Of a stretch of DNA of 64,000 bases, positions 1 through 64,000 are shown piece by piece. The stretch's first letter is position 1; each line of letters begins with the position of its first letter. The stretch lies in NCBI RefSeq assembly GCF_000234665.1, contig NC_018328.1, positions 62,001-126,000 on the forward strand. The letters run 5' to 3'. The DNA comes from Leishmania mexicana MHOM/GT/2001/U1103. Taxonomy: Eukaryota; Euglenozoa; Kinetoplastea; Trypanosomatida; Trypanosomatidae. The translations under genes and the position numbers were made by a program. The notes beneath the pieces were generated by a model. That model did no database searches. It had not been told where the DNA came from and worked only from the letters and a program-made list of their open reading frames with translations.

Positions 1-2
1 TC

Positions 3-3000
3 CCCCCAGCATGGGGGGACCAGTTCAGCCAGAGTAGCGGCGCGCCAGGCTGCAGCGGCTCCGCGCACCACGGAAGCCCGCCGGTCGACTCGCAGGACGC
101 GTATGCGGCCGGGTTTCCATTCTACCTGAGCGGCCGCAATGTGCTGGAGATTCCGATCTACTACAAGCTGCAGCATCAGTGCAAGAAGATCCTGCACCGC
201 ATCCAGGGCCACTGCTCGCGACTTGAGCTTGTCGCCATCTTCAACAGAGACCAGTGCTTCCTCGTCGCCGACGATGTCGAAGGGGACACGTTCCACTACC
301 TTCGTTTGGTGTTTGTCAAGGACACGGCGCACACTGTGTCGGTGACCTCCCGCCCGCCGCCACTGACGTCCTCGGATCGCTGCCCGCAGCTCGTGGTGCA
401 ACTCTTCAGCGCAACGCCAAACGCGAGTGTGCGGCGACCGCTGCAGCGGCTACAAGACTTCTGCTACCTTCTGGCGGTGCAGGAGCTGCAGGGGCACCTC
501 AACTATGTGCAGCACAAGATGATCTCCTTCAATGACCTCGTTTTCCTGCAGAACCAGCGACTGGAGCCAATCGTGGTGAGCCTGCGCACCATCTTCGATA
601 CCGCCCTCCCCGATTCTGACCACGACGGTTCCCGCGAGTCGTCGCGCGACGTCGGCACATGCCAGGAGCGGCAGCGAGAGATTGCCATTGCGCTGCTCTT
701 CCTGAATCTTCGCGAGTACAAGTTCAAGCCCTTCGGCGTCCAGGACGAGCCGACGCACGCCACGAGCAACTTCGTGGAGCACTACAACCTCGAACCAGCG
801 AAGGACTCGGCGCCGCGCCAGCACGGCGACTGCCAAGCGCTGCAGGCGTGGCGTTTTGTGAAGATCGTGGATGGAGTGACGGACGTGCTTGTCTCGTGCT
901 GTCTCCACGTGCATCCCGACAACCCGCACGTCATTGTCCTCGACCGCTACCTGACTCGCATCCCAGCGGAACGCTACATCAACGGCGACTCGGAGAACAC
1001 CATCTTGGCCCACCTGGGCCACAGCGTCGAGAAGACCATAGCACAGCTGCGGTTTTTCGGCTTGACCTCGCCGGGCCATCCCTCCTTCCCACTCTTGCGC
1101 TCCTCCGTCCACACGACGGTGGGCGAGCTGCTGCGCATCAGCCAAGAAACATCTTCAGAGGACTCGTCGCTGCTGCGCTACCGGCACTTCTCGCTCGATA
1201 ACATGAGCCCGGCGGTGCTGCCAATGCTGATGGATCAAATATGCGGCGCACTCTCGCACTACGGCCCGACCTGCTTCGCCTACACCGCCGGGCACGCCGC
1301 GAAGGGCGTGGTGCATGTGGCGAACTTCTCGTGGAAGTGGATGGAGAGCATCCAAAACGACGCGATGGCAGACCCGCTGGAGCTCTATGTGACATGCGGC
1401 TACGACGTCATGGACTCGCCCGAGGCGACAGCGCCGTTGGCGCCGACCCGGGTCGTGCCGTACGTCGTGCCAGGTGTTCCGATCACCTCCGTGACGACCG
1501 AGGAATCGCAGATGTCGCTGCTGGGCGAGTACCAGCTGTGCGAGCGTGGCTGCCCGCTGCTGGAGTACCGTATCGTTCTCTCCGTTTCCTTGATGGAGGG
1601 CCTCTCGCTAGCGCTCTTCAACCTGCGCGACACGGAGTACGTTGTGCGCCTTCTGGGCTACGTCGTGCTGGCGATGGAGGAGAAGTCGGCGCTGTTGGAG
1701 GACGTGCTGTTGCAGCGCATGGGCTACGCCGTGCCGTCCTTCTTCAACGAGGCGGATCTGGCGCACAACTGCTGCGGCGACGACACGAATGTGATTCGCA
1801 ACAAGTTGCTGTCCATCAGCTTCGACGCGTACCGGCGGCGCGTCAATAACGTCCGCTTCCGTCCGCAGCCGGACGCGGAGCGGGACGAGCCCTTGGTGGT
1901 GATACTCGAGGGGATGTACAACCGAGGCCTCATTATTAACTACGTCTTTTCTGTCGAGGACGCCATCAAAGTGCTGTTCGACGAGTGCCCACAGTACTCA
2001 CTGCAAGAATGCGTGCGCATTGTCGATGCGCTGCTCGAGTCGCGCGTGCTGTGCGACTCTCCGGGTAGTGCGTTAAAGCCACAGATTCCCATTCTTGCTA
2101 CCCTGCCTCAGAACGAGCAGCTCAGGTCGGACGCGCGCAACTGCCGACTTAGCGAGGTGAGCGGCGTGCCGGCGGATGCCCTTGTGGCGTGCGTCTATCA
2201 TCGCCACATCCTGGTGTCGCACATCATCGTGGAGGCACAGAACGCTCGCTCTGGTGTGGCCGAGGTGCTGGCGAAGTGCGATATGCTGTGGCGGGCGGGG
2301 CCGCAGAACAATGTGCTCGAGTTGGCGAAGGCGATCGTGACGCTGCAGCTGAAGAGCAAGGAGGTGTTCGGCACGCGCGTGCCCGACTTCTCTCTCCGCC
2401 GTGAGCGGTGGCGGCACGAGGACGATGTCCTGGACCCGACCCTTCCTACCCCGACCCAGCAAAACATGAGCTACGCCCGCCCTGTGGACGCGTCGCTGCA
2501 GCTCTACACGGAGCACTTACACCAGCTCTACCCTTCCATGTGCATCATCGATCTCGACCCCAACGACCCGCTCACCACCACAGACGAGGTGCTGCTCAAC
2601 CGTCTGCGATGCCGGTACGGCAAGGTCACAAGCGGAGACGGCGGCGTGGTGCTCTTTAGCCCACACCTCTACTACGGGGTCATCCCGTTTGTGGACCTCC
2701 TGCGCTGTGGCACCCTCTACGAGCGCTACGGCCAACTCGCGGACGCGCTCGGCGAGGAGGCCATCGTCTCTCCCATCACTACCAGCGGACTCTTCATCAT
2801 CGAGGTGGGCTTCCAGGTGGTGCACTACGCGCTCGACTTCTTTGTCATCAACGGCGACGCCGTCCCGCCGGGCATTACGGCGAAGGTGGCCGCAGACTTC
2901 AAGCAGACGCTCCTGTTCGAGAGCGTCCTGTACGACGCTGCGGTGCGCAGCCTGGCACACTGCATCCGTACACACTCGGTCGCGCTCTCGGGGCAGCAGA

Positions 3001-4124
3001 AGGCCTACATGGCGGTGAAGAATCTGGTCAAGTACCACCCCTTCCCCCCGATGCACTGCGCAAACATTGTGGCGGCCTACACCATCACGGACCCGCGGGT
3101 AATGCGGCTGAAGAACCTGACCTCAGGCGGCGCGGCAAACAGCGGCGACGTGCACGTCGGCACAGACGGTGTCCTGTACCTCTCGCCTCACAAGCACAAC
3201 CTCCTGCAACGCGAGCAGACAAACGACATGTACACGTATGGGGGCCTCATCATCTGGGAGCTGGCCCAGCTCTTCGTGCTTCTCACCAACACAAAGGGCG
3301 TGAACAAGGCCTCGCCTGAGTCGAACCGCTACCTCTCTCAGCTCGCTCTCAGCGCCCGACACTTGCTGCTGAATCAACTGCTAGACAGCACCCAGCAGGA
3401 GCGGCTGGATGTGGCGTGGCGGAAGTTTCTGACGGACGGGCGCGTGGCGGCGGCGACGGCCAGGCGTGGCAACACGGAGCGGGAGCTGCCGAGCTATGAC
3501 GAGTTCGAGCTGTTGCGCGGCCACTCGCACAAGATCGTCCTTCACTCGTATGTGCCAATGCTGCAGATGATTCTGGAGCCGGTGGAGTGGAGTGGCGACG
3601 GGTGGCGCCTGCAGGCCGTGTGCGCGCAGTTGTATCCCGAGCATGTTCTGCGCGTGATTGGACGCCAGCGAAGCGCCCGCGAGGCCCAGGAAATATCCGC
3701 GCCAACGCCACATGCACGCCACTACGACCTCGACACGGGCTCCCCGGCCGGGGCAGTGCTACCAAGGCACGCCGCCGCCGCCTCGACAGCGGTCGGTCCG
3801 ATTGGCGGCTACGACATCACACGGCTGTTCATGTCTCCGTGCTTGACCGGCTGGTTTGTGGTGACGTTTGCGCCGAGTAAGGCGGAGGAGAGCGGCTACT
3901 TTCTCGCCATGGAGTGCTTCTCCGATCCGCACCGGCCCTTTGGCGCGAGTGTCGTGGTCGAGGAGCTGAGTCTGTACTGCAAGCCTTCTCGCGCCGCTCA
4001 CCAGCATCGCGTCATGACATTCCTCAGCGAGGCGGAGCAGGCGCTGGTGGAGCGATTTGTGCGACTGGTGAACAGCGCCGTGTGGTCTAGCATTGTGCCG
4101 TGTGTCTCTCAGTTTATGATGTAG
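3..4124 (+). CDS. large conserved protein, function unassigned (5' partial)
   Basis: The frame is open from the window edge to a TAG, giving at least 1373 residues, so the start lies upstream and total length is unknown. Third-position G/C bias is strong throughout and no low-complexity break appears after about residue 45; the first residues are Gly/Ser/Pro-rich. I see no membrane segments, no zinc ligands and no catalytic motif I can name. The protein looks mostly globular and alpha/beta. A segment near residues 630-680, coded around positions 1900-2060, looks helical and could be a DEP-like or winged fold, but this is only an impression. Size and texture would suit a scaffold of a nutrient-sensing or trafficking complex such as SZT2 or a GATOR subunit; I cannot show that from sequence and do not assign it. 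Confidence 0.85.
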   Translation, partial: PPAWGDQFSQSSGAPGCSGSAHHGSPPVDSQDAYAAGFPFYLSGRNVLEIPIYYKLQHQCKKILHRIQGHCSRLELVAIFNRDQCFLVADDVEGDTFHYLRLVFVKDTAHTVSVTSRPPPLTSSDRCPQLVVQLFSATPNASVRRPLQRLQDFCYLLAVQELQGHLNYVQHKMISFNDLVFLQNQRLEPIVVSLRTIFDTALPDSDHDGSRESSRDVGTCQERQREIAIALLFLNLREYKFKPFGVQDEPTHATSNFVEHYNLEPAKDSAPRQHGDCQALQAWRFVKIVDGVTDVLVSCCLHVHPDNPHVIVLDRYLTRIPAERYINGDSENTILAHLGHSVEKTIAQLRFFGLTSPGHPSFPLLRSSVHTTVGELLRISQETSSEDSSLLRYRHFSLDNMSPAVLPMLMDQICGALSHYGPTCFAYTAGHAAKGVVHVANFSWKWMESIQNDAMADPLELYVTCGYDVMDSPEATAPLAPTRVVPYVVPGVPITSVTTEESQMSLLGEYQLCERGCPLLEYRIVLSVSLMEGLSLALFNLRDTEYVVRLLGYVVLAMEEKSALLEDVLLQRMGYAVPSFFNEADLAHNCCGDDTNVIRNKLLSISFDAYRRRVNNVRFRPQPDAERDEPLVVILEGMYNRGLIINYVFSVEDAIKVLFDECPQYSLQECVRIVDALLESRVLCDSPGSALKPQIPILATLPQNEQLRSDARNCRLSEVSGVPADALVACVYHRHILVSHIIVEAQNARSGVAEVLAKCDMLWRAGPQNNVLELAKAIVTLQLKSKEVFGTRVPDFSLRRERWRHEDDVLDPTLPTPTQQNMSYARPVDASLQLYTEHLHQLYPSMCIIDLDPNDPLTTTDEVLLNRLRCRYGKVTSGDGGVVLFSPHLYYGVIPFVDLLRCGTLYERYGQLADALGEEAIVSPITTSGLFIIEVGFQVVHYALDFFVINGDAVPPGITAKVAADFKQTLLFESVLYDAAVRSLAHCIRTHSVALSGQQKAYMAVKNLVKYHPFPPMHCANIVAAYTITDPRVMRLKNLTSGGAANSGDVHVGTDGVLYLSPHKHNLLQREQTNDMYTYGGLIIWELAQLFVLLTNTKGVNKASPESNRYLSQLALSARHLLLNQLLDSTQQERLDVAWRKFLTDGRVAAATARRGNTERELPSYDEFELLRGHSHKIVLHSYVPMLQMILEPVEWSGDGWRLQAVCAQLYPEHVLRVIGRQRSAREAQEISAPTPHARHYDLDTGSPAGAVLPRHAAAASTAVGPIGGYDITRLFMSPCLTGWFVVTFAPSKAEESGYFLAMECFSDPHRPFGASVVVEELSLYCKPSRAAHQHRVMTFLSEAEQALVERFVRLVNSAVWSSIVPCVSQFMM

Positions 4125-5001
4125 CGCCACGACTTGTGCGCTCTCTCTTTCCTCTCCTGCGCCGCCGTTCTCCCCGCTTTCCTCGCTCTCTGGCTCGCTC
4201 ACGGTTTCCGCACTGTCCGCTGTTGAGGGGCGAGCTCATGTGCCCGTGTATGGGTGGCGTGCTTGTCGCTGACTGTAACGGTGCACGGCGATGGCGCCTC
4301 CTGCCGGCGAGAGCGAGGCGGAGGGAGGAGAAGAGGGGGCCGGCGGCTGAAAAGCGTTTCGTGGCCACCTGTGTCTATGGGCGGGCGAGTTACGGGGACC
4401 CACGCAGGGATGCGCTGTCCCCCGCCGCTACCACCCCACCCCACCCTCTCTGTCTGTCGCCCTCTTTGCCTTTTCCTACCTTTAAAGTATTGCTGTGGTA
4501 CCGGGAACAATGCGAACACGACAACCATACGCGCCCTCAGCCAGCGTGCATACCGCACACATCGCTGCCGGTGACGCGTGCTTCGCGTCATGCGTGCGGA
4601 GGAGGGGGAGAGCAAGCGGTAGCACGGAGGCCACAGCAAACTCATACGTTCAGAGAGAGCGCGAGGGAAAAAGGGGGCACTGCTGCCGCCCCTAAGCAAG
4701 TCGCCTGATCCAAGGCAGACACCGCTGCCGGATGCGTGCGAGGGTGTGCTTGGGCTCATATACCCAGGTGCCTTTGATGACCTTCTAGGTCCTATTCACG
4801 CTTCGGTTTACTTGTCCCTCCCCCTGACCTTTCTCACCCTTTCTGTCAAAGACGCGGCCTTCAGACACTCGACGCACGCGCAGACGCAACGCGGAGCCCC
4901 ACGCTGCTTTCTCTCTCGCTTGCTGTGTGAGTCACCTCTTCCACGCACCTCGATCAGCCCTCTCTCCAGCGTTAGAGACGTGCTGCGTCAGCACCAGATG
5001 A
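4125..5001 (+). other. intergenic region: 3' UTR and 5' leader with trans-splice signals
   Basis: No gene seen. Pyrimidine-rich runs follow the stop at 4124. A good acceptor (pyrimidine tract ending in AG at 4968-4969) lies about 30 nt before the next start codon. The short leader carries an extra ATG at 4998 that overlaps the gene start (reported under findings). Confidence 0.7.
4956..4969 (+). promoter_or_regulatory. probable spliced-leader acceptor for the PP1-like gene
   Basis: CCCTCTCTCCAG is a compact pyrimidine tract ending in AG, followed within 32 nt by the start codon. Kinetoplastid mRNAs receive a spliced leader at such sites. A second AG lies just downstream in GTTAG. Not experimentally confirmed. 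Confidence 0.5.
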
Positions 5002-8000
5002 ATGCCACAGCTCATGAAAGGCAGCTCACGTGTGAGTGAGCCGGTGTGCGACCCACCACTGGCATCAACCGCTTCACAAGTGCCGCTACCCCCGCAGGGC
5101 CTCAGTACCGGTCGCTCGAAAGTGGTTGCCGTCCCGCGCCACGGTGGCGGCGCGGTTGTGAGGTGGCACAGAGATAGTCCCGAGGTCAAGGTAACGGTGG
5201 GTGATGCGGCAGTGGACGCCAGTTGGGTGAGTGCGGTACGCCTCTCTGTCGACCCGCACACAGACACGGTGCAACTGACACTCCTGCGGCCTGGGGTGCG
5301 CACCTACGTTGATGGTCAGCGCCTGATGCGAATTGGTTCTCCCGTAGAGGTGCGCGCAACTCAACGAATATCCTTTGGTGCCGATTCAACCTCCTACATG
5401 GTAACGCCGGCCCCGCACAAGCTCGCTCCGGGCACGCTGCATGCGTGCCCGCCACCACCGTTGGCGGTGCCGGCGTATCGGGCAGCGGTCAGTCTGGAGG
5501 GGCAGATGTCGTCGCCTTGCACGTCACCGTCCTCATGTTTTTCGCCCTGCCTAGACTGCTCTTTGCCACCTCTGTGCGTTGACGAGGAAGGGGAACGCGA
5601 AACAGTCTCAGAATCCTCGCTTCTGGCAGCACAGTGGGTCTCGAAAATGCGTGGGTGTTGCCTTACCCACGCGTCGCGCAGCATCGCCGTCACGACTACC
5701 TCTACAGCAAAGGATGCAAGCGCTGTCCGCCAGACGACGGAGAAGTGCGCCATCAGCGCACCGCTGACGGAGAAGACACCAACGGACCTTCTTGTACAGT
5801 GCACCGCGACGGTGGCACGTTGCTCTGCGGACGTGGTGAGTACCACCACCGGTGCTGCTTTACCGCCCGCCCACTCGGAGGAGGAGTGGCTCGGGGCCGC
5901 GGCGTGCTCGCCGTCGCAGGGCCTCACTGGCGAGCAAGCGAACCCACCGGCATCCCTCTGCAACGAGACGGCTGAGCCAGCGCCGCGCAGGGACAAGGCG
6001 CGGCGCGGAATCTTCAAAGGTGAGTCGAGAGCGCGCACGCACCACCACACCAGGCCGTGCTGGACCTTCGACCCCGTTACCAGTGTGCGCTCCCCGGACT
6101 GGGAGGTTCTGCGTGCCATGCAGGGTGACACAACACCACCGGGGCCACAGGGCCTCTACCAGTTCAGCTGCGGCAGCGTCGGGTTCAATGATGCCATGAT
6201 GCAGCTTCGCAGAAGACGCGTTGGTCCCCTGGCACCTTCAGCGGGGGAGGTTGGACAACGCCCACAGCCTCTGAGGCCGCACTTGCAACGGTCTCGCGCG
6301 GCCCGGGACCGTGTAGCGCGCCACTCCAGCGGCGGGGTCTCTTTGGAGTTGACGGAGCGCACCTCCGGCAATGTGGAGGGCGGAGGTAAATCAACAGGCG
6401 CGCACGCGACGCCTTTGTCACGGGATGAGGCGGTCACCGAGCCCTCCAGTGTCCTGAGCAGCGACCTCACCGCTGCACAGAGTGCATGGCAGCATCCCTA
6501 TATGTGGGAAAAGCTGCACTTGTGTCCGCGCGTGACGATGAACCCATTTATTGTCGAAGTGTTCGGTAAGACGCATCGATATCGGCCGCTGGCTCACCTG
6601 AGCGACACGCAGCACGCAGATAGCAGTTGCAGCAGCACCAAGAGCGGTGATGGGGGTGCGCCAGTGGGCGTCTTTGACCGGTTTGCTGGCGTGCCTTGGC
6701 AGCACCCGATCGTCGCGGACGAGATAGTAACCCCGCGAACAGAGGCGCTGCTGCGCGATATCCTGCGGCGCCGCCCTGACTCGACGTCGGCCTCCGAAGA
6801 CGCGATCTTTCTGCACTGCGCCTTGCGACGCTCATACGACGCGGATACAGACCGCTTCTCGTACGTGGACTCACCGGCCTTCGTGCAGCTGATCTACACG
6901 AGATTCTCCTCTTTGCTAACGGCTATCAAGATACGTATGCAGACGAGTCGTCCAGTGTTGCGCCTGTCGTCACCGCTGCTGTGCGGCGGGGATTTACTTG
7001 GCAGCTTCGCGGACCTGATGGTGCTGCTCGACAGCGTCGCCCATTTTGCCCACTGGTCTACGATGCACACGCCGCTGCTGCTGCTCGGCAACTACGTGGA
7101 CGTCGGCTGGCACAGCGTGGAGGTGTGCATGCTGCTGTGCTGTTGGGCGTATTTGCAACCAAGCAAAGTGCACCTTCTTCGCGGCCCTCACGAGGACCCA
7201 GCAGTGAACGGCAACTACCGCCTGCTGGGAAAGCGCTGCCTGCGTTATAAGTGCCGGCAGCGCTATGGCTCGCGCAGGGGCATCGCCCTGTGGGCACAGC
7301 TGAACGATCTCTTTGCCCTGCTACCGGTGGCGGCGGTGATTGATGAGCGGGTATTTGCTACGCATGGCGGCGTGCCACTGCTGCGCGCGTCGACGGCACC
7401 GGGTGGCGAGGAGGAGAGGAGTGCTGCAACGCGGCACCAGCGTGGCGGCAAGACGCCAGTGCACTGCTTGTACAGCGGCACCTCTGGCTCTCCGACGCCG
7501 ACATCGTCGGATGCAATCACTCCGGTGTCCTCCTCGTTCCGCTCAGCAGCAGGCGTTTGCTCCGCGGAACGGCGGACTGCCTGTGCGCACGAGAGGGGCG
7601 GTGACGACGCTAGGGAGAGCGTGCTGTTTGCGCCGCTCCGTCCCTTCAGCATGCGGCATCACTGCTCACAGACGCCCGTGATGGAAGAACCACGCGATGC
7701 TATTACGGCGGAGTACGCTGAGGCGCAGAATGACATCACCGCGATCGAGCTGCTCTCACTCGAAGCGCTCTCCGGCGACCACGTGGACGGGAGCGATGGA
7801 TGCCCGAGGACCAGCACAGAATGCGCAGCGGCAAGCGGTGCGGTGGTCTCCGCCACGGCCTTTCCATCATCCCCGACGCCACCGAGTAATACCATGCCAC
7901 TTCCTCACCAGCGCATGACAGGGCTGGCACCCGAGGGCAGATGTGACATGAGCGCTGCCGTTGTGCTGCCAGCGGCAACCACCCAGGCCCCCACGTCAGC

Positions 8001-9150
8001 ACCGGTTTCGCCGTTGTCTCGGGCCGCCAGCACCAGGCCCATCGCCGCTGCCGCACCTTCCGACTCGGAAGCAATGACGCGAGCGACCCCTGCGTGCAAC
8101 ACGCCATCTGGTGCAACGGACAAGGTCCTGTGCGTTGCGGAAGGCGGTCGCGTCGCCAGGAAGAGGTCCACTGACGCGTGTCATGAGGCGTCCTCATCTC
8201 TGAAGCAGTCGCGGCGAGACGACGTTTTGCCATTCGAAGCAGTTCAACAAGGGTGCACTCCTCCAGTAGCGGCAGCAGCAGAGAGCTCCCCGGTACCGTG
8301 CTTCCTCAACAGCGCATGCGTCACCGATTCTGAAGGGCGGAGCGCCCAGGAACGCGAGGCCGACACATGGTTGCCTTCATCGCACACCTCGGTAGACGAA
8401 GGTGCGCCGTCCGAGGACGACTTTGCCAACCTTCTCGCGGCCGTGCACACAGGTGAGTACGCCTTTCGCACCCTACAGCGCTCCACCCCGTTGGAGAGCC
8501 AAGGCGTGACCCGGCGCCTCCGGCTCGTGCGCGAGCTTCTGTTTAATCGACCTCGTGAGGCGACCGCGAAACTGCTCAAGCCTGAGGAAGCGTTGGACAG
8601 CGATGGAAGGAACGCGGCGGCGGTGCCGTGGTGGCGACCCCATCGAGTGGAGGAGTGCTGCTGTTGCTGCCCTGCTGGCCGTGCGCATCGCTGCTGCCAC
8701 ACCTTCGGCTCTGGCGCTCTCATCCACTTTTTCCTCCGCTTCCGCTTCTCCATGTTGATACGCGGGGCGCCGGATGAGCCCTCTGAGCTGTACGGAGCTG
8801 AGTTATCCGAAGAAGGCCGACTGCTGACACTGAATACGTGCAGCCGAAGGTGCAAGACGGTGTTGCAGGCAGCGGCGTGCGTGGTGGAGTCTCAGACGCT
8901 GCGCCTTGCCACGTGGGGATCGCAGGAACTCGCCGATTCTCTTGGACAGCTGTCACTGAGCAGTCTCCCCGGTGTTCGAGAGACGGAGGCGGGGAGGGCA
9001 GACTTTGAACAGTTTGTGTGCGATACCCTGCACACCCGCCTGCGCGATCATCACATCGTTGGCCCGGGCGATCAGTGGAGTGTGCTCTCGGCGTACAAGA
9101 CCTACATCCAACGGCGAGCCGCAGCTAGCACATCGTCTCGAAGGCTGTAG
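5002..9150 (+). CDS. PP1-like protein phosphatase domain protein, probable pseudophosphatase
   Basis: This 1382-residue protein carries a PP1/PP2A-type metallophosphatase fold split by long insertions. Residues about 55-134 are beta-rich and could be an FHA-like module, but its diagnostic residues are absent. The core begins near residue 575. GDxHG reads GDLLG (663-667; His to Leu). GDxVDRG reads GNYVDVG (696-702; metal Asp to Asn, Arg to Val). RGNHE reads RGPHED (P729; Asn to Pro). The His of THGG (H788) is kept. After about 440 residues of Ser/Ala/Thr-rich, probably disordered insertion, RAH becomes RGA (1254-1256; last metal His lost). A Cys run lies near 1217-1234. In active PP1 these residues bind two metals, so catalysis is unlikely and a scaffold role is inferred. 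The start at 5002 is the first in-frame ATG; M5 could also serve. Confidence 0.85.
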   Translation: MPQLMKGSSRVSEPVCDPPLASTASQVPLPPQGLSTGRSKVVAVPRHGGGAVVRWHRDSPEVKVTVGDAAVDASWVSAVRLSVDPHTDTVQLTLLRPGVRTYVDGQRLMRIGSPVEVRATQRISFGADSTSYMVTPAPHKLAPGTLHACPPPPLAVPAYRAAVSLEGQMSSPCTSPSSCFSPCLDCSLPPLCVDEEGERETVSESSLLAAQWVSKMRGCCLTHASRSIAVTTTSTAKDASAVRQTTEKCAISAPLTEKTPTDLLVQCTATVARCSADVVSTTTGAALPPAHSEEEWLGAAACSPSQGLTGEQANPPASLCNETAEPAPRRDKARRGIFKGESRARTHHHTRPCWTFDPVTSVRSPDWEVLRAMQGDTTPPGPQGLYQFSCGSVGFNDAMMQLRRRRVGPLAPSAGEVGQRPQPLRPHLQRSRAARDRVARHSSGGVSLELTERTSGNVEGGGKSTGAHATPLSRDEAVTEPSSVLSSDLTAAQSAWQHPYMWEKLHLCPRVTMNPFIVEVFGKTHRYRPLAHLSDTQHADSSCSSTKSGDGGAPVGVFDRFAGVPWQHPIVADEIVTPRTEALLRDILRRRPDSTSASEDAIFLHCALRRSYDADTDRFSYVDSPAFVQLIYTRFSSLLTAIKIRMQTSRPVLRLSSPLLCGGDLLGSFADLMVLLDSVAHFAHWSTMHTPLLLLGNYVDVGWHSVEVCMLLCCWAYLQPSKVHLLRGPHEDPAVNGNYRLLGKRCLRYKCRQRYGSRRGIALWAQLNDLFALLPVAAVIDERVFATHGGVPLLRASTAPGGEEERSAATRHQRGGKTPVHCLYSGTSGSPTPTSSDAITPVSSSFRSAAGVCSAERRTACAHERGGDDARESVLFAPLRPFSMRHHCSQTPVMEEPRDAITAEYAEAQNDITAIELLSLEALSGDHVDGSDGCPRTSTECAAASGAVVSATAFPSSPTPPSNTMPLPHQRMTGLAPEGRCDMSAAVVLPAATTQAPTSAPVSPLSRAASTRPIAAAAPSDSEAMTRATPACNTPSGATDKVLCVAEGGRVARKRSTDACHEASSSLKQSRRDDVLPFEAVQQGCTPPVAAAAESSPVPCFLNSACVTDSEGRSAQEREADTWLPSSHTSVDEGAPSEDDFANLLAAVHTGEYAFRTLQRSTPLESQGVTRRLRLVRELLFNRPREATAKLLKPEEALDSDGRNAAAVPWWRPHRVEECCCCCPAGRAHRCCHTFGSGALIHFFLRFRFSMLIRGAPDEPSELYGAELSEEGRLLTLNTCSRRCKTVLQAAACVVESQTLRLATWGSQELADSLGQLSLSSLPGVRETEAGRADFEQFVCDTLHTRLRDHHIVGPGDQWSVLSAYKTYIQRRAAASTSSRRL

Positions 9151-9978
9151 CTGGTGTGTGGGCGTGTGTGTGTGTGTGTCTGCGCACGCAATGAATCCCT
9201 TTCTCTCCGCATTTTTTTTCGTTGCTCCTCGCGTCTCGCGTATCCACTGCTGCCGTATCTTCTGCTATCCTTTCCTCATGTCTTGGCGATGCGTCTGCGC
9301 GGGCCCTCCTGGGCTCGTGCTGGCAGTCGAACCGCCGCTGTAATATGCTCAACGCTGTCATGTTCTACCCGCAATGCCCCTCTCTCACGCACCGCCTTGT
9401 CGAGTCGCTCTTCTTCCCTTTCCGTCCTAACTTGCACAGAGAAGCAAGACAAGGATGAACAAGGAGCGAAAGCGGGGACCGATGCGCAGTCCCGATTCGG
9501 TCAAGGACGGGTCGCGCAGGCGCGCCTGTCCGTCGATGCGATGCGTTGCTTGTCCTCGCCCGCCCGTCCTCCGCTCCATGGAGTCAGACGAGGAGGGAGG
9601 GTCACGACATGCCGCGGTTATGCCATTTGCCTCCATCATCATCGCTCCCCACCCCCGCTCCCCCTTATCAGCGAAGCAACACACACGAGAGCACACCAAA
9701 CATATAAAGGGCGTGATAGCATTACACGAAGGGGACTGTGTGCTGCGATTACGTGAGGCGTTGATTTCCATCACCTCCGCAAAGGCGCCCCCACACGCTG
9801 CACGGACCGTCGGCACCGTTGACCCATCCAGACACAGGCACGTACGGCGTCCACGCGACACCGTCCGCCTCGCTCGCCTCAGAAGACTCTGCTGGTACGG
9901 GTGCCTTTCGCCTGCGCGCCATTTCCTTGCCTTCAACGCCATTCCTCTTCACCGCTGTATTGAACGCGGCTCGGCAAG
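9151..9978 (+). other. intergenic region between PP1-like gene and DNAI1
   Basis: No gene seen. It contains a (GT)n run just after the stop and pyrimidine stretches around 9650-9670 and 9915-9955 that may act as splice-acceptor tracts for the dynein gene. Confidence 0.6.
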
Positions 9979-12039
9979 ATGAACACCCTCGCAAGCCCTC
10001 GGGTTTCCATCAGCAAGCACCGCACCATGCACACCGCGGCTGCCGGCAATGCCGCTCGAAAGCAGAGCAGCAGCGGACAAACAGAGATGATTGCCGCGGC
10101 GCCGGGGCGGGAGTCGAACAAGCCGGCTGCCGAGGTCATCGTGGAGCGCATCCTAAAAGCTGCCGACCCACATGTGATGTCGCTACCGGTGTACTACGAT
10201 TATAAGAAGGATGCGCGCGTGTACAAGTGCTTCCCCAGCACACGGCAGGTTTCGACCTTGTTCGCCATGGACGGCAACACTATCGCTAAGGACTCGCCTG
10301 AGGCGCTGCAGCAGGAGGAGGATCGCCATCGCCGCATCCAGGAGGTGGAGGTGGCCGCCGCGGCGGAGACGAACCCGGACTTGGTCGAGGAAGGCGTGTC
10401 CACGCGCATCCTCAAGAACCAGTTCAACTATAGCGACCGCGGCAGCCAGACGATGAACCAGCCGATGAAAGAGCGCACCGTCATGACGGACCCGCCGCCG
10501 TCGGCCACCTTCGGCGGGCTCGCCACGGCGTGGGCCATCTACGACGCCTACGAAGGGGAGCGCATCCAGGCCGAGAAGGCAGCGGCGGCGCAACGGCGTG
10601 CCGCCCAAGCCGCACGAGCCAGCAAGGATGAAGAGAACGCGCTCTTGCATGCCGCGGCGGAAGCGTCTATCCGCGACGGTGCGGATGTCGGCCCGAAAGG
10701 CGTGGCGGAGCTGCTGGCGTCGCCGGAGTTTCGCAGCGCGCTGCAGGTAATGGAGCGCATGGTGAACCAGAACGACTGCCACGACATTATTGACGACTTC
10801 AAGTACTGGGAGGACCAGAGCGATCTTTACAAGGAGGACGGCACGCTGCTGCCCTTGTGGCGATTCTTCACGGAGAAGACGCGCAAGAAGGCCGTTACTG
10901 CCATCGCCCTCAGCGGTCGCTACCCGGACCTCTTCGCTGTCGGCTATGGTAGCTACGACTTCCTGAAGCCGAGCAAGGGCACCGTTCACTTCTTCACCCT
11001 CAAGAACGCAGTGCCAACGGGCTCCGGCGCCCCTGTTCCGGCGCACCCGGAGTTCTCCTTTCACCTAGACTGCGGTGTGCTCTGTATCGCCTTTCACCCA
11101 CGTGAGCACGCGCTGCTTGCCTGTGGCCTCTATGACGGCAGCGTGTGCGTGTTCGACATGCGGGTGAGCACCCACGACGCGGGGGGTGCGAACCACGCTC
11201 GCCCGCTCTACCGCGCCAACGTGCGCACCGGTAAGCACATGGATCCTGTGTGGCAGATCATGTGGATGGAGAGCACACTCGAGCTGTCCTTCTACTCCAT
11301 CAGCACAGATGGCCGCGTGGCGAACTGGATGCTGAACAAGAGGGAGCTGACGTCGCGGGACGTGCTGAGGCTTAACACTGGCGTGTGCACCGCGGACCCG
11401 GAGCAGATGCTGCTGAATGAGCTCGGCGGCATGTCGTTCGATTACTCACCCACCCACGACAGGATGGTCGTCGGCACGCAGGAGGGCAACCTGCTTCTGT
11501 GCACGGTCAGTCACAATGGCCAGTGCGTCGAGCGCTATGAGGGGCACAGCATGGCGGTCTACACGACGCGCTGGAGCCCATTCCACCCGGACATCTTCCT
11601 CACCTGCTCCGCAGACTGGACTGTCAAGCTGTGGATGAAGGGCTCCCCGTCTCCGTTGGTGGTGTTCGACCTCGGCGACGCCGTCGGGGATGTCGCGTGG
11701 GCGCCGTACAGCTCCACCGTGTTTGCCGCCGTCACCGCGGGTGGCAAAGTGTGTGTATTCGACGTAGCACAGAACAAGACGGAACCCCTGTGCGCGCAGA
11801 CAGTCGTGAAGAACGCGAAGCTGACTCACATCGTCTTCAGTGACGCGGACCCGATACTGCTCGTCGGTGACACTCGCGGCACCGTTCTGACTCTCAAGCT
11901 GTCCCCTAACCTGCGCAAGGTGTCGAAGCCCGGGAAGGGAGAGCCGACGGATGCGGCGCACATCAAGACGTTGGAGGTAGAGAAGCTGAACCACCTGGTA
12001 GAGGTCACCATGAAGGACCGCGCGTTGTTGGGTGTGTAG
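9979..12039 (+). CDS. DNAI1: outer-arm dynein intermediate chain 1 (DNAI1 / IC78-type WD40 protein)
   Basis: This 686-residue axonemal protein should link outer dynein arm heavy chains to the doublet microtubule in the flagellum. The family hallmark lies at residues 145-158 (LKNQFNYSDRGSQT), followed by a run of TxPPP type and an AIYDAY element, matching the N-terminal chain-binding region of human DNAI1 and Chlamydomonas IC1. A charged, Ala-rich stretch near 195-225 may be coiled coil. Residues about 300-650 form a WD40 propeller; GSVCVFDM, DWTVKLWM and KVCVFDVA are clear strand-d repeats. Length fits the family (about 680-700). The ATG at 9979 is the first in frame after the leader. Paralogues such as DNAI2 and the inner-arm chain IC138 lack this N-terminal signature, so the assignment is firm. 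Confidence 0.93.
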   Translation: MNTLASPRVSISKHRTMHTAAAGNAARKQSSSGQTEMIAAAPGRESNKPAAEVIVERILKAADPHVMSLPVYYDYKKDARVYKCFPSTRQVSTLFAMDGNTIAKDSPEALQQEEDRHRRIQEVEVAAAAETNPDLVEEGVSTRILKNQFNYSDRGSQTMNQPMKERTVMTDPPPSATFGGLATAWAIYDAYEGERIQAEKAAAAQRRAAQAARASKDEENALLHAAAEASIRDGADVGPKGVAELLASPEFRSALQVMERMVNQNDCHDIIDDFKYWEDQSDLYKEDGTLLPLWRFFTEKTRKKAVTAIALSGRYPDLFAVGYGSYDFLKPSKGTVHFFTLKNAVPTGSGAPVPAHPEFSFHLDCGVLCIAFHPREHALLACGLYDGSVCVFDMRVSTHDAGGANHARPLYRANVRTGKHMDPVWQIMWMESTLELSFYSISTDGRVANWMLNKRELTSRDVLRLNTGVCTADPEQMLLNELGGMSFDYSPTHDRMVVGTQEGNLLLCTVSHNGQCVERYEGHSMAVYTTRWSPFHPDIFLTCSADWTVKLWMKGSPSPLVVFDLGDAVGDVAWAPYSSTVFAAVTAGGKVCVFDVAQNKTEPLCAQTVVKNAKLTHIVFSDADPILLVGDTRGTVLTLKLSPNLRKVSKPGKGEPTDAAHIKTLEVEKLNHLVEVTMKDRALLGV

Positions 12040-15000
12040 AAGGGACACAAAGCGGGATGTGTGCTGGCTCCTCCTGCACACAACCACGCTTCTCGGTTGC
12101 TCTTCTCTTTCTCTCTTGTGGTGCCCTTGCCGTGATCGTTAGCGGGCCAGCACACGCATGTCGCGGTGTCAGAGTTGGTGTGGGAGACGACATGGCAGTG
12201 TTGTACGAGCTGCGCGGATGGACGTGTTTGGTTTCGCTTTTCGTTGCTTCTTCTTTGCCGCACCTCCGACGCGGCCGCTGCGCCTCGATTCTCCCTCTGC
12301 GCCCAAGGGGGCTTGGGTGTGAAAGGTGCGACTATGGAGGTGCGCTGCGGAGTTGATGTTGTTGTGCGTGTGTGTGTGTGCTTCCCCTCTCCCTTTCTCC
12401 CTCGATGTGTGCTGTGCAGAGTAGTAGTGCTTTTAGACTGCGCACCAGACGACACCCGCATACGGAGAGAACGGAGAGCACGGGGGGTAGGGAGGTGTCA
12501 TATAGAAGGGATCGCTGGATCCCGCTGTACAGGAGAGTGGCAAGTGCAGTGACATGGAGGCTTGCGCAATGGTCGTGGCCGTGCAGCGGCGGGGATGGAA
12601 GGGGAGGAGGAGGAGAGGGGAGGGCAGGACGGGAGTAAAGGCAGAGGAGTGGGTGCAACGCTCGGAGCGAGGTGTCGGGTCCTTCCGCCTCCGCGCAACG
12701 TGTTCTCCGTTCCACATCCCTCTCTCGCCCACGAATCGACTGCGCATCGCGGAGTAACGCCCCACCTCTATTGTCCGTCGCAGCCGCCCTCTTCCATCGC
12801 CGACTTGCTCCCACGTCTTCCCTTCTCCAGCCTTCATCTCTCTCCCCTTTCTTGCTATGTGCTTTCAATGCTTTCTTGGCTTCTCTGATGTAACCGAGTA
12901 CGATGTACAGTGAACCTGTGCGTGTGGCCGTGGCCGTGTGTGTCTGTGTGGGGGTGTGTGGTGGCTTTTTTATGCGCGTGAATATGTTTTGTTTCTCTGC
13001 ACATCGCTATACGCGTGCGTGTGGGTGTGCTTGGCTGCAGATGTGGCACTGTGCCTCCCCGACGTCACCACAGGCCTTTTCAACACGGAAAACAGAGAGA
13101 GGAGCAGCCAGAGACGACGACGGTCTCGGGCAGGCCTCACATCGGCATTCCCCTCTCCTTCTCCCTTCACCGAGAGACAGCGGGATGGTGATTGGTGGAG
13201 GAGGGACGCCCCGGTGCGTGCGACTATGCAAAAGAGGCAACAGCGGCTGCCGGCACAGCCACACGCCACCAGTGCTGCGCCCAGTCTACAGGAGAGGATG
13301 TCTTTCACCTCTTCTCTGCAGTGGCACTGCACTGCCACCTTCTATTTCCTCGGATAGGTGAAGATGCGTGCACCGCTCGCGTACGCGCTCCACGACTGAG
13401 GTCGGCGCGCAAGCTGTTGAATCAAGGTCGAGAGTGTGCGACAGACGCATGAGCGTGTGCTCCCCTCCGCCGCATATCCTCTTGTCTACGGTAGCAGGCA
13501 GAGTAGTCCCTGTCATTGCCCCCCCCCTCTCTCTTCACGAACCTATTTTGCTTTCGTTCTCGCACTTCCCCGCCTTGCCTTCGTCCGTATCAATTGCCTG
13601 CTCCGCTGCGCGCATCGACAACATCATGCCCGCCTTTCGCTGCAGATCCTCTCTCCAACGACGGCGACGGTCCCTGACGCACACGCGCATGCGCGTTTCA
13701 AAAGAGGTTCTGCGGAGACAACGGCGACTGGTCAGCACACGCACGCACGAGACGAGAGGTAACTAGACAGTGTCTAAAAAACTCCCATATTCTTCGTACA
13801 TGCTTCGAGTCCACCAGCTCCCTTTTCGCCCCGCCGCATCCCTCGGCTGTCCGCGCGCGCACACTTCTTCTCACAGCCCTCTGCTATCCCTGCCCCTCCC
13901 TCGTCCCCCACTCATACTCCACCCCACAACAATCAACGAGAGCAGAAGACGTGCTGGAGACACCGCCCTCAGTGTGGAGGGCCGGTGCTTCCGTTGTACT
14001 CACTCCAAGGTCTCTAGAGGGAATAGCAGAGCGATACGCCTAACAAATATATACACAGACTCACCAATACGACAGAGACACACGCACGCACGTGCGCAGT
14101 CGCCCCGCTTCCCCTCCCCCCGCGCACCGACACACTGGCGCATACACGCACTTTGGACTCTTCTTTGGGCCTCCACTCCTTTGCTCTAGAGCGTTGCCGC
14201 TGTTGGAACTATACGCGCGTGTCTTTGTTCAGTTTCCTCTCTGCGGTGCGGCTAGCCTCATCCCCACCCCGGCTCCCCTCCAACTCCTCCGCCGAAACGC
14301 TGCGCACTTTGCGCCCCCGGTCACTCGCAAGCGCCCAGATAGACGAAGCGCGACAGAGCGGAAGGGAACACAACGAAAACGTGGCAAGGCGACTGCGATA
14401 CTGGTCAGACGCCCTTCCCTTTACCTCCCCACTGAACTGCATCTTCTCCCATAGACATAGACAGACACGCACACTGAGGGACACACTTGCTCGCAAGAGC
14501 TCTCCCTCGTGCGTTGCAGACAGGCAGAAACTACGGAGGAAGGGTAAGGCGAAACGCACCACGTTCAACCCACACGCACTACCCTATCACCGCGCATTGT
14601 GTATGTGTATGTGTGTGTGTGTGTGCACGTATCGACATCGCAAGCGCCCCCGGATATAGATTCACCGTGCTCCCTCGGCACCTTTCTTTGTTGTGTGTGT
14701 GACTAGCTCGTACACACTAGTCACGCTTGACGGCGTATTTTCGCTTTCCCACGAACACATTTCTTTCCTTTTCTCACTGTGACGCGCTGGTACCTAGAGC
14801 GCGATTGGGCCGCGGCCATTGCCACGTATATCTCTGTCGTTCTCGTTCCACCCACGCACCCTTCCTCCCTTATCCATTCCATTGGCTTCCGAGGAGTGCT
14901 CCCTCGCGCGCACTCTCCTGCCCAACACATTCGCACCCTCATCGAGCACGTCCGTGAGTTGCTGCTGCTCCTGCAAGCGGAGCAATATACAAGCACAAGT

Positions 15001-16231
15001 CCTTCTTGCAAGCCTGCACCCGTTCATTGTCGCGCTATAGGGCACACCAGACACACCAGCATCACACACGCCCGTCCCTTCCCAGACTGCATCGGAACCT
15101 CTGGTGTCCCCCTCCCCCTCCTACCGCCGACCTTTCCTATCCATCGTGTTTCTTTCACCTTTCTCCACCACAGACAACCGCAGACATTTTTTTCCCGGCA
15201 GGCTCACCCGACCCTCCCTCCCCCCTCTTTCTCAGATATTGTGTTGTGCTCCTCTGTGTGCGCGCGAGTTTGAGAGAAGTTCCTGCTGGCCGCTTCCCTG
15301 CTCTCGGTGTGGTGCATTTCCGTTTCTCCATCGCACAGACGGCTTCCCTAGATACTGCCCTTGTGTCATCGCGGACGTGTTCCCCGCTCCTGCTCGTCCT
15401 TCACCTCTTCTCCCCACACGTGTAAGGGGTCTCCTCGCCGCTCGTTGCTCGTCAAGGCCTACGCACCTCTGCACGCAGACACCCGTACGTGCGTACACGG
15501 CGATAGTTTTTTTTTTAGAGTGGAAAGGCGCGGGTTGTGGGAGAGGGCGTACGTAAGCCCCACACCCTCCAAACACGCACACGCCCACATACGACGTGCA
15601 CCGGCAGAAAAGTTTCTCAGTTCGTGTTTTCAGAGCCCTTCGCGCATCGTTTGTTATATGCACACTCACTGTCTTCTGTTTCATAGACTCAGCTCGCTTT
15701 GTGCCCGGCGCCGTCGACCCTCGCCGCTCCTCTTCTTCTTCACAGGCGCATACAGGGCCGTCGCAGCGCATCGAAACTCCCTTGCACCGTCTCCCTCCCT
15801 CTCCTCACTGTTTCTACTGCGCATCTTCTTCTTGTCGGACTCGAGGGTGCGGGCGGCGCATGTGTGATCTGCTGGCTGGCCTCTGTCTTTGCCCGGCCTC
15901 CTCCTCAACTCCCTCCCTCCGTCCCTGTCTAGCCGCTGCAGCCGTTGTCTCCAGCTGCACACCATTTCCCTGGCTGCGTTCTTCCTTGTGTTTTTGTTGT
16001 TTCGTGTTTTCACGTCTCCGTTACACCTCCCTCTAGATTCGCATCCGCCTCTCCCTCCCTCCCTTCCTCCCCCCTCTTCTCCGCCTCTCTTCCGTCAGAC
16101 GAGGAGGGGGTGCGTCGTGCGGTGGAGCTTGCTTCCAAGCTCGCTTGCCCTGTTGTCTTTGCCTCCTCTGTCACCGTTTCGTTTTCTGCGGCGGCCACCG
16201 CCCTTCCTGCTCACCTGCTCATCTTGCATCA
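12040..16231 (+). other. long intergenic region (4.2 kb), no gene recognised
   Basis: Unusually long for this cluster. It holds the dynein 3' UTR, several GT- and CT-rich runs, a purine-rich patch near 12590-12640, and from about 13800 onward dense pyrimidine-rich sequence. All ORFs here are short and of low-complexity composition (Arg, Pro, Ser, His), as expected by chance from pyrimidine-rich DNA. No tRNA-like A and B boxes were noticed. An unannotated ncRNA cannot be excluded by eye. Confidence 0.6.
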
Positions 16232-17389
16232 ATGACAACGTCTATCCACAGTCGTGCTAGCAGCTCTTCCCCGGATCGACTGCCTCTCACGCCGCTGCCG
16301 TCGTCCCTGTCGACGATCACGCGTGTGTGGAACGACCGTCTGCGAGCGTTGTCGTCAGCGCGCGGCGTTGCTTCCGTGGGCGAGCCCGAGGACGTCGTCA
16401 GTGGCACCCCGAAGGCGAAGGATGAGGCGCGGCTGCGTCAGGCTGCCGTCGCCAGCGCCGGCGGTGGCCGCCTCGAAGCCGCATCCAGGGTGGATGACGG
16501 CCTCACGGACAGCCCAGCCGCGACGGTGCGGACTCGCACCTCCTCGCTCTACCCCGCAAGGACGAGCAGCAAGCGAAGGACAGCGGTAAGGTTCAAGGAT
16601 GTGACCCCAGCAGACCCTCACACTTCCGCTGTTGTCGCAGCGCGACACCCTGTCGACCCCAATGCCGAAGATATGGTGGGCCTCGTAAAGCCGCTGTTTC
16701 TGAACACGCTGCTGACTGAGGCGCAGGATGAACGGCGGCTGCTGACTCTTGTGCTGGATCTCGACGAGACGCTTGTCAGCAACCGCGACTCCCGTCAGTC
16801 AGCCGCCGTGCTACGGCCGTACTGCCTTCACGTACTGAACGCCCTGCGCCACATGAAGGAGCTGGAGATTGTGCTGTGGACAGCATCCACGAAAGAGACG
16901 GCGTTGCCGGTGGTGGATCAGCTGCATAAGACGGGCATCATCTTTGACGACATCATCTTCCGCAACAGCATGTGGTTCACGCAGCCCATTCACACGAAGG
17001 ACCTGCGGCTGCTCGGCCGCGACATGAACCGCGTGCTTATTGTCGACAACTCCGTCGGCTGCTGCAAGCTGCACCCCCGCAACGCTCTGCTCGTCGAGGA
17101 CTTCCACGGTGTGAGGCGTCGCGAAGACGCGGCTCTTGTAAATGTGTACTACGTGGTGGACGCCCTGCTCCGTATGATGCGGGAGCGTTCGATTCCGGTC
17201 TCGGAGGGACTGGGCTGCCTCATGGCAGAGGGGCAGCTGTGCCACCCGGTGAGCTACAACCTTCCTGAGTTCTTCAAGTACATACCACTGACGGAGGTGC
17301 CAGAGCTGAAGCGGCCGCCGGTCGGACGTTTTGTGCGGGCGAACACAGCACCACCAAACACGTCTATCATGCAGCATTGGGTGTATTAG
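16232..17389 (+). CDS. FCP/SCP-type (NLI-interacting factor-like) phosphatase
   Basis: The product is 385 residues. The haloacid-dehalogenase DxDxT motif is intact as DLDETL at 176-181; the first Asp would form the phospho-aspartate intermediate and the second act as acid/base. The following segments fit the family: a LWTAS block with the phosphate-binding Ser/Thr, then VDNS followed by a Leu-His-Pro-Arg-Asn element and a LVEDFHG end, as in SCP1 and Dullard relatives. The first 160 residues are Ser/Ala/Arg-rich and probably disordered. No membrane segment is evident, which argues against a Tim50 or Dullard-type anchor. Substrate is unknown; these enzymes remove Ser/Thr phosphates, often from polymerase II CTDs, but trypanosomatid RPB1 lacks heptad repeats. 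The start is the first ATG; the upstream open stretch is UTR. Confidence 0.88.
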   Translation: MTTSIHSRASSSSPDRLPLTPLPSSLSTITRVWNDRLRALSSARGVASVGEPEDVVSGTPKAKDEARLRQAAVASAGGGRLEAASRVDDGLTDSPAATVRTRTSSLYPARTSSKRRTAVRFKDVTPADPHTSAVVAARHPVDPNAEDMVGLVKPLFLNTLLTEAQDERRLLTLVLDLDETLVSNRDSRQSAAVLRPYCLHVLNALRHMKELEIVLWTASTKETALPVVDQLHKTGIIFDDIIFRNSMWFTQPIHTKDLRLLGRDMNRVLIVDNSVGCCKLHPRNALLVEDFHGVRRREDAALVNVYYVVDALLRMMRERSIPVSEGLGCLMAEGQLCHPVSYNLPEFFKYIPLTEVPELKRPPVGRFVRANTAPPNTSIMQHWVY

Positions 17390-19658
17390 CAGGCGCGAGA
17401 CAACGAGAGCAAGCGGCCGAGCTGAGGCGGGCGGCAAGGCCCAGTGCGTGGTAGAAGGGGTGCACACATCCGCGTCTATGTTTGGTCGTGTGTGCCATCA
17501 CACGGCAGTCTTTCACGGACACGCCGCACACGACAGGCGAGATGCGAGCTATTACCCACTCCCCGCTCTCCCCGTCCTCCCCCACCCCCACCCACACACA
17601 GAGGAAAGGTGGCGAGCAGGAGGTGCCGAACGGATAATGTCAGCCGTACATCCCCGCTCCCGCCACCGTTCTACCTCTGCTCGCTCACTCTCCTCCGTCA
17701 AGTGAGTAGAGTGGCTTCGGCTGCGCTATTTGGTTCCTCATTATATCCGAAAAGGTGCTGACGCACCACCGGCCCTCCCTTCTCTGTTATCCCTCCGTCC
17801 CTGTGTCGTGCATACAGGTGCGCGTGTGTGTGTGTGTGTGTTTCGGGGCATCACGGATGCGCCACCAGCCACATTTCGTTTCCATTTTCCGCACACACAA
17901 GCCTTGTCAAAGGAGACGTGCATGACAGAGCTGCCATGTGTTCACCTACTAACCGCCTCACCCACACCCCCTCCCCGCGGTTGCGAGGGCGACAGTCGCA
18001 TACACACAAGCACGTGCACCTCATGAAGGCAATCTATAGATGCGCTCGTTCCATTTTGTTTTTTTTTTCTTCTCTGCTGCCCTCTTGCACTGTCGCGCTC
18101 CCCTTACGTGCGTGAACTCGTGGACTAGCATGCGCGCATCTGTGTTGGGGGTGGATGGAGACTGAAGGGCTCTCGCGTGCGTTGCCTTTTCTTTTTCATC
18201 TCGCTCGCTCGCACGCGCGTGCTTGTCAAAGTGGTGGTGTCCTGCTGATAGGGCTGTACTCGATGTGAGCCCCCCCCCCACACACACACACACGCACACG
18301 CGCGCATAGAGAGGGTGTGTGGAAGGGGGGAACGTGTTCGCGCCTCCATCATCCCCTGAACCGTCATCGTTTCCTGCGGCGCCCATAAATTCACGTCCCA
18401 CCTCTGCCAGGTGCCACAGCTGTCCCCCTTCGCCGAGGCGCTTTTTTAGAATTGCCGTTGGCGCTGCTCCACTGCAGCGCATTTGCCGTGTCGTTATCTC
18501 TTTTGTTGCGTGCGTGTGTGTGTGTGTGTTTCGCACTCGAGTCCGTAGACGGCGCCTTTGTCCACCCTGCCTCTCGTCTCTCCGGCGTATGTAACTCGGT
18601 GTGCGGCGCCTCGCTCTCGCTTGCCCACTCCCGCTGCTGCCGCTTCTCCTCCCCTCATCCCACGAAGCAAGCGTGGACGGGCACATGTGAGGTAGGTGTG
18701 CGCGCGCGTTTTGTAAGTACCCCTGTGTGTCCGTCTGCTCACTTGTGTGTTGGTGGAACCCCCGGTCTCCCGTCCACGGAGGGACGAGGCGGAAGACGTG
18801 GAGCGTAGACGAACGAAGGCTGAAGGGCGGGCCACACCCGCCACCAGAGAAAGGGAGTCGGACTGCGGGCCGTTTGCAAGGCTCCCCCCTCCCTCCCCTG
18901 GACGTAACAGGGCAAGCTCGCAAGTCGCCGCGTAGAGGGTGCATACGTGTGAGTGTGGTGGATGCGGCCATTTCCTCTCAGTGGTAGAGCCTCGCACCAC
19001 GGCGTCATCCCCTCCAGCGTCTCCCCGCTCTACAAACTGTTGAAGTATCTACAGCGGACTAAGACGGCATGCGCAGTGCGCTCTCAGCTACGGTCTCCCA
19101 TCGTTTACCTTCTACTCTCTCTCTGCTCCACTTCTTGCCTTGTAAGTGCACGGACCGCCTCGCATCGACGCACCCACCCGTACACACCCACGACGCTTGC
19201 GCATTGGCTTGATTGCGCAGGTTTTCTCTATGTTCTCGTCTACGGGCGTGACCTCTTGTCCCCTTCACGCCGGTCACGCACGCGCCTTACGGACCTCCTC
19301 CTCCACCGGCGGCGCAATCGTTCTCCCCGCGCCCTCTCTGCGTGTGCGACTGGACGCTTGTGTGTCTGTGGTCAAGTGAGGCCTTCTTCGCGCGTGCCTG
19401 TGCCGCCGGCTCTGCGCAGGCGGGGCGTGCGAGGCAGCGAAATCGGTGTTTGCTGCACCGTACGTAGTCAGCATCGTTCTGCTGCGCGTGGCTCTCCTCT
19501 GTTCTCTCTACACACCATCATCGGCATCTTCGCACAGAGTCGAACACGCCGCGGGGCGACCATAATTGTGGCAAGTAACCCGTTTTCCGCCCCTTCCCCT
19601 CCCCCGTCACCACATCACCGCATCACTACTCCCTTCGTTTATTTGTTTTACGTTTCAG
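17390..19658 (+). other. intergenic region before LTN1
   Basis: About 2.3 kb with no supported gene. Low-complexity GT and CA runs (for example around 17826 and 18275-18305), pyrimidine-rich stretches, and short chance ORFs only. The last 80 bases are a strong pyrimidine tract leading directly into the LTN1 start codon. Confidence 0.6.
19580..19658 (+). promoter_or_regulatory. pyrimidine tract and AG abutting the LTN1 start codon
   Basis: A long C/T-rich tract has no AG until TTTCAG, which is immediately followed by ATG at 19659. If used as the spliced-leader acceptor, the mRNA would have no gene-specific 5' UTR. A second plausible acceptor lies upstream near 19540, after a C/T tract and GCACAG. 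Confidence 0.5.
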
Positions 19659-22600
19659 ATGTCCCGCGGCGTCAAGAGCTCGCAGAGCAGCGCGGCACGT
19701 GCGATGGTGTCCTCGATGGGCACCCCGGCCGGCCTTAGCTCATTCTTGGGCGGCTTTGCCACCGGCCTGGAGAGCAGGGCGGACGCTGAGCGCGAAAGCG
19801 ACTACGTCGTGAGCTTGAAGCTGCTGAGCAAGACAAGCGAGATAACGAAGCAAAAGGCGTTTGACCGGCTGCTAGAACTCATGAAATCGACCCCCGACCA
19901 GGTGCTCCTGCAGTTTGCCAGCGCCACCGTTGAGGCGATCATCCAGCATGCCCGCCACCCAAAGCCGGCGATTCGAACGTCGAGCTATCAGTTGCTCCAG
20001 GCGCTGATGAGCAAAAGTAAGGAGCTGAAGAAGACGATCGTGCCGGAGCTCAAAGTTCTGTCAGGTGTCTGGGTTATGGGGATGAACGACATGGAAACCT
20101 CCGTCTGCCAGGCAGCCGCGGCCGCCTTCGATGCCGCTTTTCCCGCGGAAAAGAAAACGCTCATGCTGCAGCAGTTGATGGACGCCGTTATGGTGAGTCT
20201 GCGCACCGCTGTGGAGGAGGTGATGGCCTCGAAGAAACCGCTGCAGGATGACTCGCTGGACCACAACGCGAACAAGATCTATGCGGCGCTCAAGTCGATG
20301 GGGTACATGATCAAGCAAGTGAGCGCCGCGCAGACAGAAGTGCTGAAGTTTGTGCAGGACCCGCAGCTGCTGGGAGCGCTTCTGCCGCCGCGAGAGGCGC
20401 CCAAGTCCTACCTGCTCGTCAAAACACCACTCGCTCGCTCCGCGGTGCTGGCGCTCCTGCGCGACGTGGTGTCCTTCTGCCCTGCGAGCCCCAAGATACA
20501 CCAACTCGTGTCGCAGGCACTCTTCGGATCGATCCTGGACCCGAACGTAGCGATGGCTTCGCGGACGTGGGAGCTCCTCCTCTTTTGGTGCCGCACCAAC
20601 GTCTCGGATGTGGTGAGCCACATGAAGGGCGGGTTTCTCGATGACGTGGTGAACTGCTTCATGGGGTGCCAGCAAAGTGAGCTTGGGGAGGTGATCTTCC
20701 CGTGTCTGTTCCCTCTCTTGACCTCGCTCTCCAAGGACGCGCGGTGCGATGGCATCCTGGATGAGTTTTGTGCGGCGCTGGTGGAGCGACTGAGCGTACT
20801 GAGCGAGACGCCAAACGTGAGCGCCCACGACCTGAAGGTGGTGCTGACGGCGCTGATGGAGTGCTGGGAGCTGCACTGCGTGCGCAAGAAGACCAGCCGC
20901 GCGTCTGAGGACAGCGTGGAGCTGCTGACGGTCATTAGCTTCAACGTAGTGAAGCTCATGCAGACAGAGGCAAAGGCGACGCGCTACCAGGCTGTCATCA
21001 TAGCCACTATGGCAAAGAGCCTCCTCAAGACCGCCAACCGGTGCGAGGATGTGTTCAGGCAGTGTTTGACCGTGATTGGCGCGCAACCAGGAGCGGCGTT
21101 TCGCGTGCTCCCAGACTCCCCCGAACCAGCCGTGCAACACAGCTTTGCTCTCTTCCAGGCTCGCCTGCTGGGGCGGCTGTGCGCGAGTATGTCAACGCCA
21201 CCGCCACCAGCGCCTGCTGCGACGGCGACGTCGACGCGGACAGAGGGTGCGAGCACTGCACACTGCAAGGCGCTGGTCGCAGATGTGGCGAACACGTGGC
21301 TGCTGCAGCAAGTAGCCCTCAGCCCTGATGAGCACAAGTGGGATCGACTCGCCGCCTTCTTTTGTGAAACATGCGACACCCCCTTCTGCCCCTCCGACGC
21401 GGTGGCGGACGCCGTCCTAGGCATCCTGTGCGCGTATGTGAGGCATACCCATGGCGAAGAGACCTCGGCACAGGCGCATACACGTGAAAGCAGGGCGGCG
21501 CTGGCGACTTTGGTAAAGGCGGCTCTGGAGTGGAAGGACCGCCCCGCTTCCCAGGACTTGATGGAGGCGACAGCGTCCACTCAGGAGCAGACACTGAAGG
21601 AAGCTGCGCTGCGGCACTTGATGCAGGACCCGGCGAGGCTGTGTGAGGTACTAACCTGCGCCGTCGCCCAGTGCGACGTTAACTGTGTTCGCCAGTGCGT
21701 CGCGGTATACGTCGAGCGTGAGATGACGCTCTCGGAGGAGCAGCGACGCGGTGTGCTGGAGGCTCTATGCACTTCGGTGAAGGAAACGCTAGCAATGATT
21801 ACGGAGAGCGCGGCGGACTCGGACGTAGAGTCGACAACCACTAGCGACTCGGCGTCCAGCTACAGCTCCTCCGAGACTTCGTCGACGTCATCTGCGTCGC
21901 CGTCGACAAGCGACAGCGGTCTCAACAGTAACACGGCGGATGCTGACACATCCGCCGCAGGTGGTGGCGATACAGCCAACCTCGCCCCGGAAGCGAGGGA
22001 GCGGATGAAAAAATGGGCGCAACTCTTGCGCAGCGGCGGTGCCTTTGCCGGGCTTTTGCATCTAGACGCCGCGTACGTTGTGGGCCACCTGCTGACACCT
22101 CTTTCCTACATCAGTGCCGCTGTGGCGACGCGCGTGTTTGTGGAGCAGTACATCTCTGTGAAGGCAATGCGAGTCGCGCTGCAAGGGCAGCAATGCCACA
22201 ACGAGGGCAGCGGCAGCAGCGGCAGCGAGGGCGACGATGACTTGCTAGCGTACGCGATGGAGCGGAAGGTGCACTGGTCGAGCATCGCCGATTGCAATGC
22301 CGTCACGGCGGAGGTGGAGGAGCTGCTGGACAGCTACTCCGTCCGCCACGAGGACCGCGACGCCGTGGCCATGGCACTTCTCCACTCCGTCTTCAGCGAC
22401 GACGACGATCTGCCGCTCTCCTTCTTCGCTGTCTACCGACTCTCCCAGCTCGTGCCGTACGCCTCCACGGCGTGCCTGCAGTCGTTCGCGACGTCGGAGT
22501 CGGTGTGGCAGCAGGCGGCGGTGGAGGTGCAAGCTGCCGCGCTGGCCAGCAACGAGCCGACCCTCTCACTCTATGATGGCTATCTCTCTCTCGACCTTCT

Positions 22601-25022
22601 GCGTCCCACCTTCACAACCGTCGTACGCACGGCGCAGCTTGTCCGCCTGGCGGACAGCGTCGATGGGGCGGCCGCAGCGGTGGCGATGGCCAGCGTAGAC
22701 CCCAAAGCGGTTGCCCGAGTCTTCTGCCAGCTGCTGCGCGTGGCGGCAGCGAAGGAGGTGCTGGCGGACGGTGTGTGTCGCACGCTCTTTGGGAGCGTCT
22801 TCCCGGCCATGCTGGCGTGCTTTGACGTGGTCGAGGTGGCGGTGGAGGTGGCAGTTCTCGTGACCTCGACGGAGGGGCCTATGACGGCTGCTGGGGTGCC
22901 GTACCTGCTGCCGACGCTGGCGGCCGTGCTGCGCGATGTCGCGCCGGCGGAGGACACGGTGTTCCTGCGCCGCGCTATCCGCCTGGTGAGCGCCGTCTCG
23001 AGCACGGCGGTGACGGCCCTCTTCCATGCCGAGGGCGCCAAGGGCATTTCGCCGGTCCTGGCCGTGGCCTACACCACCTTCTTCTCAGTGCTAGATGAGG
23101 TTGCCGATATGCTGCGCTTCAACATCGCGGCACAGCTTCCGGCGGAACAGGAGCGGCTGCTGCTGGAGGCGAGCTGTCAGCTACCGACGTGGGACTTGAC
23201 GACGGCGAAGCTCACCCTCGTGGTCCTGCGGCACCTCGCCTCTCTACCCGCGGTGGCTGACGGCACTGTGAAGAGCCTCATAGCGTACGCATCGAAGCAA
23301 GCACCGCTGTCTGGGCTGGAGCTGCTGGCCGAGGTGTCGTGCACCCGCATACCAACCCCTGATGTGTACAGCGAGCTCATTCGCGTCATAATTGACGCCC
23401 TCTGCCGCTGCCACCGGCTGCGCCACTTGCCACCCAACGGCCGCCTGCAGAAAGAATCGGGCGGCTCGCTGATGGGCAGCGCACCAGCCGGCCTGACAAC
23501 CCTGCGCCGAGTGGTCATGGCGGCGGTGCTGGCCAGGCGCGGCGTTGTGCTCCATAGCCGCATGGACAGCGTCCTGCGCAGCACGGTAAACCTCGTCGTG
23601 TTCGACGCCGTCTGCGAGGCGGTGTCGCAGCTGCGGTCGACGAAGGAGGGCGAGGCAGCCCCGCTTGCCAAGCTGATCGCCTTCACGTCACGCTTCATGG
23701 GTGACTTGCTCACCAGTGACGTCATGACACTGCGCGGGTCTCAGACAAGCGTGGAAAAGATTGCTTCGGTGCTGTGCTTCGCCTACACCTGGCTGTTCGC
23801 GACGAGCATTGGGAAGCTGGAGCAGCTCGGCGTATCGACAGTCGCGGGTGTCATGCGCAGCGTGTGCCTCCTGGCGAACCTGACGCTCATGCGCGCAACC
23901 GTCCCGCTTGCTGCGCCGATGCAGACCATCATGCAGCGTTTCTCGCTGAAGCCGCTGCGGGAGGAGTACTCAACAGCGCAGCCGGCGAAGGTGGCACAGT
24001 TTCGGCACCAGAACTCGGTGCTGACCAAGACGCAGAAACAGAAGATGCTCCTCTTCCCGTACTTGCTGTCGTGGTGTGTCTACCTCACCAGCCCCCCACC
24101 GCCACCAACAGAGGAGGCGCAGGGCGCTGGCAGCAACATCACGCGTGACAAGGACTGGCAGCGACAGGTGTACACCCTTCTCGACCTCTTGTTTGCCCTC
24201 ATGCTGACTCCGATGGAGCGGGGCTCGACCAGGCTGGATTCGACGTTCATTGGTGCCTCACTGAACCCCGGTGCCGCAAGCGACAGCAGCGCCACCGGGC
24301 CGCTCGGCTTCGAGTTGGTTGCGCTCACGCGCGTCGACGCGCCGGATCAGATGGCGCAGCTGGCTCGTGGTGCCTTCGCCGTCTTCACGCAGCTGCTGCA
24401 CGGCAACATCTTGTCGCTGACGAAGAGTTGGCTGGAGACGGTGGAGCGCAAAGGTCGCGCACTCTTCTACAGCTTCGTCGGCCAGCACATCACCGGTATC
24501 CTCATTCAAGAGAGCTTCTTGTCGGTGCTGAGGCACAGCCCCGACGGCAGCAGCAGCTTCAGCGTCGGAAACGGCTGCAGCGTGGAGGTGAACGTGGCTC
24601 AGCAGCTCATTGACCTGAGCTACGAAATGGAAGATGCGAAGGTCTCCGTGCGCATCACCTTCCCGGCGGCATTCCCGCTGCACCCGCCTGTGGTCGAGTA
24701 CGAGACAGGTCGTGAGTGTGGCGTTTCCATGAAGAAGTGGCGCTCGTGGATGCTGAAGATGTCCGCCATCCTCTTCGGTGGCTCAGCGAATGTGTGGGAG
24801 TGCATTGACCTTTTCCACCAGAACCTCGATGCGCACTTCCGCGGCATCGAGCCATGCCCCATTTGCTTTGCCGTCGTGAGCCCCGTGAACCACAAGCTGC
24901 CAGACGTGCGCTGCTCCGTGTGTCACAACTCCGCCTTCCACTCGAACTGCCTGTTCACGTGGTGGGCCACAGGCTCCAACAACGTCTGCCCGCTGTGTCG
25001 CTCTCCATGGATCGCGGAGTAG
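19659..25022 (+). CDS. LTN1: E3 ubiquitin-protein ligase listerin (LTN1)
   Basis: This 1787-residue HEAT-repeat RING ligase ubiquitinates nascent chains stalled on 60S subunits in ribosome quality control. The N-terminus carries the listerin module: Ser/Ala lead, then KLLSKTSEITKQKAFDRL near residues 50-70 and an AAAAFDAAFP segment, matching the conserved N-terminal domain that contacts NEMF-60S. The middle is alpha-solenoid. A Ser/Thr/Asp-rich linker occupies about 718-765. The C-terminus has the RWD-like region and a C4HC3 RING: C1733, C1736, C1752, C1755, H1761, C1764, C1777, C1780, ending ten residues later at the chain end as in human and yeast LTN1. Length is typical (1560-1770). The ATG chosen directly follows TTTCAG; an internal Met near residue 16 is the only close alternative. 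Confidence 0.95.
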   Translation: MSRGVKSSQSSAARAMVSSMGTPAGLSSFLGGFATGLESRADAERESDYVVSLKLLSKTSEITKQKAFDRLLELMKSTPDQVLLQFASATVEAIIQHARHPKPAIRTSSYQLLQALMSKSKELKKTIVPELKVLSGVWVMGMNDMETSVCQAAAAAFDAAFPAEKKTLMLQQLMDAVMVSLRTAVEEVMASKKPLQDDSLDHNANKIYAALKSMGYMIKQVSAAQTEVLKFVQDPQLLGALLPPREAPKSYLLVKTPLARSAVLALLRDVVSFCPASPKIHQLVSQALFGSILDPNVAMASRTWELLLFWCRTNVSDVVSHMKGGFLDDVVNCFMGCQQSELGEVIFPCLFPLLTSLSKDARCDGILDEFCAALVERLSVLSETPNVSAHDLKVVLTALMECWELHCVRKKTSRASEDSVELLTVISFNVVKLMQTEAKATRYQAVIIATMAKSLLKTANRCEDVFRQCLTVIGAQPGAAFRVLPDSPEPAVQHSFALFQARLLGRLCASMSTPPPPAPAATATSTRTEGASTAHCKALVADVANTWLLQQVALSPDEHKWDRLAAFFCETCDTPFCPSDAVADAVLGILCAYVRHTHGEETSAQAHTRESRAALATLVKAALEWKDRPASQDLMEATASTQEQTLKEAALRHLMQDPARLCEVLTCAVAQCDVNCVRQCVAVYVEREMTLSEEQRRGVLEALCTSVKETLAMITESAADSDVESTTTSDSASSYSSSETSSTSSASPSTSDSGLNSNTADADTSAAGGGDTANLAPEARERMKKWAQLLRSGGAFAGLLHLDAAYVVGHLLTPLSYISAAVATRVFVEQYISVKAMRVALQGQQCHNEGSGSSGSEGDDDLLAYAMERKVHWSSIADCNAVTAEVEELLDSYSVRHEDRDAVAMALLHSVFSDDDDLPLSFFAVYRLSQLVPYASTACLQSFATSESVWQQAAVEVQAAALASNEPTLSLYDGYLSLDLLRPTFTTVVRTAQLVRLADSVDGAAAAVAMASVDPKAVARVFCQLLRVAAAKEVLADGVCRTLFGSVFPAMLACFDVVEVAVEVAVLVTSTEGPMTAAGVPYLLPTLAAVLRDVAPAEDTVFLRRAIRLVSAVSSTAVTALFHAEGAKGISPVLAVAYTTFFSVLDEVADMLRFNIAAQLPAEQERLLLEASCQLPTWDLTTAKLTLVVLRHLASLPAVADGTVKSLIAYASKQAPLSGLELLAEVSCTRIPTPDVYSELIRVIIDALCRCHRLRHLPPNGRLQKESGGSLMGSAPAGLTTLRRVVMAAVLARRGVVLHSRMDSVLRSTVNLVVFDAVCEAVSQLRSTKEGEAAPLAKLIAFTSRFMGDLLTSDVMTLRGSQTSVEKIASVLCFAYTWLFATSIGKLEQLGVSTVAGVMRSVCLLANLTLMRATVPLAAPMQTIMQRFSLKPLREEYSTAQPAKVAQFRHQNSVLTKTQKQKMLLFPYLLSWCVYLTSPPPPPTEEAQGAGSNITRDKDWQRQVYTLLDLLFALMLTPMERGSTRLDSTFIGASLNPGAASDSSATGPLGFELVALTRVDAPDQMAQLARGAFAVFTQLLHGNILSLTKSWLETVERKGRALFYSFVGQHITGILIQESFLSVLRHSPDGSSSFSVGNGCSVEVNVAQQLIDLSYEMEDAKVSVRITFPAAFPLHPPVVEYETGRECGVSMKKWRSWMLKMSAILFGGSANVWECIDLFHQNLDAHFRGIEPCPICFAVVSPVNHKLPDVRCSVCHNSAFHSNCLFTWWATGSNNVCPLCRSPWIAE

Positions 25023-26044
25023 GCTACCACTCTCCACCCCCTCCCCGAAGCGGATGGCCAGGGGGGACCGCAAGAGAAAGAGAAGCCCATGTTGTGCTTG
25101 TGTGTTTGTGCGTGTATGTATGTTGACGGGGTCGAGACCACTGATGAAGTGCGCAATGGCATCTGCGGGCCTGTCGCGGCCAACACGCAGCCGCACGCGC
25201 TGCGCTATATCCGCGCACGTCCTGGGCTCACTAGTTTAACCCCACCCACCCACACACGCACACACACATACATATCCACGATCCCCTGCGCGCGGCAAGA
25301 GCGGAAGCTCATCCCGTCCCGCCCTTCTTTTGGTAAATCAGGATGACGCTAACTAAACACAAAGCGATGGAGCCGCTCACGTGGTGCGCTGCGCTATCTT
25401 CCCCGGTGCCTCTGAGCTCTTCAGATTCATGGGAGGGCTGCGTTGGGCGTGGCAGGGCGGGGGCAAGGAAGACCCGTTCGGCGTTACACAGTATGGAGGG
25501 AGTGGGCCTGGGCGCTACCCACGACAGCATCAGTGCATTCATCCCCCTCTGGCATCCACGACCTCTGCCCGGTCGAGTGCTGTCGCGCGTGTCAGCAGAA
25601 GCAGCTGTCTGCAGAGATTGATGACGAGAGAGCGACACGCTTTTTGTTGGGCAGTGTCTCTCTCTCCAGGCGGGCACCTGTGCGTGCCTTCTCACGCCAC
25701 AGGGCAGGTTCAGCCACAGGCGGGTTTGCATGACTCCTTCCCGCAGCTGTTCCTCCGCCGCGTCACCGATTGTGTCTCTGGTCCGTCTCTCCTCTCTTCC
25801 TGTCTGTCCGACGGCGTCATCCACTCGACGGGCTCTCGGCTCTGCACCTTTCCTTGTTCGCCGCCTCGATTTTCTTTGTTTGGTATGTGTGTGCAGCACA
25901 CGCACGCAGAAACGCACGCGCAGATCCCATAACCGCACCATCGCATCCGTGTGCGCTGTGCACTGGCCGTCTCGCCATCGCCGCCCACCCACACACCCGC
26001 ACACACACACACACACACACACAGGCCATCATCCTCATTAGTCG
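25023..26044 (+). other. intergenic region between LTN1 and the 319-residue gene
   Basis: No gene seen. It ends in a (CA)n run and a CATTAG shortly before the next start. The central 25380-25850 part is less repetitive but has no convincing reading frame. Confidence 0.55.
26000..26024. repeat. (CA)n microsatellite
   Basis: About 12 CA units ending in CAG, 21 bp upstream of the next start codon. It may lie within or beside the splice-acceptor region. Confidence 0.85.
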
Positions 26045-27004
26045 ATGAAGCCGTACGTCTGGCCAACCTCAGATGAGGCCCCGCCACCCTCTGGGCGCCG
26101 TACTTTTCCGCGCCAGTTCAAGGTGAATCACGGCACACTCAACCTCTTCTCCCCCGCCGCGTCAGAGTCACAGCAGTGCAACACCAGGGCTGCGGCAGGG
26201 TCGTCCTCCATCACAGGGCAGCGAGGCATTCTGTACCAGCACAACCACAACAAGGAGTCTACGGCAACCCGCGAGTTCCCCGTGAATGGGCTGCGACGTG
26301 TATCGATGCCGCAGCGGAGTGAGACGCCGCACGGCATGCGCCACATACGCGACGCGGCGGGGGCCCAGCAGCATGTGCAGGTGGTCAACATCACGGACGC
26401 CTACAAGGACCCGATGCAGATGGGCCCAAGGCGCACCGGTGTCAAGTGTTTGCCGCAGAAGAGCGGCTCCGACGACGTCAGGGCGGCGTTGACCTTTGCG
26501 GGGTCACGCCAGCAGCTTAGTGCACGTGTCCTCGCCGCACCGGTAGGGAAGCCGTCGCGGCCCTCCCTGTACAAGATCGACTACTCAGACCAGGAACGCT
26601 TTGCTCAGGCGGTGCGCGATCACACCCAGAAACGCACACGTGGCGTGGCGGAGTTTTACGTGCAGCTCGTGCGCGACACCGTCGGTGGTGTGTCGAGTAG
26701 CACACCGAAGCCGGTCATTGTGCCGTGGTCTCTCGACCAGGAGCCGACGCGGCGGGTGCTGACGCTGGAGCGGTGCCGCGATCAACTCGTGGCGCTAACC
26801 GCAATGCCCATCTCGCTGAGTGACCTCGCTGATCTTCTGTGGGGCGCCGGCGATGGCGAGGTGGCGAACTCGGATGGCCCCAGAAGCGATGGTGAAAAGG
26901 ATGCGCCGCTCCCGCTGAGCTGTCGCCCCGTGCCCTTTCGCGACTTCGCAGCCGCCTTTGGCCAAAACTCCAGCGACGGGCGACTCGCCCGCATGAAAGT
27001 GTGA
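26045..27004 (+). CDS. conserved-looking protein of unknown function (319 residues)
   Basis: Not recognised. The protein is basic and probably partly disordered in its first 170 residues (Pro, Ser, Gln, Arg and His-rich; several short basic patches). A more ordered part follows at about 175-270: a Tyr-Lys-Ile-Asp-Tyr segment, a helix-like stretch ending in a RGVAEFYVQLVRDT element, then a LTLERCRDQLVAL helix and a Leu-rich SLSDLADLLW helix. No membrane segments, signal peptide or zinc ligands are visible. Third-position bias is coding-like and the start follows a CA run and an AG. A small flagellar or cytoskeletal role would be a guess; I do not assign one. Confidence 0.8.
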   Translation: MKPYVWPTSDEAPPPSGRRTFPRQFKVNHGTLNLFSPAASESQQCNTRAAAGSSSITGQRGILYQHNHNKESTATREFPVNGLRRVSMPQRSETPHGMRHIRDAAGAQQHVQVVNITDAYKDPMQMGPRRTGVKCLPQKSGSDDVRAALTFAGSRQQLSARVLAAPVGKPSRPSLYKIDYSDQERFAQAVRDHTQKRTRGVAEFYVQLVRDTVGGVSSSTPKPVIVPWSLDQEPTRRVLTLERCRDQLVALTAMPISLSDLADLLWGAGDGEVANSDGPRSDGEKDAPLPLSCRPVPFRDFAAAFGQNSSDGRLARMKV

Positions 27005-28690
27005 CGGCCACGCTGCACAGTCAGTAGAGGCGGCAGTGGTTTACGTGCTGTAACTGTCGGCGCGTGGGCAGCTACCAGCGTAGAAGGGTTACAAAAGACA
27101 ACGGGTCCCGGTTCCGCACACACGGACATGCAGGCACCTGTAACGATACTGCGCCTCTCTCGGTCATAGACTCCATAGATGGTCTGCCACTGCCTCGGCC
27201 CGTCTTCCGCATTGAAGGCGGCAGCCGGTGCTCTCTGTAGGAACTGAGCGGGGGATGGGGAGCCCAATATAATCGGTACATCACCGTTCCTCCATCCCCC
27301 ACCACGACTGTGCGCAGATGAGCCCACTCCTCACTCTCCGCTGTTCACGAGTCGTCGCTTGACTTGTCCTCCTCTGAGTCGCTTACGGCCTTGTCTACTT
27401 TGAGGAGGAGAGGAACTTTGTCCAAGACAGAGAGATCAACGCCACCCCAGGTATGCTTGCCTGAGTGCAGTCACTCGCGCGCTGGCTCGCTCTCTCTCGA
27501 ATCTCTCTAAAAACGTCAGCAGGTAGCATCGATGCCGCTGTGGTATGGACCAGCATGTCACTGCACCGCACATCAGAGAATAATAGGCGTGAGGGCCCTC
27601 ATCTCAGGCATCGGGATCGTCGCTCGACAGGTGTAAGGGGTGGATGTGCAGTCGCCCTGTTCCTCTCTGTGCGGATTTGTTAACGCTTCTACTGCCCTGA
27701 TGACAACGGGGACACATCTCAGTGCGTGGTATTCTCAGGTCTCAGCACGACGACTCACTCTGTGGGGGGAGCCTAGCGGCCCCTCAACCTCTGTCCCTGC
27801 CAATGCCGAGCCACCTCTGGTCGCGACAGGGTCTAGCGCCTGCGGCGCAGGGAGGTCAGTGCGATGTTGTGTCGCTGCTGATGTCCGCGGTCAGGTCCTG
27901 GGGGAGGAAGGGGGGCGGCGGCGGCGCTTGTTAAGGAGCCTCTCCTCCTGCCCCTTCCTGGGGCTTCGTCGTGGCCGCGGCAAATAGTGCCATCGATGAA
28001 AATCGTCCAGGCGTCTGTGCGATGATACCAAAGTTGCCGTCCCCAGCGCGCACGATATGCACACAAAGAACGCAGAACTGGGATCCAGCGAGGAGAAGAG
28101 GCGGGGTGTGAGCGCGAGGGCACGTGCATATATCGTGGGAGCGCCCCTTCCTCTTCACGTAGACGCGCGCGCGCGCGACTGTCAGCACTGGGGAGGCAAA
28201 GGCGAATGAAATGAAAAGACGCGCTCTACTCCGGAGGGAGGGGTGAACAACACACCCCTGCGCGACGGTGCGGCAATGTTCGCCGTGCGCCCCTCACGGA
28301 GACCTTCGGCGGTTCCAATCGCCCGCCTTCTCCCTGCCTCTCTCTCTCTCGCTGAGCGTATGCGAGACACTCTTTATTATCGCATAGGTCGCATCACCTA
28401 TCCGACACCCACATCGCATCAATACTCTCTCGCACCACCGAGCCTCTCTCCCACCCCACCCCACCCCCCGCCTTCTCCCCTCACCGCCCCTCTCCTCACG
28501 GCACCGGCTCCGTTGCTGCCAGCAATAGAAGCGCATCGACTCGCTTTGTACTCCCTCCTTCTGTCATCGCCTCACCCGTGCACAGCCGCCACCTCTCCTC
28601 CCCTCCCCTCCCGCCGTCCACCGTCCCCCTCGCCTCATACACGCACGCCTATACATACATAACAACGAAAAGGCACATCGGATAAGCGCC
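27005..28690 (+). other. intergenic region: 3' UTR with SIDER fragment, then FH leader
   Basis: No gene seen. The first part is the 3' UTR of the 319-residue gene. A SIDER-like fragment lies around 27719-27960. From about 28320 the sequence becomes pyrimidine-rich and leads to the fumarate hydratase start. Confidence 0.6.
27719..27960 (+). mobile_element. truncated SIDER-like retroposon
   Basis: About 240 bp closely match the first part of the element at 52990-53500, sharing GGGGAGCCTAGCGGCCCCTC, CCAATGCCGAGCCACCTCTG and GATGTCCGCGGTCAGGTCCT. The 3' half seen in the other copies is missing. Short interspersed degenerate retroposons in Leishmania 3' UTRs are known to affect mRNA stability and translation; assignment to SIDER is from repetition and position, not from a consensus alignment. 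Confidence 0.65.
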
Positions 28691-30340
28691 ATGCTCCGCC
28701 GCGTTGCCCCGCTGCTGGCGGAGTTTCACTTCGTGCCCCTAGTGTCGAAGGTGTCGCACAAGGAAACCAAGTACCGTCTCTTGACCAAGGACTACGTATC
28801 TGTGGTGCAGCCCGGCGCTGGACTGCCGGAGATGCTGAGAGTGGATCCGGCAGCACTTACGCTGCTCTCCTCCACGGCTTTCGATGATGTAGAACATCTG
28901 CTGCGCTCGTCGCACCTGAGGTGCCTGCGCAAGATCTTCGACGATCCAGAGGCTAGCGACAATGACAAGTTTGTAGCGCTGCAGCTGCTGAAGAACGCGA
29001 ACATCTCCTCCGCCCGCTTGCTGCCCGGCTGCCAGGATACCGGCACAGCCATCATCGCGGGCTACCGCGGCGATCAGGTGTTTGTGCCCGGCAACGACGA
29101 AGAGGCCATCAGCCGCGGCGTGTACGACATCTTCCAGAAGCGCAACTTCCGCTACAGCCAGAACGTACCGCTCAGCATGTACGATGAGAAGAACACCGGG
29201 ACGAACCTGCCAGCGCAGATTGACCTCTACGCCACCAAGGGAATGGAGTACAGCTTCATGTTCGTCGCGAAGGGCGGCGGCTCGGCAAACAAGTCCTTCC
29301 TGCTGCAGGAGAGCAAGTCCGTGCTCAACCCTAAGTCGCTTCGCAAGTTCCTCAAGGAAAAGCTGGCCATGTTCGGCACCTCGGCCTGCCCGCCGTACCA
29401 CGTCGCCGTCGTCATTGGTGGCACGAGCGCTGAGACGACCATGAAGGTGTTGAAGTACGCCTCCTGCCACTACTACGACGACCTGATCACAAAGCCGGAC
29501 ATGAAGACGGGCTACACATTCCGCGACCTCGAGCTGGAGAAGGAGGTGCTGGAGATATGCCAGAACATCGGGATGGGTGCTCAATTTGGCGGCAAGTACT
29601 ACGCCCATGACGTGCGCGTGATCCGCATGCCTCGGCATGGCGCCTCCTGCCCCATCGGCATCGGTGTCTCGTGCAGCGCGGATCGCCAGGCGCTTGGCAA
29701 GATCAACAAGGATGGCGTGTGGCTGGAGGAGCTGGAGACAGAGCCGTCCAAGTACCTGCCGGATGTGGAGGAGGATCAGCTGCTCAAGACGCCGGCGGTC
29801 ATGGTGAACCTGAACCGGCCCATGCGAGAGGTTCTTCAGGAGCTCTCCAAGCATCCCGCCAGGACCCGCCTCAGCCTCACGGGCACCATCGTCGTGGCGC
29901 GCGACAGTGCCCACGCCCGGATGCGCGAGATGCTTGAGGCTGGCAAGCCGCTTCCACAGTACATGAAGGAGCACCCTGTGTACTACGCCGGCCCTGCGAA
30001 GCAGCCCGACGGTCTTCCGTCCGGCTCCTTTGGTCCGACGACGGCTGGCCGTATGGACCCGTTTGTCGACCTGTTCCAGTCGCACGGCGGCTCCATGGTG
30101 ATGCTCGCAAAGGGCAACCGCAGCAAGCAGGTGACGAAAGCGTGCCACAAGTACGGCGGCTTCTATCTGGGCAGCATTGGCGGCCCAGCGGCCGTGTTGG
30201 CGCAGGATGCAATCAAGAAGGTCGAGTGCCTTGACATGAAGGACCTTGGCATGGAGGCGGTGTGGAAGATCGAAGTGGAGAACTTCCCGGCCTTCATCGT
30301 TGTGGATGACAAGGGCAACGACTTCTTTGAACAGCTCTAG
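28691..30340 (+). CDS. FH-1: fumarate hydratase, class I (iron-sulphur), mitochondrial isoform
   Basis: The product is 549 residues and interconverts fumarate and malate. This is the oxygen-sensitive class I [4Fe-4S] type found in kinetoplastids, unrelated to the human class II enzyme. The cluster cysteines are visible: C114 in LPGCQDTG, C233 in SACPPYH, and the third in the [13 protein letters not shown] segment (C320 or C328). Other family blocks are intact, including [11 protein letters not shown] (194-204) and the C-terminal beta domain with [10 protein letters not shown] and [13 protein letters not shown]. The first residues (Met, two Arg, hydrophobics, no early acid) suit a short mitochondrial presequence, and 549 matches the length I recall for Leishmania FH-1; the cytosolic FH-2 is longer. 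The start is the first ATG after a long pyrimidine-rich leader. Confidence 0.95.
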
Positions 30341-32630
30341 ACAGCGGTGCGATGAAGGATGCGCGCAGACACGTGCTCGCACGAGAGTCGTGCAAGAGGG
30401 AACGGGCTCTCTCGCTTTTCCTGTGAACGCGTCGGCATGGTTGCATTCCGCGCGAGTGCAAGGTGAGGGGATACAGAGGGCGGCACCGTTTGCGTCCGTG
30501 TCTGTGTGTGTGTGCGCCATGGTCATGCCGTGTAGGTGCGCGCAGTGCACGCCAGCGCACGTGCTTGCTACCGTTTTCCCTATCCTCCTCCCTTCCATGC
30601 CACCCGCTTTGGTGCTGTCGCCGTCTACATCTTTCTGCACCCTGTGCGTGTGCTCGTGCGTCTGGTCGACGTCTCTCTGCGGGGGTCTGCCAGTCTGTGT
30701 GTGCAGGTGTAGATGGCCTGCCCCTACCCCCACCCTACCCCCTTCCTCCCCATCCATACAACGATGGGCCTCAGAAAGGAGAAATGAGCATCTCGAGGAT
30801 AGGGCGTTCACGCAGGCTGAGAACATGCACGGGGGGGGGACGGGAAACACGAAGGAGCGCACGCATCGGTGCGGCGTATCCTGTCTATCCTTTCAAGTGT
30901 ATGCAGGTGGCAAGCGTTCGCGAGCCGTCGAAGGACAGGAAAGCAGCCAACATCAAGAGCGGGAGAAGAGAGGCAGAGGTGTGGAGTGAAGGTCGACCAT
31001 GTGTTGACGTCGCGACTCGCTTGGCGCATTCCGTGGTTTGGATGGGGCGCGCTTGTCTTTCTCGAACCCTTCTCCATCCTTTCCCCCTCATCTTTTCAGG
31101 TGTTCGCGGGCTCTATGCGATGTCCTGGAGTGGTGATGCGGATCATGTTGAGTGATCACTCCTTCGCTGTGCGTCCTTGCTGTGCCTGCGCGAGTGAAAG
31201 AGAGCGCGCATATATGGTTAGGTGCGTTGGCTGCACTGCCTCTCGTCGCCGCCCTGTTCCCCCCCCCCCACCACCATCACTTCCGTGGGTATCACCTGCC
31301 CCACTAGCCCCTCCCCTCCCCCTTCTGGAGGCTAGCTTGATATCTCACGGAGGTTGCGGTCTACGCCGCCTTTTGCCTTGTTCTTATAGTGTATGGCCTA
31401 TGCCGGCTTGTTTCGTGTCTTGCCGCTCTCGTAGTCTCTACGACTACCCTCACCCCGCGCTCTGTGCGAGTCCTTGGTGCGCGCATGTGCGCGTGTTCGT
31501 TGTTTGGGGTTCTCGCCCGCGCTCGGCAGCTTCCGTTTTCTTCGCTTATGCTTTCTTACTTGACGCCGTCTTATAGCCTAAGCAGTTTGCTAATCACCCA
31601 CTCACACCCACCCACACACACACCACCCCGCTCCCACCCAACCGCCTACTTGCGCGACGATCGCCGGCTTATCTCTGTGCCCCCCCCCCCCTCCCCTCCC
31701 CCTTATCACCACCACCACCAAGAAGCGCCTTTTCTTCGCACGTTAAAAACGAGGCAGCTTCCCCGCATGTACCTCACCTCCACGCTCATGGTTCATGAAG
31801 AGGTAATAAAGTCGACGTGCGCAGAACAACCGAAGAGGTCCGGAACAGGCAGGGAAGCCGACGCTCGCGCGCCCCTACCTTGTTCACACGCACCCGCACA
31901 AGCGCGTCTATGCAGGTGCACGTTGGACTCCTTTTCAGGCGTTGGGAAGACGCCTGCGGTCCAGCGACGCGGCAGCCACGTGCCGGTCCCCTGCGCCGCC
32001 GTACGTGCACGTCAGCGGCGGGTTCTTCTCCTTTGTTCCCGCTCGCTGCATAGCCCTGCGGAGGGCGTCTGCGCATTACGTCGTTGATGAGACACGCGCC
32101 GGCTCTCTCACACCGAGTCCGATGCGTGCGTGTGCGTGTGTGTAGGCTGGAAGCCCACTGACATGTCTGCAGGCCCGCGTCGTTATCGCCCCCACCCTCT
32201 TCCGCCCTCCTCGCGCCTGTTATGCTGCGCCGTGCTCTTTTCTTTCTCTCGAGCTCTCTGTCTACTCTTGTCGAGTAGCACCCTCTTTCGCCCGTTGTTG
32301 TGCACTCGCGGAAGTCGGCGTGACCGTGCCTGTGCAGGTGTGGACCAACTCAGATCGACTGCCGCGCGGTGTGCGCTGGCCGCTCTCTTCGCGTCTACAG
32401 CGATTCCTTACTGGTATCCACCCCACACACACACACGGACAAAGAAATCCCACTCCTGAGCAGCTCTGCGTCTCCTGGCGCGTTCGTGGCTGGGCACGAC
32501 GCACAGTCCCATTAGCGGAGCTCACCACCACCACCCACCACCACCACCACGACACACACACACACACACACACACACAGCGCCTGCACGGTTGTTCTACT
32601 GCTTTTCCTCTTTTGGCTGCAACGAGGACA
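30341..32630 (+). other. intergenic region before the METTL17-like gene
   Basis: About 2.3 kb without a supported gene. GT-rich and C-rich homopolymer runs occur near 30500, 31260 and 31681. It ends in a CCA run plus a (CA)n run next to the downstream start. Confidence 0.6.
32522..32579. repeat. (CCA)n followed by (CA)n ending in AG
   Basis: A CACCACCAC-type run passes into about 13 CA units and ends in CAG at 32579, 52 bp before the METTL17-like start. The AG at its end is a plausible splice acceptor, though the tract is not pyrimidine-pure. Confidence 0.8.
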
Positions 32631-35600
32631 ATGCTGCGGCGACTTGTGGGCGGTCGGGCATCGCGAGGGGGATCCATCATGAGCCTCTGTGCATCTCACT
32701 TCTCTCTCTCATCGACCTCGTCTCCACTGCAGGCCTCTCAACCATCTCCATGCCACACGTCGATGCGCGCCATTGGTACTGCGATGCCCGGCGCGATGCA
32801 CCAGCCCGGGGAGTCGGGGCAGGCGGCTGGGTCGAGTACCACGATCGCCGGGAAGGAGACATGGGGGCAGTTCAGTGCCAAGATGCGTCATGGCCGCCGC
32901 CGCATCCGCGTCATCGACATTGCGGCGAAGATGTCCTATGAATACCAGATGCTGAAGAAGATGTGTAAGCGGCGCCCCGCCATGCGGCAGTGGGCGGTGC
33001 GCGACGACTATTGCGACATGAGCCCCGGTGTGGTCGTCATGTCGCCCTCTATGCAGGCTGCCTTCATGAAGGTGTTTCGGCTAAAGGACAAGGGTCTCAT
33101 TCGCCAGTGCCTGCGCGATATCATCCCAATCATCGAGTACCGCAACCGCGAGGAGCGACCGCCCGCAATGCGCGATAAACCGTCCGACATGATCCCCGAA
33201 GGCGAACCCGACACACTCAACCAAAAGAAGCGCGAGCTTTTCGAGCGCAAGGAGACGGGCGAGAACTTCAAGCCACTCTACCTGCACGACAAGCGCTCGC
33301 AAGCGAAGCTGCGCTTCAAGATTCGGCAGCGGCTCATCAAGTTCCAGCGACAGCTCGCCATCGCGAACGCTGTGGCGAGCCGCACCGTTCTCTACTCGAC
33401 GGATGACGCGATCGGCTACTTTCTCTTCCGCGGCGCTGCCATGTACGCCGGAATGCACCGCGTTTTCTTTGAGCTGAGCAAGCAGCTTCCGCATTTTGTG
33501 CCGAAGAGCATGCTGGACTTTGGCGCCGGCACCGGCACGGCCATTCTCGTAGCGAAGGAGGTGTACGACCCCGGCGCCCTCGCCTACCCGCTTTACCGTT
33601 CCATGCGGCAGACCATGACTGGGAACGTGAGTGCGCAGGCGCAGCAGCTGCGTGAGCTGCGCTACGACCTCCGACGCCTTAGCCGAAACAACACGGAGCA
33701 GAGGAAGGCCCGCTTCATGGCGGTGGCGGCACTGCTGGAGCGTGGCGAGGTTGACCCGGCCGATTTGCCGGCCGACCTTCGCCGCGAGATCGCGCAGGTC
33801 GCGGCCAACGCTGCAGCGAACAAAAAGCGCCGTCTCATCAGCGAGTCGCACGCCCGTTACCGCGAAGTCGTCGACGGCACCGAGTGGGAAGACGGCGATC
33901 CGCTCGGCGAGAAGAAGAGCATGGCAGAAGACCCAAGCGACGTGCTCGACGGCGAGGAGGACGGTGACGGCAGCGCTGACGGGGCGGCGGCAGCGGAGCG
34001 GACGTGGTGGGAGAAGCTGGTCGACATGGAGAACGCCACCGCACAGGAGCGGGCGAGCCGGCGGCTGCAGCCGCTGCAGGAGGTCACGGCGATCGAGCCC
34101 AGCCCAGGCATGATGGAGATTGGCACGATGGTGCTCCACGATGACATCCCTAACGTAGCATGGAAGCGGTACCTGCTGCCGGAGGACGAAGCCATCCAGC
34201 ACGATCTCGTGGTGGCTGCCTACTCCCTCAGTGAAGTCGCAGAGTCGGCTAACCGGACGCGGCTCGTGCAGCAGCTGTGGAAGATGACACGCGGCGTACT
34301 CGTGCTTGTCGAATTCTCGAACCTGCACAACTTCAACCTCCTGATGGAGGCCCGCGACACGATCCTGGAAGAAAAGGGCATTGGCCTGTGGGACTGGCAG
34401 CCGACCATTGTAGGCCCGTGCCCGCACGAGCAGCGCTGTCCGCTGCGCCACTGCAAGGCGGGTGTGAAGAGCAAGCGGATGCGCCTCTGTACGACCGAGG
34501 CACAGTACCGTGCCACCTTCATCGATGTCTGGGCACGGCACATGCCGCTGAAGGTGGGAATCGAGCCGATCTCTTACATGATCTTTGCCCGCAACGAGCT
34601 CGTGCCGGAGCGGGCGGAGCGGCGTGAGGCGCAGGTGAAGCGGGAGGAGGCGGAGCGGGTTCAGGCACGAGATGCGAAGCAGCGAGAGCTCTACGCGGCC
34701 TCGCTGTCGTTGAAGGACGTCGTCTTCGATCGATTGAGTGACGAGGCGCTGCACCGACCCTCGACCGGCGTGCCGGTGAAGTTGTCGGGCACAGCGACCG
34801 CAGATGACGTGGCTCCTTCGTCGACACCTACGCAGGCGTTGCAAAGCGGTGTCACCAACACCGCGGAGGTGGGCCAGCTGCCCTTGGCCGTCCCCCGCGT
34901 AGCCCAGACCTCTGCGCAGCGGTACAACAAGCTTGTCTACCCGCTCCAGTTTCCACCAGCAACGCACCGGTACAACCGCGCGTTCGTTGACGCTGGGTAT
35001 CAGCGGCAGCGCGCCATCACGCCTTCCGAGATGCTGGTCGTTCGCGAGGAGTTGGAGGACATGCGGCGCCGAGTAATGCGGGCAAGCCCGTCATACCTGC
35101 GCGTGGTGCGCGACCCTACGTGCCGGGGCAAGATCCAGGCGTGCTTCTGCACACCGGATGGCGACCTCATCACCGCCCGCGTCTACCGCCGCTTCTATGG
35201 CGACCACAGCAACGTCCGCCGCCACACGACGATGCGCTGGCAGCACATTGGCGGCTGGAAGCTGCTGAAGCGCATCCGCAGTGGCTCCCTCTTCCCACAC
35301 GACCTGCCGCTCTACGCGGTGAATCGGCACCCCCAGGTGGACTTCCCGAACACCCTCGTCGGCGTGAAGCACTCCGCGGTGGAGAAGACGGCGATGCAGT
35401 ACAACGACCCGATGTCGCTGATGGAGACTCCAGAGGATGAGCTCTCGCGCGAGGAGGTGAAGCAGAAGCGCCGCCTGCTGCGCGACGAGGAGGCGCACAA
35501 GAAGGCAGAGGCGAAACTTGAAGAGGTCCTGGGCACCAAGATTCAAGACGCCTCGCTGGAGGGTCGCATTGACGCTCGCCGCCGCATCTCGGCCGAGGAG

Positions 35601-35753
35601 TGGGCCAAAGCGGTGCGCCATGCGAAGCAAAAGACGGTGCGGCACACGCAGCAGACGATCCCGAACGCAGCCAAGATGCGCGCGCTGAAGCGAACGCTCG
35701 AGGTACGGCACCGCAATGTGTGGCGAGAGATGAAGCAAAATCGTCGACGTTGA
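32631..35753 (+). CDS. Rsm22/METTL17-type mitochondrial ribosome small-subunit assembly factor
   Basis: The product is 1040 residues. It has a methyltransferase fold: motif I LDFGAGTGTA at 295-304, then post-I IEPSPGM around 488-494. These are usually close, but here about 180 Arg/Glu/Ala-rich residues separate them. The family signature follows: a VAAYSLSEV block, a LVEFSN block, then a Cys cluster C597, C603, C608 (CPHEQRCPLRHC) with C620, matching the [4Fe-4S] ligand region of METTL17 and Rsm22. The first residues (MLRRLV, then Arg, Ser and Gly, no acids) look like a mitochondrial targeting peptide. Homologues bind the immature small-subunit rRNA head; in trypanosomes an Rsm22 homologue is, as I recall, part of the small-subunit assembly complex. 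The roughly 400-residue C-terminal extension is kinetoplastid-like. Methyl transfer itself is doubtful in this family. Confidence 0.9.
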   Translation: MLRRLVGGRASRGGSIMSLCASHFSLSSTSSPLQASQPSPCHTSMRAIGTAMPGAMHQPGESGQAAGSSTTIAGKETWGQFSAKMRHGRRRIRVIDIAAKMSYEYQMLKKMCKRRPAMRQWAVRDDYCDMSPGVVVMSPSMQAAFMKVFRLKDKGLIRQCLRDIIPIIEYRNREERPPAMRDKPSDMIPEGEPDTLNQKKRELFERKETGENFKPLYLHDKRSQAKLRFKIRQRLIKFQRQLAIANAVASRTVLYSTDDAIGYFLFRGAAMYAGMHRVFFELSKQLPHFVPKSMLDFGAGTGTAILVAKEVYDPGALAYPLYRSMRQTMTGNVSAQAQQLRELRYDLRRLSRNNTEQRKARFMAVAALLERGEVDPADLPADLRREIAQVAANAAANKKRRLISESHARYREVVDGTEWEDGDPLGEKKSMAEDPSDVLDGEEDGDGSADGAAAAERTWWEKLVDMENATAQERASRRLQPLQEVTAIEPSPGMMEIGTMVLHDDIPNVAWKRYLLPEDEAIQHDLVVAAYSLSEVAESANRTRLVQQLWKMTRGVLVLVEFSNLHNFNLLMEARDTILEEKGIGLWDWQPTIVGPCPHEQRCPLRHCKAGVKSKRMRLCTTEAQYRATFIDVWARHMPLKVGIEPISYMIFARNELVPERAERREAQVKREEAERVQARDAKQRELYAASLSLKDVVFDRLSDEALHRPSTGVPVKLSGTATADDVAPSSTPTQALQSGVTNTAEVGQLPLAVPRVAQTSAQRYNKLVYPLQFPPATHRYNRAFVDAGYQRQRAITPSEMLVVREELEDMRRRVMRASPSYLRVVRDPTCRGKIQACFCTPDGDLITARVYRRFYGDHSNVRRHTTMRWQHIGGWKLLKRIRSGSLFPHDLPLYAVNRHPQVDFPNTLVGVKHSAVEKTAMQYNDPMSLMETPEDELSREEVKQKRRLLRDEEAHKKAEAKLEEVLGTKIQDASLEGRIDARRRISAEEWAKAVRHAKQKTVRHTQQTIPNAAKMRALKRTLEVRHRNVWREMKQNRRR

Positions 35754-35913
35754 GGGGCGGTCGAGCGGGGGATGCCAATTCGTTGTCCTCTGTGAACGCC
35801 GCCCTATCTGGCCCACTGGCTCTTCTCAGTACCACCTATGCCTTTTGCACAAACTTGCCGTGCCCATGGTCCCACTCTTGTGCGTCTGTGTATCCGCCGC
35901 TCCGCCTGCGTGT

Positions 35914-35961
35914 GTGGTGGTGGCAGTGGCAGTGGCAGTGGTGGTGGTGGTGGTGGTGGTG
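35914..35961. repeat. (GTG)n / GTGGCA microsatellite
   Basis: About 48 bp of GTG triplets interrupted by three GGCAGT units, in the 3' UTR of the METTL17-like gene. Confidence 0.85.
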
Positions 35962-36626
35962 AGGGGGAGGGCGAGAGGGCGAGAGTGCGTCTACCGCCCT
36001 CAGCTCCTCCATTCTCTTGCGTTCCAAGCTGTGCCGAGGCCGATGGAGGCCCACACGCTCGTGTATTGGGAGAGGGATGATGGGGTGGAGCGGATCGCCG
36101 CGGTACGGCAGGAGAGAGAGAATTTGGCACAGTGCGGCGCAGCGGGGTGACTCGCCGCTGGCTGCTGGTGTTTGTTCACACTGTAACCTAACCACACACG
36201 CATACGTACACGTACACGCACGGCTCGCCGGTTGGCGGGTCCTCCCTCTCCCATGGCCGCTGGGAACGGGGCGTGCGGGACACACTTTTGTTCTTTTGTT
36301 TATGGTGAGTCGTGGCACGTGCCGGCTACTCACCTCTTCTGCGAGCAGTGGATAGCGGTGTCGCGAGCATTGGCGCAGCAACGCTGGAGCTCTTTGCGTG
36401 CGGGTGCGTGTGTGTGCGCGCATGTACGCTACCCACTTCGCCCTCCCCCTCTCTCCTTGCTTCTTGGTTCTCTCCTCTGGGCGCTGCCTTTTCGGTTATG
36501 CTTCGACTTCTCGCCTCTCCGCTGTCATGGGCACTGGATGTAGCGGCCATCACCATCTCGACGTGCTCAAGCACCGACCGCCGGTGCAGAGGCGGAGAGA
36601 ATCGCGCCACAAGAGAAGAGTGCATC

Positions 36627-36646
36627 TTCCCTGCCCCCCCCTTGAG
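36627..36646 (+). promoter_or_regulatory. probable spliced-leader acceptor for PIGO
   Basis: CTTCCCTGCCCCCCCCTTGAG is a C-rich pyrimidine tract ending in AG 47 nt before the start codon. A second AG (CACAG, 36656-36657) lies ten bases downstream. Confidence 0.5.
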
Positions 36647-36693
36647 TGCTTGCACAGTATCTGCTGATTTTCATCGTCTTCACTGGACGCACG

Positions 36694-39621
36694 ATGGCGC
36701 GACATCAGCGCTTCTCGTGGTGCCCAGTGCTGCTGGTGATGGCCCTGTACACCGGCAGCGTGCTGCTCTTCACCACCTCGATGCTCTCCACCTCCACAGT
36801 GATGCGGATGGTGGCGACAGAGTCGTGTTTTGAGACAAAGATGCCGCCGGCAGACCAGGTGATACTCATCTTGATTGATGCCCTGCGGCCCGACTTTGTG
36901 CTGTCCTCTCTGCGCCCCTTCGCCCGAACGGGCGGCCAATGCACCGTGCACGAGGACGCGCTGGGGCATCAGCGCTTGGACGGAGTCTACACCGGGCCAA
37001 CGCTCCACTACATGGAGGAGTCATTGCGCTCGAGCCGGTCGGCGTCCGTGGCGTTCTTCCTTGTTGCCGATGCCCCAACGACGACGGCACAACGCATCAA
37101 GGCCATCGCCACGGGCACCATGCCCGCCTTTCTCGAAGCCGGCTCCAACTTCAACAGCGAGGCCATCGAGCTGGACAGTATTCTCCGTCAAGTGAACGGT
37201 AGCGCTGTGCTGCTGGGCGACGACACGTGGGAGAAGATGTTTCCCAACACGCCGGCGCGGCGCTACTGGAAGAAGGCAGTCGGCATTCCTTCTTTCGACG
37301 TGGCCGACTTCGACACGAACGACAATGCCGTGCTGGCGGAGGTGTACAGCGTGCTGGCAGCCGAGACGCCAGAGGCCGTATCGCGGGCCAGGGTCACCTC
37401 CCACGCCGAGGCAGAGGAGCAGGAAGGGCATGCACGGCTCGTGGTGGCGCACTTCCTCGGCATCGACCACGTCGGCCACCGCGTCGACTCCGACAACCCG
37501 TTCATGAATGACAAGATCCTGCAGCTGGACCAGATGCTGCGCAACGTCAGTCGCACGCTACGGGAGCGGGCGACGTCGATGAACGCAATGCTGCTGGTGC
37601 TAGGCGACCACGGTATGACGAACAGCGGTGACCACGGTGGTGGCTCGGCGCAGGAGACGGACACCTTCTTGTTCGCCGAGTATTTCCCAGGCACGGAGGT
37701 AGGCGCGACGCACGCGCATCCGCCGTCGTCCCCCGGTGCGAACTTGGCGAGAGCGCAGGAGCTCATTGAGCAACGCTGGCGAGATGGTGTGGACGCTGAG
37801 TTTGACCGACTCCGCAGCTGCCACGCCCGTGCTGGGGTGCCGCGCGACCGACTCGGCGCGACGTATCAGGTGGATGTAACGACCACCGTGGCTGTGCTCT
37901 TGGGAAGACCCATTCCGTACTCGAACCTTGGCCGCGTGATCCCTGAGGTCATGGCGCTGGCAAACTCCTCTGCCGACATCGACGCCGTCGAACGGTGCAA
38001 TCTGCGCCAGCTGCAGCGTTACTTCAAGGAGTCGGAGATGAAGGTGCCACGCGACGCCCCGTGGACGAGGCCGGGGATATCCGTCACGCAGCAGCTAGCT
38101 GACATGAGCCTCTACGCTCGCCGCACCCGCACGGACATGAGCCGCCTCGGCATGTTCTTCGGCTCCACCGGGTTGCTGCTGTGCGCCATGTCCCTTCTGT
38201 GGTCCCCAACCATCCGCGCGCACGTTCTGCCGTGCAGCGGTGCCGGCTGGCTTATGCGGTGGACAGCTCTCACACTGCTGCTCCGGCTGTGCTCGGTGTT
38301 CTCGAACAGCTTCGTCGTGAACGAAGACTCGGAGGTGCTCGGGCTGCTGAGCTCGCTCCTTGTGCTCTTGCTGGTGCCGCGGGTATCAGAGTCGTGGACA
38401 CAGCGCCGATCGAGCCGCGCAGGTCCGTCGTCTGCCTGCGACGGCGCCAAGCTTACCACTGCGCAGCGGTCGTACCGTTTAACAGGATTTGACGGCGCCT
38501 GCCGGGCTGCCACCATTCTTTCCCGCGAGACGATCTTCCTCGGCCTTCTCGTTGTCGGACTGCGACTCGGCGTGCCGATGCTGCTGCGCTACCGCGCCCA
38601 CATCACACACACGGTGAGCACGGAGAGCGCTGTCGACCGCGCGCTGCGCACATTGCCTGCTGGGTTGCGGTTTGAGCGAGCAGGCATCTTCTTCGGCGGC
38701 GTCGTCTGGTCTGCGTTGTACCCGCGCCATGTGGGACGCACAACTGTGTTTGTCACGTGTGCGTGCTTGGCACTGGTCTACCATGTCCCTGTGGCCCATC
38801 ACGTCGCGCCGCTCCTCTGTATTGCAGCTTACCCTCTGGCATGTAGGTGGGCGGCGTTGTCGTCAGTCCTGCAGCGCCGCGCTTGTAGTCGAATGCCATC
38901 ATTAGCCGCCACCCCTGGCCACACTGCCTATGCGTATCTCGTCACGGTGCTGTGGCTGAGCTCGTTATGCAACGAGCGCGTGGGGACGGCGATTGTGGTG
39001 GCGTTGTACGGCACCAGTCTCCCGTCTTTGTGTTGCTTGCTCCGCGTCGAGCCAGTACTCACGCAGGGTGTTGTGCTGCACCTCTCCGCCTTTGTCGCCT
39101 TCTTCGCGGAAGGCCACCAGTGCATGCTCAATACGATCGACTGGAACTCGTCGCTCGTAGGAATACGCGGCTACAACATGTATGCCGGCGGTGTACTGGT
39201 GCTCAGTCGCACCTTTCACGCTTTCTTGCTGGTTCCGTTTGCCCTGCGCGCGTGGCCTGACGCCGCCGCCGCCGCCGTGGCGGAGAAAGACAGCCATACT
39301 GACGGTGCGGCGTGTGAGGAGGCGCGGAAGGGACAAACCTCCGTAGCTACCGTGGCACTCTCCACGCCCGCGCCGCGAGCGGTGGTCTCCGCCAGTGTTG
39401 TTCTAACCGTCTATACGTATATTATGCTGGTGCAGTCGGCCATCTCCTGTTTCAGCGGGTATATTCAAAAGACGCACCTCATGCTCTTCCCCATCTTCTG
39501 CCCCAAGCTGCTCTTCGACGGCGTCATTGCGCTGCTGACGTGCGGAGCCGCGCTGCTCGCACTCACTCGTCTCTCTCCTTCCAGGCATCCCGTTGCTCTC
39601 CCCCCGATGCCGGCGGAATAG
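36694..39621 (+). CDS. PIGO: GPI ethanolamine phosphate transferase 3 (PIGO/GPI13)
   Basis: The product is 975 residues. It transfers ethanolamine phosphate to the third mannose of the GPI precursor in the ER; that group links the anchor to protein. There is one N-terminal membrane segment (about 10-28). The lumenal alkaline-phosphatase-like domain follows, with metal-site Asp in LILIDALRPDF (D62) and the nucleophile Thr in an APTTTAQRIKAI block followed by TGTMPAFLEAGSNF, as in PIGO. HFLGIDHVGHR and GDHGMTxxGDHGG are further PIGO hallmarks. Multiple hydrophobic helices then run from about residue 490 to the C-terminus. The first ATG is chosen; it lies 47 nt after a pyrimidine-AG. PIGN and PIGG paralogues have different motif spacing, so the third-mannose assignment is well supported. 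The product matters for GPI-anchored proteins such as GP63. Confidence 0.94.
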   Translation: MARHQRFSWCPVLLVMALYTGSVLLFTTSMLSTSTVMRMVATESCFETKMPPADQVILILIDALRPDFVLSSLRPFARTGGQCTVHEDALGHQRLDGVYTGPTLHYMEESLRSSRSASVAFFLVADAPTTTAQRIKAIATGTMPAFLEAGSNFNSEAIELDSILRQVNGSAVLLGDDTWEKMFPNTPARRYWKKAVGIPSFDVADFDTNDNAVLAEVYSVLAAETPEAVSRARVTSHAEAEEQEGHARLVVAHFLGIDHVGHRVDSDNPFMNDKILQLDQMLRNVSRTLRERATSMNAMLLVLGDHGMTNSGDHGGGSAQETDTFLFAEYFPGTEVGATHAHPPSSPGANLARAQELIEQRWRDGVDAEFDRLRSCHARAGVPRDRLGATYQVDVTTTVAVLLGRPIPYSNLGRVIPEVMALANSSADIDAVERCNLRQLQRYFKESEMKVPRDAPWTRPGISVTQQLADMSLYARRTRTDMSRLGMFFGSTGLLLCAMSLLWSPTIRAHVLPCSGAGWLMRWTALTLLLRLCSVFSNSFVVNEDSEVLGLLSSLLVLLLVPRVSESWTQRRSSRAGPSSACDGAKLTTAQRSYRLTGFDGACRAATILSRETIFLGLLVVGLRLGVPMLLRYRAHITHTVSTESAVDRALRTLPAGLRFERAGIFFGGVVWSALYPRHVGRTTVFVTCACLALVYHVPVAHHVAPLLCIAAYPLACRWAALSSVLQRRACSRMPSLAATPGHTAYAYLVTVLWLSSLCNERVGTAIVVALYGTSLPSLCCLLRVEPVLTQGVVLHLSAFVAFFAEGHQCMLNTIDWNSSLVGIRGYNMYAGGVLVLSRTFHAFLLVPFALRAWPDAAAAAVAEKDSHTDGAACEEARKGQTSVATVALSTPAPRAVVSASVVLTVYTYIMLVQSAISCFSGYIQKTHLMLFPIFCPKLLFDGVIALLTCGAALLALTRLSPSRHPVALPPMPAE

Positions 39622-41123
39622 GCTCCGGACGGTTGTGGCAGAAGGGGGCAGGAGGGGACGGGCGCGTCCAGTGCGGAAACCATCCACGTAGGGCAGCTTG
39701 CCGAGTGCTTCGTCCAATTCATGAGCGCGTGTGCGCCGCACGCTTTCTTTCTGTTCCGTCTTCCTCGGTGGTCTGTCATTCTTCAGACCCCCAAGGATGG
39801 TCGGCGCGTGTGAGCGCTCCGCCGGACCAAAGTGAGTGGCTTGCAGAGACATGCGAAGCAGGAAGACGCGCGATATTCTTTTGATGTGCATAAGTGTTTT
39901 CTTTTATACTCCGCTATCAGCGCCTCGATGGCGCTGGCTACCTCACGGTGGTGACAGGGTCAGGCACCTACCCCCTAGAGGAGGCGAAAAAGATGTACCG
40001 CTGCGGATGTCGGTGGTCAGACCCGGAATGCCGTGGCGTTGGAGGAGCCTGCGACAGTGAACACGCTTGTGCCATCTGTGTGACCAAGCAGAGTGTAAGC
40101 GGGGCTGGAGTGTGTCTCTCAACACCGGCCCTCACACTGCCCACTCGTGTGGGGAGCCTGAGTGTCATCCCCGAGAGGGCTGCGCCACTTGGCGACCGGC
40201 ATAGTGGGAGCCACTGTTATGGGACCTGCGGACCGGGTATGGTGGGGGTGGGTAGGGCTTGAGGCAGGGGCCGTGCACCCGTGACTGAGCCGGCGCACAT
40301 TGCTGTAACGTGCGCGTGTGTGTGTGCCGCTGCTTCGCACGACGCCGATGGTGGGGCCTGTGGCAGGGCTGGTCGGTGGAGGGGTGGTGGTAGTCAGTGT
40401 GTCGTGTGGCAGGGAAAGGGACTTGGTCCATATAAAGTCAAGGAAATAAATGCGTTCACCGTTGCCCGTCACATTCTCTCTCACACTCGACGACCGTCGC
40501 CCGCGCTGAGCCGTTCAGTGTATGATCAAGAGGAGGGACGGAGGGGCGGGGGGGGGCGGAGTTTTCGATTCTGTCCGAACATGTGCGCCCTCTTGTCGCC
40601 GCCGCTCCCCACCCCCATCCGTCTGTTGCCTCCATGGGGCGGGGGCTCACTGGTGCAGGTCGACTTCTTCACGCCACAGGTGCAGCAAAGACAACACCCC
40701 CCCCCCACAAATACATATACATGTATATGTATGTAATAATCATAAAGGCAGGAAGGGAAGCGGCATCGATGGGCGTGCCGTCGTGTCGCGTGCACCGAAG
40801 TCTGACACTCCGCCCTCTGCACTTGTGTACATCGCTCTCTTTTTAGCGCAGAGGGCAGCAGGACGGGTACGCGCTCTGCGCCACTGGTACACGTGCAGGG
40901 ACTGCAGTCGTGGTGACAACCCGAGTATGCCTCTCTCCCTTCCTTTTCCTGCTTCTCTTCGCGGTGTCGCTTACTTGCCTGGCCTGCGGCGGCGGCTCCG
41001 ACTGAGCAGCGTACCAGCACATTGGGAGGTTCACCGCCTCTCGTGTTTCTTGCGCTTCCTCTGCGACCTCACCCTCGAAGGCACACGCATGTAGGCGTGT
41101 GTCTCTAAACACGGGGGCATATC
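39622..41123 (+). other. intergenic region: PIGO 3' UTR with SIDER-like element
   Basis: No gene seen. A SIDER-like element fills about 39925-40395; the remainder is pyrimidine-rich with short A/T-rich patches near 40430-40450 and 40700-40745. Confidence 0.6.
39925..40395 (+). mobile_element. SIDER-like degenerate retroposon in the PIGO 3' UTR
   Basis: The 3' half (from about 40060) matches 53220-53490 almost base for base, for example GCGGACCGGGTATGGTGGGG and GCACGACGCCGATGGTGGGG. The 5' half aligns more weakly with both other copies (GACAGGGTC, GTCGGTGGTCAG). Size (about 470 bp), 3' UTR position and dispersed repetition fit SIDER elements, known in Leishmania as post-transcriptional regulators. 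Confidence 0.7.
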
Positions 41124-41894
41124 ATGGAGGTGTACGTGCACACACTGCGACTGCGCGTGCGAGATGCAGCCCATTTGTGCTGGACGGCAGCCTTCCCGTC
41201 AGATCGTCCGTCGGGTGTCTATTCGGTCTATACGTGTATCATCAACGGCAGCCTGCTGGCCTGGAGCTTTGCCGTAGTGCTTTCGCACCCGTGCGAAACG
41301 GTGGCGGGGCGGTGGGTGTACGCGGGCATGGCGCACTGCTTCATCAATATGATTTTCGCTGTCTTGGTAGTGGTGCTGACGAGACGGCAGATCGCCGCCG
41401 GCATTCCAGAAGAGATGTCACAGTGGCTCGTGTGTTTCTCTAACCCTCTCATCGCGGTGTACTCGCTGTACGTAGTGTGGGAGATTTTATGGATAATCGC
41501 GGTCGGACAGTTTTCCGACGGCAATCCCCACACCACCTGCTCCTCGCACCTGAGCGTGCAAGTTGCCTTCCTGGTGTTCTACCTGCTGGTCGGCTTTTTT
41601 CTCTTCTACAGCACGCTCATCACGGAGCGGTGGCGCCGACCGAGGTGGCGGCGCCTCGCGGCGATGCGCCACGACTACCTTCACCGCACACGCAGCCGGT
41701 ATACCGTTCGCTGGAACGATGAGTACACTTCCGTCGACGGCGACGGGGAGCCTGTAGACCTGGACCGGGTAGGGATGTCGCCTCTTGACGCCACAGAGCG
41801 CACCACCACACTGGATTACGCGAGTATCACGGATGACTCGACGACGGCGGCGGGCGATGGGCGGTACCGCGATAGTCGCGATGCACGCGGCTGA
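41124..41894 (+). CDS. four-transmembrane protein of unknown function (256 residues)
   Basis: Not recognised. Four hydrophobic segments are visible, roughly 35-53, 62-86, 101-128 and 145-167. A basic loop (WRRPRWRRLAAMR) immediately follows the last one and should be cytosolic by the positive-inside rule. The tail (about 180-256) is hydrophilic and Asp/Thr-rich, probably disordered. Cysteines occur at 56, 72, 104 and 139. There is no cleavable signal peptide. The arrangement resembles small multi-pass ER or endosomal proteins, but no family motif can be named. Start: first ATG after CACGCATGTAGG and a short leader. Confidence 0.8.
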   Translation: MEVYVHTLRLRVRDAAHLCWTAAFPSDRPSGVYSVYTCIINGSLLAWSFAVVLSHPCETVAGRWVYAGMAHCFINMIFAVLVVVLTRRQIAAGIPEEMSQWLVCFSNPLIAVYSLYVVWEILWIIAVGQFSDGNPHTTCSSHLSVQVAFLVFYLLVGFFLFYSTLITERWRRPRWRRLAAMRHDYLHRTRSRYTVRWNDEYTSVDGDGEPVDLDRVGMSPLDATERTTTLDYASITDDSTTAAGDGRYRDSRDARG

Positions 41895-43464
41895 AGGCGA
41901 GCAGGTAGATAACGCCTGCGTATCCATGCACGCAGGCTGGCGTGTCTTAGCGACTCCGCCCTCCCCCTCTCCCCGTAGAGCAGTGCCCTGGAGCCCTTCT
42001 TTCTCTGCCGATGCAGTAAAGATGTCGGCGTGTTTACGCCTACACAAAATCTGTGCGTAGATGCATTGGTGGCCGCCCCACCACACACCCTTCTAGCTTT
42101 CAGCTCGCACCTCCTGCCCGTACTCTTTCGTCCACTGTCTCTTGTTCGACTTGAGGACGCGGCCGCGCCTTTTCTCTTCTTGTTGCTGCTTCCGCAAGCT
42201 TAGAAGCGCGCCGAGAAGTGCTGAGGAGGGAGTACACAAGCTCACCCACACGAAGGCAGAAGAGCGAGAGCGAGCACGCTCAGTGCATCTGATTCTTTAT
42301 CGCTTTGTCGGCCTGTGAAGACCTTGCTCCTGTACCTCCTGCTGCTGTCCACACACGCCCTGTCCTGCGCAAGCGTGTCGTGTAAAGAGATGCCTGCGCC
42401 AGAGCTCACTATCTTGGGCGACGGAGGCTGTGCTGCGTGACAAGCCTCTCTGCCGTATTGTTGGTATTGGTGCACTCGTCACCAGTGTCGCTGCCCGGTC
42501 GGCTGTGTTCCACCCACCCACCCACCCACTCATCCCCATCCACCCCACCACGCGCGCGCATACTCACGTGTGTGTGTGCACACAGCTCCGCACTCTCCTC
42601 CTCCTCGCAAGCACCTCATTATCGCCCGTGCTGCGTCGGGCCTGCAACTTGACGAGTGGTCTACGACGTTATCTTGGCTGTGGGCGCGCCCGTGCATGTG
42701 TGCGATGTTCCCTTTTGGACTCGCCTCTTCGCTCGCACAGGCACCGGTACACATATTCCATCGTCAAGAACCGTGGCGGCCAAGGAGGCGATGAGAGCGA
42801 CGACGAGAAGTCGCTCGTCAGCGACAGGTCGGATGGGAGGTTGTCTTCGAACGGCCCGTGTCCGATCGCGTGGGCGTGGAGGTGTGCAGATCCAGCACAT
42901 CCTTGCTGTGCTGCGCGCTATCTTTCGAAACACTGTGCTCAGCTTCGGCATTCAGTGGTTGATCAAGGACTAACGGCCAGACTACTCGAAGCTGGGTCGC
43001 GCGCGGTCGCCCTGGTGAGGTGAGGCGGGTGATCAAGAACCGTGCGTGAGGCGCATGAGGGGCGGGGCAGCGGCCCTTCGTCAAGAGATGAGGCTCTGGC
43101 GTCTCTAGCTGCTGCTACATCCTCCAGTAGTCAGAGGCAGACATGGCTTGGCTTGCTGGCAAGTTATGCCGAGGGCGCACATGAGACCTCTTTTGGCATC
43201 GCCTGTGTGCAGCTCCTCTGCGTGCCACACCGTCCGCGGGGGAGGGAAAAAAAACATGTCGCTGACGTCCTCGCTCACTCGCTTTCCTTCTCTCTCAAAC
43301 ACGGACTGCCTCCAAAATCCTCCAACCCTTCCGTCCACGTCCGTGTTCACCCCGAGCACGAAATGCATGTCTCGCCCCCACGCCTGTGGCGCCTCCTTCT
43401 AGCTCGTCCTTGACAACGTACCGGTGACCAATACGAGGGTGGTTTCCCTCCCTTGTGCGCAGCA
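41895..43464 (+). other. intergenic region upstream of the duplicated unit
   Basis: No gene seen. Mixed-composition sequence with several pyrimidine tracts. Similarity to the second copy of the duplication begins only at 43465. Confidence 0.55.
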
Positions 43465-43512
43465 GCCGCGCACGTGCACCAACGCATTGCTTCCCGGTGG
43501 GCTGCGGGTGCA

Positions 43513-43530
43513 CCCCCCCCCCTCCCCCAG
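43513..43530 (+). promoter_or_regulatory. strong pyrimidine-AG splice acceptor in unit 1
   Basis: Ten C residues, then TCCCCCAG. It is too far (1.1 kb) to be the obvious acceptor for the transporter, which has its own at 44597, and it lies 119 nt before the candidate 126-codon ORF. The same signal occurs at 50368-50383 in unit 2. Confidence 0.5.
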
Positions 43531-43648
43531 ACGAAGAAATGCCGGCGGCAAGTCCCCCGCGTGGCGGAGCTCCCTCGCTCGCCGTGGGCCGAGGGTGCGG
43601 CACAGGCAGACATCAAGCCAGGTGCGGCCGCACCGCCCCCTAGCCACC

Positions 43649-44029
43649 ATGCACGCATCGGTGCAGCGACAGGAGGCTGCGGCCCCCTTGCTTGCTGCCA
43701 TCGCGCTGAATGTGGCGCCGCGGAGCTGGGGCATGCCCCGCGACGCGGACAACTTGACCAGCCACGACGCAGAGGGCCACGCGTGGTCGGTGCTTAGGGG
43801 CTGGCGCACCCTCCTCGCGGCGCGCTTGGCCACCATTCGTGGCGCTGCGGGCCCGCCGCGCGCGCCTCATGTCCGCCTGTCTTTGGCCGCCGTGAGCTGG
43901 CGCACGACGGCGACGCTGACGAGCTTGCGACGTCTGCACCGCCAGAAGAGCCAACGCCAAGCCGACACTCCCTGTCACGCGCACGACAGACGCGGTCCGC
44001 CTATATCGAGGCGCACCGTCCACACGTGA
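43649..44029 (+). CDS. candidate small gene, unit 1 copy (126 residues), unknown function
   Basis: Tentative. The ATG sits in a GCCACCATG context, 119 nt after a strong pyrimidine-AG acceptor. Codon use is rich in GCG, CTG, GTG and CGC, as in the real genes here. The protein is Ala/Arg-rich and basic, with an amphipathic-looking stretch near residues 50-65 and no recognised domain or membrane segment. The copy at 50502 encodes the same protein: the two base differences inside the ORF (AGG/AGA and GCC/GCT) are both synonymous in this frame but would change residues on the opposite strand. That is suggestive but rests on only two sites, and a conserved 5' leader is the alternative. Confidence 0.4.
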   Translation: MHASVQRQEAAAPLLAAIALNVAPRSWGMPRDADNLTSHDAEGHAWSVLRGWRTLLAARLATIRGAAGPPRAPHVRLSLAAVSWRTTATLTSLRRLHRQKSQRQADTPCHAHDRRGPPISRRTVHT

Positions 44030-44574
44030 GCCTCTGCCTGGCGACGAGCAGCGCGCCAGGCGCATGGCCCGATTCGACGGCAGACGGTTCGTCCGAGACG
44101 CCCAGGATGTGGCTGTGGGGCGGCCGCAGAGGTGGCGCGCTGTGGTCGCGTGTCTGCGTCCGTTGGATGCGCTGTGCGCGGTGGCAGAGTGTACGGATGG
44201 AAGAGCAGCTGTATTTGTTTGGTGTGCCACAGTGCGCAAGGGTCGCGCTGCCCGCCCTTGCCGCGCCTCTCGCTGTTCTCGCCCCTCCCCGCCCCCATCG
44301 CGAGCCGAGCCCCTAACGCACCACTTTGTCTGTTAGTCGCCCCAGAATATGGCGCATGCATATACGGCGCCAAGCGTCCGAAGGGTCTCCAAGGCCACCC
44401 GCGTGAAGCGGCACCGCCGAATGCGGGTCGATGCGACGGGTGTCTTCCCCTCCCCTCCTCGTGTCCGCGCAAACGGCGTGTCTCGCCTGCACCTCCCCAC
44501 ACGCTCTCCCCCTCAACGCCTCTCTCGCCCTCCACCGCCCACGCCTGCTCTGACGAATCTCTCAAGAAACATTT

Positions 44575-44598
44575 CGTCTGCCGCTCCTCCCGCTCTAG
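44575..44598 (+). promoter_or_regulatory. probable spliced-leader acceptor for transporter copy 1
   Basis: GTCTGCCGCTCCTCCCGCTCTAG ends in AG at 44597-44598, 31 nt before the start codon. It is conserved exactly in the other unit (AG at 51448-51449). CTGCAG, 10 nt before the ATG, is an alternative. Confidence 0.5.
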
Positions 44599-44629
44599 GA
44601 CGTCACACCACCACCACTGCAGCGTCGAC

Positions 44630-46042
44630 ATGGCCAGCTTTCCTTCGCCACTGTGGGTGCGGCGCTACGTGCTCAACTTCAATGCCATGGCGCTGGTGCT
44701 GCTCGCGGTGCAGAACGCCGGTTTTATAATCTTGATGGGATACATTCAGCAGCGGATTGCAGCTTCTAATCGGGAGGCAGCACACGCAGGGATGAGGCCG
44801 CTAAAAGCATTTGCCGGGTCTCATTTCATGGCCACCGGCGAGATCCTAAAGCTCGTCATCTCCATTGCCTGGTGCAGCGTTCATGTCCTGCTCGAGATGC
44901 AGAAAGACGCCGAGTCACCACCGCTCCTCCATGGCAGCAGCGACGGTACGAGCAAGGCAGCCAAGTCGTCTGAAGCGAGCATCTTCCTCATACGTGATGA
45001 AGACGCGTCTGTCAGCTCGTCCTTAGAGAACTGGTCATCATCTCAAGGGCCCACGCCAATCTACGTCAGTGGTTGTGAGACACTGCAGGCGAGCAAGAAG
45101 CTAACGAAGGATCTGGAAGTGGCGTTAGGGGGGGCTGCTGAACCAACGGCAACTACGGTCCCGCTGCGGGTTCTGTTTGCCCGAAGGAGGTTCGCCGGTG
45201 TATTTCTGAGCCGCATGCGCCATGCCATCGGGCTGGACCACAAGTACAAGGAGACACTGCTCATGATTGTGCCCGCCATCGTCTACGCTATCCAGGGGCT
45301 GCTGCTCATCTACTCCCTGAAGCTGTTGGACCCGACCGTGTTTCAGGTCCTGTACCAGGTGCGCATCCTCTTCCTGGCGGTGATGATGCGGGTCGTGCTG
45401 GACTTCCGTCTCTCGCCGATCCGGTGGGGCGCGCTGGTGGCGCTGATGTTTGGCATCACGCTGGCACAGATGGGTGCGCAGAGCGCGCGAGCGGATATAA
45501 CAACCAGTAAGGCAGACGACGCTGCACGATCAGAGATGGAGAACGCTGCGGCGACCGAAAAGACCTCCAGCACGTGGTCAATGGAGGGTACGCTGGCTGC
45601 GCTCGCTGGCGGCTTCCTGAGCGCGTTCTCCGGTGTATTCATGGAGTTCGTGGTGAAGAAGCGCGGCAGCCAGTTTCACCTGTCGGCGCGCAACACCCAT
45701 CTCGCGTTCTTCTCCGTCGTGTACTTCTTCATTGTGTTCCTGTGCGAGATCTTTCAGCCGGAAGAGGGGGCGGGCGGGGTTGATGAGTTCGCAAGCACGT
45801 TCTTCGACGGCTTCACCGGGCTGGTGTGGTTCCTGGTGGTGCTGCAGGCAATTGGCGGGATTCTTGTGGCTCTGGTGGTGCGCTACTGCGACAACATCGT
45901 CAAGTCGTTCTCGACGGCGTTCGCGATTGTGCTGAGCGGCACGGCGTCCGTGTATCTGTTCCACACGCCGCTGAACGGGTCGTTTCTGATGGGCTCCCTC
46001 CTTGTGCTCACCTCCATCACCATGTACACTATGAGTGAGTGA
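44630..46042 (+). CDS. nucleotide-sugar transporter, UDP-galactose type (LPG5A-like), copy 1
   Basis: A 470-residue SLC35A-type Golgi transporter, probably moving UDP-galactose (or UDP-GlcNAc) into the lumen in exchange for UMP, for phosphoglycan synthesis. Family blocks are clear in the C-terminal two thirds: a YAIQGLLLIYSLKLLDPTVFQVLYQ helix pair, GGFLSAFSGVFMEFVVKK, and RYCDNIVKSFSTAFAIV near the end. About ten membrane helices are expected. Residues 1-31 and 177-462 equal copy 2, while 32-176 are unrelated in DNA and only loosely similar in protein pattern (SHFMATGEILKLVIS versus SHFLATTELVKLFLS). The C-terminus ends MYTMSE. The frame is open about 500 bp upstream, but the start is set by the conserved ATG in both copies, just after the acceptor. 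LPG5A naming is from memory. Confidence 0.9.
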   Translation: MASFPSPLWVRRYVLNFNAMALVLLAVQNAGFIILMGYIQQRIAASNREAAHAGMRPLKAFAGSHFMATGEILKLVISIAWCSVHVLLEMQKDAESPPLLHGSSDGTSKAAKSSEASIFLIRDEDASVSSSLENWSSSQGPTPIYVSGCETLQASKKLTKDLEVALGGAAEPTATTVPLRVLFARRRFAGVFLSRMRHAIGLDHKYKETLLMIVPAIVYAIQGLLLIYSLKLLDPTVFQVLYQVRILFLAVMMRVVLDFRLSPIRWGALVALMFGITLAQMGAQSARADITTSKADDAARSEMENAAATEKTSSTWSMEGTLAALAGGFLSAFSGVFMEFVVKKRGSQFHLSARNTHLAFFSVVYFFIVFLCEIFQPEEGAGGVDEFASTFFDGFTGLVWFLVVLQAIGGILVALVVRYCDNIVKSFSTAFAIVLSGTASVYLFHTPLNGSFLMGSLLVLTSITMYTMSE

Positions 46043-47095
46043 AGGCAGCTCAGGGGGACCCCACACTGTAGGGGAGTCTGTTCGTGGGCTCATGTGCATG
46101 TACATGTACATTGTGTGTGTGTGTCTTGCGGTGGGAATACGGAGGCTCCTTCTCTGCAGTGTAATGCGCGTTGCAGTGCTCTACGTGGACGCCTGGCGAA
46201 TGTAAAGAGGAAAAACAAATGGCTGCGCATCGTTGCATCTGTGCTCTTTGTGTGTGTGTGTCGTCTGTCTCCGGCAAGCTGTCTCTCTCTCTCTCTCTCG
46301 CTCCCTGATAGCGCGCCGTCGCCGTTTCAGGCGTCATGTGCCTGCGTGCGTACGTGCGTGACATCGCCGTTGGCGCGGTGCGTTGGGTGCGCGAGGGGGA
46401 GACTGTGAATGACGACAAGTCGTGAGGAGCGTGTCGTTTTTCTTCGTATTCATTACGCTTTCTTACTCTCTGGAGTCTTAGCTCAGCTCCCTCCCCCCTC
46501 CCCGCCTCCCACGCAGCGCTATTCAGCACCAACCCACTCGCTCTTTGTGTCCCTCTGTATGCATGTCTGGTGGTGGTATCTAAGAATGTGCGCGTGAACG
46601 GAGGCCGTTTATTTTTATTCCTATTTTGCGCGTGTGTATCTGTGTGCAGTACCTCCGGCTCCACGCCCACTCGCTCCTCTCTCTCCGTGTTTGTTGTTGC
46701 CCTCGGTGCCGTTGTTTTCGCTGTTTCGACTGCTCCACGTGTTGGATGCGCTCGCATCCATACCACTGCTTCCTGATCACCGGCGCGCCGATTTGGCTCG
46801 TGTGTGTGCGTGTTGCCTGACGCGCACCTCTCTCTCTCCCTCGTGGATATGTTGCGCACGTGTCGGGGACGCTGCGTAGGGCAAACAGACCAACGCACAC
46901 ACACACACACACGCACACGCACGCATCACTTTTAGCGCTGCTCTGTGTGGAGTTATTCGCTATTTGATTCGGCATGCGAGGAGGAGGAGGAGGGAGGGGG
47001 GCTGCTTTCCGCGGTTGACTGTCGATGTAGGGCCTCCCTCCCTCTCCCCCCATCCCTCCCCTCACGCCCTTCACGTTTTCCTTCTATTTTGTTTT

Positions 47096-47139
<44 letters not shown>

Positions 47140-47800
47140 GCTTCTTGCTGGAAATGGGCGTCTTCTCCGTCTCGGCATTTTTCCGGCATCGCGGATTTTA
47201 CCGCTGCCGCTCGCTTTCCCAATGTATGCGTATCTCTCTCAATACGCTCGCCCCCCCCTTCCCCCCTTCTCCCCCTCCTCCCCCACCCCCACCCCCCGCC
47301 CGCCCAACAATGCGAGGGCATCGCCTTCATCTCATCTCCAGCCGCCTTGTTCCGTATTTTGTCTTGTTCTCGTGGACGTTTGTCTCTTTTCTTTCACTCT
47401 CAGATGGTGTCGGGGGGAGGGAGAAGGGCATCTCAGCGTGGTAGTCGGAGTGTAGCATCCACTCTGTGTGTGGGGGGTGGGAGGGAGGGGAGGGCCATGC
47501 AGCCGCTGCCGCGGAGCCGAAAAGACTCGCGGCCGTCGTCATTTTTGGACCAGCTCACTACGAGTCGTGCCGGCGGTTCAAGATACATATATATCTATCT
47601 TCCTTTTTTTTCGTGCTTTAGCGATGTTGCTGTTGTGCTGAACGTGATCCTGGTCCTCGCCCGCCCTGCACGCACTGCAATCGCCGTGGGCTGGTCGACG
47701 TTGCGCGGTGTTGATCGGCCCGCCTCCTTGAAGCATCCTCGATACAGGCCTGTGCTCTGCAAGCGAGGCATTCCATACGGACACCCCCTGCAAGGCGTTT
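46043..47800 (+). other. intergenic region: 3' UTR of transporter copy 1
   Basis: No gene seen. Strong GT runs (46113 region and the 47101 microsatellite), a CT run near 46280 and C-rich tracts near 47255-47310. It is unrelated to the sequence after copy 2, so the two mRNAs would have different 3' UTRs. Confidence 0.6.
47092..47136. repeat. T9 followed by (GT)18 microsatellite
   Basis: Nine T residues, then 18 uninterrupted GT units: the longest perfect dinucleotide run in the window. Confidence 0.95.
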
Positions 47801-49044
47801 GATCCCCTCTGGTGGTCACCATGGCGGTGTAGCGATGGAGGAGACGCACCGCTGTTGCGTCTCGGGGCGCACACCGCAGGACAGGGATACGGCTTTGTGC
47901 CCTCTCCTCGGTCTCAGAGACTTGGTTGCCGCAGTGGCGGTCTGACTTTGCGGCGGTGACCTTACTAGACGCAGGGAGTTCTCGATGAGATGCCAAGCAA
48001 TGTCGCAGCCACTCCTCACACTTTCGGGACGGACACCGGCCCGCACCACCCGCTGTGGAGTACGGAAAGACGACCCGGCCGAGCTGAGGCCACCGCTAAA
48101 AAAAAGAAACTGGGCCAGTCACAACTACGTGACATGCACAGGCGCTAACGACACCTCGGCATGGCCCAGCGCAGACGGGGCCCCGGAGACGGCACCCTGG
48201 CGCTCGTCTGCCTCATGTAAGATTGTGTCCCCGTCATCACGGAGCAGAATGGCCAGTGTGTGGTCGCGCTCACTGTCCGCTTCGGGGAGAGATATGGCCC
48301 GGTGCCCCCATTGATGGCTGGCACCCCAGTGTGCTCCTTTCCCCAAGCGAACTGAAAACGACACCGCGCCGTGGTTGGCAAGTCAGTCCGAAAAGACCGT
48401 GCCCACCACAGCCGCAGAGAAGTGAAGATTCGCGAGTATCACGGCGCCGTGCTGACCTCCACAACAAGGACAAGCCGAAAGCGCGCCGGGGAGGGACGGT
48501 GAATCGACCATGCAGCCGCACCCACCGCCACCACACCCCACATACGCAAGCTACGTAGTATCCCGCTAGGATAAGGCAGGTTTGATGTCTATACTAGTAG
48601 CGAAGACCGCCAGAAAAGGCCGCTCTCCTGGTGAAGCCGTCTATAGCTGAGGCGACTGGAAGTCGCTCGTGAGAAGGCAGTCCCGCGCGTCGCCAGGGCA
48701 TTGCCCTCTCTGGCATATGGCCATCAGCGAGCTTGAACGGGGAGTTTTTTGGGAGGATGGATAGAGCCCCACAGCGCCCTCACCTCCAGCAGCTTTCCAT
48801 CGCGGGCAAGCATCCAGGCTGTCCATGTCCGCACACGCACCGCACAAACCAGCAGTGAGACAGGACGACCGCCACTTCAGTGCGAGAGAGCAGGCCAACG
48901 GACTGCTGACGATGCGCCAACAAAGGTTCAAGCGACATCCGGCAGCCCCGCCACCCCCCCCCGTGTGCCACCGAGACCTCGGCGCCACGCCTTTCAAACC
49001 TCTTAGGACGAGGGGTGAGCGCATGGTGGGCTTGATGAAGCTCA

Positions 49045-50140
49045 CTGCGGCTCCGCCCCGGGCGTGACGACGCTCTCTGTGACAACGTCAAGGTCCTACC
49101 AGTACACGGCAAGAGAGCTCAGGTAAAGGTCTTTACGAGAGCGCTGCCGCCCCCTGCAGTCCTCCTAGACGGATAGAGTGGCCCATGGGGTCCTTCCTAT
49201 GACCACACATGCCTGGTGATGATCCTACGTCCTCCGGCCCCTGTGACCCTGACCCTAACCCTAACCCTTGGAAGTTACTGGAGCGACTGGTCTCGCGATG
49301 ACTGCGCGACCATCGGGAAAGCAGGCTTTAACCATAGCACTCTGGCTTCCGCCCTCACAGCTCCACCGTGGACGCTGTGGACTCGCCTATTCGCAGAGTA
49401 TAACGGCGCCAGTCAGGACCCAAGACAGGAGCAGTGCTCGCGGACTTCGCTCTCGCGTTCGACCCGCTAGAACGCGGTCGCTTTCGTGGCGCTGGAAAAG
49501 TGCAGCATAAAGTCCCTACTTTGTCCGCGAGATCATAGATCCCGTGGACGATTGTCGCACCCGTGTTCGCCTTCGCAAGACAAGAGCGGTGATGGCCAAG
49601 CTTGCACGCCGAGTCCCAGAAGGGTGAGCTGTATGCCCCTGTCTTCATTGTAGCGGGCTCGCTGGGTGTGAAGCTCAGCAAAATCCCCGGGCCGCACCAC
49701 GCTGTCTGCGCGGATGACCTCACACTCCCGGCACTCTCTACAGACATGGTTGCCATATAAGCCATGCGGCAGTGTGCCCCGCGGAAGAGAGAACGCTGGA
49801 AACTGGAGCGGTTTGCGGAGCTGAGTGCGCACCCGAAACAAGGCGCGCCCTCCTCGGCGTAGACGCCCAGCCGGTGCGCTGCGTTGCCGACACGGTGCAT
49901 AAATGGCCGAAATAAATACAGCGACTGCGCCTCGACCTGCCAAAGGGAGGGCGGGTTGCCTCCGCCCGTTCTACATGGCACCTTCCGCATTGACATTTCT
50001 CTACGGCACCACCGCTTGGTGCGACAGTGCTCGCTAAACGCCGCGCAAGCCCTCTTGAGCACCTTCGAACCGGGGCAGTCGCAGTCATAGCTGGCACCAC
50101 CAAAGACACGCAGCGAACAGCAACACCTCATCGAGGAGGC
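49045..50140 (+). pseudogene. reverse transcriptase remnant of ingi/L1Tc clade
   Basis: Conceptual translation gives the RT landmarks in order. PGRDDALCDNVKVLP (from 49057) is the entry to the domain. A P-V-T-L-T element is near 49241. LERLVSR comes at 49278, then SGFRPHSSTVDAVD at 49341. Motif A AVLADFALAFD is at 49431-49463, and a motif-B-like KGELYAPVFIV follows. The catalytic CADDLTL is at 49707-49727. An LYGTTAW element is at 49999, and a thumb-like LEHLRTGAVAVIAG lies near 50050. The core 49278-49760 stays in one frame but contains several stops (first TGA at 49299). The upstream and downstream parts need two further frames. It is therefore non-functional. The order and spacing match LINE-type RT of trypanosomatid ingi/L1Tc elements. 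Confidence 0.85.
49240..49269. repeat. telomere-like CCTAAC run inside the RT relic
   Basis: GACCCTGACCCTAACCCTAACCC: about three units, the first imperfect, of the kinetoplastid telomeric hexamer (C-rich strand). It lies where the RT would encode the Pro-Val-Thr-Leu-Thr element and is probably a local expansion of that sequence. Confidence 0.7.
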
Positions 50141-50367
50141 CCATCTACGGAGCTTCAACTCCATCGTTGCTCTTCGCCGAACCCGTCCTTATCCCTACGC
50201 CGTCGCACAGGGTGTCGAGTTTGCGCATTCAGCAAATGATGCGCACACGCTGGATGACGGTGATGTCACAGTGTTTTGCAAGGTACCACACGGGTGTGCA
50301 AGCATCGACCCAGTGCGGTGCCGCGCACGTGCACCAACGCATTGCTTCCCGGTGGGCTGCGGGTGCA

Positions 50368-50383
50368 CCCCCCCCTCCCCCAG
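50368..50383 (+). promoter_or_regulatory. strong pyrimidine-AG splice acceptor in unit 2
   Basis: Eight C residues, then TCCCCCAG, 118 nt before the candidate small ORF. Counterpart of the site in unit 1, with two fewer C residues. Confidence 0.5.
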
Positions 50384-50501
50384 ACGAAGAAATGCCGGCG
50401 GCAAGTCCCCCGCGTGGCGGAGCTCCCTCGCTCGCCGTGGGCCGAGGGTGCGGCACAGGCAGACATCAAGCCAGGTGCGGCCGCACCGCCCCCTAGCCAC
50501 C

Positions 50502-50882
50502 ATGCACGCATCGGTGCAGCGACAGGAGGCTGCGGCCCCCTTGCTTGCTGCCATCGCGCTGAATGTGGCGCCGCGGAGCTGGGGCATGCCCCGCGACGCG
50601 GACAACTTGACCAGCCACGACGCAGAGGGCCACGCGTGGTCGGTGCTTAGAGGCTGGCGCACCCTCCTCGCGGCGCGCTTGGCCACCATTCGTGGCGCTG
50701 CGGGCCCGCCGCGCGCGCCTCATGTCCGCCTGTCTTTGGCTGCCGTGAGCTGGCGCACGACGGCGACGCTGACGAGCTTGCGACGTCTGCACCGCCAGAA
50801 GAGCCAACGCCAAGCCGACACTCCCTGTCACGCGCACGACAGACGCGGTCCGCCTATATCGAGGCGCACCGTCCACACGTGA
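50502..50882 (+). CDS. candidate small gene, unit 2 copy (126 residues), unknown function
   Basis: Encodes exactly the same 126-residue Ala/Arg-rich protein as the unit 1 copy despite two base differences. It has the same GCCACCATG context and upstream acceptor. Conservation of the DNA around it is equally high, so retention of the frame is not strong evidence by itself. It may be a real small gene or part of a conserved leader. Confidence 0.4.
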   Translation: MHASVQRQEAAAPLLAAIALNVAPRSWGMPRDADNLTSHDAEGHAWSVLRGWRTLLAARLATIRGAAGPPRAPHVRLSLAAVSWRTTATLTSLRRLHRQKSQRQADTPCHAHDRRGPPISRRTVHT

Positions 50883-51425
50883 GCCTCTGCCTGGCGACGA
50901 GCAGCGCGCCAGGCGCATGGCCCGATTCGACGGCAGACGGTTCGTCCGAGACGCCCAGGATGTGGCTGTGGGGCGGCCGCAGAGGTGGCGCGCTGTGGTC
51001 GCGTGTCTGCGTCCGTTGGATGCGCTGTGCGCGATGGCAGAGTGTACGGATGGAAGAGCAGCTGTGTTTGTTTGGTGTGCCACAGTGCGCAAGGGTCGCG
51101 CTGCCCGCCCTTGCCGCGCCTCTCGCTGTTCTCGCCCCTCCCCGCCCCCATCGCGAGCCGAGCCCCTAACGCACCACTTTGTCTGTTAGTCGCCCCAGAA
51201 TATGACGCATGCATATACGGCGCCAAGCGTCCGAAGGGTCTAAGGCCACCCGCGTGAAGCGGCACCGCCGAATGCGGGTCGATGCGACGGGTGTCTTCCC
51301 CTCCCCTCCCCGTGTCTGCGCAAACGGCGTGTCTCGCCTGCACCTCCCCACACGCTCTCCCCCTCAACGCCTCTCTCGCCCTCCACCGCCCACGCCTGCT
51401 CTGACGAATCTCTCAAGAAACATTT

Positions 51426-51449
51426 CGTCTGCCGCTCCTCCCGCTCTAG
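51426..51449 (+). promoter_or_regulatory. probable spliced-leader acceptor for transporter copy 2
   Basis: Same pyrimidine tract and CTCTAG as unit 1, 31 nt before the start codon. Confidence 0.5.
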
Positions 51450-51480
51450 GACGTCACACCACCACCACTGCAGCGTCGAC

Positions 51481-52836
51481 ATGGCCAGCTTTCCTTCGCC
51501 ACTGTGGGTGCGGCGCTACGTGCTCAACTTCAATGCCATGGCGCTGGTGCTGCTCGCGGTGCAGAACGCTGGATATCTGGTCTTGATAAGCTATTCACAG
51601 CAGCAGGGGAAAGAGTACCCGCTGGCTGCTGGCGGTGTAGAAACGGACGAGGAGGAGGTGCGTACGGTCACCTTCAAGGCTTCGCACTTTCTCGCCACGA
51701 CGGAGTTGGTGAAGCTCTTTCTATCTCTCCTGTGGTGCGCCCTGGACGAGGCGCGGGCAATGCAACAGGAGCGCTGTTCTGCCGACGCAGTCACCACACC
51801 AACGGCGGCGTTGCTAGTTGAGGGTTCCGGGCGGAGCAATATCGCGACATTTGCCGAGACACCCAAATCGATCGCGGATGCGTCGTGTCAGCTCTCGCAC
51901 AATCTCGACGACGTCATAGAGGACATGGATGCCGAATCCCCCGATCACGCCGTCCCGCTGCGGGTTCTGTTTGCCCGAAGGAGGTTCGCCGGTGTATTTC
52001 TGAGCCGCATGCGCCATGCCATCGGGCTGGACCACAAGTACAAGGAGACACTGCTCATGATTGTGCCCGCCATCGTCTACGCTATCCAGGGGCTGCTGCT
52101 CATCTACTCCCTGAAGCTGTTGGACCCGACCGTGTTTCAGGTCCTGTACCAGGTGCGCATCCTCTTCCTGGCGGTGATGATGCGGGTCGTGCTGGACTTC
52201 CGTCTCTCGCCGATCCGGTGGGGCGCGCTGGTGGCGCTGATGTTTGGCATCACGCTGGCACAGATGGGTGCGCAGAGCGCGCGAGCGGATATAACAACCA
52301 GTAAGGCAGACGACGCTGCACGATCAGAGATGGAGAACGCTGCGGCGACCGAAAAGACCTCCAGCACGTGGTCAATGGAGGGTACGCTGGCTGCGCTCGC
52401 TGGCGGCTTCCTGAGCGCGTTCTCCGGTGTATTCATGGAGTTCGTGGTGAAGAAGCGCGGCAGCCAGTTTCACCTGTCGGCGCGCAACACCCATCTCGCG
52501 TTCTTCTCCGTCGTGTACTTCTTCATTGTGTTCCTGTGCGAGATCTTTCAGCCGGAAGAGGGGGCGGGCGGGGTTGATGAGTTCGCAAGCACGTTCTTCG
52601 ACGGCTTCACCGGGCTGGTGTGGTTCCTGGTGGTGCTGCAGGCAATTGGCGGGATTCTTGTGGCTCTGGTGGTGCGCTACTGCGACAACATCGTCAAGTC
52701 GTTCTCGACGGCGTTCGCGATTGTGCTGAGCGGCACGGCGTCCGTGTATCTGTTCCACACGCCGCTGAACGGGTCGTTTCTGATGGGCTCCCTCCTTGTG
52801 CTCACCTCCACCACCATGTACGCCCTCAAGAAGTAA
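51481..52836 (+). CDS. nucleotide-sugar transporter, UDP-galactose type (LPG5A-like), copy 2
   Basis: A 451-residue paralogue of copy 1 with the same first 31 residues and the same sequence from V158 to near the end. Residues 32-157 form a different segment that includes the end of the first helix, a loop with an acidic ETDEEEVRTV stretch, the second helix (SHFLATTELVKLFLSLLWC) and a long hydrophilic loop. The C-terminus ends MYALKK rather than MYTMSE. The shared C-terminal part carries the family's nucleotide-sugar transporter signatures, so both copies should be active folds, but substrate or regulation may differ because helices 1-2 and their loops differ. Its 3' UTR holds a SIDER-like element, unlike copy 1. 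Either copy could be the gene known as LPG5A; I cannot tell which. Confidence 0.9.
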   Translation: MASFPSPLWVRRYVLNFNAMALVLLAVQNAGYLVLISYSQQQGKEYPLAAGGVETDEEEVRTVTFKASHFLATTELVKLFLSLLWCALDEARAMQQERCSADAVTTPTAALLVEGSGRSNIATFAETPKSIADASCQLSHNLDDVIEDMDAESPDHAVPLRVLFARRRFAGVFLSRMRHAIGLDHKYKETLLMIVPAIVYAIQGLLLIYSLKLLDPTVFQVLYQVRILFLAVMMRVVLDFRLSPIRWGALVALMFGITLAQMGAQSARADITTSKADDAARSEMENAAATEKTSSTWSMEGTLAALAGGFLSAFSGVFMEFVVKKRGSQFHLSARNTHLAFFSVVYFFIVFLCEIFQPEEGAGGVDEFASTFFDGFTGLVWFLVVLQAIGGILVALVVRYCDNIVKSFSTAFAIVLSGTASVYLFHTPLNGSFLMGSLLVLTSTTMYALKK

Positions 52837-52989
52837 CAGCTCCTCGAGCTGAGCGACGGATAGGGGAGGGGAGACGCATCAGTGTTTCTCAGTGGGCGGT
52901 AGCCCTACTTGCATGTGTTGATGCAGCGCCCGTGTTGTTGTGTGCATGCGGAAAGCTCAGTTACTCCTGAAGCGGGGTGCGCACACAAC

Positions 52990-53500
52990 TCAGCGCGCAG
53001 TATCACAGGGTCCAGCTCACACCCACTCTCTCTGTAGGGGGAGCCTAGCGGCCCCTCAACCTCTGTCTCTGCCAATGCCGAGCCACCTCTGGTCGCGACA
53101 GGGTCTGGCGCCTGTGGCACAGGGAGGCCAGTGCGATGCTGTGCCGCTGCTGATGTCCGCGGTCAGGTCCTGGGGGAGGAAGGGGGGGCGGCGCTGCGTC
53201 GGTGCCTCCTGCTGCAGCGCCCACGCTTGTGCCATCTGTGTGATGGGCAGTGCGTGTGCGTGACCCGAGCGTATCTCGCCTGGACCCCACCGCCCATTTG
53301 GTGGGGAGGGTGAGTGTCATCCCGAGGAACATAGCAGGTCGCCACCTGCGGACCGGGTATGGTGGGGGTAGGGCTTGAGGCAGGGGCCGTGCACCCGTGA
53401 CTGAGCCGGCGCACATTGCTGTAACGTGCGCGTGTGTGTGCCGCTGCCTCGCACGACGCCGATGGTGGGGCCTGTGGCAGGGCTGTTGATAGGAGGTCGC
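52990..53500 (+). mobile_element. SIDER-like degenerate retroposon in the 3' UTR of transporter copy 2
   Basis: The most complete of the three related elements: its 5' half matches 27719-27960 and its 3' half matches 40060-40390. Size is about 510 bp, sense orientation, starting about 150 bp after the stop codon. It would place this transporter mRNA, but not copy 1, under SIDER-type control if such elements act here. Confidence 0.75.
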
Positions 53501-56500
53501 AGCTGGAGTGTAGCGGGAACCCCTTTCACGGAAGGGGCGCGTTGAAGAGCCGAAGTTGGCTCACAAGCCGTCACGTGCGATAGGTGTTTGCTACGCACGC
53601 CTCACGTGGTGCGTGTATGGCGGCGGGTTGCATTGGTGCAGACGTGTCTGCGCAACATCCTGCAAGGCAGCCGTGCGTTCTTGGTAGGTGGAGGGTGACA
53701 CTGTGTGGGCGGGGGGTACTCAAGGGCACAGTGTCTGGCCACGGATTCTCGCTTCCTGCGTCAGGGTTGTCGTTGAATTCCCCCCTCCCCACCCCGACTC
53801 TTCGCGTGGAGGAGGGAGGAGGGGGGGGGCAGACAGTGGCCTTGTCGAAGGGGAGAGACTCTGTCGTGGTGTAGCGATGTGCGACTGCTTGCTCGCTTGC
53901 TTAACATGTTCTCCCTCTGTTCGGTGTTTCTTCTGCCATTTCTTATGTTAAAGTGTTTCATTTATCTTTTGTTTTCATGTGTATGCGTCGCGGGCGTGCA
54001 GGCCGCATGGCCGACATCCCCCTTCCATGTCGTGCACCTCCCTCCCCCCGCCCTTCCATCGTTTGTGTGTGTTTTCGAGTGAGCCCCACGCATCTCTCCT
54101 CGCCTACGTTTTGTTTCTCTCTCCTGTGTGCATAGAGGCCACAGGGTTGGCGGCGGCGGCGGCGACGGCGGCGGAAGAGGCCCGGTGTATCGCGCGCTTC
54201 TCCGCAAGGGGAAGCTAATCGTGTCAAAGAAGAGTGCAGGAGGGAGGAAGCGGATGCTGCTTTACCATATCAGCGTAGGTCGACAGACAGCCTGCCCTCC
54301 TCTGCACACACGCACAGGTAGGCATTCCCAGGCGGCAGGCCCTCTGTTGCGCGCTCTCGATGGGCGGCCTGCGCCGTAAGTGTGTGCGTGCATGGAGGGG
54401 AATGCACCGCGGGTAGGTATTAAGGGAAGGCGAGTAGAGGTGGTAGAAGAGGTCCTTCATCTTGTGGCTTTCTGGGTGAGGTTCGCCATGGGCGGGGCTT
54501 CCTCCCCTCCCCTCCCCCCAATCGATACAACTGCATTCGATACCCTGATACCCTCTCAGCACCGGTGCCGCATTGACATCTATACGCAGTCACTGTCGAA
54601 CTTGTCGCTGCGTGCAGGTGTGCTGCGCTGCCATTGGTGTTCGCAGCGAACCTGTTTGGTTGGTTGGTTGGTCTCATCTCCCATCTTCTGCGTACAGGAG
54701 TACCGGTATAAACACTTGTCTCGTGAGTGTGTGTGCTCGTGTAGGCGTGCTCATAGACCATGCTGGATACGGATTACGTGATCCGACACAGAGATATGTC
54801 CTGTGTGTGTGGGCGTGTCCGTGGTTGCTGGTGGCGCCAGCTCGCCCTCTTCCAACATTTTCTCCCCCCTCGCGCACATATATATCGGCTTCGGGTGCCT
54901 CTACACATCTGTCCAAACGGTGAGCGGCAAAAGAATGGGCAGTAGCTCAACGGAGGGCACCTCGACATGCCGCATCCCCCCGCGAGTCTAGAGCGTGCTG
55001 CGCGGCTTGAAAACTCATTTTGAACAAGGATCCGTCAAAACGGAACACGAAAACGCACGTTTACATCAAGGAAGACGCCAAGACCGGGCCAAGGGCCAGT
55101 CCGGGTTGTGGGCGCGGCAGCCGGATGGGAACACATAGATGGAATTTGGTACCTTCTCCCCTCCCCTCCCCTCCCTTTTATGTATGCCGTTATGCCGGCA
55201 ATACATGTCTGGCGAAAGTGGGTGAGGCGTTGTGGTCCCTCCCCACACAATTCGAACGCCAACACAGTCTCCCATAGGTATGTACGTATATGTATAACGC
55301 CCCTCTCTCCTCCCCCTTAGCCGTGCATGTCCATCTATCTATATGTACATGTAGCTTCTGTATAAGTGTTTCGGTGTCTGTGTGTGTGTGTGTGGGTGTG
55401 TCGGTGGTGGGTGTTATTCTTCATCTTTTCCCGCCCGCCCTCCCTCCTCCCCTCCCCGCTTCTCGATATATCTTTTTTCTTGGATACGCCCCATAAGACG
55501 GGGCGTTCCTGTTAATGCATCCCGTGTTTCCCTCCCCTTCCCCCTCCCCTTCCCCCCTCTCTCTCTCTTCCACCTCCTCCCCCCTCCCCCCACCCACATA
55601 CACAGACACATACTCATCTTCTTATCTCGTTGCCGTTGCTTCTTCAGTCACAGGGAGCTGAGTGATGAGCGTGCGCAAAGACCAGCTCTCTTGTTGTTGC
55701 TTCCTTGTGTTGTCCTTGCACGACACGACACGGCATTTGTAGGGGAACGTTATGCGCTGCGCTGGTGACACCCACGTGCTGCTGCAAAGCACTTCACCCC
55801 GCCGTGTCCCACCATGCTGTACTGTACCTTCCCAGGCTCATCATTTCTCAGTGTAGCCTCATTCCCTTTTAGTGCCATTGGCATCTTCCTCTGCATTGTG
55901 CTGCAGTTCACGTGCCGGGATGCGGCTTGTCCGTTGAACCTTTTTTGTTTTTAGTTTTGAGGCACGAGGCATACCGGCAACTCACTTCGCCCCTCCCCCC
56001 TCTAGTGGCTTGGAGCGGGTGGCACTGTCTATACGGACTGCGCGACAAGAGGACTCCCACCAATATGTGTAAGCTCACTCGCGACGGTTCAAGAGATGTT
56101 TTACGGCCCGTCGTTCAAGCAGCGTCATGGCTGTGCATGCTCTCTCCCAGAAACAGACGATAGTGAAGTTGTGCTCGACCAGTGCCCCGGCGGCTTTACT
56201 CCCGTCACCGCTTAGTGGGACGCGTTTTGCAGACCTGGCCAAAGCTCCACCTGAAGGATCCATGGAGACCGGCGAGCGTAGTAATAAGACGCGGCGGAAT
56301 GTGTGCGCCGAGATATAGATGGCGGAGTGCGGAAAAGCGCATGCGGCTGGCCCGGGACCGCCGGCAAGGAGCCCGTCACGGTCTCCTCACTCCCTCACCC
56401 CCTCTTCTACTTGGACGCGTTGACACCCCTGCTCTTCTTATGTCCGCCTTGCCACCCCTAGACACACAAACACGCTGGATTCATAGAACGCCTCGGCCTT

Positions 56501-57024
56501 CTCGCACCTTCGCGTAGGGCCGCTCTCCCTCCTGCGCTCCTTCCCCTCTCCTCAGCTTTCTCCCGCGTATCCACTCTTCCATATCAACACATACCCTCAC
56601 GCTTCGTCGTGGGTGCGCGGCAGGAGCACTCGGGCTGACACAGGTGAACCATCCCATCACAATGCCGTGTCCTCTACCCCACCCACCACCACCCCCCGCC
56701 CCCGAAACATGGCGGTGCAGAGGAAGAGAAGGAAGAAAGGCCTGAGAACATCTCCGTCACCCTTGCGCACTGCACACTCATCACCGCCGTCGACGACAAC
56801 GACGAGAACGTTCACGTAAGCGTCCGCGCAGATGCTCCGTGTAACAAACCGTAAGCTGAGAAACAGAAGAAAAACGATGCGGGCACTCGCGAACGTCTTT
56901 TTTGTTTGTTTTCGCGTCGTCAAAACTTTCGTGTTTTTTGTTGTTGTTTCAGCTTCCCCCTGCTGCCGTGAGGTAGCCTGGCACAGTGTAGTGCCGCGGA
57001 GAGGGCATGGCAAGAACGGAAAAA

Positions 57025-57025
57025 C

Positions 57026-57050
<25 letters not shown>
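57025..57050. repeat. (CA)n microsatellite
   Basis: About 13 CA units in the leader-side region of the aminotransferase gene. Confidence 0.85.
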
Positions 57051-57057
<7 letters not shown>

Positions 57058-57822
57058 ACTGCCGCCTCTTTCATCTCCTCTCTTGCGTTCTTGTCCTTCT
57101 CCTATTCCTTTTCTGTGTTTCAAGCGAGACGTGTCAGCCCTCCTCCTCCTCCTCCCCTTTCCTCCTCGACGCTTCTGTACAAACGCACCTCTGTTGTCGC
57201 TCTGCTTGCTCGCATTGAGAACCGAACTCTGGCTGTCGCTCCTCTGCCGCACCTCACGTCCGCTGCACCCCCGTTTCTTCTCTCTCCATGAAGTGGTGCA
57301 CCACCACTTCGATTCCCTGTCAGGTAGCGTTGGCCTTCTCGTCCTTGCCAGCCATCTCTCCTCTGCTGCCACAATCAAAAAGTCGCAGATACACGCATTG
57401 CCTGAGCCACAATGTCTGCCTGTCTGTCTCTCTCTCTCGGCGAACCTCCCATTCAACTCGTACCCCTAACTCTGTCCTCCGCTGCTGCCGTCCGCCCGCT
57501 CGCCACCCAGCCCAACTTTTCCTTCGCCATGTGGAAGGTTGTTCGAGTTTCGCTGTCGCGCATGGCTGCACCTCTGTTGTTTCCTGCGGGCGTGCGTGCT
57601 CGCGCGTGTGTTGTCCTTTGGTGGGGATTTGTGTCTCCCCTCTCGGCCCCCTCCCCATCCTCCATCTCCCTCCCCCACACCGCCCTCCCTCCTGCCTCCT
57701 CGCCTCGTTCTTTAGGTGCACCCATACACCCACACACCCACACACACACATCACAGCCCGTACACACCCACACGTCCATACATCCAGCACATACGTGCAT
57801 TCAATAAGCCGTTTGCCCGCAT

Positions 57823-59118
57823 ATGCTTCGCCACCTGTGCTCTTCTGCCGTCGTGGCCAGCAGTGCTGGCCTGGCTCCGGTCAGCTGCCGCCGCGCTGGG
57901 TCGACGAGCTACTTCTCGGGCGTGCCGCGCGCGCCTCCAGATGCCATCATGGGCATTGCTGCGGACTTCGCCAAAGACATGTGTCCAAACAAGGTGAACC
58001 TTTGCATCGGAGTCTACCGTGATGAGCAGAACAAGCCCTTTGTGCTGGAGTCTGTGCGCAAGGCAATGTCGCACATTGTAGAGCGCGACATGCAGATGGA
58101 CTACGCACCCATCGCGGGTCTGCCATCCTTCGTGAATAGCGTGCAGCGACTATGCTTTGGAAAACCGATGCTGGACGTTCAAGGGGACCGCATCGCCTCG
58201 GCGCAGACTCTTAGTGGCACCGGTGCCCTACACCTTGGCGTGCAGCTACTGCAGCGCTCCTCTGGTGGCTCCGGCACCGCGACGCTGCACATCCCGAGCC
58301 CCTCCTACCCGAATCACCTGAATATCCTGCAGCATCTAAACTTTGAGGCCAGCTATTACCCGTACTACGACCTGAAGACGCATCGCTTGAGCATCGATGC
58401 GATGCTCAACTATCTGCGCCAGCTGCCCGCCGGCTCCGTCGTCCTGCTGCACGCCTGCGCGCACAACCCGACTGGGTGCGACCCCACGCCAGAGGAATGG
58501 CAGCAGATTGTAGCCGTCATGCACCGCAGCGATCTCATTCCGTTTGTCGACATGGCATACCAGGGTTTTGCAACGGGCGACATCGAGCGCGATGCCTACG
58601 TCCTGCGCGCGTTGAATCAGCAAGAGGTCCCCACGTACCTGGTGGCCCAGTCGTTGGCAAAGAGCTTTGGTCTCTACGGGCATCGCACTGGCGCCCTGCA
58701 CATCCGCTGCACCACGCAGAAGGAGAAGGTGAATGTCCTGTCGCAGCTGCAGTCGACGATTCGCGCCACGTACAGCAACCCTCCCATCTTCGGTGCTCGC
58801 ATCGCAGACGAGATTTTGCGGACCCCGCAGCTGCGCGAGTTGTGGAAGTCGGAGCTGAACCAGATGTCGAGCCGACTGCAGGATGTTCGGCACCGTCTAG
58901 TGGCCCAGCTGCGTGCCTGTGGTTCGACACGCGACTGGGAGTACCTCGAGAAGGGTGTAGGTATGATGTCGCTGACGGGGCTGACGGAGGAGCAGGTGAT
59001 GGCGCTGCAGCAGAAGTACAGCGTCTACCTGACGCGCAACGGTCGCATCGCATTTTCTGGACTGAGCTCCGAAAATGTGGCCTACGTCGCCCAGTCCATC
59101 CACGATGTGTCCCAGTAG
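57823..59118 (+). CDS. mASAT: aspartate aminotransferase, mitochondrial
   Basis: A 431-residue PLP enzyme of aminotransferase class I, interconverting aspartate and 2-oxoglutarate with oxaloacetate and glutamate. The PLP lysine is K280 in QSLAKSFGLYGHRTG. HACAHNPTGCDPT contains the Asn-Pro-Thr-Gly block that contacts the ring, PFVDMAYQGF supplies the pyridine-binding Asp and Tyr, and the terminal NGRIAFSGL holds the substrate-carboxylate Arg. The order YFSGVPRAPPDAIMG near residues 30-43 is typical of the aspartate group rather than tyrosine aminotransferase. Residues 1-28 are basic and Ser/Ala-rich, suiting mitochondrial import; the cytosolic isoform lacks this. The first ATG is used, following a pyrimidine-rich leader. 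Confidence 0.93.
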   Translation: MLRHLCSSAVVASSAGLAPVSCRRAGSTSYFSGVPRAPPDAIMGIAADFAKDMCPNKVNLCIGVYRDEQNKPFVLESVRKAMSHIVERDMQMDYAPIAGLPSFVNSVQRLCFGKPMLDVQGDRIASAQTLSGTGALHLGVQLLQRSSGGSGTATLHIPSPSYPNHLNILQHLNFEASYYPYYDLKTHRLSIDAMLNYLRQLPAGSVVLLHACAHNPTGCDPTPEEWQQIVAVMHRSDLIPFVDMAYQGFATGDIERDAYVLRALNQQEVPTYLVAQSLAKSFGLYGHRTGALHIRCTTQKEKVNVLSQLQSTIRATYSNPPIFGARIADEILRTPQLRELWKSELNQMSSRLQDVRHRLVAQLRACGSTRDWEYLEKGVGMMSLTGLTEEQVMALQQKYSVYLTRNGRIAFSGLSSENVAYVAQSIHDVSQ

Positions 59119-61360
59119 ACGATGGACAGGTGCGGAGTGCGTTGCTGATGTTGTCCCTTTCCGTGCCAACAGCAGGCTGCGTCGGTGCGCATGTGTTCTC
59201 TCTCTCTCGTCCACTGCTCCAGAGGAGACCAGCACACGCGCTACCTGTGCGGGGCCTCAGTATCGGACTGCAAGCGCAAAATGCGTCACCACAGCTCTGT
59301 TGAGCGGTGCAGCTCCACCCCCTTGCCCCATCCCGCCCTGTGCGCTCTTCTTTCCTTCGGGTCGTCCGAGACCCGCTCCTGGGCATCTCCATCCACCGAG
59401 TTGTGCGGTGCCGCACATGAGGAGGCGCCCACATGCGGGTGTTGGCAGACGTGCACCCGCACAGCGCTGAGAACGTGCGAGTGGGAGGGAAGGCGCCGAC
59501 GTAGCGGGCGACGGAGCACACAAACGGTGAAAAGGAGCGGAACGGCGCGAAGGCAGCAAAACACGAAGCAAGTGTCGCACCGCCGCCCGAAACGACTTGC
59601 ACAGATGCGGTGCGGTGAGAACACAAGGCAACCCCCACTCCCCCCCCCCATCCCACCACCACCACCACCTCCCCTCCCAACACCCGGGAGTGGCGACGAA
59701 CATGTCTGCGTGCGCGCCTGTTGCCGTACACAAAGGCATGTAAGCGCTTTTTATGGGTTAAGAGAGGGTTCGACTGCGAAACCAGCCGATCCTCCTCCGG
59801 AAGAAAACGAGCAGCCGCTGAGTCGTAGGGTGTTCGGATGCGGCGCTCCACCGCTGTGGTGCCGGAACGCAGATGAAGGCACGCATGCGCATACTCAAAT
59901 CGCAGCGGCGCCTTCCCACGTGCCGCCGCAGTGGTGCCCTCCCTCGCCCCACACCCCACCTCACTCCTGCCGGCGGAAGAAGAAGCGAATGCCCAGCAAG
60001 CCCGGCCCATGGGCGTCGACGTCGCGCAGGTGGACTTATCTCTGCTCGTGCTCGTCAACACTAGGCTATTGGCTCCTTGCCCCCCTCCCTCCTCTCCCCC
60101 CCCCCCTACGCCCCGTAAAACCCACCCTGGAACTGCGAAGAGGCCTTCGTGGTTTCGATAGCTAATGTATCTTGTGCATGTCTCTCTGTCTCTGTGTGTG
60201 TGTGTGTGTGCCCGCGTCATTGATGCACGTGAGGTGCGCAGCGGGAGCCGGTGGCGGCCCATGATGGATATCTTGTTTTGTGGGGGTTCTAGGATTGCGA
60301 GGCGTCAAGGGCCACCGCCCCTCCTCTGCCTCCCTTCCCTCCGTATACCTCGAACCCCGTTGACTGAGCTCACGGCACGCCATGCCACACATACACAGAC
60401 ACGCGCGACACTCCCTTTGGTTACTTGCTCAGGTGTGTCGACGTAGGTGTGGCTGAAGGGAAGAGGAAGGAAGGGTATGCTTTTTCTGGGTCACATATCC
60501 ATTCCCCTGAAACCAACCGCACGGCTTGCACCGCGCTCCCATCCATGAGGATGGGAGGGTGGAGAGAATGGGTCGTCGATGACTGCAAGCGTTCCACGAC
60601 TGCAGCAACTAGAGAAGGAGGGAAAAGAAAAATGACAGAACAGACCTAGAAGAGCGTCAACACAAAGTCATTGCTGCACGGCGCGCCCATCCGTTTGTGT
60701 GTGTGCGAACCGCCTCCAAAACACAGGAGGTGGGGAGAGCGAGAGAAGGGAAAGGGGGCGGGTCTCCCCACTCCTTCTCACGTCACCACACACCCGTGCT
60801 CACTATGTCAGGCGGCCCGTCTCGGCTTGCTCGTAGCATCTCCCATACGGCGTGGGGTCTTGTTCAGAGGTCCGCCGTGCACCTGTGTGCGTGACGTCTG
60901 TATAGGTCTTTCCCCCATGAGGGCACTGAAGAAGTCGCCCGTGCGTTCGTGTCACACATAAGGCGGTGCCCTCCATGGCTTTCTCTCCCTCCCTCCCTCC
61001 GGGCCACCTCTATCCCTTCCCTCAGCGCACACACGTGCGCACGCACACGCACACACACGCACGCGTCTTCGACCGGCATCCCCTCCGGCAGCGAGGGCTG
61101 CACCGTCCCGAACTGAACTGGCACAGCAGCGTAACGCAAGGCTCCACGAGGAGGCGTTGAGGGGCCAGTGGAAGAGACGACGAGCCCGACAAAGACGTTG
61201 TCCGCGCCCTCGCCCTGCCCAGGAGCGTGCTGGTCATACTTTGCTCTCCAACTCCGACTCCCTGCCTCGTGTCTGCTTGCGAAATACTTGGCATCTGGGG
61301 TATCGTCTGCCCACTTCTTGCTGTTGCTGCTGCGTGCTTGCTCCCTGACGGCGGGCCGCG
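59119..61360 (+). other. intergenic region between aminotransferase and coiled-coil gene
   Basis: No supported gene. C-rich and GT-rich runs (59640-59650 and 60190-60210), short chance frames, and a splice-acceptor-like tract at 61201-61222. Confidence 0.6.
61201..61222 (+). promoter_or_regulatory. possible spliced-leader acceptor for the terminal gene
   Basis: TCCGCGCCCTCGCCCTGCCCAG: C-rich tract ending in AG, 138 nt upstream of the chosen start. A further pyrimidine-rich stretch at 61299-61346 has no AG before the ATG. Confidence 0.4.
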
Positions 61361-64000
61361 ATGCTGCAAGACCAGGATCGCGGCAGACGGGGCAAGAAAG
61401 CGCACGCGCGGGCCTCTTCTTCGTTCGACCGCTGGCTGGAACGAACACAGCGGCGTGGTGCTGGCGCACACGGTAGCGGAACGGAATACCGCTCTTACAT
61501 GGATGATGCAGGCCACGTCGACCCGCAAGGCATCGGACAGGCTGCACCGGGCCACCGCAGCACCCACGTGCCGCTGCCTTGGTCGCCGGTGCCGTACTCT
61601 GTCTCCCCTCCGGGGCAGCACCGCTGTCTGGAAGAGCTAGAAGGGCTGCTGCTTATGCAGGGACAGTACAATCATATTTTCCCAGCCGCCGCTGTACGCG
61701 ACGAGGTGAGCTATAACGCCATCAGCGCACCGCGGGTGGCGCCCGCGAGCCGCACTCTGGATATGCCGCCCTGCGACGCGACATCTTGGTGCTCGTACGG
61801 CGGCGTCGCTGACTCGCTCTGCGGCACCGTGGATGGGATTGCCAAGGATGGCGGCCGTTCTGCCGCGATGGGCGGGTCGTTGTTTCTCAACACACCCCAC
61901 GGCCACATTCAGGAGCGGATGGGCCGCTGTGCGCTACCGAGCGGCGGCACCGATGCGACGGGTGCCATCAGCGCAGCCGAGGTAGAGGCAGAGCGGTATA
62001 TTGCGCGTCTGGAGGATGAGGTGCAGACGCTGATGATGGAGATCTCTGACAAGGATCGCTGCATTGTCTTGATGTCGGCTGCGAAGGATGCGCTGGCGGT
62101 TCAGCTGCAGGAGCAGACGAGGAGAGGGGACCTCATCTCAGACGAGATTGCCACGCGGCAGATGCTGAGCTACAGCTTTCTGCGTACGGTGGCGTTTCAT
62201 AAGACGCAAGAGGAGAGTAACCGGGCACTGGAGCTCAACACCCAAATCTCCGTTCTCAAGTACGAGCTGAAGCTTGCAGAGACCATGCTAGCGCAGTCGC
62301 AGAGCAGCGCCACGGCCGCTGAATGCCAACACCAACAACAGCTGCTCAAGGAAAAGAAAGACGAAGACGAGCTGGCCCGCTCCTTCTCCGCCACTTTACG
62401 GCCTCTCCTGCACGACGAGTACGACCGGCTCGCGCAGCTCGTGTCAGAGATGCCAAGCAAAGTGCAGATGATAATGTCTACAAGCGGTCGCACGCCGCAC
62501 GGCGAGGGGGACGATGTTGCAAAGGATGCGGGGGCGCCTCAGCAGCGACGGTTGTACGAATTGCTAGAGTCTCTGCTCGCCTCGCGCGGTGGCGCGGCAG
62601 TCTCGCCGGTCGGTGCAGCATCATCCGCCGCCTGTGCTCCGGCAAACACTCCATCGCCGTGGCCACCGGCGCTCAAGGACGCGGACTCGTCGCACCTTGT
62701 TCGCCTTGTCTCCCGCGTGTGCCACCATCATGCTGCTATGACGGATCTCTACTGTGCCGAGGCCGACCGAAAGGCGGCGTTGGCGCAGTATGAGGGTGAC
62801 ATTGTGCGCCTCATCAGTGGTAAGCAAAGCGAGCTTACCTGGGCAACGCTGTATCAGGAGAAGAAGGATGAGGTGAAGCATCTGAAGGAGAAGATAATGC
62901 GCCTGCGGGCAGAGCTGCGGGATGCAAGAGGGCCGAGTCAACGCGTCGTCAGCAGCGGCCCAAGTGCGTGTAGCGGGGTGGGTAGCGCCATCAGCACGCG
63001 GAGATACGAGGCGTACGCTGCGCCGTACGTGCCTCCTTCCGCGAGGCTGCTAAGGTCGTCGCATGATACGCCAGAACGCTCCTCTATCTCATCGCAGGTG
63101 AAGCCTCGAAGAGTTGCTGCCATCAAGATGCCGATCGGCGTACTGAGAGAAGAGGCTCGGCGCCTCGGGGCCCTGCCGGCGCCGTACTACCGGCCTCTCG
63201 TCAGGCGCGCATCCTCGTCAATGAGCTCCCTCTCCGTATCAAGCAGCCCGACGAATGCGGAACGGAAGCTGTGGATTCAGGACCAAAAATATGAGGCGAG
63301 CGGCAGGCGCGGTGGTTCTGAGGAGGCGGCTGTGGCGTCTGCTGTTGTCGAAGTGCGCACTGTTGTCAGCAGCTCGAGTCACGCATGGAGCTCAGCTGCG
63401 TCCGTCAGTCGAGCCGCGCCACGTCAGTTGGAAGGCGGAGGTGCGTCGCCGTCGGCACAGTCGCCCCCGGAAGCGCTGATACGTAAAGGCAACGCGATAC
63501 CCTCTGCTGCGCAGTCGCAGCCGCGGGTGCGTGATCCGAGACGAGGCTCAGAGACCACGAGTCAGAAGAGTATTTCACGAACGGTTGTCTCCAGCTCCTC
63601 GTCCTCGTCATGTAAAAGTGAGGTGCTCCCCGCTGCCCGCGCGCTGAAGGTGGCAACGTTGAAGCGCGTCTTCGCGGCGGAGGAGGCGAGTAGCTCGGAC
63701 TCCTTATCCTCGGCCTCCTCCGTATCTTTACTCAGCCACACCAAGCCACAGAGGGCGGCTGCCAAGCCCACAGCGGCGACGGCGAAGCAGCAGCCCCAAA
63801 CGAAGGCAGTGCACAACTCCTTTGACGATGCCGACGACGGCTCGAGCGACGCGGGAGCAGCGACCGGTACGCCTCCCAAGGCGGTCGTGTCCAGCAAGGC
63901 GATCACCTCGGCCGCCGCGGCGTCCATGCACTCAAAGAAGCGACGCACAAAGGTAGAGAGCGACGATGACGCGTCTTCTGCCAACGTCAGTATGACGTCG
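61361..64000 (+). CDS. coiled-coil, Ser-rich protein of unknown function (3' partial)
   Basis: The frame is open from the ATG at 61361 (preceded by an in-frame TGA at 61346) to the window edge: 880 codons, no stop reached. Residues 1-200 are Gly/Arg/Ala-rich with few helices. About 205-345 reads as coiled coil (AEVEAERYIARLEDEVQTLM and following heptads, ending in a Gln/Lys/Glu stretch). A second shorter coiled coil lies near 465-530 (QEKKDEVKHLKEKIMRLRAEL). The rest is Ser/Ala/Arg-rich with repeated Ser runs and probably disordered; a basic KKRRTK patch occurs near the edge and could act in nuclear import. No catalytic domain seen. Such architecture is common in trypanosomatid cytoskeletal and basal-body proteins, but that is inference only. 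Confidence 0.85.
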   Translation, partial: MLQDQDRGRRGKKAHARASSSFDRWLERTQRRGAGAHGSGTEYRSYMDDAGHVDPQGIGQAAPGHRSTHVPLPWSPVPYSVSPPGQHRCLEELEGLLLMQGQYNHIFPAAAVRDEVSYNAISAPRVAPASRTLDMPPCDATSWCSYGGVADSLCGTVDGIAKDGGRSAAMGGSLFLNTPHGHIQERMGRCALPSGGTDATGAISAAEVEAERYIARLEDEVQTLMMEISDKDRCIVLMSAAKDALAVQLQEQTRRGDLISDEIATRQMLSYSFLRTVAFHKTQEESNRALELNTQISVLKYELKLAETMLAQSQSSATAAECQHQQQLLKEKKDEDELARSFSATLRPLLHDEYDRLAQLVSEMPSKVQMIMSTSGRTPHGEGDDVAKDAGAPQQRRLYELLESLLASRGGAAVSPVGAASSAACAPANTPSPWPPALKDADSSHLVRLVSRVCHHHAAMTDLYCAEADRKAALAQYEGDIVRLISGKQSELTWATLYQEKKDEVKHLKEKIMRLRAELRDARGPSQRVVSSGPSACSGVGSAISTRRYEAYAAPYVPPSARLLRSSHDTPERSSISSQVKPRRVAAIKMPIGVLREEARRLGALPAPYYRPLVRRASSSMSSLSVSSSPTNAERKLWIQDQKYEASGRRGGSEEAAVASAVVEVRTVVSSSSHAWSSAASVSRAAPRQLEGGGASPSAQSPPEALIRKGNAIPSAAQSQPRVRDPRRGSETTSQKSISRTVVSSSSSSSCKSEVLPAARALKVATLKRVFAAEEASSSDSLSSASSVSLLSHTKPQRAAAKPTAATAKQQPQTKAVHNSFDDADDGSSDAGAATGTPPKAVVSSKAITSAAAASMHSKKRRTKVESDDDASSANVSMTS

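What the first reader, a model, noticed from the sequence alone, without database searches (positions are those of the whole stretch)
44630..52836. Two transporter genes that differ only by an internal cassette
Residues 1-31 are the same in both and from V177/V158 to residue 462/443 no difference was noticed, over 859 bp of DNA. Yet 439 bp in copy 1 and 382 bp in copy 2 between these blocks are unrelated at DNA level, and the edges of similarity are abrupt. The non-coding 5' flank is about 99% identical over 1.2 kb, far more conserved than this coding segment. That pattern fits repeated gene conversion of the flanks with the cassette protected or selected to differ, or a past segment swap. The cassette covers the end of helix 1, helix 2 and the loop between helices 2 and 3, so it could change substrate choice or regulation.
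Basis: partly seen in the sequence, partly recalled or inferred. Interest (0 to 1): 0.82.

Follow-up and report, generated by a model that had tools for sequence, protein, structure and literature searches.

The report
Twin sugar-nucleotide transporters with different inserts
Two neighbouring Leishmania genes for a sugar-nucleotide carrier keep copying most of their sequence from one another, yet one inner segment has stayed different since before at least two of the species split, giving ready-made natural variants to test what that segment does.

Summary
Two tandem nucleotide-sugar transporter genes (PF04142; in print as LPG5A or LPG5A/B array) share 859 bp of identical 3' coding sequence and a 1.27-kb 5' block at 98.7%; between lie 439 vs 382 bp encoding segments only about 26% identical. 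Between L. mexicana (window) and the L. donovani complex, diagnostic sites group by copy in the cassette (41 copy, 0 species) and by species in the N- and C-blocks (15 species, 0 copy). L. orientalis has a pair with identical C-blocks and a second cassette that is probably, not certainly, the same type. So the flanks were converted after speciation while an old cassette difference survived; a one-off swap or recent duplication does not fit. The donor here was probably copy 2. A third, decayed copy-2-type gene lies on C20. Residues mapped to nucleotide choice in human relatives lie in the shared block or are kept in both cassettes, so the cassette more likely alters regulation, targeting or partners than substrate class. 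Why it stays different (selection, or divergence too great for recombination) is open. New example of a known kind.

The parts
43465..44736 (+). 5' homogenised block of copy 1 (upstream DNA plus about 30 codons)
   Evidence: 98.7% to 50320-51587; its first 736 bp also at G000 C24:145106-145840, 99%
44630..46042 (+). copy 1 (type A) nucleotide-sugar transporter ORF, 470 aa
   Evidence: PF04142 E 1e-54
44719..45157 (+). cassette A: end of TM1, loop, TM2, long TM2-3 loop
   Evidence: type A shared with L. donovani P0001; single place in own genome by DNA search
45158..46016 (+). C-block of copy 1, identical to copy 2 over 859 bp
46017..46042 (+). divergent C-terminal tail and stop of copy 1 (ends MSE)
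   Evidence: P0001 also ends with E
50320..51587 (+). 5' homogenised block of copy 2
51481..52836 (+). copy 2 (type B) nucleotide-sugar transporter ORF, 451 aa
   Evidence: PF04142 E 6.5e-54; model pLDDT 71.8 matches CMP-sialic acid transporter structures
51570..51951 (+). cassette B
   Evidence: B clade of 13 rows, support 97/98
51952..52810 (+). C-block of copy 2
52811..52836 (+). divergent C-terminal tail and stop of copy 2 (ends LKK)
52989..53495 (+). dispersed repeat (SIDER-like; by resemblance only) 3' of copy 2, not seen 3' of copy 1
   Evidence: query 52830-53700 gave 45 matches over many contigs; query 46043-47143 gave 13: itself and 12 stretches of 30-45 bp

Best explanation
The pair is an old tandem duplicate of a UDP-sugar transporter (LPG5A group). 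Type A and type B had already diverged before L. mexicana and L. donovani split. Since then, gene conversion inside each lineage has overwritten the 5' flank plus the first ~31 codons, and the last ~286 codons, while the segment between (end of TM1, TM2, disordered TM2-3 loop) and the C-terminal tail kept their old A or B identity. In this genome the donor was most likely B and the recipient A, so copy 1 is now an A cassette and A tail in a B backbone. Shown: the mosaic, the species/copy discordance, and its recurrence. Inferred: gene conversion as the mechanism, its direction, and function: both copies carry the same UDP-sugar transport core, and the cassette plus tail and 3'UTR change regulation, sorting or partner binding rather than the substrate class (my odds for that functional part about 0.45; the confidence below is for the evolutionary part).
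For: Diagnostic sites, L. mexicana pair vs L. donovani/infantum pair: N-block 3 species: 0 copy; cassette 0:41 (1 third pattern); C-block 12:0; tail 0:1; Fisher p 6e-14 for cassette vs N+C (sites not fully independent). In-frame translation of the 5' flank 13:0 (part of that alignment is gappy). L. mexicana vs L. orientalis: cassette 0:8, C-block 41:0. Within pairs: C-block 286/286, 282/286, 288/288; cassette 31/121, 40/119, 34/120. Across species A-A cassette 92/143, B-B 106/126. Cassette tree: mexA+donA 99/99, B clade 97/98; in the C-block tree each pair falls with its own species (mexA=mexB and oriA=oriB identical; donA+infB+P0003 86/73). AU test on the cassette rejects mexA+mexB (p 1.5e-54) and donA+infB (p 2e-6). 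Direction: the C20 relic is 1.5% from copy 2 in the cassette (5/327) and 1.7% in the C-block (14/804), so copy 2's parts share one history; L. orientalis A keeps its own N-terminus while L. mexicana and L. donovani A carry the B-like one. Substrate: the sites of E52, K55, S188 and K272 of SLC35A1 and of Q278 of SLC35A2 hold the same residues in both copies; the Y214/G239 site is Ala in both.
Against: Type A was found in 3 of the 11 lineages compared (9 Leishmania, Porcisia, Novymonas): window, P0001 and, probably, P0004; the other eight gave only B, so the A/B pair is not universal, or A was missed (the collection is clustered at 90% and candidates are capped). L. orientalis A joins the A clade at only 84/68, and oriA+oriB as a clade is not rejected (AU p 0.08); L. 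donovani vs L. orientalis cassette sites are 2:8, not 0:8. An origin of A within Leishmania is not rejected either (p 0.068). The L. donovani-complex pair is two cluster representatives under two species names. No foreign DNA was at hand, so no dN/dS and no nucleotide tract ends elsewhere. P0017 bears no species name. Several pocket positions differ from both human proteins (K124 to Arg, T128 and Q129 to Leu, N102 to Gly), though alike in both copies. The copy 1 model is poor (pLDDT 47).
Confidence: 0.86

Rival explanations
1. Selection holds the cassettes apart: A and B are functionally different modules and conversions that cross the cassette are removed, as in the primate red/green opsin exon 5. 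(A cause for the pattern in the best explanation, not an alternative to it.)
For: Difference kept through at least the mexicana/donovani split, while both flanks were overwritten; Glu and Lys of the nucleobase pocket kept in both cassettes. Flanking near-identical blocks of 1.27 and 0.86 kb should allow repair across the cassette now and then. A published L. mexicana screen lists the mutant of LmxM.24.0365 among gain-of-fitness mutants in sand flies (passages).
Against: Eight of 11 lineages showed only type B, so A may be dispensable there; A-A cassette identity (92/143) is well below B-B (106/126), as with weak constraint. That 0365 is copy 2 is my inference from gene order; whether that mutant was a full null I did not see; and the same paper's introduction cites reduced colonisation of L. 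major after LPG5A/B deletion.
Confidence: 0.42
2. Mechanical protection only: once the cassettes had diverged, recombination could no longer enter, so conversion tracts stop at the edge of homology; no selection for difference.
For: Longest shared exact word 9 nt, as in shuffles; at protein level the tract ends fall within about eight codons of each other in three lineages (printout), where similarity ends.
Against: Does not explain why tracts did not span the cassette from both sides in these lineages, nor how divergence built up at first under conversion.
Confidence: 0.45
3. One-time segment swap: a foreign cassette was recombined into one of two otherwise identical genes.
For: Sharp edges; low GC3 of cassette A (0.62; 2 of 241 overlapping chunks of 11 other window ORFs are as low).
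Against: C-blocks are identical within L. mexicana yet differ from L. donovani, so homogenisation is later than the shared cassettes; L. orientalis A has a different N-terminus too.
Confidence: 0.05
4. Assembly artefact: the repeated blocks were collapsed and pasted in both places.
For: The genome is in 545 contigs.
Confidence: 0.02

Closest known systems
LPG5A UDP-galactose transporter genes of Leishmania (PMC6993435, PMC13004518)
   Same: Same genes by published description: two LPG5A copies in L. mexicana (passages); 'LPG5A/B gene array (LmxM.24.0360-65)' (passages).
   Different: The passages I read report copy number or deletion phenotype, not the mosaic. The two papers name the array differently (LPG5A copies; LPG5A/B). 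L. major LPG5A itself was not compared.
Primate red/green opsin exon 5: divergence peak under gene conversion (PMC3924837, passages)
   Same: Homogenised flanks, an island that groups by copy across species.
   Different: There two amino acids drive a known colour shift; here ~145 residues at about 26-34% identity, cause unknown.
GOT1p1/GOT1p2 of the copepod Tigriopus (PMC3728101, abstract)
   Same: Mosaic of high and low divergence in paralogs under conversion.
   Different: Enzyme genes studied between populations of one species; no transporter helix/loop module.
Partial gene conversion in trypanosomatid tandem arrays (PMC1855330, PMC1810246, passages)
   Same: 21 of 47 T. brucei arrays held chimaeric copies; PGK isoforms by conversion.
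   Different: 'Nucleotide sugar' does not occur in the main text of PMC1855330; in the passages I saw no island kept by copy across species.
SLC35A1/SLC35A2-type transporters (6oh3, 6i1r)
   Different: Much longer TM2-3 loop in the window proteins.

Membership tests
Nucleotide-sugar transporter (PF04142, SLC35A type) | Pfam domain above curated cut-off | tested here: met
   186.2 and 183.6 bits against cut-off 27
Nucleotide-sugar transporter (PF04142, SLC35A type) | fold of the family (ten-helix drug/metabolite transporter) | tested here: met
Nucleotide-sugar transporter (PF04142, SLC35A type) | Glu/Lys of the nucleobase pocket in TM2 (E52, K55 of SLC35A1) | tested here: met
   E71/K74 and E75/K78; invariant in 23 of 23 aligned proteins
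Nucleotide-sugar transporter (PF04142, SLC35A type) | transports a nucleotide sugar, Golgi location | not testable with these tools
   needs assays
LPG5A (UDP-Gal transporter of Leishmania) | orthology to L. major LPG5A | not tested
   no L. major sequence was fetched by name; best hit P0001 is named UDP-galactose transporter, putative
LPG5A (UDP-Gal transporter of Leishmania) | two copies in L. mexicana beside a single LPG5B | tested here: inconclusive
   two intact copies plus one decayed one, and a distant relative on C18; published count two; that C18 is LPG5B and that the genome is L. mexicana are my inferences
Mosaic concerted evolution with a retained island | flanks closer within than between species | tested here: met
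   the N-block in L. orientalis is the exception (11/25)
Mosaic concerted evolution with a retained island | island groups by copy across species | tested here: met
   mexicana/donovani complex 41:0; for L. orientalis inconclusive
Mosaic concerted evolution with a retained island | selection against conversion in the island | not testable with these tools
   no foreign or population DNA at hand
SIDER retroposon (3' repeat) | 79-nt signature II at the 5' end | not tested
   only dispersed repeat similarity seen

The most novel reading that the evidence does not exclude
Leishmania and its kin run a two-module scheme: one shared UDP-sugar transport core, kept identical by conversion, fitted with either of two ancient TM2/cytosolic-loop modules (plus matching tails and 3'UTRs) that send or tune the carrier for different glycosylation routes. 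The same design arose or persisted in Leptomonas, and selection keeps the modules apart where both exist.
Probability: 0.27. Interest if true: 0.75.

Novelty: new member of a known kind. Interest (0 to 1): 0.56.

Why it matters
The two genes are natural chimaeras: same core, different TM2/loop module and tail. That isolates a little-studied part of nucleotide-sugar transporters for testing without engineering, in carriers that feed the surface phosphoglycans of Leishmania. It also warns that whole-gene trees, copy counts and guide or probe designs for LPG5A will be misled, because most of the gene tells species history while the cassette tells copy history.

Tried and rejected
Recent duplication with a fast-evolving cassette: rejected, since A and B cassettes are shared across species. 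Segment swap: see rivals. GC-biased conversion as the reason for high GC3 in the blocks: the C-block value (0.825) is ordinary (35% of 241 chunks reach 0.82); only cassette A is unusual, so I drop it. More type A relatives: three protein searches showed none beyond P0001 and P0004. Copy 1 structure: poor model, not used for searches. A viral fold search was not needed; 3 of 116 matches had E <= 0.001, all giant-virus proteins, two of them named EamA; not used. Dating the A/B split before Porcisia/Novymonas: the best tree says so, the test does not reject the alternative (p 0.068; 0.083 without the long L. orientalis A row). Of three AU tests on the C-block, two could not run and one was uninformative because rows are identical. 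Literature: ten searches in the held library; no listing or passage I saw describes this mosaic; the original LPG5A/B paper (Capul 2007) is not held and supplements were not open to me, so I cannot say it is not in print. TransLeish (PMC11696137, passages) does not name these genes in its main text. Rows dropped: of 35 proteins returned in all, 21 went into the trees with the two window proteins (A1); P0022-P0035 were left out of the trees as distant; P0001, P0003, P0019, P0032 and P0035 were left out of A2, the alignment for the second model.
Full report
What is there. The window lies on contig C24 (839 kb) of a 32.0-Mb, 545-contig genome. Two ORFs on the + strand, 44630-46042 and 51481-52836, both match PF04142, nucleotide-sugar transporter. 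The protein of the cassette is nevertheless homologous (31 of 121 aligned residues, with a shared TM2 motif). The last few residues differ, and the 3' flanks gave no match to each other.

A wider look in the genome. A search with copy 1 gave 7 matching stretches at 5 gene places: the two genes, a copy on C20 (two stretches), a distant relative on C18 (two stretches, 31% and 46% identity; a 562-aa ORF; probably LPG5B, by recall of its chromosome) and a weak one on C15. The C20 copy is B-type and decayed: deletions of 76, 39 and 27 nt against copy 2 inside the coding part. Its coding part differs from copy 2 by 1.5% (5/327, cassette) and 1.7% (14/804, C-block), but its 3' flank by 16% (22/136), and its 5' flank beyond about 24 bp finds no match. 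This fits an old dispersed copy whose coding part was once refreshed from the chromosome-24 locus. Equal divergence of cassette and C-block means copy 2's parts travelled together, so copy 2 (B) is the likely donor of copy 1's C-block.

Other species. Three searches of the protein collection (31, 22 and 29 proteins) gave 21 close relatives that I aligned with the two window proteins. Type A cassettes: window copy 1, P0001 (L. donovani) and probably P0004 (L. orientalis). Type B: window copy 2, P0002 (L. infantum), P0005 (L. orientalis, next locus tag to P0004), P0003 and P0006-P0014. Region identities within the three pairs (L. mexicana, L. donovani complex, L. orientalis): N-block 31/31, 31/31 and 11/25; cassette 31/121, 40/119 and 34/120; C-block 286/286, 282/286 and 288/288. 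Across L. mexicana and the L. donovani complex: A-A cassette 92/143, B-B 106/126, C-block 271/286 and 273/286.

The decisive count. For the four proteins of L. mexicana and the L. donovani complex I counted sites supporting 'by species' or 'by copy': N-block 3:0, cassette 0:41 (one third pattern), C-block 12:0, tail 0:1. The in-frame translation of the 5' flank gives 13:0. Fisher's exact test of cassette against N+C gives 6e-14 (sites are not fully independent). With L. orientalis the cassette gives 0:8 (L. mexicana) and 2:8 (L. donovani complex), the C-block 41:0 and 36:0. Trees agree: cassette mexA+donA 99/99, with oriA 84/68, and 13 B rows 97/98; in the C-block tree pairs fall with their species, with middling support for the L. 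donovani complex (86/73). AU tests on the cassette reject mexA+mexB (1.5e-54) and donA+infB (2e-6), but not oriA+oriB (0.08). Thus the L. orientalis cassette is probably, not surely, type A. A like habit appears in Leptomonas pyrrhocoris (three proteins on contigs of one length; P0018 vs P0020: C-block 270/272, cassette 77/117) and perhaps Lotmaria (P0016/P0017, 261/273 and 68/123, but P0017 is unnamed).

How it works. Because substitutions that distinguish the species are shared by both copies of each, the C-block was homogenised after the split in each lineage; because the cassettes share copy-specific residues across the split, they were not. At protein level the tract ends lie within about eight codons of each other (printout). 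In L. orientalis copy A keeps its own N-terminus, whereas in L. mexicana and L. donovani it carries the B-like one, so the 5' conversion looks later and again B to A. The mechanism (gene conversion) is inferred from pattern, as is usual. Whether selection or mere lack of pairing keeps the cassette apart I cannot decide; about even odds. Eight of the 11 lineages compared showed only type B, which speaks against A being needed everywhere.

Known or new. That L. mexicana has two LPG5A copies is in print (PMC6993435, passages). Islands of divergence under conversion are a known kind (opsins, GOT1; chimaeric copies in trypanosome arrays). My ten searches did not turn up this mosaic, but the original LPG5A/B paper was not held. 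I file it as a new member of a known kind, with an unusually wide and divergent cassette, and directly testable.

Noticed in passing
G000 C20:3061788-3062989 (within L008, about 6655-7998): Decayed type-B copy of the transporter on another chromosome; coding part 1.5-1.7% from copy 2 but 3' flank 16% different, suggesting past interchromosomal conversion of the coding part.
   Followed up: yes
window 43465-44200 and 50295-51053; G000 C24:145081-145840: A piece of the 5' flank (736-760 bp) occurs a third time about 33 kb downstream of copy 2 at 99% identity, and a dispersed repeat follows about 170 bp later; possible recombination or gene-amplification repeat.
   Followed up: partly
window 27712-27920, 40224-40371, 52989-53495: Pieces of one dispersed repeat family. 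Against the piece 3' of copy 2, five nearby pieces on C24 are 89-97% alike and one 72%; the other listed matches, further C24 ones included, are 66-79%.
   Followed up: partly
P0003 (L. donovani, contig 744887) against P0002: A further L. donovani gene on another, smaller contig (chromosome 20 by size, inferred): C-block 284/286 to P0002 but cassette 97/118, and missing the end of TM1; conversion between chromosomes may recur.
   Followed up: partly
5' flank before 44630 and 51481: Database proteins P0001/P0002 start 89 codons upstream of the shared start; in the window that frame holds no usable ATG before these starts, so the longer N-terminus in those records may be an annotation artefact.
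   Followed up: no
residue 470 / 451: Last residue is Glu in A of L. mexicana and L. donovani; in most of the other aligned proteins the chain ends with Lys or Arg. The A tail is outside the conversion tract.
   Followed up: no
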